This document shows positions 1 to 37,082 of a stretch of 37,082 bases of DNA, piece by piece (the stretch's first letter is position 1; every line of letters begins with the position of its first letter). The notes under the pieces were generated by a model. That model searched no databases. It saw nothing but the letters and a program-made list of their open reading frames with translations, and was not told the origin of the DNA. The stretch lies in IMG/VR virus record IMGVR_UViG_3300037587_000290, positions 1 through 37,082 of that record. One strand, written 5' to 3'. The translations under genes were made by a program, and so were the position numbers. The stretch comes from a virus.

Positions 1-127
1 CCTTTAATGTGATTGTGAATTTATCGCTAGCTAATAACTTGTCAACGTTATATTCCCAAGTGGCATTCCACTCAATGGAGTCCATTAGTGCGGATTTAAG
101 CTTTTCTTCGTCTGTCTGGATTGGTTT
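1..127. repeat. 127-bp exact direct repeat, copy 1 (left window edge)
   Basis: Bases 1-127 are identical to 35565-35691; base 128 is g against a at 35692. Encodes the shared C-terminus of the two paralogues. It starts exactly at the first base of the window, so its true left boundary cannot be seen. Confidence 0.97.
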
Positions 128-925
128 GCAAAATGATTTATCAATAGTTGATAGGTACAGTTTATTATGGCGCGTCATATCTATCGGTCGACCAATAACA
201 ATGCCAGCATGAATCCCAACAAACATACAATCAATTCCGCCGCCGCTAGTGTACGCCATGCCAATATCAAGGTTCTCTTTGCCGTCCCATGAGCGATAAT
301 GAGCTTTCTCAACAGGTAATTCCTGCGTTAATGCTGGGGTCCCTGCGATATCGTGCCGCTCATCTTCTGCGTTTTCGTAATCACGATAAGCCGAGTCAAT
401 ATGGCGCATCCAGTATTTGGCACCACCATAGTTTTGGTCTCGATATTCTTGTGAAAAACCATCACAGGCATAAATTAATTTTTTAAGCGCTTCGTCGCGT
501 GTCAACTCTTCAGTGGCAACACCAACCTTTTCCGAGCCTACAGGCAAGTCACCATCAGCATCAATGTGAACGCCTTGTTCTAGTTGCCCTGCTTGCCATT
601 GTTTTAGCATGGCGTCTTTGTTGGGTTTCCATTCAGTAATAGGGTTAATGCCAGGAATGTCTATAGCCCAGTCCAAGTCAAGATCACCAGATGTCCATCG
701 CCCATCTTCTTGAAGGACTAAGCTTGGAAAACCAGGCCGCTTACCTGTGTTTGGGCGGTCTGCGAATGATACGACGAAAAGGTTAGAACTATCAAACCCC
801 GCAATGACATCTGCGCCACTTAAAATGTAGGTATCATTAGATTTGCTGTTATAAACAGTGTCGCCCATTACGGGCGGTGTAATCTTTCGTGAAAAATCGA
901 TTGGTATTAATTTATCTGTGTTCAT
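1..925 (-). CDS. Phage protein of unknown function, paralogue A (3' end outside window)
   Basis: Open from ATG at 925 to the left edge with no stop, about 308 codons seen. The upstream leader has AAAGGTAAC as ribosome site. It is a clear paralogue of the gene at 35560-36582: both have MNTDKLIPI near the start, SFADRPNTG, a WKPNKDAML segment, and an identical C-terminus (KPIQTDEEKLKS through TLK) encoded by an exact 127-bp repeat. The parts in between are unrelated; here the centre carries EYRDQNYGGAKYW and DIGMAYTSGGG segments not found in the other copy. No domain recognised; no signal peptide or membrane segment. It is the last leftward gene after the three tiny genes at 948-1395. If the window ends are joined it would end within about ten more codons. 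Confidence 0.85.
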   Translation of the reverse strand, partial: MNTDKLIPIDFSRKITPPVMGDTVYNSKSNDTYILSGADVIAGFDSSNLFVVSFADRPNTGKRPGFPSLVLQEDGRWTSGDLDLDWAIDIPGINPITEWKPNKDAMLKQWQAGQLEQGVHIDADGDLPVGSEKVGVATEELTRDEALKKLIYACDGFSQEYRDQNYGGAKYWMRHIDSAYRDYENAEDERHDIAGTPALTQELPVEKAHYRSWDGKENLDIGMAYTSGGGIDCMFVGIHAGIVIGRPIDMTRHNKLYLSTIDKSFCKPIQTDEEKLKSALMDSIEWNATWEYNVDKLLASDKFTITLK

Positions 926-947
926 TTTTGTTACCTTTTGTTTTATT

Positions 948-1118
948 TTAATTAGCTAGAATTACATAAACTATCACTACGCCAATTAATATGGCTAGCG
1001 GATGAATTCCACCGATTGATGAGTCAGAGGTGCTAAATGAATGAGGGCTGCTATGTCGCTTTGCTCTGTTCTTGATGTGCTTTTGCTTGTGTCGAGGCAT
1101 TCTTTTAGAGTTGATCAT
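948..1118 (-). CDS. Small membrane protein, 56 aa
   Basis: ATG at 1118 overlaps the TAA of the upstream gene by one base (TAATG), with AGGGGAATTAAATA before it. The N-terminal 30 residues are very basic (MPRHKQKHIKNRAKRH), and the C-terminus is one hydrophobic helix, LAILIGVVIVYVIL, ending at the stop. This predicts a single-pass protein with a cytoplasmic basic tail or a C-terminal anchor. No family recognised. It sits in a three-gene overlapping cluster (1279-1395, 1118-1288, 948-1118) just before paralogue A. Confidence 0.6.
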   Translation of the reverse strand: MINSKRMPRHKQKHIKNRAKRHSSPHSFSTSDSSIGGIHPLAILIGVVIVYVILAN

Positions 1119-1288
1119 TATTTAATTCCCCTATTCCTTTTGGTTTTACGATGATACACATCGCCGTCGTGCCAAATGCAGCCCATTTTGATGTAGCGAT
1201 ATACTTGCGTTCTGGATGTGCCAAGGAATTTGGCAAACGCTCGCTTGCTGCCGTTGTGGTTTTCTTTTATGTGTTGCTCTAAATCCAT
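1118..1288 (-). CDS. Small HTH DNA-binding protein, 56 aa
   Basis: ATG at 1288 is preceded by AAGGTGG four bases upstream. The core GSKRAFAKFLGTSRTQVYRY reads as a compact helix-turn-helix: helix, G-turn, recognition helix with TSRTQVYRYI, followed by a CIWHDGDVYH segment and a lysine/arginine tail. This pattern is seen in small phage Cro/excisionase-like regulators (family knowledge); its operator is unknown. Overlaps the upstream 38-aa gene by 10 bases and the downstream membrane gene by 1 base, so translation is probably coupled. Confidence 0.65.
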   Translation of the reverse strand: MDLEQHIKENHNGSKRAFAKFLGTSRTQVYRYIKMGCIWHDGDVYHRKTKRNRGIK

Positions 1289-1395
1289 ACTGCCACCTTA
1301 GAGATAAAATAAGTTAATGCGCCTATTGCAATGACGACATATTCAGCAATGTAAAAATAACGCTCTGCCTTGTTGTTATCGTCCATTCTGGTCAT
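1279..1395 (-). CDS. Small membrane protein, 38 aa
   Basis: ATG at 1395 with AAGGA about ten bases upstream. A polar N-terminus (MTRMDDNNKAER) is followed by one hydrophobic span, YIAEYVVIAIGALTYFI. The 3' end overlaps the start of the HTH gene by 10 bases. Function unknown. It is the first gene of the three-gene cluster and lies just beyond a possible promoter. Confidence 0.5.
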   Translation of the reverse strand: MTRMDDNNKAERYFYIAEYVVIAIGALTYFISKVAVWI

Positions 1396-1439
1396 GATTC
1401 GGTGTCCTTTTCTTAATTGTTTCGCTTCGATATAACTAC

Positions 1440-1466
1440 CTTATATTACATTTATGATACATGCAA
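1440..1466 (-). promoter_or_regulatory. Weak candidate promoter for the 948-1395 cluster
   Basis: On the minus strand TTGCAT (1461-1466) and TATAAG (1440-1445) are separated by 15 bases, shorter than ideal. It lies in an AT-rich gap between a terminator and the first small gene. An alternative TTAATT/TATCAT pair with 17-base spacing overlaps it. Low certainty. Confidence 0.25.
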
Positions 1467-1497
1467 CGCTTTTGTTAATTAATTTATTAAGGACAGC

Positions 1498-1524
1498 AAA
1501 AAGCCGCACTTATGGCGGCTTTTT
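1498..1524 (-). terminator. Bidirectional rho-independent terminator
   Basis: AAAAAGCCGC, a 7-base loop, then GCGGCTTTTT: a perfect 10-bp stem with T-runs on both strands. It lies downstream of the leftward gene at 1554-1883 and isolates it from the 948-1395 cluster. Confidence 0.85.
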
Positions 1525-1553
1525 GTAATACTGTATGGCTTTCGGCCCGGGTG

Positions 1554-1883
1554 TTATTTATAGGTGTTTGAGTTTTGCCAACCAACTTCAACGTGCTTAA
1601 TAGGCAATGATTTGGCAACGCTGCTCTGCGCTGAAAGCTCTTTGCTATTATCGTTGATAGATAAATCCAAACTTCGGATTTGAGCCAGTGTGACCGCCGT
1701 AAAGATCGTTTTGTTTTCGCTCTCCAAAGTCCAGCTGTTTTCTTCGGTAAACTCAAAGTGGCTATCAATAAACACTTTTGAGCTTACAGTTAAAACACCA
1801 TCGCTTTGAATCATAGTTGCATTTACTGATAACGATAACGTCAAGCCAGCAATTGCAAGAGCTAAGAATCTAAGCTTTTTCAA
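1554..1883 (-). CDS. Secreted/periplasmic small protein with TTG start, 109 aa
   Basis: The start is TTG at 1883, with AGGAG seven bases upstream; no ATG fits the signal sequence. The N-terminus is a textbook Sec signal: MKKLRF, a hydrophobic core ALAIAGLTLSL, and a VNA-type cleavage site near residue 22. The mature part (about 87 aa) is polar with no cysteines and no known motif. It has a terminator on each side (1498-1524 and 1956-1975), so it looks like an independent moron-type unit, expressed apart from the lysis genes. It could act in the host periplasm, for example superinfection exclusion, but nothing in the sequence shows this. Confidence 0.75.
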   Translation of the reverse strand: MKKLRFLALAIAGLTLSLSVNATMIQSDGVLTVSSKVFIDSHFEFTEENSWTLESENKTIFTAVTLAQIRSLDLSINDNSKELSAQSSVAKSLPIKHVEVGWQNSNTYK

Positions 1884-1949
1884 TTTAAATCTCCTATTAA
1901 GTTAATTGGGATATCCTTTACTTGAATTATTATCATAGCTTTATTTAAA

Positions 1950-1975
1950 ATAAAAAACCAGCCGTTAAGCTGGTT
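1950..1975 (-). terminator. Rho-independent terminator after the lysis block
   Basis: The minus strand reads AACCAGC TTAACG GCTGGTT followed by a T-run (1950-1957). 7-bp stem, loop TTAACG. It ends the leftward lysis transcript. Confidence 0.85.
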
Positions 1976-2084
1976 AGTTATTTATATCAACTCTATTTAT
2001 CAACAGTCTCGATATAAACTTGCGAGTTACGCTCTCGATCACCTCCCTCTAGTTTAGGAGTATCTACCTCGTCGGGGGTATTCT

Positions 2085-2189
2085 TTACACGCCTGTGAAT
2101 CCGTTATTAATAACGCCCATGCCTTCTTTGTGCGGGTGCCATGAGTTTTCATCCCAAACGCCCACTTTAATTGCTGTGGTTACTTTCAT
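2085..2189 (-). CDS. Small protein, 34 aa, probably the 5' part of a frameshifted gene
   Basis: ATG at 2189 overlaps the TGA of the upstream gene (ATGA), which supports real translation. It encodes MKVTTAIKVGVWDENSW through NNGFTGV and stops at 2085. In the -1 frame, coding-like sequence continues directly: VKNTPDEVDTPKLEGG through QVYIETVDK, with a TAG at 1993-1995, just before the terminator. One extra base near 2088 would fuse the two parts into one protein of about 65 aa. Either a one-base deletion or two separate peptides; function unknown. Confidence 0.5.
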   Translation of the reverse strand: MKVTTAIKVGVWDENSWHPHKEGMGVINNGFTGV

Positions 2190-2428
2190 AATTTGGCCTC
2201 TTTCTTTTGTTTGTGCCTATCGACTGCTTTGTAAAAAATAGTCTGTGTTCGCTCTAATATCAAGACAACGCCAGCGATCATTGATATCGCTAATCCGTAA
2301 TCAGTCATAACCCAAGTTGAAATATCCATTGTAGTGACGGGTATAACCTCTGCTGCCTGAGCTGTCGCGAGGGTTGTTGTTGTCGCTATCGAACCAAGCA
2401 ACATCTTATTCATTAATGATTTAGTCAT
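2186..2428 (-). CDS. Small membrane protein, possible holin or lysis-related, 80 aa
   Basis: I chose ATG at 2428 (MTKSLMNKML) because GGGAGGAAC lies upstream; the longer frame from 2476 would start inside the previous gene without a ribosome site. A hydrophobic N-terminus with an AQAAE end resembles a cleavable signal. A second span, YGLAISMIAGVVLILE, is followed by a charged lysine-rich tail (DRHKQKKEAKL). Two spans and a basic tail next to a lysozyme and holin suggest a lysis role such as a second holin or antiholin. No family recognised with certainty. Confidence 0.6.
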   Translation of the reverse strand: MTKSLMNKMLLGSIATTTTLATAQAAEVIPVTTMDISTWVMTDYGLAISMIAGVVLILERTQTIFYKAVDRHKQKKEAKL

Positions 2429-2457
2429 CTCGCCTAGTTCCTCCCTGATTATTTCGA

Positions 2458-2940
2458 CTATTGCTTGTGCTGGCATTCTTTATCCTGCTTATTAGTTTGC
2501 CAGCTATCATCGTCACTACAAATATAAATATTATTAAACACACTAGGCCAACATAAATCATCGAATTTGCTCAATAGCTTTTGTCGAGTAAACGCTGTTA
2601 GGAATAAAAGCGCCGTTATTACGATGTTAATATATCTGTATGATAACTCAAAGTAATCAAATGCCGTAGAGTCTTTTGCTATGAGTCCCGTTTCTCTCAT
2701 ATATACTATTACACAAAAAGCCCCGCCGACTATCATAGCAGCCCTTAATAAAAGGCTCATCCATCTTGCTTTGATATAGTTGATTTTACTAAATGATATG
2801 TATGAGATAAATAACAGCTCAACCAGGATGTAAGTTGATAGCGCTTGCCAAGCATCAAACTCATAAGAAGCATCGACAGCAAATAGCGCGCCTAAATATG
2901 CTATTGCTGTGATTGGGGCTGTTAAGTGTATTTTACTCAT
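2458..2940 (-). CDS. Multi-pass membrane protein of the lysis block, 160 aa
   Basis: ATG at 2940, ribosome site AAGGTTTAAGAA; the start overlaps the TGA of the 38-aa gene (ATGA). Four hydrophobic segments are seen: about residues 8-24, 34-50, 62-82 and 105-120, followed by a polar C-terminal tail of about 40 residues with several cysteines (DDLCW, YICSDDD). Size and neighbours fit a holin-like or inner-membrane accessory lysis protein. No named family recognised. Confidence 0.6.
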   Translation of the reverse strand: MSKIHLTAPITAIAYLGALFAVDASYEFDAWQALSTYILVELLFISYISFSKINYIKARWMSLLLRAAMIVGGAFCVIVYMRETGLIAKDSTAFDYFELSYRYINIVITALLFLTAFTRQKLLSKFDDLCWPSVFNNIYICSDDDSWQTNKQDKECQHKQ

Positions 2941-3053
2941 TTCTTAAACCTTCCAGACTTATCGCGCTTAACATTGGACTCGGAAAACGAGGTTTTCTTG
3001 CTTTTGTTGTTTTGGAATACTGGTGCGCGCTTTGGTTTGAATATGCTACCCAT
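2937..3053 (-). CDS. Small basic protein, 38 aa
   Basis: ATG at 3053; stop overlaps the next start (ATGA at 2937-2940). Sequence MGSIFKPKRAPVFQ to KSGRFKK is rich in Lys/Arg/Ser, with no membrane span. The ribosome site is weak (GAG about eight bases upstream). The conserved-looking coupling is the main support. Function unknown. Confidence 0.45.
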   Translation of the reverse strand: MGSIFKPKRAPVFQNNKSKKTSFSESNVKRDKSGRFKK

Positions 3054-3075
3054 TGTTAACTCAATTGATTATGAA

Positions 3076-3186
3076 TTAACCCATAATAGCACATATCGCC
3101 AAGGCCACACAAAAAGCAAGAGCCACCAACACGGCCATGTTTGATTTATGGCAGTATGGCTCTTGCTTTATGCGTGGTGGTAACAT
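3076..3186 (-). CDS. Small membrane protein, 36 aa
   Basis: ATG at 3186 has one of the strongest ribosome sites in the window (AAGGAGG, five bases from the start). After a polar N-terminus (MLPPRIKQEPYCHK), residues 17-35 form one hydrophobic span, MAVLVALAFCVALAICAIM, reaching the C-terminus. It follows the holin directly. It could be an antiholin-like or small lysis regulator; no family assignment. Confidence 0.6.
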   Translation of the reverse strand: MLPPRIKQEPYCHKSNMAVLVALAFCVALAICAIMG

Positions 3187-3196
3187 GATAACCTCC

Positions 3197-3694
3197 TTAT
3201 TGTTTCCGCATGTCTTTGTTTGCGCTACTTCGAGTTGACCCGTTCCAGTATGCCATCGAGCCTAACCAGGCAGTTATAAACGCTCCGAACAGAGTGTCTA
3301 TTAATCTAATATTACCCTCTGGTATTATTACAAAAAGTAACGCCGCACCAAATGCAACCACTGACATGCTAAGGAAGCTACATATTAACGCTGGCATCAT
3401 TGAGTGCTTGTTATGTTCTCTTGCGTGCTGCACGTCTCCCAGCTCTGTGACGGTTAACTCATTAGCCAACTCAGCCATGCGTATCTTAAACGAGTTATTA
3501 GATTGCTTGACCTTAAGCATAACTTCTGGACTGGCTGACTTTATAACATCGGCCATTTGCGTTTCGCTGGTCACTTCTTTACCTGTGGCATCGGCCACGG
3601 CCTTAAGTGCTAGCTGTGGCAATGTTGCGCCACCAGATAACACAGCCATTGCAATATCGGGCGCATAGTCTTTTAGTTTATCTAACCAGCTCAT
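3197..3694 (-). CDS. Phage holin, 3-TM type
   Basis: 165 aa. An amphipathic N-terminal half includes SGGATLPQLALKAVADATG, a helix around ELANELTVTELGDVQHAREHNKHS, then two strongly hydrophobic spans, MPALICSFLSMSVVAFGAAL and DTLFGAFITAWLGSMAYW, and a GSTRSSANKD tail. This is the pattern of the 3TM holin family (known as gene-transfer-agent/phage holin). It permeabilises the inner membrane so that lysozyme reaches the wall. ATG overlaps the lysozyme stop by four bases (ATGA). Confidence 0.85.
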   Translation of the reverse strand: MSWLDKLKDYAPDIAMAVLSGGATLPQLALKAVADATGKEVTSETQMADVIKSASPEVMLKVKQSNNSFKIRMAELANELTVTELGDVQHAREHNKHSMMPALICSFLSMSVVAFGAALLFVIIPEGNIRLIDTLFGAFITAWLGSMAYWNGSTRSSANKDMRKQ

Positions 3695-4107
3695 GAGAAA
3701 ATCCCCAGATCCATTTGAACGCTCAAATCAAGTGCACGTTTTGGAACTTGACGGGCCCACTTGCTATCCATCATTTCGATTGCTGCGTCTGAATAGTCGC
3801 CGGTGCCTATCATGGCCAAAGTTTTCTTGAATTTCATTAAGCCATTAATGCCAATATTGAAAGCCATGTTAATAAGCACGGCTTGGCGAACATGATCAAG
3901 AGCATTCCAAAACTCAAGTTTATCCTTTAACTGGTTTTCTACTTCCGCCAAATCATGAGATAAAAGAAGTTCAGCTTCATATTTTGTAATGCCGCGATCT
4001 TCAAGGTTTCGACCGTAGCCAATGGTTAGCTTTCCAGCAGTACAAACATATGGCTTTAAGCGTAAACCTTCGTGATACTTTATTTGCTCGAGTAATTTAC
4101 TCATCAT
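3691..4107 (-). CDS. Endolysin, T4-type lysozyme (GH24)
   Basis: 138 aa from ATG at 4107, chosen because GGAG lies six bases upstream; the frame is open to 4119. N-terminal KYHEGLRLKPYVCTAGKLTIGYGRN holds the GH24 triad with spacing 9 and 6: Glu13, Cys22 in place of the T4 Asp20, and Thr28. Later NMAFNIG and SKWARQVPKRA match the C-terminal lobe of the family. It cleaves the MurNAc-GlcNAc bond of peptidoglycan. There is no signal peptide, so release should depend on the holin next door. The Glu-Cys-Thr variant is known in other phage members. Confidence 0.93.
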   Translation of the reverse strand: MMSKLLEQIKYHEGLRLKPYVCTAGKLTIGYGRNLEDRGITKYEAELLLSHDLAEVENQLKDKLEFWNALDHVRQAVLINMAFNIGINGLMKFKKTLAMIGTGDYSDAAIEMMDSKWARQVPKRALDLSVQMDLGIFS

Positions 4108-4225
4108 GATAATCTCCAAATTTTTTAACTAAACATAAAACTAAAACAGCGCCAACACCCAGCATAGACACTGCGCCAACGGTTAAGGTTAGCGCGTAAC
4201 ATACTATCTCAAAGGTTGTCATCAT
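4097..4225 (-). CDS. Small membrane protein overlapping the lysozyme start, 42 aa
   Basis: Starts ATG ATG at 4225/4222, inside the end of the upstream gene, and ends 11 bases into the lysozyme gene, whose ribosome site it contains. The sequence is nearly all hydrophobic: IVCYALTLTVGAVSMLGVGA then VLVLCLV, with a short polar tail. Probably a single or hairpin membrane segment. Position just before the lysozyme suggests a lysis-control role (pinholin or antiholin), which is inference. Confidence 0.55.
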   Translation of the reverse strand: MMTTFEIVCYALTLTVGAVSMLGVGAVLVLCLVKKFGDYHDE

Positions 4226-4412
4226 AATCTTTGGCCGCTTCAGGTTCCGTTTGATCATAATGCATAGGCGTTGTTCCTGAGGCCTTTGCGTGAATATCTA
4301 CTAACGAGTTTAATATAACCAAGCTTTCATTGTCAGTTAAATAACGGCCTGAATCTTCAATTTGAGCTATCAGGTCGGCTAATTTTACTATGTTCCACTC
4401 TTTATTTGTCAT
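4209..4412 (-). CDS. Unknown small acidic protein, 67 aa
   Basis: ATG at 4412 with AAAGGAACTAAC upstream. Predicted mostly helical (NIVKLADLIAQIEDSG, ESLVILNSLVDIHAKA), ending in an acidic tail (TEPEAAKDYDDNL). No family recognised. Its ATG overlaps the stop of the doubtful ORF at 4409-4543. Confidence 0.65.
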   Translation of the reverse strand: MTNKEWNIVKLADLIAQIEDSGRYLTDNESLVILNSLVDIHAKASGTTPMHYDQTEPEAAKDYDDNL

Positions 4413-4543
4413 GTTAGTTCCTTTGTTGTTTTACTACTGGCAAAGCCGCAATTAAGCGGCTTCGGAGGTTTATCTCTAAGGGCTTTCCCCCTGCGTTTGC
4501 ATAACGTTATCCTCTGGTTGTTTAATATTTCATATCCTGGCAT
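4409..4543 (-). CDS. Doubtful small ORF, 44 aa
   Basis: Internal ATG at 4543 of a frame that could also begin TTG at 4600. It encodes a basic peptide (MPGYEILNNQRITLCKRRGK, then KPPKPLNCGF) and ends ATGA-coupled to the next gene. Against it: no ribosome site, and the frame runs through a perfect hairpin (4443-4462). It could equally be an untranslated structured leader for the gene at 4209-4412. Confidence 0.3.
   Translation of the reverse strand: MPGYEILNNQRITLCKRRGKALRDKPPKPLNCGFASSKTTKELT
4443..4462. other. Perfect RNA hairpin with AATTAA loop
   Basis: AAGCCGC, loop AATTAA, GCGGCTT: 7-bp stem, no following T-run on either strand. Sits between small leftward genes. Similar hairpins with a TTAA-containing six-base loop occur at 4550-4567, 1956-1975 and 16762-16779. 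Confidence 0.6.
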
Positions 4544-4549
4544 CCACAA

Positions 4550-4567
4550 AGCCCGAATTAACGGGCT
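4550..4567. terminator. Hairpin with AATTAA loop, weak terminator
   Basis: AGCCCG, loop AATTAA, CGGGCT. The minus strand continues TTTGTGG and the plus strand GGTTTTG, so U-runs are poor. Lies just after the 29-aa gene at 4575-4664 in the leftward direction and may attenuate. Confidence 0.45.
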
Positions 4568-4574
4568 GGTTTTG

Positions 4575-4664
4575 TTAGTCTTGCTCGGCTCCTGGCTCAA
4601 GTGGTAGCCAACAATTAAATGGTTGAATCGCGTCTTTTTGCATTGCTATGATTATGTGTTGCAT
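4575..4664 (-). CDS. Very small protein, 29 aa
   Basis: ATG at 4664 with a good ribosome site (CGGAGAAAACC). Encodes MQHIIIAMQKDAIQPFNCWL and a short acidic end (EPGAEQD). No family recognised. Followed directly by the hairpin at 4550-4567. Accepted mainly on the ribosome site and position. Confidence 0.4.
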   Translation of the reverse strand: MQHIIIAMQKDAIQPFNCWLPLEPGAEQD

Positions 4665-4682
4665 GGTTTTCTCCGTTTTATA

Positions 4683-4943
4683 TCAGTTAAGTGATTTGTT
4701 AAATTTGGCCCAATCCAGCTCTTTGACCGCCTCAATCTTGCTGGCGATAACATTTAATTTTGTTATCGACCGGTTTAAATTGGACTGAGCAACCCCGTTA
4801 ATCTTTGCGCTTTGGCTAATCGTGAAGCCCTTGGTTAAGTGATCGATGATTGCTTGGTGCATATCCTCACTATCCATTTTTGTGAAGGATATTATTATCT
4901 CAATGCGCTCCTGAGGCTCGCTTCCTTGGATTAGGTATTTCAC
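4683..4943 (-). CDS. PapB/KorA-like HTH regulator, 86 aa
   Basis: Likely GTG start at 4943 with AGAAG upstream; a TTG at 4964 in the same frame lacks a ribosome site. The centre, HQAIIDHLTKGFTISQSAKI then NGVAQSNLNRSITKLN, matches the helix-turn-helix of the PapB/TrfB(KorA) class: a helix ending LxxGxT, SxSxAxxxNGVxQSxxxRxxxKL. It probably binds DNA as a transcription regulator. The C-terminal helix (KIEAVKELDWAKF) may dimerise. It lies 2 bases after the coiled-coil gene at 4946-5233. Confidence 0.65.
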   Translation of the reverse strand: MKYLIQGSEPQERIEIIISFTKMDSEDMHQAIIDHLTKGFTISQSAKINGVAQSNLNRSITKLNVIASKIEAVKELDWAKFNKSLN

Positions 4944-4945
4944 CG

Positions 4946-5233
4946 TTACTTCTCGGCATCGCAAGGTGATTTAATGCTCAATAGAGATTCAAAGCTGGCA
5001 ATAATGCCTTTATCCTCACGAATAGAATTCTCCAATCTTTCTATTTGGGATTTGATAGTTACTTCAAACAAGTCAGCATCAATGGCCACTGCTCCGTTAG
5101 ATGTCCCGCCATTAATATAACAAACCGCCGGTTGAAGGTGTGAGGCTGTAGCGGTTACAGATATAGCTTTCAATTTATCAATTGTTTTTTCAGCAACTTC
5201 GATTTTCTTGATTTTATCTTTTATTAGTTTCAT
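4946..5233 (-). CDS. Unknown small protein with coiled coil, 95 aa
   Basis: ATG at 5233 with GAGAG upstream. N-terminal helix MKLIKDKIKKIEVAEKTIDK and C-terminal helix IKSQIERLENSIREDKG, both heptad-like, flank a Gly/Ala-rich centre (CYINGGTSNGAVAIDADLF). Possibly a small phage protein that folds as an antiparallel hairpin. No family recognised. Confidence 0.6.
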   Translation of the reverse strand: MKLIKDKIKKIEVAEKTIDKLKAISVTATASHLQPAVCYINGGTSNGAVAIDADLFEVTIKSQIERLENSIREDKGIIASFESLLSIKSPCDAEK

Positions 5234-5305
5234 ATCGCTCTCGCTTGTTGGTTGGCTTACCCATAAGATAAGCCTAATTTGTGGGCTAGGGTATTAGACC
5301 TTCGT

Positions 5306-6289
5306 CTAGTATCGAATGGCTGCGTTGCTAATCTTGCCAGCCGCCAGTGCCTTAACGGCCAAAACAGCGCTATCTGTACTCATGCCGCAAGAAATAAAAT
5401 CCTTCATAGCTTGGCGGTTAATGGCACCACGATGGTTTTCGTCTGCTTCGCGAGCTGCTTGCTCTCGCTTTTGTTGGTCGGCTATATTTTGTTGGCGTTG
5501 AGCTTCGGCTACTTGGGCGTTTTTAGTGGCAATTAACTGATCGTTATAAGCGTAAGCCTCGCTAATGTATCCAATCCACTCGTCCAGCTCTTGACGTTTG
5601 CGCGCTTCTTCTGCGGCTGTCGCTGCCTGTCTATCAAAATCAATTTTGGCGTTGATTCCGTAAGCCTCAGTGATATAGGTTAGCCATTCGGCATCCTTGG
5701 TGGCTTGCTTTGCTTTAGCTTCTCGATGTTCGGCATCAATTAGATCTTGCTTTGCTTGCTGTATTTTTTCAGCGGCTTCGTCTTCGGCTTTTTTTGTTGC
5801 GGCATCTGCTGCGGCTTTAATTTCAGCCTGGCGATCGACTTCCACTTGCTTTGCTCGCAAATCGATTAGCTCGTTATCTCGATAGCCTTCTTCTATGTCT
5901 GCATCAAATTTAATTAAGTACGCTGCAACGTCGATAACTTGTTGCTTACCTGCTTTGTCGATTAATTCCCAGGCTGTTAATGGCTCGCGTATTTCTTCAA
6001 CAAGAGCGTTTAAAAAGTCCTTTGACTTCTTTCGGTTTGCGTCGATAGCCTTTGGGAGGGCCTTATATTCAGCGGCTAACTCTTTACCGTGACTCTCAAG
6101 GAATGTTTTCACCTTGGTTACTTTTGTTACGTTAGCTTTAATAGCATTGCGGCCCTTCAAAGTCGAAACATCAGGGACGTGAGCGGTCGCTTCCACTTTG
6201 ACCTTTTCAAGCGTGTCATCGAGCCGATCGCCCTTAGTAAAGAACGGTACCAGCTCAAGTTTTTCGATTACCAATAGTTCAGTTTTCAT
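5306..6289 (-). CDS. Coiled-coil protein of the recombination operon, 327 aa
   Basis: ATG at 6289 fits AGGTGG five bases upstream better than the ATG at 6298, which abuts it. N-terminal about 120 residues are mixed alpha/beta (LLVIEKLELVPFF), then a long Ala/Lys/Glu/Gln coiled coil from about 125 to 290. Two copies of a W-x-x-YI-T/S-EAY-x-x-N motif (WLTYITEAYGIN and WIGYISEAYAYN) lie about 45 residues apart. The C-terminus (HRGAINRQAMKDFISCGMST ... AGKISNAAIRY) matches a tail common in phage proteins beside RecT and YqaJ genes. A role in recombination or DNA handling is inferred from context. Confidence 0.8.
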   Translation of the reverse strand: MKTELLVIEKLELVPFFTKGDRLDDTLEKVKVEATAHVPDVSTLKGRNAIKANVTKVTKVKTFLESHGKELAAEYKALPKAIDANRKKSKDFLNALVEEIREPLTAWELIDKAGKQQVIDVAAYLIKFDADIEEGYRDNELIDLRAKQVEVDRQAEIKAAADAATKKAEDEAAEKIQQAKQDLIDAEHREAKAKQATKDAEWLTYITEAYGINAKIDFDRQAATAAEEARKRQELDEWIGYISEAYAYNDQLIATKNAQVAEAQRQQNIADQQKREQAAREADENHRGAINRQAMKDFISCGMSTDSAVLAVKALAAGKISNAAIRY

Positions 6290-6334
6290 TTCATCCACCT
6301 GTTAGTTTGTTAGCATTTAATTAAGTTTAAAGTC

Positions 6335-6700
6335 TTATTGTTGTTTTGTATCTACGACCTTAGTCTTACGCTGGTTTTTTCTTGAGCAACATCTACACCT
6401 TGAAGATATACCTATTAACTGGTGCGGATCTATACTAAAGCTCTCCGTGTCGGCAGACTTCCATATCTCGCACTGCGGGCACCGCTTTAGCCTTTCGCCA
6501 CCTTCAAATTTTATGCTTATAACTCGACGTCCCGGGCCGGTATTGTTTTTGTCCCATATCGGGCTATAGAATGGCTTCGGCTCCGGGCCTAGCCTTGATT
6601 TTACTTTTGCCTTGGAAATTGAATTTGTGCCATCGGTTAACTTATGAGACAAATCAACGGGGTTTAGTATGCTATTACATAGCCCGGCTAAACCAACCAT
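6335..6700 (-). CDS. Zinc-ribbon protein of the recombination operon, 121 aa
   Basis: ATG at 6700 overlaps the TAA of the exonuclease gene (TAATG), so translation is coupled. The C-terminal third has two cysteine knuckles, RCPQCEIWKSADTESF and SSRCRCCSRKNQRKT, a treble-clef/zinc-ribbon layout often seen in small phage HNH-like proteins. I see no clear HNH catalytic histidines, so it is probably a nucleic-acid binding protein rather than a nuclease. The tail is strongly basic. Confidence 0.7.
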   Translation of the reverse strand: MVGLAGLCNSILNPVDLSHKLTDGTNSISKAKVKSRLGPEPKPFYSPIWDKNNTGPGRRVISIKFEGGERLKRCPQCEIWKSADTESFSIDPHQLIGISSRCRCCSRKNQRKTKVVDTKQQ

Positions 6701-7380
6701 TACCACTGCATCCCGAATTCTAAGCCAAGGTTTTTAAGCATTTCGTCCATATCTTCGATAAAATCGTTGTAGCCTGATTCGATTTTTTCCATCATTTCTT
6801 CGTCGCGCTCAACAACCACATGATGTAATTTTTTACAATTAACATTGCGGGGATCGAACTTGGCAAAGGCCCAAGAGTGATACCCGGTAACCCACATGGA
6901 AAATTGACATTGAACAACTTCTTCTTTTTTGATTGTGCCAGCGGCGGCAAAGGCAATAAAAACGGCGCTAGACCAAGGTGATTTTAATTCAAGTCCTTTT
7001 TGTTGTCCGGTAATGAGCCCATCGGGACTACAGCCAGCGCGCATTAATTCATCGCGATAGATAAATGCAACATCTTCAACGCTTTCAAACGTGGCGGCAC
7101 TGTAAGCCTCCCTCGCGTCATCTTCGTTGTCTTTGCCCCATTGTAAGGGTTTGGCTTTTATTTCTTCTGGCAGTAGCCCGGTGGCGATGGAGGCGACCAA
7201 TTCATTAAGGTATGTTTGTCGACCTTCGGTTCCTCGCTTCATTAGCAAGTAATAAGCCTTTGAGGCGCTAATACAGCCAGCTCTTGACCGGTGCCAATCC
7301 GGCGAGCCCTGCTCAACCTTTGACAAATCAAATCCCAATGTTTCCGAGTGTAATTCCATTTCTTTTTTAAAGTCTCTCAT
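6700..7380 (-). CDS. YqaJ-type phage exonuclease (PD-(D/E)XK)
   Basis: 226 aa, ATG at 7380 with GAGGCG upstream. Motifs of the lambda exonuclease/YqaJ family are in order: GSPDWHRSRAGCISASK (26-41), LQWGKDNEDDARE (79-91, Glu in the core), GCSPDGLI (117-123, metal-binding Asp120) and GLELKSP (129-135, Glu131-x-Lys133). It digests one strand of double-stranded DNA to produce single strands for RecT annealing. RecT lies one small gene upstream, the normal arrangement. Four-base overlap with the gene at 7377-7583. Confidence 0.92.
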   Translation of the reverse strand: MRDFKKEMELHSETLGFDLSKVEQGSPDWHRSRAGCISASKAYYLLMKRGTEGRQTYLNELVASIATGLLPEEIKAKPLQWGKDNEDDAREAYSAATFESVEDVAFIYRDELMRAGCSPDGLITGQQKGLELKSPWSSAVFIAFAAAGTIKKEEVVQCQFSMWVTGYHSWAFAKFDPRNVNCKKLHHVVVERDEEMMEKIESGYNDFIEDMDEMLKNLGLEFGMQW

Positions 7381-7583
7381 CGTAACGCCTCTATCATATT
7401 TTTAATGTGGACAGCTTCATCTTTGAGTTTATTTTCTGCTCTATTTAAAACTTCGATTAGCACGCTGGTTTTTATGGTCTTTTGGTTTTCACATATTTCA
7501 TCAATTTCAGTTAAGGCATCACATCGGGCTAGCCTGGCGGCGATACCAATTAAACCTCCAATTGGGTTAATTTTATTATTCAT
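7377..7583 (-). CDS. Unknown small helical protein, 68 aa
   Basis: ATG at 7583, GGAG eleven bases upstream; overlaps RecT at the start and the exonuclease at the end by four bases each. Helical with heptads in the C-terminal half (SVLIEVLNRAENKLKDEAVH). Tight coupling between recT and exonuclease genes suggests an accessory role; no family recognised. Confidence 0.7.
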   Translation of the reverse strand: MNNKINPIGGLIGIAARLARCDALTEIDEICENQKTIKTSVLIEVLNRAENKLKDEAVHIKNMIEALR

Positions 7584-8473
7584 GATTTCGCATTCTCCAT
7601 AACTTCGATTACTTTTACCGATTCATCGGCGGTGATGTCTTCAAGCGCTAAAACTTCACGACCTAATTTTTGCGTTAGCCATGGCAAGTATTTATCCTTT
7701 GGCTTATCGGCAAATAAACTAATTAATTTATCACTGTAGTTTTCGGCCGGTGCCGGGGTGATATCTTTTTCGGTTGTCGGATCGAATGCCATATTCATGC
7801 CTTGCTCGCACATTTGGACCATTTCAGAGGCGTTAGGAAGGCGGCGACATAACCGGTGCATTACAGCTTTACAGCCCATGCGATCATACCAATCAACCCA
7901 TGGACCATAGGAACTGGTTTTACTTGCCCCTTTAACCTTGTCAATATCGGCCTTGGTCATTACTTCAATTAATAATTCGCCGTTGGTTAACTTGGCATAA
8001 GCAAAGCACAGTAATAATTCACCCCGGTCACCAAATGTAGGAACATATTTATAATGCTCTCCGTTTTCGTCCATCCAATAACTGAACTCGTCATTTTTAT
8101 AAACTGCCTTGGCCGCCATCGCCGCAACTTGGCCGGACATACGAGCCCGTTTAATAACGCCGTCAATCATTGGCAGGTATTGAGCTTTTTTTGCCCATTG
8201 CTTCGGCTGACCCTTGGGTGCAACGTTAACACTAAACGTTACCAATGCAGCCTCTTTGTTATCTGGTACCAGCCCATCTTTAGCGCACATAGTTAACGCC
8301 ATGATCACCGAGTCTTGATTTGCCTCGCCTAAGTCCTTACTTTGTACCATGGCGATTGATGCGCAACGAACGAATTGATCCATTGTTGTGCCACTTGGCA
8401 GCATTGACTGAATGCCAGCGGCAACCAGAGAGTTATTTAATTGATTTTGAATTGTTGCTAAGTCCATGCTCAT
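7580..8473 (-). CDS. recT: RecT-family single-strand annealing protein
   Basis: 297 aa, near the usual RecT length. Conserved stretches: FVRCASIAMVQS (34-45), DSVIMALTMCAKDGLVPDNK with the GL-P-D signature, then QYLPMIDGVIKRAR, and YGPWVDWYDRMGCKAVMHRL matching the C-terminal core. ATG at 8473 with GGAGG eight bases upstream. It anneals complementary single strands and promotes strand exchange with the YqaJ exonuclease. Such systems make phage genomes mosaic, relevant to the duplicated paralogue genes at 1-925 and 35560-36582. Confidence 0.95.
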   Translation of the reverse strand: MSMDLATIQNQLNNSLVAAGIQSMLPSGTTMDQFVRCASIAMVQSKDLGEANQDSVIMALTMCAKDGLVPDNKEAALVTFSVNVAPKGQPKQWAKKAQYLPMIDGVIKRARMSGQVAAMAAKAVYKNDEFSYWMDENGEHYKYVPTFGDRGELLLCFAYAKLTNGELLIEVMTKADIDKVKGASKTSSYGPWVDWYDRMGCKAVMHRLCRRLPNASEMVQMCEQGMNMAFDPTTEKDITPAPAENYSDKLISLFADKPKDKYLPWLTQKLGREVLALEDITADESVKVIEVMENAKS

Positions 8474-8662
8474 TTAATAATCCTCCGGTTCGTGTTCGGG
8501 CGGCGCTTCAAAGTAATCACAATCTTCATTGTCACAATGTAATTCATCAAGAACCATTGTCATGCCATCGCCGCAATCTGGACAAATTGGATCTTCGGGC
8601 TCGTTCCAAGGGAAATCTGGATTATTCCCCTGGCAGTTATCAGGCAAATTTAAGTCTTTCAT
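8474..8662 (-). CDS. Acidic zinc-ribbon protein, 62 aa
   Basis: ATG at 8662 overlaps the upstream TAA (TAATG); GAGG lies upstream. Two cysteine pairs, CPDCGDG and CDNEDCDYF, form a small zinc ribbon. The rest is rich in Asp, Glu and Pro (NEPEDPICPDC, PPEHEPEDY). Ends directly before the RecT start. The acidic surface suggests a protein partner or DNA mimic rather than simple DNA binding; that is inference. Confidence 0.7.
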   Translation of the reverse strand: MKDLNLPDNCQGNNPDFPWNEPEDPICPDCGDGMTMVLDELHCDNEDCDYFEAPPEHEPEDY

Positions 8663-9015
8663 TATTCATTAACCTCGCTTTCAAGATTTGCCATAACTTC
8701 GGCGACAGTGTGAAGCTTGCTTTCTGTTTCTCTGCAAACCTTTGTTAGCTTAGCTATCAATGATTCAACTTCGTTTTGATAGCGGTGAATATCCGCATCG
8801 CAAGTTGGCTCATCTATTCTTAGGTGAGACAAAATCTCGCCATCATGAGTGATTGGGTCGTGATTGATTTCGACTAAAGAAACCCAAATTAAATTACCGA
8901 AAGATGGGTTTAGCTGAACCGAAACACAAAGGCCGTAAGGTACATTTTTGCTTAATGAGAAGCCAACTAGCTTTTTCATTGCTGTTTTGATTGCCGCGTT
9001 CTTTTTGTTGCTCAT
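8662..9015 (-). CDS. Unknown protein, first gene of the leftward early operon, 117 aa
   Basis: ATG at 9015 chosen with AAGGTGACTAAC upstream; a GTG at 9024 in frame lies inside the ribosome site. The centre is beta-rich (GFSLSKNVPYGLCVSVQLNP, NLIWVSLVEINHDP) and the C-terminus is a long helix (NEVESLIAKLTKVCRETE). No family recognised. It leads the operon that holds RecT and the exonuclease. Confidence 0.7.
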   Translation of the reverse strand: MSNKKNAAIKTAMKKLVGFSLSKNVPYGLCVSVQLNPSFGNLIWVSLVEINHDPITHDGEILSHLRIDEPTCDADIHRYQNEVESLIAKLTKVCRETESKLHTVAEVMANLESEVNE

Positions 9016-9071
9016 GTTAGTCACCTTGATTGTTTTTGTTTAAATGTTTTGACGCCTTAAAGCTTACCACC

Positions 9072-9099
9072 TCAAAACTAATTGTAAACCCTTTTATGT
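9072..9099 (-). promoter_or_regulatory. Candidate leftward early promoter
   Basis: On the minus strand TTTACA is followed after 16 bases by TAAGCT, about 60 bases before the ATG at 9015. The match to sigma-70 consensus is moderate; position between divergent operons supports it. Confidence 0.35.
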
Positions 9100-9106
9100 G
9101 AAATAT

Positions 9107-9135
9107 TTGCAATGCGTGATAATTGGTGTTAAATT
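9107..9135 (+). promoter_or_regulatory. Rightward early promoter, extended -10
   Basis: TTGCAA (9107-9112), 17-base spacer, TAAATT (9130-9135) with TG one base upstream of the -10. It is 31 bases before the HTH gene at 9166 and overlaps the tandem repeat at 9122-9143. Confidence 0.65.
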
Positions 9136-9143
9136 GGCGTTAA
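9122..9143. repeat. Tandem 11-bp repeat, candidate operator
   Basis: ATTGGTGTTAA directly followed by ATTGGCGTTAA, one mismatch, repeat length about one helical turn. It covers the -10 of the rightward promoter, where a repressor bound side by side on one DNA face would block transcription. Confidence 0.6.
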
Positions 9144-9165
9144 CTTAAATAGAAAGGTAACAAAC

Positions 9166-9366
9166 ATGAAATTAGGAAATGAATTAAAGAAAGCAATGGT
9201 AGATAGTGGCATTAATGGCGCTAAACACTTATCAGAGGCGTCTGGCATATCTTATGGTAAGACTATTCGCGCTCTTAATGGTGATAGCAGCTCAAGACTA
9301 GTTGATATCGCTCAGTTGGCGCATACGCTTAATTTGGAAATCAAATTCATTACTAAATCGGAGTAG
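9166..9366 (+). CDS. Small Cro/CI-like HTH regulator, 66 aa
   Basis: ATG at 9166, ribosome site AAAGGTAAC. Compact HTH: NELKKAMVDSGINGAKHLSE, ASGISYGKTIRALNGDSSSR, LVDIAQLAHTLNLEI, typical of XRE-type regulators and close in layout to short plasmid/phage antitoxin-like repressors. It is the first gene after the rightward promoter and the likeliest protein to bind the tandem 11-bp repeat. No CI-size repressor or integrase is seen, so it may time lytic genes rather than maintain lysogeny. Confidence 0.8.
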   Translation: MKLGNELKKAMVDSGINGAKHLSEASGISYGKTIRALNGDSSSRLVDIAQLAHTLNLEIKFITKSE

Positions 9367-9372
9367 CCATCA

Positions 9373-9473
9373 ATGCCATATAAAAACACTTTCGCCGCTG
9401 GTTTTGGTTCTTGTTTGCAGTATTCGCAATTATCGAGGCGTATTCATTCGTTAATATCGAGGCGATGACATGA
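9373..9473 (+). pseudogene. Small membrane-protein gene with apparent one-base frameshift
   Basis: ATG at 9373 with GGAG nine bases upstream. Read straight it gives a 31-aa peptide ending at 9468 (MPYKNTFAAGFGS). One base added to the A5 run at 9382-9386 would instead give MPYKKHFRRWFWFLFAVFAI followed by IEAYSFVNIEAMT, a 33-aa membrane peptide whose TGA (9471-9473) overlaps the ATG of the next gene (ATGA), the usual junction in this genome. Mutation, sequence error or recoding would each explain it. Confidence 0.5.
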
Positions 9474-9724
9474 AGAGGCTATACAAGGTTGGCAACATAG
9501 TTAACGTCAAATCGCCCGGGTACGAATGCAGAGCTAAGCCAATTCAAAGAGTCGGCATGATTTATTACACGATCGAAGGTCGCTTTTGCCAGGAAAGCGA
9601 TGTTACGTTAACTCATGAAGTTTGGGAGCCGGGCATGAACGTAACCGTAAAATCTGACCATGTTGCTGCCGGCCCCCTTTCGCTAGAAGCAAACTACTCA
9701 ATTTTAAAAATGATGGAGAACTAA
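9470..9724 (+). CDS. Unknown small protein, 84 aa
   Basis: ATG at 9470, GAGGCGATGAC upstream. Mostly short beta segments: KVGNIVNVKSPGYEC, RVGMIYYTIEGRFCQESDV, GMNVTVKSDHVAAG, like a small SH3/KOW-type barrel, ending in a helix (LEANYSILKMMEN). No family assigned. Part of the rightward early operon. Confidence 0.65.
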   Translation: MKRLYKVGNIVNVKSPGYECRAKPIQRVGMIYYTIEGRFCQESDVTLTHEVWEPGMNVTVKSDHVAAGPLSLEANYSILKMMEN

Positions 9725-9725
9725 C

Positions 9726-9935
9726 ATGTCAGATTTCGCAATGAACTTAACCAAGAACAAGAAGTCTCGAATCAGCAAAAAGGAATCTCAAAGCCTGGCT
9801 GATAAATCACTAAAACGCATTCACGAAGCTAACAAGTCGATCAAAACAAAGATTGGCTGTGATATGCATAAGCGCAGAGTTAGAGCTGAAAATGCAGCTT
9901 TGTTGCGCGATGAACTTAGGGAGGTTTGGGAATAA
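9726..9935 (+). CDS. Unknown basic helical protein, 69 aa
   Basis: ATG at 9726, GGAGAACTAAC upstream. Very rich in Lys/Arg/Ser (LTKNKKSRISKKESQSLADK, DMHKRRVRAENAALLRDEL); likely alpha-helical and possibly nucleic-acid binding. No family recognised. Confidence 0.6.
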   Translation: MSDFAMNLTKNKKSRISKKESQSLADKSLKRIHEANKSIKTKIGCDMHKRRVRAENAALLRDELREVWE

Positions 9936-9938
9936 ATC

Positions 9939-10058
9939 ATGCCCAAACCTAAGCGCAAGCACACATTCGGATATTACAATATAGTCTTTGAGCGTTGTGG
10001 TGAGAAAAGCACAGCACGTTCAATGACCACCCCTATGCGAATGAATAAAAGGAAATAA
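9939..10058 (+). CDS. Very small basic protein, 39 aa
   Basis: ATG at 9939, weak ribosome site (GGGAATAAATC). Encodes MPKPKRKHTFGYYNIVFERC through TTPMRMNKRK. Its 3' end contains the ribosome site (AAAAGGAAATAATA) of the next gene. Accepted on position and composition only. Confidence 0.4.
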   Translation: MPKPKRKHTFGYYNIVFERCGEKSTARSMTTPMRMNKRK

Positions 10059-10060
10059 TA

Positions 10061-10342
10061 ATGGATTGGATAAGCGTTTTAGAAAAAATGCCAGAAAAGA
10101 ACGAAGATAACGACGGGAAGTATTATTACACATTTTCATACGGAGTGGTCAGGGATGACGAGTGGTTTTCTACATACCCAAGAGAAAGTGATGGATGGGG
10201 AAACAAGTGCCAAGGAGGATGCTTTTATCAGCCGAACAGTAGCCCAGAATATGGTGGGGAGTATAAAGCTGATGGCGTGACTCACTGGATGGAAATGCCG
10301 CCACAGAAACTACCAGAACCACCAGTCACCACTAAACTATGA
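10061..10342 (+). CDS. DUF551-family phage protein, 93 aa
   Basis: Starts MDWISVLEKMPEKNED and ends GVTHWMEMPPQKLPEPP, the two hallmark ends of DUF551 (WISVxxxLP at the start; VTHWMPLPxxP at the end). The middle holds a CQGGCFYQP stretch. DUF551 proteins are common in the early regions of phages; their biochemical role is not known. Confidence 0.85.
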   Translation: MDWISVLEKMPEKNEDNDGKYYYTFSYGVVRDDEWFSTYPRESDGWGNKCQGGCFYQPNSSPEYGGEYKADGVTHWMEMPPQKLPEPPVTTKL

Positions 10343-10358
10343 CCGATAAAGGGGAAGA

Positions 10359-10496
10359 ATGAATAATTTAGTATATTGCTATCGATGCACCAGCTATAAG
10401 GATGCTTACTTATTCGAGCCTAACCAGCCGTACCATTGCAGGTGGTGCAAGAACTGTAAATCAACTCCAACAGGCCAGATGCCTAAAGGGCTATAA
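10359..10496 (+). CDS. Small zinc-ribbon protein, 45 aa
   Basis: ATG at 10359 with GGGGA three bases upstream. YCYRCTSYKDAYLFEP and YHCRWCKNCKSTPTG give C-x2-C then C-x2-C-x2-C, a likely zinc site. Last gene before the strong terminator at 10511-10531. Unknown function. Confidence 0.6.
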   Translation: MNNLVYCYRCTSYKDAYLFEPNQPYHCRWCKNCKSTPTGQMPKGL

Positions 10497-10510
10497 CCAC
10501 CCAACCAATT

Positions 10511-10531
10511 GCCCGCTCGTCGGGCTTTTTT
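10511..10531 (+). terminator. Rho-independent terminator
   Basis: GCCCG, loop CTCGT, CGGGC, then six T. Ends the first rightward early unit (9166-10496). Confidence 0.85.
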
Positions 10532-10557
10532 ATGACCGAAATAAATCAATTGAAGTG

Positions 10558-10585
10558 TTGCTATATGACTACAATTAGCTATAAT
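10558..10585 (+). promoter_or_regulatory. Sigma-70-like promoter
   Basis: TTGCTA (10558-10563), 16-base spacer, perfect TATAAT (10580-10585), 29 bases before the RHH gene. Directly follows the terminator, so it starts a new unit. Confidence 0.65.
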
Positions 10586-10613
10586 ACAAATACACATCAA
10601 GTAAGGAGTCATC

Positions 10614-10760
10614 ATGAAGGTTCAGAAAGCAAGTAAGCCAGCAAAGAAAGTAACATCAATCCGCCTTAACATTAAATTAGTTGAAAGGCTAACCAAGCTA
10701 GCCGAAAAGGACGGGCGCAGCTTTAATAATTTCGTAGAGCGATTTTTAGAGCGAGCATAA
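10614..10760 (+). CDS. Arc-like ribbon-helix-helix protein, 48 aa
   Basis: ATG at 10614 with AAGGAG five bases upstream. VTSIRLNIKLVERLTKLAEK then DGRSFNNFVERFLERA: a beta strand with alternating residues for the DNA groove followed by two helices, as in Arc, CopG and Mnt. It should bind DNA as a dimer and may repress its own promoter at 10558-10585. P22 uses Arc and Mnt in its immunity region, but no ant gene is recognised here. Confidence 0.85.
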   Translation: MKVQKASKPAKKVTSIRLNIKLVERLTKLAEKDGRSFNNFVERFLERA

Positions 10761-10763
10761 AAA

Positions 10764-10783
10764 GCCCCTGCTCGAACAGGGGC
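10764..10783 (-). terminator. Hairpin, terminator in the minus direction
   Basis: GCCCCTG, loop CTCGAA, CAGGGGC. An A-run precedes it on the plus strand, so only the minus strand has the T-run of an intrinsic terminator. For rightward RNA it would be a plain 3' hairpin after the RHH stop. Confidence 0.6.
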
Positions 10784-10811
10784 AAACTAAAAGCAACAAG
10801 GTGATTATATC

Positions 10812-11366
10812 ATGGAAATACCAAAGTTTTTAATTGAAATGTCTGAGCAGATGAATACTCAAGACAACCGAATCACAGCAGACCCGATATGGCAAGTTCG
10901 ATGTAAAAGAACAAGAGTTACCGACAGCGGATACAGCGACAGGTTTGAAATAATAGATAACGATGAAGGATCTCGCGTAGCGTGCAGCGAGTTTGGCGGT
11001 GAAATAAACGAGCAAATAGTTAGCTATCTAGACTGTGACGCTAACGACTTACCCGTAATATTTGAGTCATGGGTAGATAGTGATAGTGGCAATGAAGAAA
11101 TGACCGGCGAAGAAAAGATAGAGTATTTCATTGAAAGTTTCGACTGCCACTGGGACTCAATCGATGGGTTTTCCTTGATATGGGTTGAGGAATATGAAGA
11201 TATCGTAAAAAGCGCCTTTTTAACTGAGTCTGATGCCAACTGGTTTATCAACCGAAAGCAGCACGACTACCCGAAACTATACACTTACGTGGCATCCATG
11301 TATCTATGCCCTCAAATGATCGAGCTTCGGGCATGGATTATGTCGTTAACCAAGGGGTCAAATTAA
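10812..11366 (+). CDS. Unknown conserved-looking phage protein, 184 aa
   Basis: ATG at 10812, AAGGTG upstream. N-terminal half is mixed and acidic (RFEIIDNDEGSRVACSEFGG, ESWVDSDSGNEEMTGEEK). The C-terminus, FLTESDANWFINRKQHDYPK then LYTYVASMYLCPQM, resembles a tail found in several unannotated gammaproteobacterial phage proteins. Its TAA overlaps the ATG of the replication gene (TAATG), so they are co-translated. No function known. Confidence 0.8.
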   Translation: MEIPKFLIEMSEQMNTQDNRITADPIWQVRCKRTRVTDSGYSDRFEIIDNDEGSRVACSEFGGEINEQIVSYLDCDANDLPVIFESWVDSDSGNEEMTGEEKIEYFIESFDCHWDSIDGFSLIWVEEYEDIVKSAFLTESDANWFINRKQHDYPKLYTYVASMYLCPQMIELRAWIMSLTKGSN

Positions 11367-12100
11367 TGTCAGCTAAGTGGACCTTTTGGGCATGGGAGCA
11401 ACCAATAAAAACAGCTCCTAAAAAACTGGCATTACTTCAATTGGCAAATAATGCAGATGATGACGGTAAGAGCTGGTACTCAATCGGTAAGATGGCTATC
11501 GCTTGCGGCGTGTCAGATCGGACTTTTCAACGCCAAATACAGGCATTAGAGAGCGATGGCTTACTAGTTGTTGATCGTCGAAGTAATCGCCCTTCAGTTT
11601 ACGTTTTGAAAGATGAAGTATGCATTAAATTAACTGGGGTGACAGACTGCCGGGGTGACACCGTGACAGGGCGGGGTGACAGACTGACGGAGCAGGGTGA
11701 CAGGGAGTCACCTCTAGGGGTGACAGAGAGTCACTCGATCTTAACAACTGATCCTGTCATTGATCCTGTCATTAATCCTAACACCCGTTTTTGTGAGTTT
11801 TGGGATCTTTACGCCAAAAAAGTTGATTCAAAAAAATGTGAAGCCAAGTTTAAAAAGCTAACCAAGGCTCAAGTTGATCTAATATTCGAAAAGCTACCAG
11901 CTTACATTAAATCAAAACCTGACAAGCAGTATCGTAAAAACCCGATCACTTGGCTTAACGGTGAGTGCTGGAATGATGAAATTCAATTATCAACTGGCGC
12001 TGGCCGAGACATTAACGAAATCGGCACTGATTTCTCGCAACCAGCAGGCTTTAAAAAAATGAAGTTTAACGAGATAGGGGAGATGATTGGCTATGAGTGA
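11366..12100 (+). CDS. Replication protein with winged HTH (lambda O-like role), 244 aa
   Basis: ATG at 11366 preferred (GGGG upstream and TAATG overlap) over in-frame upstream codons. MSAKWTFWAWEQPIKTAPKK leads into a winged helix: LALLQLANNADDDGKSWYSI, GKMAIACGVSDRTFQRQIQA, LESDGLLVVDRRSNRPSVY, typical of phage replication initiators and DnaT/GntR-like proteins. Residues about 90-140 are a Gly/Asp/Thr-rich linker encoded by iteron-like DNA repeats, and the C-terminal domain (FWDLYAKKVDSKKCEAKFKK) is of the type that contacts a helicase loader. The loader gene follows directly. Confidence 0.85.
   Translation: MSAKWTFWAWEQPIKTAPKKLALLQLANNADDDGKSWYSIGKMAIACGVSDRTFQRQIQALESDGLLVVDRRSNRPSVYVLKDEVCIKLTGVTDCRGDTVTGRGDRLTEQGDRESPLGVTESHSILTTDPVIDPVINPNTRFCEFWDLYAKKVDSKKCEAKFKKLTKAQVDLIFEKLPAYIKSKPDKQYRKNPITWLNGECWNDEIQLSTGAGRDINEIGTDFSQPAGFKKMKFNEIGEMIGYE
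11636..11773 (+). repeat. Iteron-like repeats inside the replication gene, candidate origin
   Basis: Five copies of (G/A)GGGTGACA begin at 11636, 11652, 11673, 11694 and 11717, spaced 16, 21, 21 and 23 bases, with a GTGACA at 11663 and inverted GTCACC/GTCACT at 11707 and 11729. A perfect 12-bp tandem GATCCTGTCATT follows at 11750-11773, containing the reverse TGTCA. Lambda and relatives carry ori as iterons within gene O, so this is a likely origin. Confidence 0.7.
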
Positions 12101-12827
12101 TAAATCAACTTACAGGCGGTTGCTGTCACAATCAACCAAGGAAAAGCCCAAGTATAGCTATCAGGATTTGCTAGCGCTACGGCAGCAGGGCGAACGCGAC
12201 ACAACCCAAGCATTCGTACATCAACACGAAGAACACGCCAGCAAATCGATTATAGGGCGCTCTGGTATTCTACCAATGCATCAGCATTGCTCATTAGAAA
12301 ACTATGTTGTTACTTGCCAAGGTCAGCAGGATGCTTTGAATTACGTTAGCTGGTTTATTAATAACTTTCATTTAAACAACGGAAGGAGTTTTATTTTTGG
12401 CGGCACCACCGGAACAGGCAAAAATCATTTGTCAGCGGCAATATGCAACGCGCTAATGGAGCAAGGCAAGCGATGCTTAGTGATTACAGTGTCAGAACTG
12501 ATGATGCGGCTGAATAGTTGCTACGGTGACAACGCCAAAATGACGGAGGAACAATTTTTCGACGGCATGGTTAAATTAGATTTGTTGGTCATTGATGAGG
12601 TTGGCTTGGGCAGAACATCAAACAACGCATCAAACAACGAAAAGCTCGCGATCAATCAAATTGTCGACAAGCGCTTATGCCATTTAAAACCAACTGGAAT
12701 ATTAACCAATCTCGGCCAAGAAGAAATAAATGTTCAATTAGGGATTCGCATCATGGATCGTATGAGAAACGACGGTGGGCAGTGGGTTCAATTTAAATGG
12801 CCTAGCCACAGAAATCAGGGTAAATAA
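12093..12827 (+). CDS. DnaC-like helicase loader ATPase, 244 aa
   Basis: ATG at 12093 sits in the last codons of the initiator gene; GGGGAG lies ten bases upstream. Walker A GGTTGTGKNH (103-112), Walker B LLVIDE (164-169), and a sensor-type segment GILTNLGQEEINVQ with RIMDRM resemble DnaC/IstB AAA+ proteins. Polar N-terminal extension of about 60 residues. It should load the host DnaB helicase at the origin recognised by the upstream initiator, as lambda P does with an unrelated fold. Confidence 0.9.
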   Translation: MSDKSTYRRLLSQSTKEKPKYSYQDLLALRQQGERDTTQAFVHQHEEHASKSIIGRSGILPMHQHCSLENYVVTCQGQQDALNYVSWFINNFHLNNGRSFIFGGTTGTGKNHLSAAICNALMEQGKRCLVITVSELMMRLNSCYGDNAKMTEEQFFDGMVKLDLLVIDEVGLGRTSNNASNNEKLAINQIVDKRLCHLKPTGILTNLGQEEINVQLGIRIMDRMRNDGGQWVQFKWPSHRNQGK

Positions 12828-12829
12828 TT

Positions 12830-13108
12830 ATGAAACGTTTAAGATTTGAATATGATGGCAAGATGCTATCCGCCTACGCTCTGGGTAAAATTTGCGGTAT
12901 CAGCCAGGGAGTGCTTCTCTATCGGCTTCGCGCTGGGTGGGCCGTTTTTGAGGCTATGAATACACCAATAAGACCTCCCGGCGTCAACTCTGGTCAGTCA
13001 AAAGGATCTATTGATAAAGATATATCAAGAAAAGAAAAGGCAGAAAGCAAAAAAATACGTGACGTCGGCATGTTTGCGCAGTGCTCGGCCCGAATAAATT
13101 CCAAGTGA
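12830..13108 (+). CDS. Small HTH protein, 92 aa
   Basis: ATG at 12830. FEYDGKMLSAYALGKICGIS then QGVLLYRLRAGWAVFEAMNT is a helix-turn-helix similar to those of NUMOD-type and phage regulatory proteins (gene-like order: DGK, ALAK-xxGIS, YRLxxGW-xEAM). The C-terminal half is basic and probably disordered (KGSIDKDISRKEKAESKK). Likely DNA binding; target unknown. Confidence 0.7.
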   Translation: MKRLRFEYDGKMLSAYALGKICGISQGVLLYRLRAGWAVFEAMNTPIRPPGVNSGQSKGSIDKDISRKEKAESKKIRDVGMFAQCSARINSK

Positions 13109-13116
13109 GGTTGCTT

Positions 13117-13434
13117 ATGAAACTAATTAGACCAATCATGTATTTTTGCCGCCGTGGTGTTAATGATATTCACTGGATAATTAAGAAGATGCGGGTCATT
13201 CCCGAAGATAGGCGGCAGGAAGTGACTAACCAGTATGAAAAGTTACTCAAGTTTAACGATGGGTATCCGGGGCGCGATGCGGCTAATAAATACCTTCAAT
13301 CAGTTGCCGAGGAGTATCGGCCCGAGCGACCGGAAAGGGTTATTAAGATGAAGGCTAAGTCGTCGATAGCCAGCAAGAAGCCTGAGCAAAAATATAACTC
13401 CAAAGATGGTCTTTGGAAAAGGGAAATTAACTAA
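13117..13434 (+). CDS. Unknown protein of the replication region, 105 aa
   Basis: ATG at 13117, GAGG seven bases upstream; longer in-frame start at 13081 lies inside the previous gene. MKLIRPIMYFCRRGVNDIHW, then VIPEDRRQEVTNQYEKL and DGYPGRDAANKYL suggest a helical fold; the C-terminus is lysine-rich. No family assigned. Confidence 0.65.
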   Translation: MKLIRPIMYFCRRGVNDIHWIIKKMRVIPEDRRQEVTNQYEKLLKFNDGYPGRDAANKYLQSVAEEYRPERPERVIKMKAKSSIASKKPEQKYNSKDGLWKREIN

Positions 13435-13456
13435 TGTCAAGTGGACCATAGTCGTA

Positions 13457-13485
13457 GATACAACAACTCAGTTAAGTGATATAAA
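13457..13485 (+). promoter_or_regulatory. Candidate promoter, extended -10
   Basis: GATACA (13457-13462), 17-base spacer, TATAAA (13480-13485) with TG before the -10. Lies in the gap before 13514. Confidence 0.4.
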
Positions 13486-13513
13486 TTAAACTAAATAACA
13501 AGTGGAGAGTGAA

Positions 13514-13876
13514 ATGATTAAAATTAGAGCTGGGCAGATTTGGGAATTCAAATCTGGGGCATTAAATTACAATAAAGGCGATAGGCTAAGAATTTGGGAT
13601 TTATATAACGAGGGTTATTATGATGCAAAGCCTATAAATATTGTGGATCCTTCTGATAGTTATTCGGTAAGTTCTAAATTTCTAAATGAGTGCTTCAATT
13701 TTATCCCACAAAACGATTTAGAGTTTCTGGCCGTTAATACTCGCGTATGGACTCACGGCTGCGCTGAGATGCATGGAATAAAAAGACAGCAATGGCAAAA
13801 CATGCGCTACTACCTTGGCAAAGATAAAAAGCCGCATTATGAGTTTATCAACGGACAATGGAGCGAAACGAAATGA
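13514..13876 (+). CDS. Unknown protein, 120 aa
   Basis: ATG at 13514 with GGAGAG upstream. MIKIRAGQIWEFKSGA begins like small beta-barrel phage proteins (an exposed GQxWEF strand); aromatic-rich throughout (RIWDLYNEGYYDAKP, QQWQNMRYYLGKDKKPHYEF). No family assigned. Overlaps the next gene by ATGA. Confidence 0.65.
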   Translation: MIKIRAGQIWEFKSGALNYNKGDRLRIWDLYNEGYYDAKPINIVDPSDSYSVSSKFLNECFNFIPQNDLEFLAVNTRVWTHGCAEMHGIKRQQWQNMRYYLGKDKKPHYEFINGQWSETK

Positions 13877-14205
13877 GTGATATTAAAATGAGCGATGTGT
13901 TTAACCAGTTAGCAATAGTTGGCGGGAGAGAGATTGATAGTTGGGAATTGCAAGATATTAACGGAGGAATGTACGCTCTATTTTACAACCACCAAGCGTG
14001 CATAAGTTCAGCAAAAGCCATCAACGCATACGACGCCAATCAAGAGCGGATTAAGGCGCTTGAAGCGATTGCATTCAAGTTGCAGGAATTCATAGTTGAA
14101 ACGTACAATCAATACAATACAGACCGAAACTTAGGGATTAAAATTTCGCTAAGAGGCGGCGCGCTAATTACTGAGTCAGAAGCGATATTGGAGAAAACGA
14201 AATGA
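13873..14205 (+). CDS. Unknown protein, 110 aa
   Basis: ATG at 13873 overlaps the upstream TGA; GGAGCGAAACGAA precedes it. MSDIKMSDVFNQLAIVGGRE, a short beta region (WELQDINGGMYALFYNH), then a helix (QERIKALEAIAFKLQEFIVE). Resembles small Ead/Ea22-like phage proteins in layout only. Confidence 0.6.
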   Translation: MSDIKMSDVFNQLAIVGGREIDSWELQDINGGMYALFYNHQACISSAKAINAYDANQERIKALEAIAFKLQEFIVETYNQYNTDRNLGIKISLRGGALITESEAILEKTK

Positions 14206-14687
14206 TGGAAGAATACGAATCTAGCGACGGGATTGCAGCAAGGGAGTTTAAACGTCTTAGGAATGTCATTAGAACTCAATCAGCTGAAATCTCAGAGCTA
14301 AAATCCGAGCTAGAACAGCACGACGATCAGATAACCAGTATCGAAATTGTTAATCAGGATTTGCTGGCGGTGGCTGGTGCGAGAATTAACAAGCTGGTCG
14401 ATGAGAATAACGAGCTTAAGGCGCAAATATTATCAATAAAACGTCTCGCTGATGGCCTGATGGGTTCAAATTCAGGGATTGATTACAGCGGAAAGATGGA
14501 CGGACTATTAGATGCTATTGATAAGGTTCCGCCGCAATGCCTAGCAAGCGTTAAGGCTGATGCTGTTAAAGACTTCATGCAAAACATTCAGTATTGCGAG
14601 GAGGACGAGCTAATCAACCAGGAGGGTATTGACGAAAGCTTTGATTTTTGGAATGAATCACGAAACAAACTACAGGAGCAAAAATAA
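14202..14687 (+). CDS. Coiled-coil phage protein, 161 aa
   Basis: ATG at 14202 overlaps the TGA before it; GGAGAAAACGAA upstream, nearly the same junction as at 13859-13875. Residues 15-85 form a heptad coiled coil (IRTQSAEISELKSELEQHDD, KLVDENNELKAQIL). The C-terminus SVKADAVKDFMQNI is like the tail of Ead/Ea22-type proteins of lambdoid phages. Function unknown. Confidence 0.65.
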   Translation: MMEEYESSDGIAAREFKRLRNVIRTQSAEISELKSELEQHDDQITSIEIVNQDLLAVAGARINKLVDENNELKAQILSIKRLADGLMGSNSGIDYSGKMDGLLDAIDKVPPQCLASVKADAVKDFMQNIQYCEEDELINQEGIDESFDFWNESRNKLQEQK

Positions 14688-14688
14688 A

Positions 14689-15567
14689 ATGAAATACCCA
14701 ACAGCTAATGAAGTTGTATTTGAGAACTCATATTTTAAAATCCTTTGTTTTAAACCTAATGTTGAAGGCGAAACAAGCACTGTATTGCTAGGGGCCATCG
14801 CTGGCCACACTAGTCAGTTTTCAGTTGACTACAAAAAAGATCAAAGCCTGGCGCAATGTGCCGTTGAAAATACTCTCGGTGGTGTTTATTCCATCTGCAT
14901 TAAGCCGCCAACCCTAATGAGTCGATGGGTTGTTACTTATGATTCATGGATGAAGTGGGTGGCTGACACTATCGAGTTTATCGACAATGGCCCAGTGCAT
15001 TTAGCTGGCATCTGTCAAGGTGGAGCTCTAGCGGCTAAGGTTGCTACCAAATACCCCGATTTAGTATGTGAGCTTACAGTTGCGGCCGCGCCGATTGACA
15101 CATCGTTTAAGTCGGTAATAACACCAGCCCAAAAGATACCATTTATTGCATACCAAATGGCAGTGGCAAAATTTGGAGGCGTTATGAGCGGCGATGCAAT
15201 GCTAGAAGCTTGGATGAAGCCACACAAAAAACATCATGAGGAGGCAATGAAAGATCCTGATAATGATTATTTCTATCGTGTTTACTTTGAAACACAGGAT
15301 ATCGATCCCATTCCTTATTTGTGGATGATATGGAATGTATTTATTTGCAACTTGCTATTAGCATCGCTCAATGTCAAATGTAAAATAAATACGGTTGTTG
15401 GGCATGAAGATGACATCACTCCGCCAGCGCAAATCAATGCAATACAGTCTGCATGCGAGCAGGTTGTCACTCAATACGGAGTTAATGGTGGTCATAAATA
15501 CGTATTCGGCAGCGTTGAGGCAATGAAAGCTGGCGGCGTGTGGGCTGAAATATTTGAGTCTAGATAA
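14689..15567 (+). CDS. Alpha/beta hydrolase related to PHA synthases/depolymerases, 292 aa
   Basis: ATG at 14689 with AGGAG upstream; the longer frame from 14629 lies in the previous gene. A nucleophile elbow G107-I-C109-Q-G111-G has Cys in place of Ser, as in PhaC (GxCxGG) and intracellular PhaZ. Acid and base candidates: VVGHEDDITPP (Asp241/242) and GGHKYVFGS (His269), matching the DDI and GHxxVF ends of the PHB-depolymerase C-terminal domain. GHTSQFSVDYKKDQSLAQCA near residue 40 fits a PhaC-like segment. Probably acts on a hydroxyacid polymer or thioester. Not a usual phage gene; followed by a hairpin. Confidence 0.75.
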   Translation: MKYPTANEVVFENSYFKILCFKPNVEGETSTVLLGAIAGHTSQFSVDYKKDQSLAQCAVENTLGGVYSICIKPPTLMSRWVVTYDSWMKWVADTIEFIDNGPVHLAGICQGGALAAKVATKYPDLVCELTVAAAPIDTSFKSVITPAQKIPFIAYQMAVAKFGGVMSGDAMLEAWMKPHKKHHEEAMKDPDNDYFYRVYFETQDIDPIPYLWMIWNVFICNLLLASLNVKCKINTVVGHEDDITPPAQINAIQSACEQVVTQYGVNGGHKYVFGSVEAMKAGGVWAEIFESR

Positions 15568-15574
15568 TAAAAAA

Positions 15575-15597
15575 GCCCACCAATTGGCTAGGTGGGC
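15575..15597 (-). terminator. Hairpin, terminator in the minus direction
   Basis: GCCCACC, 9-base loop, GGTGGGC, preceded by A6 on the plus strand. As at 10764-10783, the T-run lies only on the minus strand. Directly after the hydrolase stop. Confidence 0.6.
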
Positions 15598-15634
15598 AAA
15601 GAGCTAACATTGACAAGTGGAGTTTAATATTAAC

Positions 15635-16072
15635 ATGAAAGTTAATTTTGTAAAGCAGCCTGGTGGGGTTATGGTTCCCGCCTCGGACCTTGAGGCGGAA
15701 AAGCTGGTTAGATTTAAAACGGGCGAAATGTACGAGGTTGAAATTAAGCTAACCAGAAATGCCGCGTTTCACCGCAAAGTGTTCGCGTTTTTTAATTTTT
15801 GCTTTGAATTCTGGAAAGGCGACAACGAGTTTCAATGTGAGCAAAAACAATCTGAAGTTTTTCGAGATCACCTAACTGTGCTTGCTGGATTCTATGATTC
15901 ATACTCTGGTATAGATGGCAGGGTTAGGGTTGAAGCCAAATCAATTAGCTATGGTAAAATGTCTCAAGATGAATTCGAGAAGCTATACAGCGCTTTAATT
16001 AATGCGGCGATCATGCATATATTTAAGGACGCAGACCAGACAACAATCGACAAGTTGTATAACTTTTTTTAG
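15635..16072 (+). CDS. DUF1367-family phage protein, 145 aa
   Basis: ATG at 15635 chosen as DUF1367 members begin this way; GTG at 15617 is in frame. NFVKQPGGVMVPASDLEAEK, then KTGEMYEVEIKLTRNAAFHR and KVFAFFNFCFEFWKGD are the family's conserved strings, with AFHRKxFAxxNxxFxYW as signature. Found in NinB/NinG neighbourhoods of lambdoid phages; thought to be linked to DNA handling, precise role unknown. Confidence 0.85.
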   Translation: MKVNFVKQPGGVMVPASDLEAEKLVRFKTGEMYEVEIKLTRNAAFHRKVFAFFNFCFEFWKGDNEFQCEQKQSEVFRDHLTVLAGFYDSYSGIDGRVRVEAKSISYGKMSQDEFEKLYSALINAAIMHIFKDADQTTIDKLYNFF

Positions 16073-16080
16073 GAAAAATA

Positions 16081-16686
16081 ATGGCAAAAAAACGAATGTG
16101 CAAGTATTGTGAAAAATGGACTGATGATTTCATTAAAACAAATGTTGCTGTATTTTGCGATGTTGATTGTGCTTACAAGTTCGCTAGGGCCAAGCAGGAG
16201 AAAGAACAAGCTAGGTTAATCACCAAGCTTAAGCAAGTGGGAGTTAAAGCTGACAAAGTGGCTAAAAAGGCGCATAGGGAAGCCAAGGAGCGAATTAAGC
16301 CCAAATCAAAATGGTTAGCTGAATTGCAGGCTGTTTTTAATAAATATGTTCGGTTACGTGATTTAAAATTTGGCTGCGTTAGTTGTAATAAGCCTAGTGA
16401 TTGGCATGGTCAATTTCATGCCGGACATTATTTTTCGCGTGGGCATAGCTCGTCATTGCGGTTTAATTTGTGGAATTGCCATAAGCAATGCTCTGTTTGC
16501 AATAATCATCTATCGGGCAATATAGGTGAATACACGCCAGGATTAATAAGACGCATAGGCAAGGAGAGGTTTGATTATCTGGTTGCGCACAAAAGCGAGA
16601 TAGCTAGTTATGATGTTGACTGGATTAAGCGAGCAATTAAGATAACCAGAAAAGCAATTAAACGATTGGAACTAAGGGGGTTATAA
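16081..16686 (+). CDS. ninG: NinG (Rap) family recombination protein
   Basis: 201 aa, the typical NinG length. N-terminal cysteines (CKYCEKW, FCDVDCAYKF), a basic helix, then the family block GCVSCNKPSDWHGQFHAGHY, SRGHSSSLRFNLWNCHKQCS and VCNNHLSGNIGEY with Cys/His zinc ligands. Lambda NinG/Rap is a structure-specific endonuclease that cuts branched DNA in recombination, which suits the RecT/YqaJ system in this phage. TAA overlaps a following small start (TAATG). Confidence 0.95.
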   Translation: MAKKRMCKYCEKWTDDFIKTNVAVFCDVDCAYKFARAKQEKEQARLITKLKQVGVKADKVAKKAHREAKERIKPKSKWLAELQAVFNKYVRLRDLKFGCVSCNKPSDWHGQFHAGHYFSRGHSSSLRFNLWNCHKQCSVCNNHLSGNIGEYTPGLIRRIGKERFDYLVAHKSEIASYDVDWIKRAIKITRKAIKRLELRGL

Positions 16687-16763
16687 TGCCGAATATCTAA
16701 GGTGCAATATTTATTATAGGGTTTATTCTGATTTGTGGGTGGTTATATAGCAAGCATAAATAG
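16686..16763 (+). pseudogene. Small membrane-protein gene with in-frame TAA
   Basis: ATG at 16686 overlaps the ninG stop. Frame reads MPNI, stop (16698-16700), then GAIFIIGFILICGWLYSKHK and TAG. The second part is a clean single membrane span with a basic end. One base change would restore a 25-aa protein, so this looks like a nonsense-mutated small gene; readthrough is possible but unsupported. Confidence 0.5.
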
Positions 16764-16779
16764 CCCCAGTTAAGGGGCT
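16762..16779. terminator. Hairpin between convergent operons
   Basis: AGCCCC, loop AGTTAA, GGGGCT; weak U-runs both ways. Separates the rightward early genes from the end of the leftward structural operon. Confidence 0.55.
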
Positions 16780-16801
16780 TACATTTACTTATAGTTACTC
16801 T

Positions 16802-18835
16802 CTAAACAATGGAGTTATCTCTAATTATTGTTATGTTAGCGAAAAGATCCGTACCGTCAGGGTTTACAGTTGTATTGTTAGATATTCCCGTGACCCTACA
16901 CGTTAAATCATTAGCGGCAGTCTCTTGAAATGCTCTTATAATTTCAGTTTGTGTGGCAGATGCAACAAGATTATCTATTACAGATACTTTATATCCTTTT
17001 GGTGCTGTTATCTTGCAAACAGCTTCAGATGAAACCGTAACATACTCAGCTGTAACAGTGAGTCCCAGTGAGGATTTTAACGCTGTAATTGTTGGCGTTG
17101 TTGTAGTAAGGCGTAACAGGAACTTATGCGACTCGTCCCCTCTTGCCATCGAATTTATTGTCAAGCCTAATTGCGCCTCACGTACAGGTGTGAGCTTTTC
17201 AACATCAATGGCCGCGTTAGGAAATATCAGGTCTTTGAATATATTAAACCAAAGAGTATCTCCTTTAGTGTTAGCGTGAATGTTATCAAATCGCCAGTAT
17301 GACGGGTCAATATTTCTAGTAGCAGCAAATAAATCAACGTGAGAGCAGTCATTAGCTAAAGCCATCTCTCGACCCGCAGATGTGTATGCTAATATTCTCG
17401 CGTCAGTGAACGAACTGGTTGCTGGCATAGAAATTAAGACTATTACACTGTCGGGTTTTGCCGTCCTAGCTAGATCAATAAATGACTGAACGCTGGCGTT
17501 GTAACCACTAGCGTCAGGATTTCCAAGGGCGGCATCGTTAGCGCCTACGATATAAAAAATGATGTCAGGTGAGAATGGCGCTACAAGCGTGCTATATTCG
17601 GCAAGTATTTGAGTTGAAGTGTATCCGCCTTTTGATGTGAGCTTTGGGACGCTTCGTGTACTGGGAACTATACCGTAAATAATTATGTTGACGTCACCAG
17701 CTCCAGGGTTTACCACATTATCAATTATTGCTGAATCTCCCGTAAACGGGAGTAGCAAAAACTCATATCCCTTATAGTCGCCCGTAGCTGATAAAGTCGC
17801 TTGCGGGACTCCGTTCAAATCAAATGTTACATTCTCACCTGTTGGCTGGCTCGATATTAAAAGCGCTGGTGAGCCTGTGTATTCGTTTTCAATAGTTAGC
17901 GTTTCACCCGCCGAAAAATTAAAACCAAGCGCCCTTTGATTTATGGCTATATTTTGAACTCCAAATGTAGCAGCTAAAAAAGTGTCGGCGTCAGAATAAT
18001 ATTTGCTGGTTTTGATAGGCTGGAAAAAACCACTTGTAACCCATAAGTCCCTAAAGAGGTGCGCCCAGCTGGACATGCCGAACGGGTTTTCCGTTGCGTA
18101 ATCACCCCCATCAACACCGAATGGTGCGGGATATCCAAACCCATTAAACCCCAAAGAGTCACCTGTAATTACTACCTGCTTAGTATTATCAATTTGAGAT
18201 ATTTCCGCGTCAATTAACTTTGTGTCACTATTAATTAACGTTAAACCGCTGGTATACTCAACAGTCGTTTGAACTCTTCCATCATCGCGCCTCTTCATTG
18301 CTAGCGCTGGAGACTGGCCTCCTGTTAATGCAAATGTGTCATCCAGGTTTGTTGTTACTGTTGATAATAAAACTACCTCCCAGTCTGCCCCGCCACCTTC
18401 GCCTGTCGCTTTCTCTTTTATTTTAAGTACGTCGTCAAGGGTGATTCGAGAGTCAGCGATAGCCGCCGCCTGCGTGTCAGGGTTTAATCTATCAATCCTA
18501 TTATCTAAGTTGCTTTCGTCTGATGGTGCTGGTACATCATCAAATGGCCCCATATAAAATGGAGTATTAGCCGCCGCATCAGCAGCGTTGGCAAAGATGC
18601 CCCATTTATGCTTAAGGTCGATAAATGGAAGTATCTCATTGCCTGAAACCTCAAGTTTACCTTGTGCGTTATAGGTAATCGACGCCTGCGGGCTTGCTCC
18701 GTCCTTGTCTATAGCAATTGACGTGCCTGTTGTGCCGCCAGGAAGAAATGCCTTTAAAACAGCTCCGGAAAAAGGATTACCGTTACTGTCAAATACTGGA
18801 TTTGGCACGTCCGTCATTACTGAAAAGTTAGCCAT
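16802..18835 (-). CDS. Tailspike with P22-type head-binding domain and SGNH esterase
   Basis: 677 aa. Residues about 10-95 (NPVFDSNGNPFSGAVLKAFL, IDLKHKWGIFAN) match P22-tailspike-like head-binding domains. A helical neck follows, then an SGNH hydrolase: block I VITGDSLGF (Ser227), block III VGANDA (Asn433), block V DNIH (Asp517, His520). A beta-rich insert of about 120 residues lies between blocks I and III. The C-terminal 130 residues are beta-rich. It probably deacetylates or de-esterifies host O-antigen or capsule, as other esterase tailspikes do. Last gene of the operon; ATG abuts the previous TAA. Confidence 0.88.
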   Translation of the reverse strand: MANFSVMTDVPNPVFDSNGNPFSGAVLKAFLPGGTTGTSIAIDKDGASPQASITYNAQGKLEVSGNEILPFIDLKHKWGIFANAADAAANTPFYMGPFDDVPAPSDESNLDNRIDRLNPDTQAAAIADSRITLDDVLKIKEKATGEGGGADWEVVLLSTVTTNLDDTFALTGGQSPALAMKRRDDGRVQTTVEYTSGLTLINSDTKLIDAEISQIDNTKQVVITGDSLGFNGFGYPAPFGVDGGDYATENPFGMSSWAHLFRDLWVTSGFFQPIKTSKYYSDADTFLAATFGVQNIAINQRALGFNFSAGETLTIENEYTGSPALLISSQPTGENVTFDLNGVPQATLSATGDYKGYEFLLLPFTGDSAIIDNVVNPGAGDVNIIIYGIVPSTRSVPKLTSKGGYTSTQILAEYSTLVAPFSPDIIFYIVGANDAALGNPDASGYNASVQSFIDLARTAKPDSVIVLISMPATSSFTDARILAYTSAGREMALANDCSHVDLFAATRNIDPSYWRFDNIHANTKGDTLWFNIFKDLIFPNAAIDVEKLTPVREAQLGLTINSMARGDESHKFLLRLTTTTPTITALKSSLGLTVTAEYVTVSSEAVCKITAPKGYKVSVIDNLVASATQTEIIRAFQETAANDLTCRVTGISNNTTVNPDGTDLFANITIIRDNSIV

Positions 18836-20934
<2,099 letters not shown>

Positions 20935-20935
<1 letters not shown>

Positions 20936-22182
20936 TATAGAACCCCTTTATTTGCTGACCGCCACGCTTCCATAATTTCCGCTCTGCTGGCGTCTGGATT
21001 AGCGTTACGCACATCAGATTCAAACTTAAAGAAAAATACCGGCAAGCCTTCAGGCGTTCTCAGATTAGATGAAATCATAGGAGTCCCGCGCTTGAATTCA
21101 GACCATGCCGAATCCGCTGTCTTTCCTGATGCGTCTTTGAAGTTGCCTCCCGAAGCCTCGATAAAGTTGTCGTAGAATCCTTTGCGCTCAATGCGTCTGT
21201 TATTCAGCGCCCTAGCTGAGTCGATAATAAACTGATTACCGGCTCTGGTATTTCCGAGATTTGCCACTGTCTTGCGAATAGTGACCTCGTCTTTATCTGT
21301 TTGCGGGCCTTTCTGTGATGCCTTTACAGACAATACGATCCGTTGTGCCTCAGCATTGAACGCTTCACCCTTTGAAATGTTAGCCAGCCCAGATGAATCA
21401 ATTCCAAACGCTGCCGCAAAGGCGGCAATGCCCTGCTTGGCTGGTTCTAGTGCCCCTGTGTCTACGTCGATACTCTCAAGCACATCAAGCGACTGGTTAG
21501 CATCAATAGCGGCATCCGCTTCTGTTCCGACCCGTCCGAATGTTGCGGCCTGACCCTCAGATACTTTTTCTTGAAACTTCTTGCTTCCACCTATAGAAAT
21601 CGACGTTGATGGTTTGGTGGTGGCTTTTAATACTGCCGCCTTAAACTCTGGCGTCCCAGGTGTTAAACCTGCTGCTATTAGGTTTTGTTGTAGTGATGTG
21701 CCTTTTGCTGGTGCTGGTGCAACTGACGCAATTTCTTGACCGCCTGCCCCGAATCTTTGCTGACCTTGGCTTAAAGTGAATCCTTCCTCTTCCAGCCCTC
21801 CAGTTATCGCAATTGAATTTGATATAGCCTCCTTTAGATTGTCATCAGTAAATTGGCCGGGTTGAAATTTAGACGTATCAACGCCAAACTCCTGAAGCTG
21901 CGGGATTAATGAAGAAAAGGCGGCGTCCCTTCTTTCTGGTGGCAACTTAAGTAAAGCTGTTGCCGACTGGCCTACTAACTTGGCTTTTTGCAGCTCTTGT
22001 GATTGATTAAATGTAGTTTGCTGTTGCTGCGAAGTGGCTTTGGCTTGGACCAAATTAAACTCTGCCAATTCGTTTCTAGCAGGCTGAGCGGCAATGCTCT
22101 GCTCTTGCGACCGAATTATATTGGCATTAGACCTAGCGCCTTGAAAAGTGCTTACTGGATCGAATGTTCTAAACTCTGCCAT
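20935..22182 (-). CDS. Putative ejection/internal virion protein, 415 aa
   Basis: ATG at 22182, AGGATAAATC upstream; its TAA overlaps the next ATG. Helical, Gln/Ala-rich N-terminus (ARSNANIIRSQEQSIAAQPA, KATSQQQQTTFNQSQELQK) like P22-type injection proteins, then an alpha-helical core (NRRIERKGFYDNFIEASGG). The C-terminus has SNLRTPEGLPVFFFKFESDV and AEIMEAWRSANKG. Part of a three-gene ejection block (18836-22894). The Gln-rich start parallels the polyQ gene next door. Exact P22 counterpart not assigned. Confidence 0.7.
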
Positions 22183-22207
22183 GATTTATCCTATATTAAT
22201 TATTCAG

Positions 22208-22894
22208 CTAAAACGAAGCTACCGTGCTGGTTGATGGAGTCCCAGCAAAGCTTAAGTCTGTCACTGGTGCGGGAGTTTGACCTGGGCCAAACAAGCCAGG
22301 GAACGCACCGGCAGCGCCTGATAAGTTTTGAAGTGTTCCTGTTATTGCATTACTTCTATTTATTTCGCCTTGCGCTTGCGCCTGACCTGTATTGCCCAGT
22401 AAGTTGGTTATATTTGACGCCGTTTGAAGTCCAGCAGTGCCTTGCCCTGCCGCTACGTTTGCGCCTAAACTGGCAGTATTAAATAATTGATTAAATCGCT
22501 GATTTTGTAACTGAGGCGCGATTGTTGATGTTAAGTCAGTATTAAACTGGGTTAAATCTCTCAGCGTACCACCAGCGCCCAATCGACCTTGGGCCGCTGC
22601 GCTTTCTTGGATTTGTTCAAATCCTTGCTGTCGTAAAAAATCAACCACTGGATTAATTTCTTCTAGTTGTTGACTTGGATCTTGTAAAAAGCTTTGTAGC
22701 TGCTCACTAGCTTCAAGCCCGACCTGTCTAAATGGTTCCGTTCTTTTTTCGAATGACTCTCTCGCCAAAGTCTGAGCATCTATACCTTGAGCGTTTGCCC
22801 TTTCTTGTGCATCAGTGGCTTTGTCGGCCGCTCTGCTTGATACCGCGCCGCCTACCACTGCCGTTGCCACAATCGCCGTTGCTATTCCTGACAT
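22208..22894 (-). CDS. P22 gp7-like DNA-transfer (ejection) protein, 228 aa
   Basis: Hydrophobic N-terminus (GIATAIVATAVVGGAVSS), then the conserved block FRQVGLEASEQLQSFLQDPS, NPVVDFLRQQGFEQIQESAA, GRLGAGGTLRDLTQFNTDL, and LQNQRFNQLFNTASLGANVA, widely annotated as phage DNA-transfer protein gp7/p33. Released early into the host, it helps move DNA across the envelope. The ATG lies 13 bases inside the end of the cupin-SET gene; GGGG upstream. Confidence 0.85.
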   Translation of the reverse strand: MSGIATAIVATAVVGGAVSSRAADKATDAQERANAQGIDAQTLARESFEKRTEPFRQVGLEASEQLQSFLQDPSQQLEEINPVVDFLRQQGFEQIQESAAAQGRLGAGGTLRDLTQFNTDLTSTIAPQLQNQRFNQLFNTASLGANVAAGQGTAGLQTASNITNLLGNTGQAQAQGEINRSNAITGTLQNLSGAAGAFPGLFGPGQTPAPVTDLSFAGTPSTSTVASF

Positions 22895-23742
22895 AAATCA
22901 CCATTCCCCAATCTATGGTTTAATACGTTTCTATAATTAACCGTTATTTCTTCATCTTTGGATATGTCTTTAACTGCAATAAAGTTGATGCAGTTGGTTT
23001 CGTCAAGTTCTATTTTTGCATTTGGAAACACAGCATGGTTCGCATATCTTCCCGCCGGAGTCCTAAAGCCGCCTATTCGGGCCTTGCATATAATCGCGCC
23101 TTCTTTTATTTCAGCGCCACTAAATAACCCTTTACCTTCAATGATTGAGTCATCGATATAAACATCATTAAACTCTGTGTTGTAAGTCAGCATATCATCA
23201 GTGTTTTCAACCTGCTTTCTTATTTCCTCCTGAGTCATTCCTGTACTGGCAACAAAGTCCAAATAATCAATTTTGTTGATTTGAGTGTGGAAAAACTCAA
23301 GCTCTTGGAAGTCATTAACTGTTATTTGTTTCTGTATTTCATCGCCGTCAACACCAATATAAGGATGAAAAGTCACCCATCTAGTGTCCTCGTGTGCGTA
23401 ACCTGCTCTTTTTTTGCCCGACAATCCTTTGAATATATTAAAACCAGTTAGTCTTTTAACTTCAGCGCTATCTGTCGATACTGTAATGTCACCGCTAATC
23501 ATTATGTCGAAGTGATCAAACTTATATATTTGACCGGTTAATATAGTGCCCTTCGGTATGGTTATTTCTCTGCCATACATTCCACCGTGAATATGATGGG
23601 TTACTGGTATGTCAACTTGTGGCAAATCCTTCGCCTTATCTTCCCACGCTAGGATTTTTTCTCTATTGGTTTTTTTGTCTTTCTCACAAATTGAACCAAC
23701 AATTTGCACTGCTGTTAATTCTGAAGGTTCCAATTCGATCAT
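22882..23742 (-). CDS. Cupin-SET fusion, putative protein lysine methyltransferase, 286 aa
   Basis: N-terminal part: THHIHGGMYGREITIPKGTI, then KFDHFDIMISGDITV is a cupin-like double-stranded beta-helix with histidines 49, 50 and 52. C-terminal part (193-272) is a SET domain: GKGLFSGAEIKEGAIICKA (203-221), GGFRTPAGRYANHAVFPNA with the NH motif (235-236), AVKDISKDEEITVNY (256-270). SET proteins transfer methyl groups from SAM to lysine. It lies between fibre-like genes and ejection proteins in the structural operon; the target may be a virion protein or a host protein. Cupin may set oligomer or metal binding. Confidence 0.82.
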   Translation of the reverse strand: MIELEPSELTAVQIVGSICEKDKKTNREKILAWEDKAKDLPQVDIPVTHHIHGGMYGREITIPKGTILTGQIYKFDHFDIMISGDITVSTDSAEVKRLTGFNIFKGLSGKKRAGYAHEDTRWVTFHPYIGVDGDEIQKQITVNDFQELEFFHTQINKIDYLDFVASTGMTQEEIRKQVENTDDMLTYNTEFNDVYIDDSIIEGKGLFSGAEIKEGAIICKARIGGFRTPAGRYANHAVFPNAKIELDETNCINFIAVKDISKDEEITVNYRNVLNHRLGNGDLCQE

Positions 23743-23820
23743 GGTTTAACTCTCTAGTTTAGGCGATGGTTAATGTTATTTAATTCTAACAAAAATTGAT
23801 AAAAATATCCAAGGTAGCGA

Positions 23821-24162
23821 TCATTGTACAAATTCCTTGCCGCTAATGTTCCAGCTTATTGAGTCGGCTAAATCTGATTCGACGCGGATCGTCTCGCCTG
23901 GACTTAATGCTTGGTTAACTATTTCGCCGCCGAATGATGATTTATTTCTGATTAATCTTTCGTCGGATATTAGCTTTTTAGTTAAAATACCATCAGCACC
24001 GAAAATATAAACAGAATGTATTCTATTTTGTGTTGTGGCATTGGTGGCAGTGAAAGCGGTAACAACTGAGCCCGCACCCTCAAGGGGGGACTTGTATACT
24101 TCCTCTATGGTGCCAGCCGTGGCAGAAGAAAAATCTCTAACTAGTTTTTTAGGATTTGCCAT
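23821..24162 (-). CDS. Small beta-rich virion-associated protein, 113 aa
   Basis: ATG at 24162 overlaps the fibre gene's stop (TAATG). Beta-strand pattern: GSVVTAFTATNATTQNRIHS, VYIFGADGILTKKL, GETIRVESDLADSISWNISG. This resembles small capsid/tail proteins in structural operons that form a beta sandwich. No named family. The 78-bp gap after its stop, before 23742, has no feature I can support. Confidence 0.6.
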   Translation of the reverse strand: MANPKKLVRDFSSATAGTIEEVYKSPLEGAGSVVTAFTATNATTQNRIHSVYIFGADGILTKKLISDERLIRNKSSFGGEIVNQALSPGETIRVESDLADSISWNISGKEFVQ

Positions 24163-25517
24163 TAGTTAACCCTCGATATTGAACTTGCAACCAATATATT
24201 TACGGTTGAGTCCTCATTGGTAACAAACCATTCTATAAAGTCGCCAGTTGAAAGCACCTCTTGCCATGGGGCCGTTATCGATGCTGGGTTGCCTGCTGAT
24301 GAATTCGCAGTTCTCTTTGAGTTTGGCACAATAGTTCCATTTAAAGCCAATTCGATAGAGATATTCACTGCACCACCCGAGACAGGCTCAACGGTAAATG
24401 ATCCAGTGTCGGGTAATGTTGCGTCTTTTCCGCCGTTATAAGTAAGTCTTCCCGCTGCGGTGCCAGTGAATTGACTTACCCTTTCAATGACCCATGTTCC
24501 AGCAATTAAAACGGGAGTTCCCGCAACTGCGATTACTGTCGCCGTAGCGTTGTTTTGCATCGATAGCAAACCATCCGGGCGAGTGTCTGCGATATCATCA
24601 TTATGAAAGAAGTTCCATAATGCATCATCAACGGTTACACCCGATAGAATAGATCCCGCGCCAGATGTTAGCATCCTAGTTATTATCGCTGTCCCGCCTG
24701 TGTTTATATTTGCGGATGATGCTGCACCACTTATTAATGTTGTACCGGCCCCAAGGTTAGCTAAAACCAAGTCAAGCGCTATCGCATCAAAAGTAGCAGT
24801 TCCAAAATCAAATAATGCTCCACCTGTAATGTTGGCCGCTGAGATTTCCCATAGCCAAGTATTCCATCCGCCTGTTATTGTTGAGCCATTAGACGAAATT
24901 GTAGACGGGCTTACATTTGTGAATCGAGTGGTCGATCCATTCGTGCCTGTGCTATTGAATAGGCCGAATACAGAGCATGATACTGAGCAGTCGTGCATCC
25001 TAAAGATAGTGTCAGTGTTGTCAGAAAAGTTAATAACGCGCCCACTTGCGCACGATATTGTTATGCTGCTTATTCTTGCTCGTTTGTTCGTAATTGTGAA
25101 CATGTCAGCAGTGCCGGTGTACGTTAGCGTAACGGCAACTGAATCTATGCCATCGAACGCGCAATTATTGCCCATTACAATCTCGTTAGTGCCAAGACTG
25201 AAGCTATTTCCTTGCAGGTACTGTGTGTCATCCGCTAGCGTAATAATCCCCGCTGCGGGAGTTGGTAGGTCTGACAATGCATTAACTACAACCTGCTTTG
25301 CTGGTTGTACTACCAATATTCCGTTAGTCTTCAGTCCGCCAGTAAAGTTGACCTCGCCTAAAACAGTTTGAACTGCCACTGCTAATTTAGTTAATGCGTT
25401 TTCAGCTAGCGGGAATGTTTCATCAAAGTTATCGTTAACTTTATCAAGCGCCGATCTGAATGTGTCGCCTGTGCCGTCATCTGCGGTCGAGCCTATGTTT
25501 ATTGTTTGCTGTACCAT
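24162..25517 (-). CDS. Fibre/appendage-like beta-rich protein, 451 aa
   Basis: N-terminal INIGSTADDGTGDTFRSALD then KVNDNFDE is a known short adaptor motif at the start of many tail-fibre and tailspike proteins. The middle (residues 120-330) has repeated short strands and Asn/Thr/Gly turns (RISSITISCASGRVINFSDN, NITGGALFDFGTATFDAIAL), typical of a right-handed beta helix. No enzyme motif is visible. It is probably a second appendage or virion decoration besides the esterase tailspike. Confidence 0.7.
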   Translation of the reverse strand: MVQQTINIGSTADDGTGDTFRSALDKVNDNFDETFPLAENALTKLAVAVQTVLGEVNFTGGLKTNGILVVQPAKQVVVNALSDLPTPAAGIITLADDTQYLQGNSFSLGTNEIVMGNNCAFDGIDSVAVTLTYTGTADMFTITNKRARISSITISCASGRVINFSDNTDTIFRMHDCSVSCSVFGLFNSTGTNGSTTRFTNVSPSTISSNGSTITGGWNTWLWEISAANITGGALFDFGTATFDAIALDLVLANLGAGTTLISGAASSANINTGGTAIITRMLTSGAGSILSGVTVDDALWNFFHNDDIADTRPDGLLSMQNNATATVIAVAGTPVLIAGTWVIERVSQFTGTAAGRLTYNGGKDATLPDTGSFTVEPVSGGAVNISIELALNGTIVPNSKRTANSSAGNPASITAPWQEVLSTGDFIEWFVTNEDSTVNILVASSISRVN

Positions 25518-25826
25518 TTAAGCCTCTGTTTCATCTGCCCAGAATATTGTGGTATCAACCGTCCAAGATGTAGTATCAACGGTTAAAAGCTCGCCTGAGC
25601 CAACTTGATCTTGTAAGTCTTTAAGTTGGGCACCTAAAGCGGTAATAACTTGCTCTTGATTGTCATTAATTAAATCCTCTCCGCCGCCCGACCTAATAAA
25701 CATGTCATGAAGATACCTGTTTAGGTATTCTATCACAGGCCGTATTTCATCGTCGGACATCCATTTAGCGGGCCATTGGATTACAAACGGATCCACCTTA
25801 GCCAATGTCGAGCTCCAAATCTGCAT
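25518..25826 (-). CDS. Small virion-associated protein, 102 aa
   Basis: ATG at 25826, 29 bases inside the end of the gp10-like gene, so probably coupled. Helical start (DEIRPVIEYLNRYLHDM), coiled-coil-like QEQVITALGAQLKDLQDQVG, and a repeated tail (LTVDTTSWTVDTTIFWADET, VDTT twice). Position between the tail hub and the fibre fits a tail needle or adaptor, which I cannot confirm. Confidence 0.6.
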   Translation of the reverse strand: MQIWSSTLAKVDPFVIQWPAKWMSDDEIRPVIEYLNRYLHDMFIRSGGGEDLINDNQEQVITALGAQLKDLQDQVGSGELLTVDTTSWTVDTTIFWADETEA

Positions 25827-27201
25827 CAGCAGAAATTAACACCCATTTAATGTTATCGGTCATCGTAAGCCTAAACATTCTAGTATAGAAGTCGCCCATG
25901 CCGAACCAGTCGATTTTGTGTTGGAACTCACCTTGTGCGCCTATATTCTGGAATCGTTCTGAACTCCAAGTCCTGCCGTTATCATCGGAATATTGCATGA
26001 TAATTTGTGATTCAGCAGTTACCAAGCTAGTGCCGGTCTCGATCTCTATCCCAAATCGATCCATAAACACTTTTGCGCCCACCCTTCCGAATGTTCGACC
26101 GTTGATAGCTATCGTGTCTCGTCGGTGCTGTATGGGCTCGCCGTTGTCCGTAAAGGTGTCAAAATCTAACTCGTAAATATTACCATTGCGACGGTCAGCT
26201 ACTAAGTTCTTACCATAAACAAACTGATAATCGCTGATTAAGTGCTGCGACCCATCAGTTCCGAATGCAAGATTGGTCCATAGCCCGGCCTCTTCGTTAA
26301 ATAACCATGTTTCGTTACCTGTCGGGAATGATAATAGGTAGAAATTCTGATTATCTAGAGTAAAACACATTCCGTAAGCGTCATCAGTTCTTGAATATTT
26401 AGATATCTTTTGGCCTATTGCCGGGTTGCCGATTGGGTTAATGGTTAATCCAGCTAATTGATAGACAATCAAGTCGCTACCAAGGAAATAAGCAAACCTA
26501 TTGTTAGATCCGATTGAGTGAATAGCATCAATACCAACCTCTTGAGTAGAGTTCAAGATAAACGTATAGGGAGGATTGCCAACACCGCTATTGTACATAG
26601 GTTGAATACTTTCAGCACCAAAGCCATATACCTGCTGTTTATAAGCAAACACGGCTTTCATATCATCCGGTTTAGCCTCTGCAATGATTACATTAGCACT
26701 ATTAACCACTAATGGATCGCTTAAATCTGCAAATGCAATATCACCATCGTTGCCGTCATAAACCATTCGGCGGTTAATGTAGGTAACTGTGCTGGCGCTT
26801 GGCAAGTCAATGTCAGTGCCTTGGGTTAATGTCGTGCCGTCATATTGGTATGGCTTGCCTATGCCAGTTGTTATCACTAAATTACCAACCTGATCTTCTT
26901 CTAGCTTGCATCGATCAACGCCATCAATGGTGCCAATAGATGTTTGAATGCCGTTTGATGCCACTTTAAATAGCGTATTACCTGAAACGGTATAAAGAAC
27001 ATCATCAAGCCGACCCATACCCCTATTAGCTCCGACACCTGTAGAGAATGGCTTCAGCCCTGGGAACGGATTAAATGAAACAGGCTCTCCGCCTTGAGGG
27101 TTTACTTCTATAATAAATCCCCGTGTCACTTGCGAGGAAACAGGAAGAGATCTATTTGTATATGTTGGCCCGATTAGTGGTATTGGGATGCCGGTAGCCA
27201 T
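25798..27201 (-). CDS. P22 gp10-like packaged DNA stabilisation protein (tail hub), 467 aa
   Basis: Size matches P22 gp10 (472 aa). Beta-propeller-like repeats run throughout: FNPFPGLKPFSTGVGANRGM, LDDVLYTVSGNTLFKVASNG, INRRMVYDGNDGDIAFADLS, FAYFLGSDLIVYQLAGL, and a C-terminal QYSDDNGRTWSSERFQNIGA segment known in this family. In P22 gp10 forms a hexameric hub below gp4 and keeps packaged DNA in. The adjacent upstream gene is gp4-like, the same order as P22. Confidence 0.88.
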   Translation of the reverse strand: MATGIPIPLIGPTYTNRSLPVSSQVTRGFIIEVNPQGGEPVSFNPFPGLKPFSTGVGANRGMGRLDDVLYTVSGNTLFKVASNGIQTSIGTIDGVDRCKLEEDQVGNLVITTGIGKPYQYDGTTLTQGTDIDLPSASTVTYINRRMVYDGNDGDIAFADLSDPLVVNSANVIIAEAKPDDMKAVFAYKQQVYGFGAESIQPMYNSGVGNPPYTFILNSTQEVGIDAIHSIGSNNRFAYFLGSDLIVYQLAGLTINPIGNPAIGQKISKYSRTDDAYGMCFTLDNQNFYLLSFPTGNETWLFNEEAGLWTNLAFGTDGSQHLISDYQFVYGKNLVADRRNGNIYELDFDTFTDNGEPIQHRRDTIAINGRTFGRVGAKVFMDRFGIEIETGTSLVTAESQIIMQYSDDNGRTWSSERFQNIGAQGEFQHKIDWFGMGDFYTRMFRLTMTDNIKWVLISADADLELDIG

Positions 27202-27203
27202 TA

Positions 27204-27605
27204 TTATTCCGTTGAGTCAAATTCGTTTTTACGGGGAAGATATTTGCGCGTTAACGCTCTATCTAGCGGCATTTCGTTGATGGTAGTGTATTTGGCTTGA
27301 AGCTCTGTTACTGCGCTAATGGCCGCTGCTGACAAGCCAGGTTGTATTGGTCGGCGGTGCCGTATCATTAACCGCATGGTAAGACTAAGCTCTAAAGCTT
27401 CTTCGTCGGCGTCATCGATAAACAATTCATCAGCAGCAAGGAGTTTTGACAAACCAAGAAAGATCCCGTCATTTTGGAACCGGGCAATTAATCGATTTAA
27501 CCTAGCCAACGCATCGGCATTAATACCACCCTCAAGCGCCTGCCCTTCGGCTAATATTCCAGCCTGTTTAGCTGAGCTGTTGATCAAGTCCTGTGCTGTC
27601 GTCAT
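27204..27605 (-). CDS. P22 gp4-like head-tail adaptor, 133 aa
   Basis: ATG at 27605 with AAGGTG upstream. N-terminal helices TTAQDLINSSAKQAGILAEG then INADALARLNRLIARFQNDG fit the head-completion protein pattern of P22 gp4 (which attaches to the portal ring), though at 133 aa it is shorter than P22 gp4. Lies immediately before the gp10-like gene. No sign of the gp4 lysozyme-type motif. Confidence 0.75.
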   Translation of the reverse strand: MTTAQDLINSSAKQAGILAEGQALEGGINADALARLNRLIARFQNDGIFLGLSKLLAADELFIDDADEEALELSLTMRLMIRHRRPIQPGLSAAAISAVTELQAKYTTINEMPLDRALTRKYLPRKNEFDSTE

Positions 27606-27777
27606 TTGATATCACCTTTTTAGCTCGGGGCTTTCGTGTTTTTTTAACTGCTGCTTTTGCGTCTTTAGGCGAATGGTGCCAACCTTTTTCAATGTCCCAG
27701 TCGTTACCCTTCATGCCAAACATTTTTGTAATAACCTTGCCATCAACAAATTGATAGCGGCATGTTTCTAATAACAT
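27568..27777 (-). CDS. Unknown small basic protein, 69 aa
   Basis: ATG at 27777, GAGG five bases upstream. Folded-looking start (CRYQFVDGKVITKMFGMKGN) then a basic tail (KDAKAAVKKTRKPRAKKVIS). Overlaps the gp4-like start by 38 bases. Could be a small capsid-associated or neck protein; no family assigned. Confidence 0.65.
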   Translation of the reverse strand: MLLETCRYQFVDGKVITKMFGMKGNDWDIEKGWHHSPKDAKAAVKKTRKPRAKKVISNDDSTGLDQQLS

Positions 27778-27794
27778 ATTAACCTCAAATTAAA

Positions 27795-27810
27795 GGCCCA
27801 TCCTTGGGCC
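27795..27810 (-). terminator. Attenuator-type hairpin after the decoration gene
   Basis: GGCCCA, loop TCCT, TGGGCC; the minus strand continues TTTAATTT. Placed after coat and decoration genes, it could lower downstream expression relative to the coat. Confidence 0.55.
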
Positions 27811-27816
27811 ATAGGT

Positions 27817-28296
27817 TTAGCTAGTTGCGAAAGGCGTTGCCAATGTACCAGCGCCGTGACAAACACCCTCAATTACCCACTGAGTGCCTGAGATGCACGT
27901 TAACTGATAGCGCTCACCTAACAACCCGCCGGTAACCGTACCTGCCGCACTTAGAGCAACGATAGTTGATCCATCTGCTTCGAAGTAATCACCAGAGGTA
28001 GCCACGGTAACGTCACCCATAATTACACCACCGAGCATAAAGGTGGTTGCTGCGTCTGTAATGACTTTATGAGCGTTTGAGGTTACGGCAACAGTTACTA
28101 GGAATTCAAAACGCATTCCTGCAACTGGGGCCGGTAAGGTATAAACAACACCAGCAGCCGAATCAAGTAGACATAACGATCCAGATTCCTCGGCTTTAAG
28201 TGTACGGGTTGCGCCTACTGATTGGATGACTTCCTGATGTAGACCAGGAGCCACACAACCTTCGGTGCTTTGTTTACTTAAGCTTTCTAGAGCCAT
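27817..28296 (-). CDS. Putative capsid decoration protein, 159 aa
   Basis: Strong ribosome site (AAGGAGAACTATC) and position directly after the coat gene. Small, beta-rich, Gly/Ala/Val/Thr-rich: EESGSLCLLDSAAGVVYTLP, FEFLVTVAVTSNAHKVITDA, MLGGVIMGDVTVATSGDYFE. This pattern is common in head-stabilising or decoration proteins. No named fold recognised, so the call rests on context and composition. Confidence 0.65.
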   Translation of the reverse strand: MALESLSKQSTEGCVAPGLHQEVIQSVGATRTLKAEESGSLCLLDSAAGVVYTLPAPVAGMRFEFLVTVAVTSNAHKVITDAATTFMLGGVIMGDVTVATSGDYFEADGSTIVALSAAGTVTGGLLGERYQLTCISGTQWVIEGVCHGAGTLATPFATS

Positions 28297-28307
28297 GATA
28301 GTTCTCC

Positions 28308-29492
28308 TTAGTTATTTGCGTAACGAACAGCTTGGCTGGCTCGTAGCGTTTTGAAACCGTATAAAACATCAATACGAGTTGGGAATGTATCGTTGGTGAT
28401 ATCATAAGCGCTTACGACACGCATTGAGATCCCGTCCATAACTTCCCGTGCAGCAAAATCAACACCTTTAGGCATTCTTAAGTCAGCAGTTACAAAAGCA
28501 AATGCGTCCTTACGATAACCTAACGAGATGTCGTGCGTTGCAGAAGCTCCGCCGACCTTAGTAATTGCTTGACCATCAGCAGCCGCGTTAGATACGTTTT
28601 GACGCGCACCAGTTGCCACTAATTCAGGATCAAACGACAATGAAGTTGCAGAAGCACCAGTCGAAGTGGTAACAACAAACTGCTGTAAATTACCTGTGTC
28701 GACTTTAGTTTCTGGATGAACACGATTAACGCCAGCAATTGTAAAGACATCGCCTTTAAGTAGCGTACCTGTACCCGTGTCAATAACTAAAGTGTTGCCA
28801 GTTTGACCCGCGCCGTCAGTTAGATAATCACCAGTACCATCATCAGAGCCGGTTACGTGGCGAGGCATCAATGTGTTCTCGAAAAACTCAAAGCCAGCAG
28901 TCTTACCAAGCATACCTTCAAGATACTGCTTAGAAATGTTTGCAGAGTCTTGGAATAAGCCTTTTAGCACGTCAACCATGTCAACGTTAGTTTGAGTGTC
29001 GAGGTTACACTTAAGGTTAGTAGAACCAGCCAAGTTATCTACAAGGATTTTACGCCCTTGCAAGATAGTTAAAAAAGTGGCAGATGAGCCAACATTGTTA
29101 ACCTGGTTGTATACGTCTTCAAACATACTGAGCGCATCAGACTCGATGTTGGCAGCTAGCACAGACATCATTGGTTCAATTATTCGAGTGCTAAAGTCAT
29201 CTAGAGACAATGTAAGATCTGTTGATGAAAATTCAACATCAACGCCTTTTTGAGTTGCCATAGTGATTGTGACACTTTGCTCATCAGTGTCTTGAACAGC
29301 AATGGTCTTACCTGTTCTAACCGTGTATTCATTTGGTAGACGTACTTGTAGGTTTTCACCAATCTTCGCGCCTTCCACAGCAAATCGACTATCATATTGA
29401 CGGTCTATATTGCCGATAAAATTTAACTTCTGGTGCAGGACGCGGAGAATTTCCCGAGTCACCGCCGTGGGTGTTAAAATTGAGTTAGCCAT
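28308..29492 (-). CDS. Major capsid protein, P22 coat (gp5) family, 394 aa
   Basis: ATG at 29492, AAGGTAAATACTC upstream. N-terminus ILTPTAVTREILRVLHQKLN and FIGNIDRQYDSRFAVEGAKI match P22-type coat proteins (HK97 fold with N-arm), followed by GENLQVRLPNEYTVRTGKTI and QSVTITMATQKGVDVEFSS. C-terminal GISMRVVSAYDITNDTFPTR and IDVLYGFKTLRASQAVR are the family's ending. An insert around 220-310 (beta-rich, SLSFDPELVATGARQNVSN) corresponds to the I-domain region. Forms the procapsid with the scaffold gene upstream. Confidence 0.93.
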   Translation of the reverse strand: MANSILTPTAVTREILRVLHQKLNFIGNIDRQYDSRFAVEGAKIGENLQVRLPNEYTVRTGKTIAVQDTDEQSVTITMATQKGVDVEFSSTDLTLSLDDFSTRIIEPMMSVLAANIESDALSMFEDVYNQVNNVGSSATFLTILQGRKILVDNLAGSTNLKCNLDTQTNVDMVDVLKGLFQDSANISKQYLEGMLGKTAGFEFFENTLMPRHVTGSDDGTGDYLTDGAGQTGNTLVIDTGTGTLLKGDVFTIAGVNRVHPETKVDTGNLQQFVVTTSTGASATSLSFDPELVATGARQNVSNAAADGQAITKVGGASATHDISLGYRKDAFAFVTADLRMPKGVDFAAREVMDGISMRVVSAYDITNDTFPTRIDVLYGFKTLRASQAVRYANN

Positions 29493-29507
29493 GAGTATTT
29501 ACCTTAT

Positions 29508-30335
29508 TTAGCCGTGTACTTGTTGGTTTCGCCAGACTCGCCACTGAGCCGTTGTCATCTTATCAGGATCCGTCTGAACTGTTTCAGAGCCACCTAATGG
29601 ATTAATCGGATCTGGTGCATCGGTAACCAATTTAGGTTTTAATGCTTCGACCTGGAATTCTAGTTTCGTCAACTCACGCGCTCTTTGAACTGGGGCTAAT
29701 GCAAAAATTCGCTGCGCCTCGTCCAAATGTGAACCAAGATGATAAGCAACTTCCGGCCCTTTATCCAAATCAAAAATTTGTTCTGCTAAGTCCAAATCCA
29801 TGAATTGAGTATTACCATATGCGACTTCGTCAAAATCTTCAAAGTTACCACGTATGGCTTCAAGCTTTGTTTCAAAGCCCTTTTTCTTGACTTCAAGTTG
29901 GTCTTGTCGTTGCGTTGCCGCTGCTGCTTGTTTGCTTTCGCCGTCTGCTGCCGTTAATCGTGCTTGTGCTGCATCACCTGAAACATCTGCATAATATCTT
30001 GCATTTGCTGTGTGATACTCCTGAAGTGATTCAAAATCATCTTCATTCGGTGCAACTCGCTCGACTGGCTTAACTTCTGGCGCGACTTGCTCTAATTTAT
30101 CAAGTCTTGCTTTAAGCGCTGCGTTTTCTTGGCTCTGTTCGTGCTTTTCACGTATGAGTTGATTAATGCGCGGTTGCACAGGATTGGCAGTTTTCTTTGC
30201 CTGATCTTGTGTTTCGGTTGCGCTTGCTTCGGCTGCTACTTGCGTGTTAGCTTCTGCTCCCGGTGCAGGTGATGGGGCTGCTTTATCATCATGGCTTGGC
30301 GTATTGTCGATCCCGCCTGTTAGATCTTCACTCAA
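29508..30335 (-). CDS. Scaffolding protein, TTG start, 275 aa
   Basis: Start is TTG at 30335 with GAGGACGTTACC upstream. Acidic, disordered N-terminus (DNTPSHDDKAAPSPAPGAEA), then heptad helices (QLIREKHEQSQENAALKARL, GESKQAAAATQRQDQLEVKK), and a compact basic C-terminus (MTTAQWRVWRNQQVHG), the coat-binding helix-turn-helix type known in P22 gp8 (303 aa). Lies between portal and coat as in P22. It directs procapsid assembly and then leaves. Confidence 0.82.
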   Translation of the reverse strand: MSEDLTGGIDNTPSHDDKAAPSPAPGAEANTQVAAEASATETQDQAKKTANPVQPRINQLIREKHEQSQENAALKARLDKLEQVAPEVKPVERVAPNEDDFESLQEYHTANARYYADVSGDAAQARLTAADGESKQAAAATQRQDQLEVKKKGFETKLEAIRGNFEDFDEVAYGNTQFMDLDLAEQIFDLDKGPEVAYHLGSHLDEAQRIFALAPVQRARELTKLEFQVEALKPKLVTDAPDPINPLGGSETVQTDPDKMTTAQWRVWRNQQVHG

Positions 30336-30353
30336 GGTAACGTCCTCACGAAT

Positions 30354-32414
30354 TTAAACCCGCTGGTTCCCAGCGGTAGGGGGTGGGTTACCACCATTGC
30401 GTATTAACTGCGTTGCCTGTGCCAATGCTTCTAATAGTAAAGTTTGATCACCTGATGCCGCTGCTAATTCCGCTGTTTGGATTGCATTTTCTACATCATT
30501 CTGTTCTATCTCGCTGAAGTTCTTAACAGCCGTTGATTGTTTAACCGCTGTATCAGCTTGTTTGTTTTCTATTGTAACCTGTTTTTCGGCCATTTCCAAT
30601 TCTATAGCCTTTTGCTGTAATTTCTGCTGCTGTGCTTGTTGTTGCTCGATAGCTGCTTGCTGCTCTGGTGTGATATCTTCATCATCTGCAATGCCTGGCG
30701 GTAATAGCTTTCTCAAACGCTCCGCTAGCTCGTCAGCACCAGGCCAATCAAGATTTTTAGCAACCAAGTCCCCGGCAACCTGCATAACTTGAGGGAATAT
30801 TCGCCCAAGCTCGACCATTGATGATGCAGCCTCAATACGGCGGGTTTTGAATGACGGGCCAGCACTTGATCTAACATCATACTTACCGCGGGTTAAATCA
30901 TTCTGAATTTTTAACCCATCAGGAGTTAGGATTGGCTTGTTAACCTCAACGAACCTTGTTGAAGCGTCCTCACCCCTTAACCTCATTACTCTTTGCGTGT
31001 CGATAACGTGAGGTATTAGATCAATAATTATCCTTCCGCAATGCTCTATCCCGCCTGCTGCGTTTTCCATGTATAAACTTTGGCCCAAGTCGGCTTCGTT
31101 CTGCAATGCGATAACGGCTCGGCCTGATCTATTTTCAGATGTTGGCTGTTGAGCGGCCTCAAATACGCCGGTTGCTTGCTGTATGTCCTGTGCGCTAATG
31201 GCTGCTTGTTGTAATAGGCCGCTTTGCATCATTGGCGGTGCTAGTCGCTGTGGTGGTGGAGCTTTGCCGTCTGGCTCGTAAGGTAAGTATGGTAAGTTAT
31301 CTGTGTTGGCTCGCTCCCAAAAGTGCGTATAGTTCTTGATTTGGTCATTCGTAACCAAGAAGGGCGCTTTAGGCTGTAACGCGATTGTTTCCGCTGCTGC
31401 GCTGTTCCAATAGTTATACATACGTTGTGGGTCTTTAGCCGCCCGCACGATGCCACGAATAAGCGTTTCACCTTCAATGTCTTCTTCTTCGCCGTAAATA
31501 GGCACACCAGGGAAAAACCTGCTTGGCCATTCTTGGTGCTCTAATATGTCAAACGCTGTTAGCTTGTACCAATCGATCACATCAACTTCAACGTCACGAT
31601 CCTTAACTGGGGTGATACCTTGTTGCTGGTATAATTGAATGTCTTCATCAGTTATGTCGTCAGTGTTTACAACTACGCCATTTGATAACTGTGTTATGTT
31701 CTTTTTCTTTTTGCTCTTGATGAAATACTCACCAATGCGCACTGAATCGGAATCATACCAGCGAGTTTGTGTCTCGCCGATGCCTTGGTTCGGAATGCCT
31801 AGCGGGTCACCATCAACATTTTTACCAAACATTGACTCGAATTTCTTCTTTGATAATGTCTCGCTAACAATCATGAATCTGCCATCTTGCTTTTGAGGCA
31901 AAATAGCATCGGGATCGAAGTAATAAGTAAACGGGTTTTTAACTGGCAAGATTACAATGTCTTGATCGAAGATATCATTTTGGGTTATTACGGTGCCAAC
32001 ACGCCAAACTCCATAACCCATTTTAACCTGAGTCTTTGCGGCGTTAATGTAAGCGCTGCGAGCGTTAGATGATTGCTCTATCTGTCGAATTATGTCTTCT
32101 AATACTTCTGCCGTTTCCTTGTCGGCACCATCATCAACCGGATCAACCTTAATCGATGGCATGTTTTGGCGCATATTACCCATGACTTTACGGATAGATT
32201 GCCCAATGTGATCAAGTGTCAGCATCGGCCTGTCTTTGCGCTCCTTTTGGATATCTTCGGGCCATTGGTCAAGAGCTGCAAAGCGTAAATCGTCAACCAT
32301 GTCGATTCTGTTGCGAGACTCGGCGGTAAAGGCAAGATCGAAATCATCCATAAAATTCTTAATGATCTCGTCTTTTTGTTCCTGGCTAAATTTCTTCTTT
32401 GATAGTTCAGGCAC
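30354..32414 (-). CDS. Portal protein, P22 gp1 family, GTG start, 686 aa
   Basis: Start is GTG at 32414, eight bases inside the terminase gene, with GGAGG upstream. Conserved P22-portal strings: RIDMVDDLRFAALDQWPEDI, RPMLTLDHIGQSIRKVMGNM, AKTQVKMGYGVWRVGT, and DVDVIDWYKLTAFDILEHQE-like wing region. The C-terminal helix is Gln-rich (EQQAAIEQQQAQQQKLQQKA), like the P22 barrel. Length close to P22 gp1 (725 aa). Dodecameric ring through which DNA is packed. Confidence 0.93.
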   Translation of the reverse strand: MPELSKKKFSQEQKDEIIKNFMDDFDLAFTAESRNRIDMVDDLRFAALDQWPEDIQKERKDRPMLTLDHIGQSIRKVMGNMRQNMPSIKVDPVDDGADKETAEVLEDIIRQIEQSSNARSAYINAAKTQVKMGYGVWRVGTVITQNDIFDQDIVILPVKNPFTYYFDPDAILPQKQDGRFMIVSETLSKKKFESMFGKNVDGDPLGIPNQGIGETQTRWYDSDSVRIGEYFIKSKKKKNITQLSNGVVVNTDDITDEDIQLYQQQGITPVKDRDVEVDVIDWYKLTAFDILEHQEWPSRFFPGVPIYGEEEDIEGETLIRGIVRAAKDPQRMYNYWNSAAAETIALQPKAPFLVTNDQIKNYTHFWERANTDNLPYLPYEPDGKAPPPQRLAPPMMQSGLLQQAAISAQDIQQATGVFEAAQQPTSENRSGRAVIALQNEADLGQSLYMENAAGGIEHCGRIIIDLIPHVIDTQRVMRLRGEDASTRFVEVNKPILTPDGLKIQNDLTRGKYDVRSSAGPSFKTRRIEAASSMVELGRIFPQVMQVAGDLVAKNLDWPGADELAERLRKLLPPGIADDEDITPEQQAAIEQQQAQQQKLQQKAIELEMAEKQVTIENKQADTAVKQSTAVKNFSEIEQNDVENAIQTAELAAASGDQTLLLEALAQATQLIRNGGNPPPTAGNQRV

Positions 32415-33705
32415 CCATCCATCCTCCGCGTGATTTTGGTAATGTTAACGGCTTGCTAGTATCAGGCGGAGCGTGAGCAACGCACATCAACCCGAAAGCA
32501 TCTGCGCCATGTGACGCCCAATCGTGTTCGGGACCAAGCCCTATATTTCTTACTTCATCTTTCTTTTCGTGATACCAGCCAAGAGCGTCAATCCCGCCTG
32601 CACAAGTTGACTCATTGAACCACATAGATGGAAATAGTCTTCTAGCTTCCTCGATACGAGCCTTGGCAGCGCCCTTGCCTTGATTTGGCACTACAGTAAC
32701 CTTATAACCGGCTTTAATGAATGCGCTCTCATATGATACATCAAAAACTCGGTCATTTGTTGAGCCGTCATGAGGTAACCAAATTTGTGTATTGTTTTGA
32801 AGGTAATTGTTTTCTCTCAACCATGACAAATGAGACTCCAACGCCTGACCTTGCACCTCGTAATAATTTAATACTCTAATTTCCATACCAATAAACTGAG
32901 CAACCCACATAGTGAACGCGTCAGCTTTAGCGCCAGTGCCGCCGATATCAACAAATACACGATATGTCATTAACGGATCGGGGCCAACTCTGCCTATTCT
33001 ACCTTCTGACCTAGCCATAACTAAATGCTTAGCGAAGTATGCGCCCTCTGTAACTGTTGCATATCCGCCATCCCATACATGATCGTATTCATCAGGCTGA
33101 TTGTTTAAGCAATCCTGTCGCTCTTGCTCTAGCACACTTGGAAACCAAGGGTTATCACACCAATTAGCGCGAACAACCTGTGCGCCCGTTGGTAGCCCAC
33201 CTTGCCTTAGCAACATATCAACTGGGTCAGTCTTTCTTCGTGGATTCCATGAGAACCAAATCTCAGAACCTTCCGAGCGTATAGTTGGCCTTAGCAGTCT
33301 AAGCGACACGCCTGAAAGCGTTTGAGCCTCTTCAACCCAAGCTCGCTTAAAGCCCTCTAGTGACTTGATTGATTCAGCAGTGTGATCTTGCATACCCTGA
33401 AAAATAATACAACCATCGCCCGGGGTCTGAATGACGTCTTTAAATATCTTGAACCCGTCCTTCTCACCTAGCCGCATGCCTGAAAGCTTACCCTCAAGCA
33501 ATCGCTTAGCTGAGTCTTTAAGTGACTTCTGAACCTCTCGGATACACACAGACAAAAGCCCCCGCTCTCGGAGGCTATCTTCAATCATCATCTCACCAAA
33601 GAAATGTGATTTACCAGAGCCACGACCACCCCATGCGCCTTTATATCTTGCTGGCTCAAGTAAAGGCTGAAAGACTCTAGCCGTTTCTATTTGAAGTATC
33701 GACAA
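32407..33705 (-). CDS. terL: Terminase large subunit, TTG start, 432 aa
   Basis: TTG at 33705 with GGAG seven bases upstream; the next ATG would remove the Walker A. Walker A GGRGSGKS (26-33), Walker B AWVEEAQ (122-128), coupling motif IWFSWNPRRKTDP, nuclease YRVFVDIGGTGAKADAFTMW (Asp253, Asp262) and later GADAFGLM. Type is PBSX/P22-like (Terminase_3). It translocates and cuts DNA with TerS; headful packaging is expected for this class, giving circularly permuted ends. Overlaps TerS by 29 bases. Confidence 0.95.
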   Translation of the reverse strand: MSILQIETARVFQPLLEPARYKGAWGGRGSGKSHFFGEMMIEDSLRERGLLSVCIREVQKSLKDSAKRLLEGKLSGMRLGEKDGFKIFKDVIQTPGDGCIIFQGMQDHTAESIKSLEGFKRAWVEEAQTLSGVSLRLLRPTIRSEGSEIWFSWNPRRKTDPVDMLLRQGGLPTGAQVVRANWCDNPWFPSVLEQERQDCLNNQPDEYDHVWDGGYATVTEGAYFAKHLVMARSEGRIGRVGPDPLMTYRVFVDIGGTGAKADAFTMWVAQFIGMEIRVLNYYEVQGQALESHLSWLRENNYLQNNTQIWLPHDGSTNDRVFDVSYESAFIKAGYKVTVVPNQGKGAAKARIEEARRLFPSMWFNESTCAGGIDALGWYHEKKDEVRNIGLGPEHDWASHGADAFGLMCVAHAPPDTSKPLTLPKSRGGWMGA

Positions 33706-34111
33706 TTACACGCTCCACTCTTGTTACCGTATCGATCGGGCCACCATTCGCACCAGTAAGCTCTGTCTTAACCTTGTTAGCGTCAAAGCCGCCTGTAAAA
33801 TCAGAGAGCGCTTTCCAAGCTGCCACACGGGCCGACTGGGTTGACCCTTCGCCATTGGTCTGCGCCTCAATTAAAAGCCCTCTAACGATGTCCTCAGTCG
33901 TAACAATCGCCCTTTCAGTGGCTTCCTGTCGGTTTACTTTGATTTCTAGGGCCACCCTAGGGTCTTTCTCAAGTTTATTGGCTTCTACGCTTACAGCCTT
34001 GTCTGACATCTTGCCACAATTATAGGCGCTTCTATATGATTCAGAAACTCCCATACCTTTGATTCTGTTGTTCTTGAAGGCTTCTTGCTTAGTTGTCAGC
34101 TTCTTTGCCAT
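33677..34111 (-). CDS. terS: Terminase small subunit, 144 aa
   Basis: AKKLTTKQEAFKNNRIKGMG, VSESYRSAYNCGKMSDKAVS, EANKLEKDPRVALEI matches the Terminase_2 (small subunit) N-terminal HTH: LTxKQxxF, G-x-S-AYR-AY, LLxxPxV. C-terminal part: EDIVRGLLIEAQTNGEG helix. It recognises the packaging site and presents DNA to TerL. ATG overlaps the TAA of a small basic gene (TAATG). Confidence 0.92.
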   Translation of the reverse strand: MAKKLTTKQEAFKNNRIKGMGVSESYRSAYNCGKMSDKAVSVEANKLEKDPRVALEIKVNRQEATERAIVTTEDIVRGLLIEAQTNGEGSTQSARVAAWKALSDFTGGFDANKVKTELTGANGGPIDTVTRVERVIVDTSNRNG

Positions 34112-34218
34112 TACTTCTTGGCCTTGCGCTTGGTTTTCCTTTTTTTAGGAGGACTCACCTTCACAGTGACCGTTATGCTTCCGCGCTTTCTTCCTTTACC
34201 TTTTTCATTATGTGGCAT
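34111..34218 (-). CDS. Small lysine/arginine-rich protein, 35 aa
   Basis: ATG at 34218, GGAAG upstream, overlapping the previous gene's end by 11 bases; stop shared with the TerS start (TAATG). MPHNEKGKGRKRGSITVTVK then PPKKRKTKRKAKK: about half Lys/Arg. It resembles the 35-aa peptide at 34753-34860 in its TKxK/KAK tail. May bind DNA or RNA, or be a virion peptide; no family recognised. Confidence 0.55.
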   Translation of the reverse strand: MPHNEKGKGRKRGSITVTVKVSPPKKRKTKRKAKK

Positions 34219-34438
34219 CAGTTGCTTCCTCCGTAAATTGAGCTTCTTCAATCCCGTCGTCTTCAGGGAACCAAACGCCAGTTAATCCAGCTAGGATATC
34301 AGCAGAGATTTCCGGCGCATCTTCTACGAAATTCTTTAACGCCTTGGTCTCTCTAATTTCTACCCGGTTATTACCAGACACTAAAACGAACTTTTTTGTT
34401 TCTTCATCAAATTGAATTGCAGCTACACAGTTAAGCAT
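34208..34438 (-). CDS. Unknown acidic protein, 76 aa
   Basis: ATG at 34438, AAAGGATAAGTA upstream; overlaps the prior TAA by one base. CVAAIQFDEETKKFVLVSGN, NRVEIRETKALKNF suggests a beta hairpin, then ADILAGLTGVWFPEDDGIEE, acidic tail. It sits between structural-type genes upstream of TerS. No family assigned. Confidence 0.6.
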   Translation of the reverse strand: MLNCVAAIQFDEETKKFVLVSGNNRVEIRETKALKNFVEDAPEISADILAGLTGVWFPEDDGIEEAQFTEEATDAT

Positions 34439-34752
34439 TACTTATCCTTTATTTTTATTCTGAATGAACGCTCAAATGTTCTTGGCGTTGCGTTAGTAGT
34501 TACAATCTTGGTGGTTACAATGCCAATGTTACCATTATTACCGCCAGACACGAAGAAGGTAACTTTTTTACCGCTAAAGCTGCTTGAGTCGATTGTCACT
34601 TGCTCGCCGGTTACCGTGATTGACGCAATAGTGTCAGCCTGAAGGAGTTGCAGCCAATCCATTTCATAGTCAAACACATCTGAAGGGTCTTTGTCTGATG
34701 AAAACTTTAGCGCTATACCTGGTGGAGGTATTTTAATTTTGATGGTTGCCAT
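34438..34752 (-). CDS. Ig-like structural protein (fibre-tail adaptor type), 104 aa
   Basis: KFSSDKDPSDVFDYEMDWLQ, LLQADTIASITVTGEQVTID, FFVSGGNNGNIGIVTTKIVT, RTFERSFRIKIKDK follows a pattern seen in small phage structural proteins annotated as fibre-tail adaptor: DYxxDWxxxL-x-DTIxxxxV, SGGxxGxxGxVxxxIxTxxGR. The fold is probably a beta sandwich. Location before TerS, instead of beside the fibres, is common for these. Role in the virion is inferred. Confidence 0.7.
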   Translation of the reverse strand: MATIKIKIPPPGIALKFSSDKDPSDVFDYEMDWLQLLQADTIASITVTGEQVTIDSSSFSGKKVTFFVSGGNNGNIGIVTTKIVTTNATPRTFERSFRIKIKDK

Positions 34753-34860
34753 TTATTTAGCCTTCTTGGTTTTCTTCTTCGTTCTAATTCGTGGTTTGGG
34801 CGTTGTTATGCGCCGCGCTGTTTTGTTCTTGTCCCGTTCTGATTTCGTGTGAGCTGGCAC
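34753..34860 (-). CDS. Small lysine/arginine-rich protein, GTG start, 35 aa
   Basis: GTG at 34860 with GGAG seven bases upstream; stop abuts the next ATG. Encodes MPAHTKSERDKNKTARRITT then PKPRIRTKKKTKKAK, with no hydrophobic part. Similar in size and tail to 34111-34218. Missed by ATG-only gene finding. Confidence 0.5.
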   Translation of the reverse strand: MPAHTKSERDKNKTARRITTPKPRIRTKKKTKKAK

Positions 34861-34881
34861 TGAATTTCTCCGTAAATCATT

Positions 34882-34887
34882 ATTGTA
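34882..34887 (-). promoter_or_regulatory. Possible -10 element of a late promoter
   Basis: On the minus strand TGTTACAAT, an extended -10, 22 bases before the GTG at 34860; the -35 region is poor. The 59-bp gap at 34861-34919 is the largest before the terminase genes, so a late or activator-dependent promoter could be here. Confidence 0.3.
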
Positions 34888-34919
34888 ACACACGGTTGAT
34901 AGATACGAAAAACCAACGG

Positions 34920-35213
34920 TTAAGACTTAATGTAGCACTCAAAGCTCATGATGTGCGCCTTTATTGGGTCGTCAGCTACATACTTATGAATAACATACTC
35001 AGGCTCTTTCTTTGTTACTTTGTAATTGACCGTCCTAACCTTCCTGCTGACCATCCCACCGGAACTGCCACTTGTCCACTTGTTTTTATCTTCCTGCATC
35101 ATGCCGTGAAGTTGCATATAGCTAATTTCGTGAGTTTTAATTTTTACATCTTCTTCTATCTCATACCCGCTAGCTTCAATAAAAGCTCTTAGCAATTTCA
35201 TTTCGTTAGTCAT
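34920..35213 (-). CDS. Unknown protein, 97 aa
   Basis: ATG at 35213, GAGGGAATAAC upstream. MTNEMKLLRAFIEASGYEIE helix, then EISYMQLHGMMQEDKNKWTS; beta C-terminus VNYKVTKKEPEYVIHKY. It resembles small phage proteins of early regions, none named. Confidence 0.65.
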   Translation of the reverse strand: MTNEMKLLRAFIEASGYEIEEDVKIKTHEISYMQLHGMMQEDKNKWTSGSSGGMVSRKVRTVNYKVTKKEPEYVIHKYVADDPIKAHIMSFECYIKS

Positions 35214-35214
35214 G

Positions 35215-35556
35215 TTATTCCCTCTTCTTTAAGTTATTCCGCAAGAACGCATTAGCCTGGATGATGCATTCTAGTATTGCGCGAGGTATACCAGCCTTAT
35301 CTGATTTTATCGCGGTAACGCCCCAAGCTTTAACGTTTTTGCGATGAATCACAGCGAATCCGTTATCATACGAAACCTCAATTTCATACTTTAGCATTAA
35401 TGGCCCAAGTAGTGACCATTTGGTTAATGGGTTGTAGTGCTCTAAGTCTCCTTTCCCAGTACCTGTTAACACGCCGTTGGCGCAGCAATCCCATTCATCA
35501 CATAGAGGAAACCCCTCAATCTCAGCAATCTTTTTACATAAAGTTAAGTCATCCAT
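35215..35556 (-). CDS. Phage ABA-sandwich-like protein, 113 aa
   Basis: ATG at 35556 with AAAGGGG upstream (this ribosome site is the end of the 127-bp repeat plus two bases); GTG at 35559 also in frame. EHYNPLTKWSLLGPLMLKYE, then IEVSYDNGFAVIHRKN and AGIPRAILECIIQANAFL fit the phage ABA-sandwich/NinX-like pattern: YNPxxxWxxxGPLxxKYxI and RAxxxxIIxAN. Its function is unknown. Confidence 0.7.
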   Translation of the reverse strand: MDDLTLCKKIAEIEGFPLCDEWDCCANGVLTGTGKGDLEHYNPLTKWSLLGPLMLKYEIEVSYDNGFAVIHRKNVKAWGVTAIKSDKAGIPRAILECIIQANAFLRNNLKKRE

Positions 35557-35559
35557 CAC

Positions 35560-36582
35560 TTACCCCTTTAATGTGATTGTGAATTTATCGCTAGCTAATA
35601 ACTTGTCAACGTTATATTCCCAAGTGGCATTCCACTCAATGGAGTCCATTAGTGCGGATTTAAGCTTTTCTTCGTCTGTCTGGATTGGTTTAATTCTTTC
35701 CGCTTTGAATCCTGCATAGCGAACAGGGAAAGGATAGTCATCGAACATTGCAAATACAGCAAACTCACCATCTTCATTGTTGTCAAATCCGATACATTCA
35801 CCTTTATACCAGTCGTCCAAACTTCCAGATTTAACCATGCATTCAGCGCCAACCGCCGGCAACTCACCAGCATCAGCCATTGCCTGAGTAAACACAGGCT
35901 TAGGTATCTCGCCATTACAAGGCGCAACAGGACCACCAAGCAAAGCACCAAAAAGGGCATCAATCTCAGAGATGGCAAGCTTTGATCTGTCAGCTTTCGC
36001 TTGCCCTGCTTGGTATTGTTTTAGCATTGCGTCTTTGTTGGGTTTCCATGATTTGATGTGGCCGGTGTTACTGATGTTACCGTTTAATGACCAACCAAAC
36101 GCACAGGCCTTTCTAGTTAACACACCTGCGCCAATCACGTAACAATCAACAACCACGTCATCACCCACTGGCTGAGCTCCGGTGTTTGGGCGGTCTGCGA
36201 ATGATATGACGAAGAATTGTGCATACTCATAATCTTCATTAAGATTTGCAACCTGACCATCAGCTCCATCGATTACAAACGTTAAGTTGAATTTTTCATT
36301 ATATAACACATCACCCACAACCAGCGGCGTAAACCTCTTAACGTATGAGATTGGTATTAATTTATCTGTGTTCATTTCAAAGTCCTCTTTTCGCTCGCCT
36401 ATTGGACGTAACAACTCGATCACACCCTTTGAGGCTAGTAGCCATTCTTTTGTGAACATTGATCTTTTCCATTTGCTGTTTTCACAATCAAGGAATAAAG
36501 GCCGCACTTTCTCACCTACAAAAAAGAACTTATTGCAAATTAAGTGCGTCGCGTCTTTCGTGTTCTCTAATGTAAATGTCAT
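35560..36582 (-). CDS. Phage protein of unknown function, paralogue B, 340 aa
   Basis: ATG at 36582, AAAGGTAACTAAC upstream. Paralogue of the gene at the left edge. Residues 1-69 (MTFTLENTKDATHLICNKFF, GVIELLRPIGERKEDFE) are absent from paralogue A. At residue 70 MNTDKLIPI begins, matching A's start, and AGAGGA lies just before that ATG, so a second start at 36375 is likely. The centre differs from A (QAMADAGELPAVGAECMVKS, WYKGECIGFDNNEDGEFAVF, the latter like SH3-type phage proteins). The C-terminus is identical to A. No known family. Confidence 0.85.
   Translation of the reverse strand: MTFTLENTKDATHLICNKFFFVGEKVRPLFLDCENSKWKRSMFTKEWLLASKGVIELLRPIGERKEDFEMNTDKLIPISYVKRFTPLVVGDVLYNEKFNLTFVIDGADGQVANLNEDYEYAQFFVISFADRPNTGAQPVGDDVVVDCYVIGAGVLTRKACAFGWSLNGNISNTGHIKSWKPNKDAMLKQYQAGQAKADRSKLAISEIDALFGALLGGPVAPCNGEIPKPVFTQAMADAGELPAVGAECMVKSGSLDDWYKGECIGFDNNEDGEFAVFAMFDDYPFPVRYAGFKAERIKPIQTDEEKLKSALMDSIEWNATWEYNVDKLLASDKFTITLKG
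35565..35691. repeat. 127-bp exact direct repeat, copy 2
   Basis: Identical to bases 1-127. Codes for the C-terminus of paralogue B; its end also provides AAAGG of the ribosome site for the gene at 35215-35556. Confidence 0.97.
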
Positions 36583-36613
36583 GTTAGTTACCTTTTGTTT
36601 TATTTGTGTTGGA

Positions 36614-36874
36614 TTATTTATCTTCTTTGATTACGCTTTGGTCAAATATCAATAGCCACATCAAGCAGAATTCGTTCATTTCTTTCATTGTTGTTAATGT
36701 TGGGTTATCTATTCCATCAATTGTTTTAGTCCCAACGACTACTTCATCGTCATTGAGCTTCATGGCGGCTATATCGCCATTGTAAACGCCACTAATGCTC
36801 TTATCTCTATCATCGAGTAAGTAGCCTGCTTTATCTTCTGTGTTGCCAAAATCGGCTTTGATTACGTTGCTCAT
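36614..36874 (-). CDS. Unknown small protein, 86 aa
   Basis: ATG at 36874 preferred (AGAGGA six bases upstream) over ATG at 36880, which touches the ribosome site. MSNVIKADFGNTEDKAGYLL, DDRDKSISGVYNGDIAAMKL and DDEVVVGTKTIDGIDN read as beta-rich; C-terminus EMNEFCLMWLLIFDQSV is hydrophobic. No family recognised. Confidence 0.65.
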   Translation of the reverse strand: MSNVIKADFGNTEDKAGYLLDDRDKSISGVYNGDIAAMKLNDDEVVVGTKTIDGIDNPTLTTMKEMNEFCLMWLLIFDQSVIKEDK

Positions 36875-36902
36875 TGTCATTCCTCTTTATTGCTTGAATG
36901 AC

Positions 36903-37082
36903 TTACAGGTCATTCAAATTCATGCGGTCGAAGTCATGTTCTTTTAGCGCCTCTGATAGCCTATCAAGCCAATCTGTTAACTTATCAACCGATGCCTGAG
37001 GCGTGTCTTTAAATGGCATTTCATCAAGTGTTATATTAGATCTGTAACCGCCTTCAACTCTTTCTATTGTTAGAATTTGATC
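36903..37082 (-). CDS. Partial gene at the right edge, unknown function
   Basis: Open from the right edge to TAA at 36903-36905, 59 codons: DQILTIERVEGGYRSNITLD then EMPFKDTPQASVDKLTDWLD and RLSEALKEHDFDRMNLNDL. Beta start, helical end. The first ATG inside the window (37019) lacks a ribosome site, so the true start is probably beyond the edge. If 37082 joined base 1, an in-frame stop would lie at bases 4-6 and the only candidate with a good ribosome site (AAAGGG) would be an ATT codon. Confidence 0.6.
   Translation of the reverse strand, partial: DQILTIERVEGGYRSNITLDEMPFKDTPQASVDKLTDWLDRLSEALKEHDFDRMNLNDL

Follow-up and report, generated by a model that had tools for sequence, protein, structure and literature searches.

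A predicted Cys-Asp-His hydrolase of the polyhydroxyalkanoate synthase/depolymerase superfamily in the early operon of a P22-like podovirus

Polyhydroxyalkanoate (PHA) is a major bacterial store of carbon and energy in wastewater, soils and seas. To our knowledge, the handling of PHA by phages in infected cells has hardly been studied. Phage contigs from PHA-producing mixed cultures are reported to carry phaC and six further genes of PHA synthesis, some of them transcribed (PMC12013262). In infected Nitrosomonas an unexplained build-up of 3-hydroxybutyrate is reported (PMC13356812). The Cys-Asp-His triad of PHA enzymes is uncommon among alpha/beta hydrolases, the named examples being dienelactone hydrolase, PhaZ and PHA synthase (PMC11878206).

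The gene described here comes from a 37-kb virus record (IMG/VR record IMGVR_UViG_3300037587_000290, 37,082 nucleotides), the whole of which is called the window. Judged by sequence, it resembles the phaC of the PHA-producing cultures in being a PHA-metabolism-type gene on phage contigs. Those genes are described as encoding a PHA polymerase, one of them very similar to a bacterial copy, whereas the window hydrolase belongs to a separate branch of the superfamily for which a close cellular copy was not found. A reading of the window from its sequence alone had considered an auxiliary role in PHA metabolism unfamiliar in phages; in light of the earlier contigs (PMC12013262) such a role is not wholly new. 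For a virus-specific branch of the PhaC/PhaZ/DUF3141 superfamily, no report was found in the open-access literature.

The gene in its early operon

The window encodes a P22-type coat protein, a terminase, RecT, an exonuclease, ninG and replication genes, which places the hydrolase gene on a true virus genome rather than in a host flank. Its terminase is close to that of EBPR podovirus 2 and that of Sulfitobacter phage phiGT1. Phages close to it infect marine gammaproteobacteria, which gives only a hint of the host. Among the window genes that were scanned, none was recognised as encoding a phasin or another PHA-related protein.

The hydrolase gene is situated in the rightward early operon of this P22-like podovirus, immediately upstream of ninB/ninG (Table 1). 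The sequence-only reading had proposed that the gene has its own ribosome site and lies between early genes, and both proposals are borne out by the Shine-Dalgarno sequence and by the flanking replication and nin genes. Three observations set the reading frame apart from a chance one: a match to the curated model TIGR01836 (6e-12), a 75% identical full-length copy in a second phage, and a catalytic triad invariant in nine viral proteins. Thalassomonas phage BA3 and Vibrio phage 41E34.2 share the layout of this region and hold a DNA methyltransferase gene in the stretch upstream of ninB, and the hydrolase therefore has the appearance of accessory cargo in the early operon. From this position it would be expressed early in infection. 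Promoter-like sites around the gene are no more frequent than expected by chance. The hairpin directly downstream may mark the boundary of the cargo; its role as a plus-strand terminator is uncertain because the T-run beside it belongs to the minus strand.

Table 1. Position of the hydrolase gene, its predicted catalytic residues and neighbouring features in the window
Feature	Position	Strand	Details
Upstream gene	14202..14687	+	Stop 1 nt before hydrolase ATG
Shine-Dalgarno AGGAG	14674..14678	+	10 nt 5' of hydrolase ATG
Hydrolase ORF	14689..15567	+	292 aa, ATG start, TAA stop
Predicted Cys-Asp-His alpha/beta hydrolase, PHA synthase/PHA depolymerase/DUF3141 superfamily, virus-specific short form	14689..15567	+	
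GICQGG nucleophile elbow, residues 107-112, Cys109	15007..15024	+	Predicted strand 103-108 / helix 110-121
Asp241, predicted catalytic acid	15409..15411	+	After predicted strand 232-238
His269, predicted catalytic base	15493..15495	+	After predicted strand 260-265
Hairpin directly 3' of hydrolase gene	15575..15597	.	-14.2 kcal/mol, z -2.8
O-like replication initiator, early operon	11306..12100	+	phrog_270, 3.3e-24
IstB/DnaC-type ATPase of the early operon, probably a helicase loader	12087..12827	+	PF01695, 1.2e-10
NinB-like recombination protein (DUF1367)	15617..16072	+	
NinG	16081..16686	+	PF05766, 2.6e-47

Superfamily placement and predicted active site

The description of the product as a PhaC/PhaZ-like hydrolase holds at the level of the superfamily, by profile, tree, motif and predicted fold, but the protein is neither PhaC nor PhaZ proper. 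Its best curated model is that of class III PhaC (TIGR01836 in NCBIfam, residues 5-144), at 45.2 bits against a model cut-off of 365 bits, and a clade with class III PhaC was rejected in a topology test of the window protein paired with its closest viral relative (p-AU 0.0017). Class III membership was rejected on both grounds. PhaZ membership was also rejected: TIGR01849 is absent at E-values up to 1, PF06850 (PHB_depo_C) reaches only 0.25 among otherwise weak Abhydrolase matches in Pfam, and the window protein has CQG where PhaZ has CQP. Of the profile comparisons proposed at the outset, that with PhaC therefore gave a significant match and those with PhaZ and PHB_depo_C did not. DUF3141 (PF11339) had no Pfam match in the window protein. 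TIGR01836 matches the other viral members at 1e-22 to 1e-28, with the exception of one (L119, 3e-12), and a profile of the viral family searched against the PDB places four PHA synthase sequences on top (9e-20 to 6e-13), the next match following at 4e-8. An unrelated hydrolase family or a missing triad would have counted against the initial proposal; the best matches are PHA enzymes and the triad residues are present.

Trees and motifs refine this placement. A first tree, with class III PhaC, class I PhaC and PhaZ references drawn from genomes via curated models, put the phage pair on the side of PhaZ and of a bacterial family with the motif GLCQGGW. When the pair was tested alone, a position as sister to all PhaC was not rejected (p-AU 0.26). 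In a tree of 42 proteins the viral, GLCQGGW and PhaZ side is split from PhaC at 100/99. AGH, PID[T], DDI[T], Tyr199 and Gly238 are common to the viral family, PhaZ and the GLCQGGW family and mostly differ in PhaC. Like class III PhaC, the window protein has a GxCxG nucleophile, an Asp and a His within an alpha/beta core that lacks the class I N-terminal domain. Unlike class III PhaC, it is missing the PhaC-specific positions DH[LI] and N[RK]. A PHROGs scan of adjacent genes showed nothing recognisable as a PhaE-like partner. With PhaZ (TIGR01849, PF06850) it shares the Cys nucleophile, Tyr199 and the [AS]GH, PID[TAC] and DDI[TSC] positions, but it falls some 110 residues short of the TIGR01849 model, which has 406 positions. 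Several features of the family around the active site are missing from the window's own branch, having been lost there, namely the Trp after GICQGG, the PP before AGH and the HIG after the catalytic His, and so its substrate may have changed.

An AlphaFold2 model computed from 61 family sequences (window and loci) reached pLDDT 88.8 and pTM 0.89; prediction from the single sequence gave only pLDDT 37. Foldseek returned PHA synthases among its top matches at a TMq of about 0.7 (0.68-0.74), with other hydrolases mostly at 0.5-0.6, and the modelled fold thus fits PHA synthase catalytic domains best (TM 0.70-0.74). The motifs GICQGG, DDITPP and GGHKYVFGS, singled out in the sequence-only reading, lie at residues 107-112, 241-246 and 267-275. 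In order and secondary structure the predicted active site follows the alpha/beta-hydrolase scheme, with a nucleophile elbow, an Asp after strand 7 and a His after strand 8. The acid had been assigned one residue too far along: Asp241, rather than Asp242, aligns with the PhaC catalytic Asp (the D of DH) and is the homologue of the catalytic Asp of PhaC/PhaZ. All 42 family proteins share it; the residue at 242 is variable, being H in most PhaC and N in the viral protein L121. A confident predicted fold with Cys, Asp and His in the right order was thus obtained, with the acid corrected, and a Cys109-Asp241-His269 triad is well supported by model and alignment. Membership of the Cys-Asp-His superfamily (PhaC/PhaZ/DUF3141) is likewise well supported on sequence and modelled structure.

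A viral branch and its bacterial relatives

The closest relative is a full-length protein, 75% identical, on the IMG/VR contig L001, where it also lies near ninB- and ninG-like genes. Between the two genes dN is 0.20 and dS about 2.1 (saturated), and at the DNA level the first 40 codons or so are nearly identical whereas the remainder has diverged. Together these features indicate recombination plus purifying selection. Other early modules are common to the two phages at 83-91% DNA identity (window positions 9714-10063, 13120-13358 and 16242-16363) amid otherwise differing sequence, which indicates mosaic exchange between them.

Scanning IMG/VR with the bacterial family brought eight further viral contigs, to which later scans added none. 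Since the proteins of two of these contigs are identical, the total with the window and L001 comes to ten contigs and nine different viral proteins. The proteins are about 290-320 aa long and lack the N-terminal stretch of the bacterial form, and all nine retain the Cys, the Asp and the His. Terminase, portal or T7-type genes on several of the contigs attest to their viral nature. On L119, which stems from the same metagenome as L001 and whose hydrolase is 43% identical to the window protein, the gene adjoins a portal gene; on L121 it adjoins primase/helicase and DNA polymerase genes, and on L122 exonuclease and helicase genes. L117 (95 kb) and L120 (238 kb) each carry a terminase, and the carriers range from small podovirus-type to jumbo phages. 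In the 42-protein tree all viral copies form one branch with moderate support (86/79), within which the window protein belongs to a seven-member part (100/98). A tblastn search of 50,697 GenBank phages with five viral members found no copy, and the nearest genome-wide GenBank relatives (EBPR podovirus 2 and Sulfitobacter, Vibrio and Thalassomonas phages) accordingly have none that is recognisable. A sample of 369 genomes from the same class as genome G002, which included no positive control, yielded no close cellular copy. Plain capture of a host gene was rejected on the grounds of this search and of the viral branch. The sequences suggest a virus-only branch in about nine unrelated phages, so far undescribed in the open-access literature.

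A scan of 84,980 genomes yielded cellular relatives, mostly in Proteobacteria, that are about 27-32% identical and about 375 aa long, and nearly all have GLCQGGW. The relatives that were tested give strong matches to class III PhaC, PhaZ, PHB_depo_C and DUF3141 (PF11339 at 1e-18 to 1e-23) and remain below the PhaC and PhaZ class cut-offs. The closest cellular kin of the window protein are these GLCQGGW hydrolases, for example Bcep1808_7272, annotated as a PHB de-polymerase domain protein. Identity is 28-32% along almost the full length, with the same triad and cap motifs, but the bacterial form is extended at its N-terminus and longer in the segment that precedes the last strands, and it keeps the GGW, PP and HIG that the window branch has lost. 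At 26 of 80 bacterial loci, MaoC-PTA, acetate kinase, phasin or PhaC is encoded within about 6 kb, a count made up mostly of MaoC-PTA and acetate kinase neighbours and without a background rate. In Polaromonas the gene order is hydrolase, phasin, MaoC-PTA, PhaC, and at L018 and L020 phasin and class I PhaC genes lie close to the GLCQGGW gene. No experimentally characterised member of this closest bacterial family was found. In L104, a member of the bacterial family from the Methanoperedens genome of locus L005, Ser replaces both the Cys nucleophile and the Gly two residues further on (GMSQSG), and the Asp motif is changed to RDVLAP; the sequence makes a change of mechanism possible.

Candidate functions and rival explanations

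Our preferred explanation, held tentatively, is that the protein is a small intracellular thiol acyl-hydrolase of a phage lineage that acts on (R)-3-hydroxyacyl esters or thioesters, or on PHA, early in infection. Hydrolysis of 3-hydroxyacyl esters, rather than polymerisation, is favoured because of the PhaZ-side motifs and the PHA-linked neighbours of the bacterial relatives. In such a mechanism the enzyme would be made early, His269 and Asp241 would activate Cys109, and Cys109 would attack the ester or thioester of an (R)-3-hydroxyacyl compound, with the PHA of host granules (chains or oligomers) or 3-hydroxyacyl-CoA as the likeliest substrates. An acyl-enzyme would form and the acid would be released by hydrolysis, so that the host carbon store could supply acetyl-CoA and reducing power for phage replication. 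A more far-reaching version, to which we give less credence, is that of a dedicated viral family: short Cys hydrolases of a single old lineage, distributed among unrelated tailed phages, would open host PHA granules early in infection as fuel. It is conceivable, at the same level of caution, that this lineage would span P22/lambda-like podoviruses, T7-type phages and large and jumbo phages.

That several phage types carry members of a virus-only enzyme branch whose catalytic residues are intact suggests that viruses may draw on the carbon stores of bacteria or alter them. If so, storage compounds would be added to the pools on which phages draw directly, alongside nucleotides and photosynthesis. 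The branch also poses a concrete question, namely whether the enzyme degrades PHB and whether PHB falls during infection.

An esterase or thioesterase acting on a substrate other than PHA, such as a small ester, a lactone, or an acyl-CoA or acyl-ACP of the host, is a serious though somewhat doubtful competitor; altering membrane lipids, signalling molecules or a toxic compound are examples of purposes it might serve. Weak matches to lactonases and esterases (PcaD models, EstX), the lost active-site-area residues that the rest of the family keeps, and the PHROGs label of its distant relatives, merely esterase/lipase, all point this way. Against this, PHA enzymes are clearly the best match by profile, tree and fold, and the bacterial relatives often stand near PHA-linked genes.

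The thiol acyl-hydrolase that we prefer must also be set against a minimal PHA synthase, which would polymerise 3-hydroxyacyl-CoA or compete with the host synthase and so block or redirect storage. Class III PhaC as the best curated model, the PhaC-like GxCxG lipase box and the best structural fit of the predicted fold to PhaC speak for a synthase. It is nevertheless unlikely in view of the rejected class III clade, the missing DH[LI] and N[RK] positions, the lack of a class I N-terminal domain and the failure to recognise a PhaE-like partner among the adjacent genes scanned.

Improbable, too, is a hydrolase for counter-defence or host takeover. The slot that holds a methyltransferase in BA3 and 41E34.2 would suit such a role, and the L119 hydrolase directly adjoins genes that are methyltransferase-like as judged from their sequence. 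However, the cargo of this stretch is varied, and sequence, fold and bacterial context all point to acyl chemistry. PADLOC gave no match, and a component of anti-phage defence was rejected on that ground. That the gene is a passing host gene or an assembly artefact with no phage role is very improbable: the record is a metagenomic contig, but a constrained, 75% identical protein occurs in a second phage, nine viral contigs besides the window carry the gene (several with terminase, portal or T7-type primase or polymerase), the copies form one viral branch, and no close copy turned up in the 369 genomes sampled from the class of G002.

Several further features of these contigs were noted. Two IMG/VR contigs of putative viral origin, L135 and L136, carry relatives of class I PhaC at 42% and 37% identity. 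L117 encodes a nicotinamide phosphoribosyltransferase (11585-12826; phrog_448, 1e-105) 5 kb from its hydrolase. On L120 an HD phosphohydrolase (phrog_990, within 6058-12682) follows the hydrolase by about 5 kb, and we take it to resemble the SpoT/MESH1 ppGpp hydrolases. The window itself contains an exact 127-b direct repeat (1-127 and 35565-35691), the first copy of which opens the contig, inside two paralogous minus-strand genes (2-925 and 35560-36582); the contig probably broke here, since the repeat length equals a common assembler k-mer. A second acyl-hydrolase of the window phage, a 677-aa protein with a GDSL/SGNH domain (16802-18835, minus strand; PF13472, 2e-13), is by its position probably a tail appendage.

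Follow-up and report, generated by a model that had tools for sequence, protein, structure and literature searches.

A compact SET domain fused to a phage cupin and encoded just ahead of the DNA-ejection gene in a late virion operon

The window, by which is meant the whole stretch of 37,082 nucleotides analysed here (IMG/VR virus record IMGVR_UViG_3300037587_000290), carries an operon that starts with terminase, portal, scaffold and coat genes and that contains, further along, a single open reading frame in which a cupin domain is joined to a SET domain. The features of this part of the operon, in the order in which they are read, are:

25798–27201, minus strand: head closure protein Hc3, P22 gp10-like (phrog_578, E=1.1e-76)
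24162–25517, minus strand: fibre-type protein of 451 aa (phrog_16509, E=3.4e-15, and tail families)
23821–24162, minus strand: small protein of 113 aa, the upstream neighbour, without a family match; homologues lie upstream of many cupin genes
22882–23742, minus strand: cupin-SET fusion gene, a 286-aa ORF with an ATG start (AF2 pLDDT 90.8)
23332–23619, minus strand: cupin domain, residues 42–137 (VIA-align Z ~10 against cupins; phrog_12032 and phrog_24280 over residues 13–153)
22924–23205, minus strand: compact SET domain, residues ~180–273 (Pfam SET E=2.4e-9; Z 10–10.8 against EZH2 and MLL1)
23035–23040, minus strand: N235-H236 of the SET NHxxxPN motif, invariant in 87/87 domains covering the pair
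22933–22935, minus strand: Y270, invariant in 86/86 domains covering the position
22208–22894, minus strand: DNA-ejection protein (phrog_598, E=5.9e-31), a conserved neighbour

The order on the minus strand is thus Hc3, a 102-aa protein, the 451-aa fibre-type protein, the 113-aa protein, cupin-SET, the phrog_598 ejection protein and then large proteins, one of which, past the ejection gene, has a tail-fibre match. The portal is P22-like and is 32–40% identical to the portals of DSL-LC05, environmental phages, BA3 and VvAW1. The ATG of the ejection gene lies inside the end of the cupin-SET gene, with a 13-nt overlap at 22882–22894 (ATGTCAGGAATAG), which explains both the C-terminus ...CQE present in most close relatives and the MSGI start of the ejection protein. 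The sequence-only reading had placed the fusion between fibre and ejection genes, and this location is borne out by the fibre-like gene upstream and the phrog_598 gene downstream. The assignment of cupin-SET to the late virion operon of this short-tailed phage is supported.

Several other features of the window were noted. The 113-aa protein has no family match, yet it recurs upstream of cupin genes in distant phages. Just upstream of cupin-SET there is an AT-rich gap of 78 nt (23743–23820), a rare break in a tightly packed stretch, which could be a promoter site. Two genes past the ejection protein, the 699-aa protein at 18836–20935 has no PHROG match and contains, close to its N-terminus, about twelve glutamines in a row. 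Outside the virion operon, a plus-strand ORF at 14629–15567 has a weak esterase/lipase PHROG match (E=3.7e-5).

Pfam PF00856 (SET) matches residues 176–270 of the protein with E=2.4e-9 and 38 bits (curated cut-off 22.4), and all 24 family members tested are matched by it as well. When a SET-only profile of 24 relatives was searched against the PDB, the matches were MLL2/MLL1 (E ~1e-13), EZH2 and vSET (2.7e-8). Pfam alone makes no cupin call in the 286-aa protein. A search of PHROGs matches its N-terminal half to PHROG 12032 and PHROG 24280, named 'short tail fiber / tail fiber adhesin' (E=6.2e-41 and 1.1e-35), and residues 14–286 to phrog_34170 (E=4.7e-80). In the AlphaFold (AF2) model, built with 49 relatives (pLDDT 90.8, pTM 0.82), residues 42–137 have the cupin double-stranded beta-helix fold by Foldseek and VIA-align (Z ~10), while residues ~180–273 have the SET fold by the same two methods (Z 10–10.8 for EZH2, MLL1 and SET7/9, and 9.9 for vSET). 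The claim from sequence alone that a cupin-like domain and a SET domain share one ORF is upheld by the Pfam SET match, the PDB profile search and the fold matches, and the presence of both folds is confirmed at the level of the predicted structure.

Read against the HxH...E...H motif, the classical metal ligands are absent from the window cupin, which has Q71-I-Y73 and H77 at the HxH and E positions. The residues H49, Y56, R58, E59, K111 and W122 are kept in cupins with or without SET. A structural or docking role would be more likely for this domain than catalysis.

Within the SET domain, S199, G205, T228, R232, N235, H236, E265 and Y270 are invariant, where covered, across 88 distinct SET domains. 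We take N235-H236 to be the SAM-contacting NH pair of known SETs, and Y270 presumably occupies the position of the SET catalytic tyrosine. Across 86 pairs, some of them not independent of one another, the median pairwise dN/dS is 0.06 in SET and 0.034 in the cupin. The invariant SAM and catalytic motif residues, together with the strong purifying selection, indicate that cupin-SET is very probably an active methyltransferase and, given its place in a late virion operon, make methylation of a virion protein plausible. Loss of SAM-binding residues, which had been named beforehand as the finding that would speak against an enzyme, did not occur at the level of sequence and fold.

The SET domain is also compact. 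The spacing from GxG to NH is exactly 30 residues in 87/87 measurable SET domains, and 84 model residues of the window SET span 122 residues of MLL1. Missing from the phage domain is the I-SET insert, which is usual in SET proteins, although not strictly defining, and which in other SETs lines the substrate groove. The helical linker, or the cupin itself, may stand in for it.

It had been suggested from the sequence that SET domains are unusual in phages. This holds for named phages and isolates, where the SET part is matched by 10 of 50,697 named-phage records, but not for phages in nature, since the SET subfamily of cupin-SET is encoded by at least 585–590 IMG/VR contigs. Eight of the ten matching records encode cupin-SET (PH1 twice, P26218 twice, zth2-2 and three environmental records), and the other two represent a weak match in cyanophage P-RSM6. 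The cultured carriers are Pseudoalteromonas phage PH1 and Rhodoferax phage P26218. A search of bacterial and archaeal genomes gave five cupin loci, of which two have SET, both in MAG contigs.

The association of the two domains is near-obligate. The same cupin is carried by 190 of 192 SET ORFs examined (113/114 in the loci kept and 77/78 in a scan seeded with divergent SETs), a count that includes some re-fetched contigs and draws on the best 80 loci of each scan, so that more distant SETs could differ. The loci were picked by SET similarity, independently of the presence of the cupin, and the two SET ORFs without one (L138, L238) both begin at a contig end. The order SET-cupin, the reverse of that in the window, is found in six loci from five contigs (L147, L162 = L206, L170, L177 and L186). 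In the SET tree the reversed-order SETs are scattered among the normal-order ones, and in the cupin tree two cupins of reversed proteins group with SET-less cupins (L162 with L115, 98/91; L170 with L117 and L077, 99/90). To account for the SET label, at least five changes have to be placed on well-supported branches of the cupin tree; both trees are based on 118–123 columns, and L062, one of the rows labelled 'cupin only', is simply cut short. The existence of the reversed order, the scatter of its SETs and the grouping of two of its cupins with SET-less ones show that the cupin-SET pair was joined more than once.

By profile, 98 SET loci have an ejection-type gene directly downstream of the cupin gene; in most of the other SET loci with downstream room the next protein has the same hydrophobic MSW/MSG start. 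Other enzymes and domains occur in this slot ahead of the ejection gene. In BPP-1 the order is GNAT (bbp24), cupin (bbp23) and bbp22, and ctQRb9 is arranged likewise. The GNAT acetyltransferase gene is directly upstream of, and overlaps, the cupin gene at L042 7483–8813 (BPP-1 bbp24–bbp22), L041 5197–6505 and L116 4427–5408, an acetylating enzyme at the position that SET takes in other phages. At two further loci, L089 5527–6369 (Achromobacter) and L100 4959–5870, a T7 gp13-like domain is fused N-terminal to the same cupin. The N-terminal domain of the L089 protein matches phrog_4177 (E=1.3e-24) and phrog_308 (E=3.7e-4), the second being the family matched by T7 gp13 itself at 1.1e-42, and the fusion is flanked by genes for a gp12-like tail protein (phrog_376) and for a gp14-like protein (phrog_418). 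A GNAT fold was considered for this domain and gained no support: the AF2 model is poor there, with many blocks of pLDDT <50, the matches that Foldseek lists are cupins, and an hhalign comparison with a GNAT yielded no match. The domain is for this reason called only 'gp13-like'. The window cupin-SET protein has no match to PHROG 308 at E<=0.01.

Comparable arrangements have been described elsewhere. In cobaviruses, a GNAT beside internal virion proteins has been equated with T7 gp13, and a suggested role in virion morphogenesis has been cited (PMC6775973). In a Pseudomonas T7-like phage an acetyltransferase gene lies between gp12 and gp14, and none of the virion bands that were identified corresponds to its product (PMC10142737). 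Among cupin phages without SET, most lack a GNAT as well (no SET in 5/5 BA3-type records, no GNAT in 9/10), which makes the enzyme an optional module.

The explanation given most weight, although somewhat less than an even chance, is that cupin-SET is a late morphogenesis factor. The cupin domain would dock on the tail/ejection machine, as its gene neighbourhood suggests, and the fused compact SET would use S-adenosylmethionine to methylate, before or during assembly, a lysine in one of the virion proteins produced with it, most likely one belonging to the same machine. The fusion recurs in hundreds of environmental contigs, the compact SET being always cupin-fused as far as has been seen and almost always encoded just ahead of the ejection gene; this suggests that these phages modify a part of their own particle, and that methylation is one of the steps in its assembly. 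The invariant motif residues, the low dN/dS, the joining of the pair in both orders and the GNAT and gp13-like domains of the same slot also speak for this explanation. The DNA-ejection protein (phrog_598) is the leading candidate substrate. Several observations count against this explanation: the ejection protein of the window has two lysines only, most SET-less cupin phages manage without such an enzyme, and conservation of gene order is in itself common in virion operons. The explanation is weakest on the substrate: in the ejection protein, Hc3, Ad3, the fibre and a 415-aa protein there is no lysine column that is kept in SET phages and lost elsewhere. K5 and K14 of the 113-aa protein were considered as SET-linked target lysines and set aside, as their partial signal does not hold in the clade to which the window belongs (L001, L003).

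A second explanation is that the fusion is packaged in the particle, with the cupin as a part of the tail or ejection apparatus, and is injected, so that the SET domain reaches the next host and methylates its proteins early in infection. Its gene is encoded among virion genes and adjoins those of ejection proteins, and its N-terminal half is matched by families that carry a tail-fibre annotation. However, the fibre name of PHROGs 12032 and 24280 is an annotation and not a test, and the acetyltransferase in the comparable T7-like slot is missing from the identified virion bands (PMC10142737); packaging and injection are considered unlikely. The SET domain might instead methylate its own cupin or a neighbouring subunit, tuning a structural tail protein. 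Fusion would secure the encounter, and K111 of the cupin is nearly invariant; this lysine is, however, kept equally in cupins without SET and so does not track the enzyme, and self-methylation is considered improbable. The chances are also slim that cupin-SET acts late in infection on a host or other cytoplasmic target, its place in the virion operon setting only the timing. The failure to find a conserved target lysine in the neighbouring virion proteins would fit such a role, which leaves the constant cupin fusion and the near-constant place ahead of the ejection gene unexplained. The least probable explanation is that SET has no catalytic role and serves for binding or as a structural element, as the absence of the groove-lining insert from every member might imply, since a scaffold would not need all of the SAM-site and catalytic positions that are invariant across highly diverged members.

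A broader possibility can be raised, with the balance of probability clearly against it: that a docking cupin carrying interchangeable domains (compact SET, GNAT or T7 gp13-like) represents a widespread and undescribed class of phage assembly enzymes, and that in many short-tailed phages the apparatus for DNA ejection is matured through the methylation or acetylation of lysines.

The literature searched yielded no paper on a phage cupin-SET protein, nor any description of the family, the near-obligate joining of its two domains, their two orders, the missing I-SET or the slot. Single pieces are already in databases, as PHROG 34170 and as the 'SET domain containing protein' of uncultured phages. 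The members of PHROG 34170 include PH1 gp49, P26218 gp30 and a protein of MW202744 named 'pbcV-1 histone H3-lys 27 methyltransferase structure', and in its records the product is either called hypothetical or named after a single domain. Like the window protein, these members consist of a cupin followed by a SET domain, with their genes in the same position before the ejection gene; PH1 gp49 is 48% identical to the window protein over 96%. The window protein is a member of this PHROG, whose function is unknown, and does not differ from it in any essential respect.

Histone modification is the main role known for SET methyltransferases. The SET lysine methyltransferases, including vSET of PBCV-1, MLL, EZH2, SETD8 and SET7/9, have the fold and the GxG, NHxxxPN and EExTxxY motifs in common with the window SET, which differs from them in being about 90 residues long, without I-SET, fused to a phage cupin and without a histone substrate. 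The cupin-only 'short tail fiber' proteins of BA3, VvAW1 and BPP-1 type have a homologous cupin (54% identical in BA3) in the same slot ahead of the ejection gene, but no SET; in BPP-1 and ctQRb9 a GNAT with a gene of its own takes the place of SET. With T7 gp13 (PHROG 308) and the GNATs found in its slot the comparison is one of working likeness only: they occupy the same slot upstream of a gp14-type protein, while the gp13 domain is unrelated to SET, with no sequence relation between them. The cupin-SET family offers a handle on the slot that gp13 occupies in T7.
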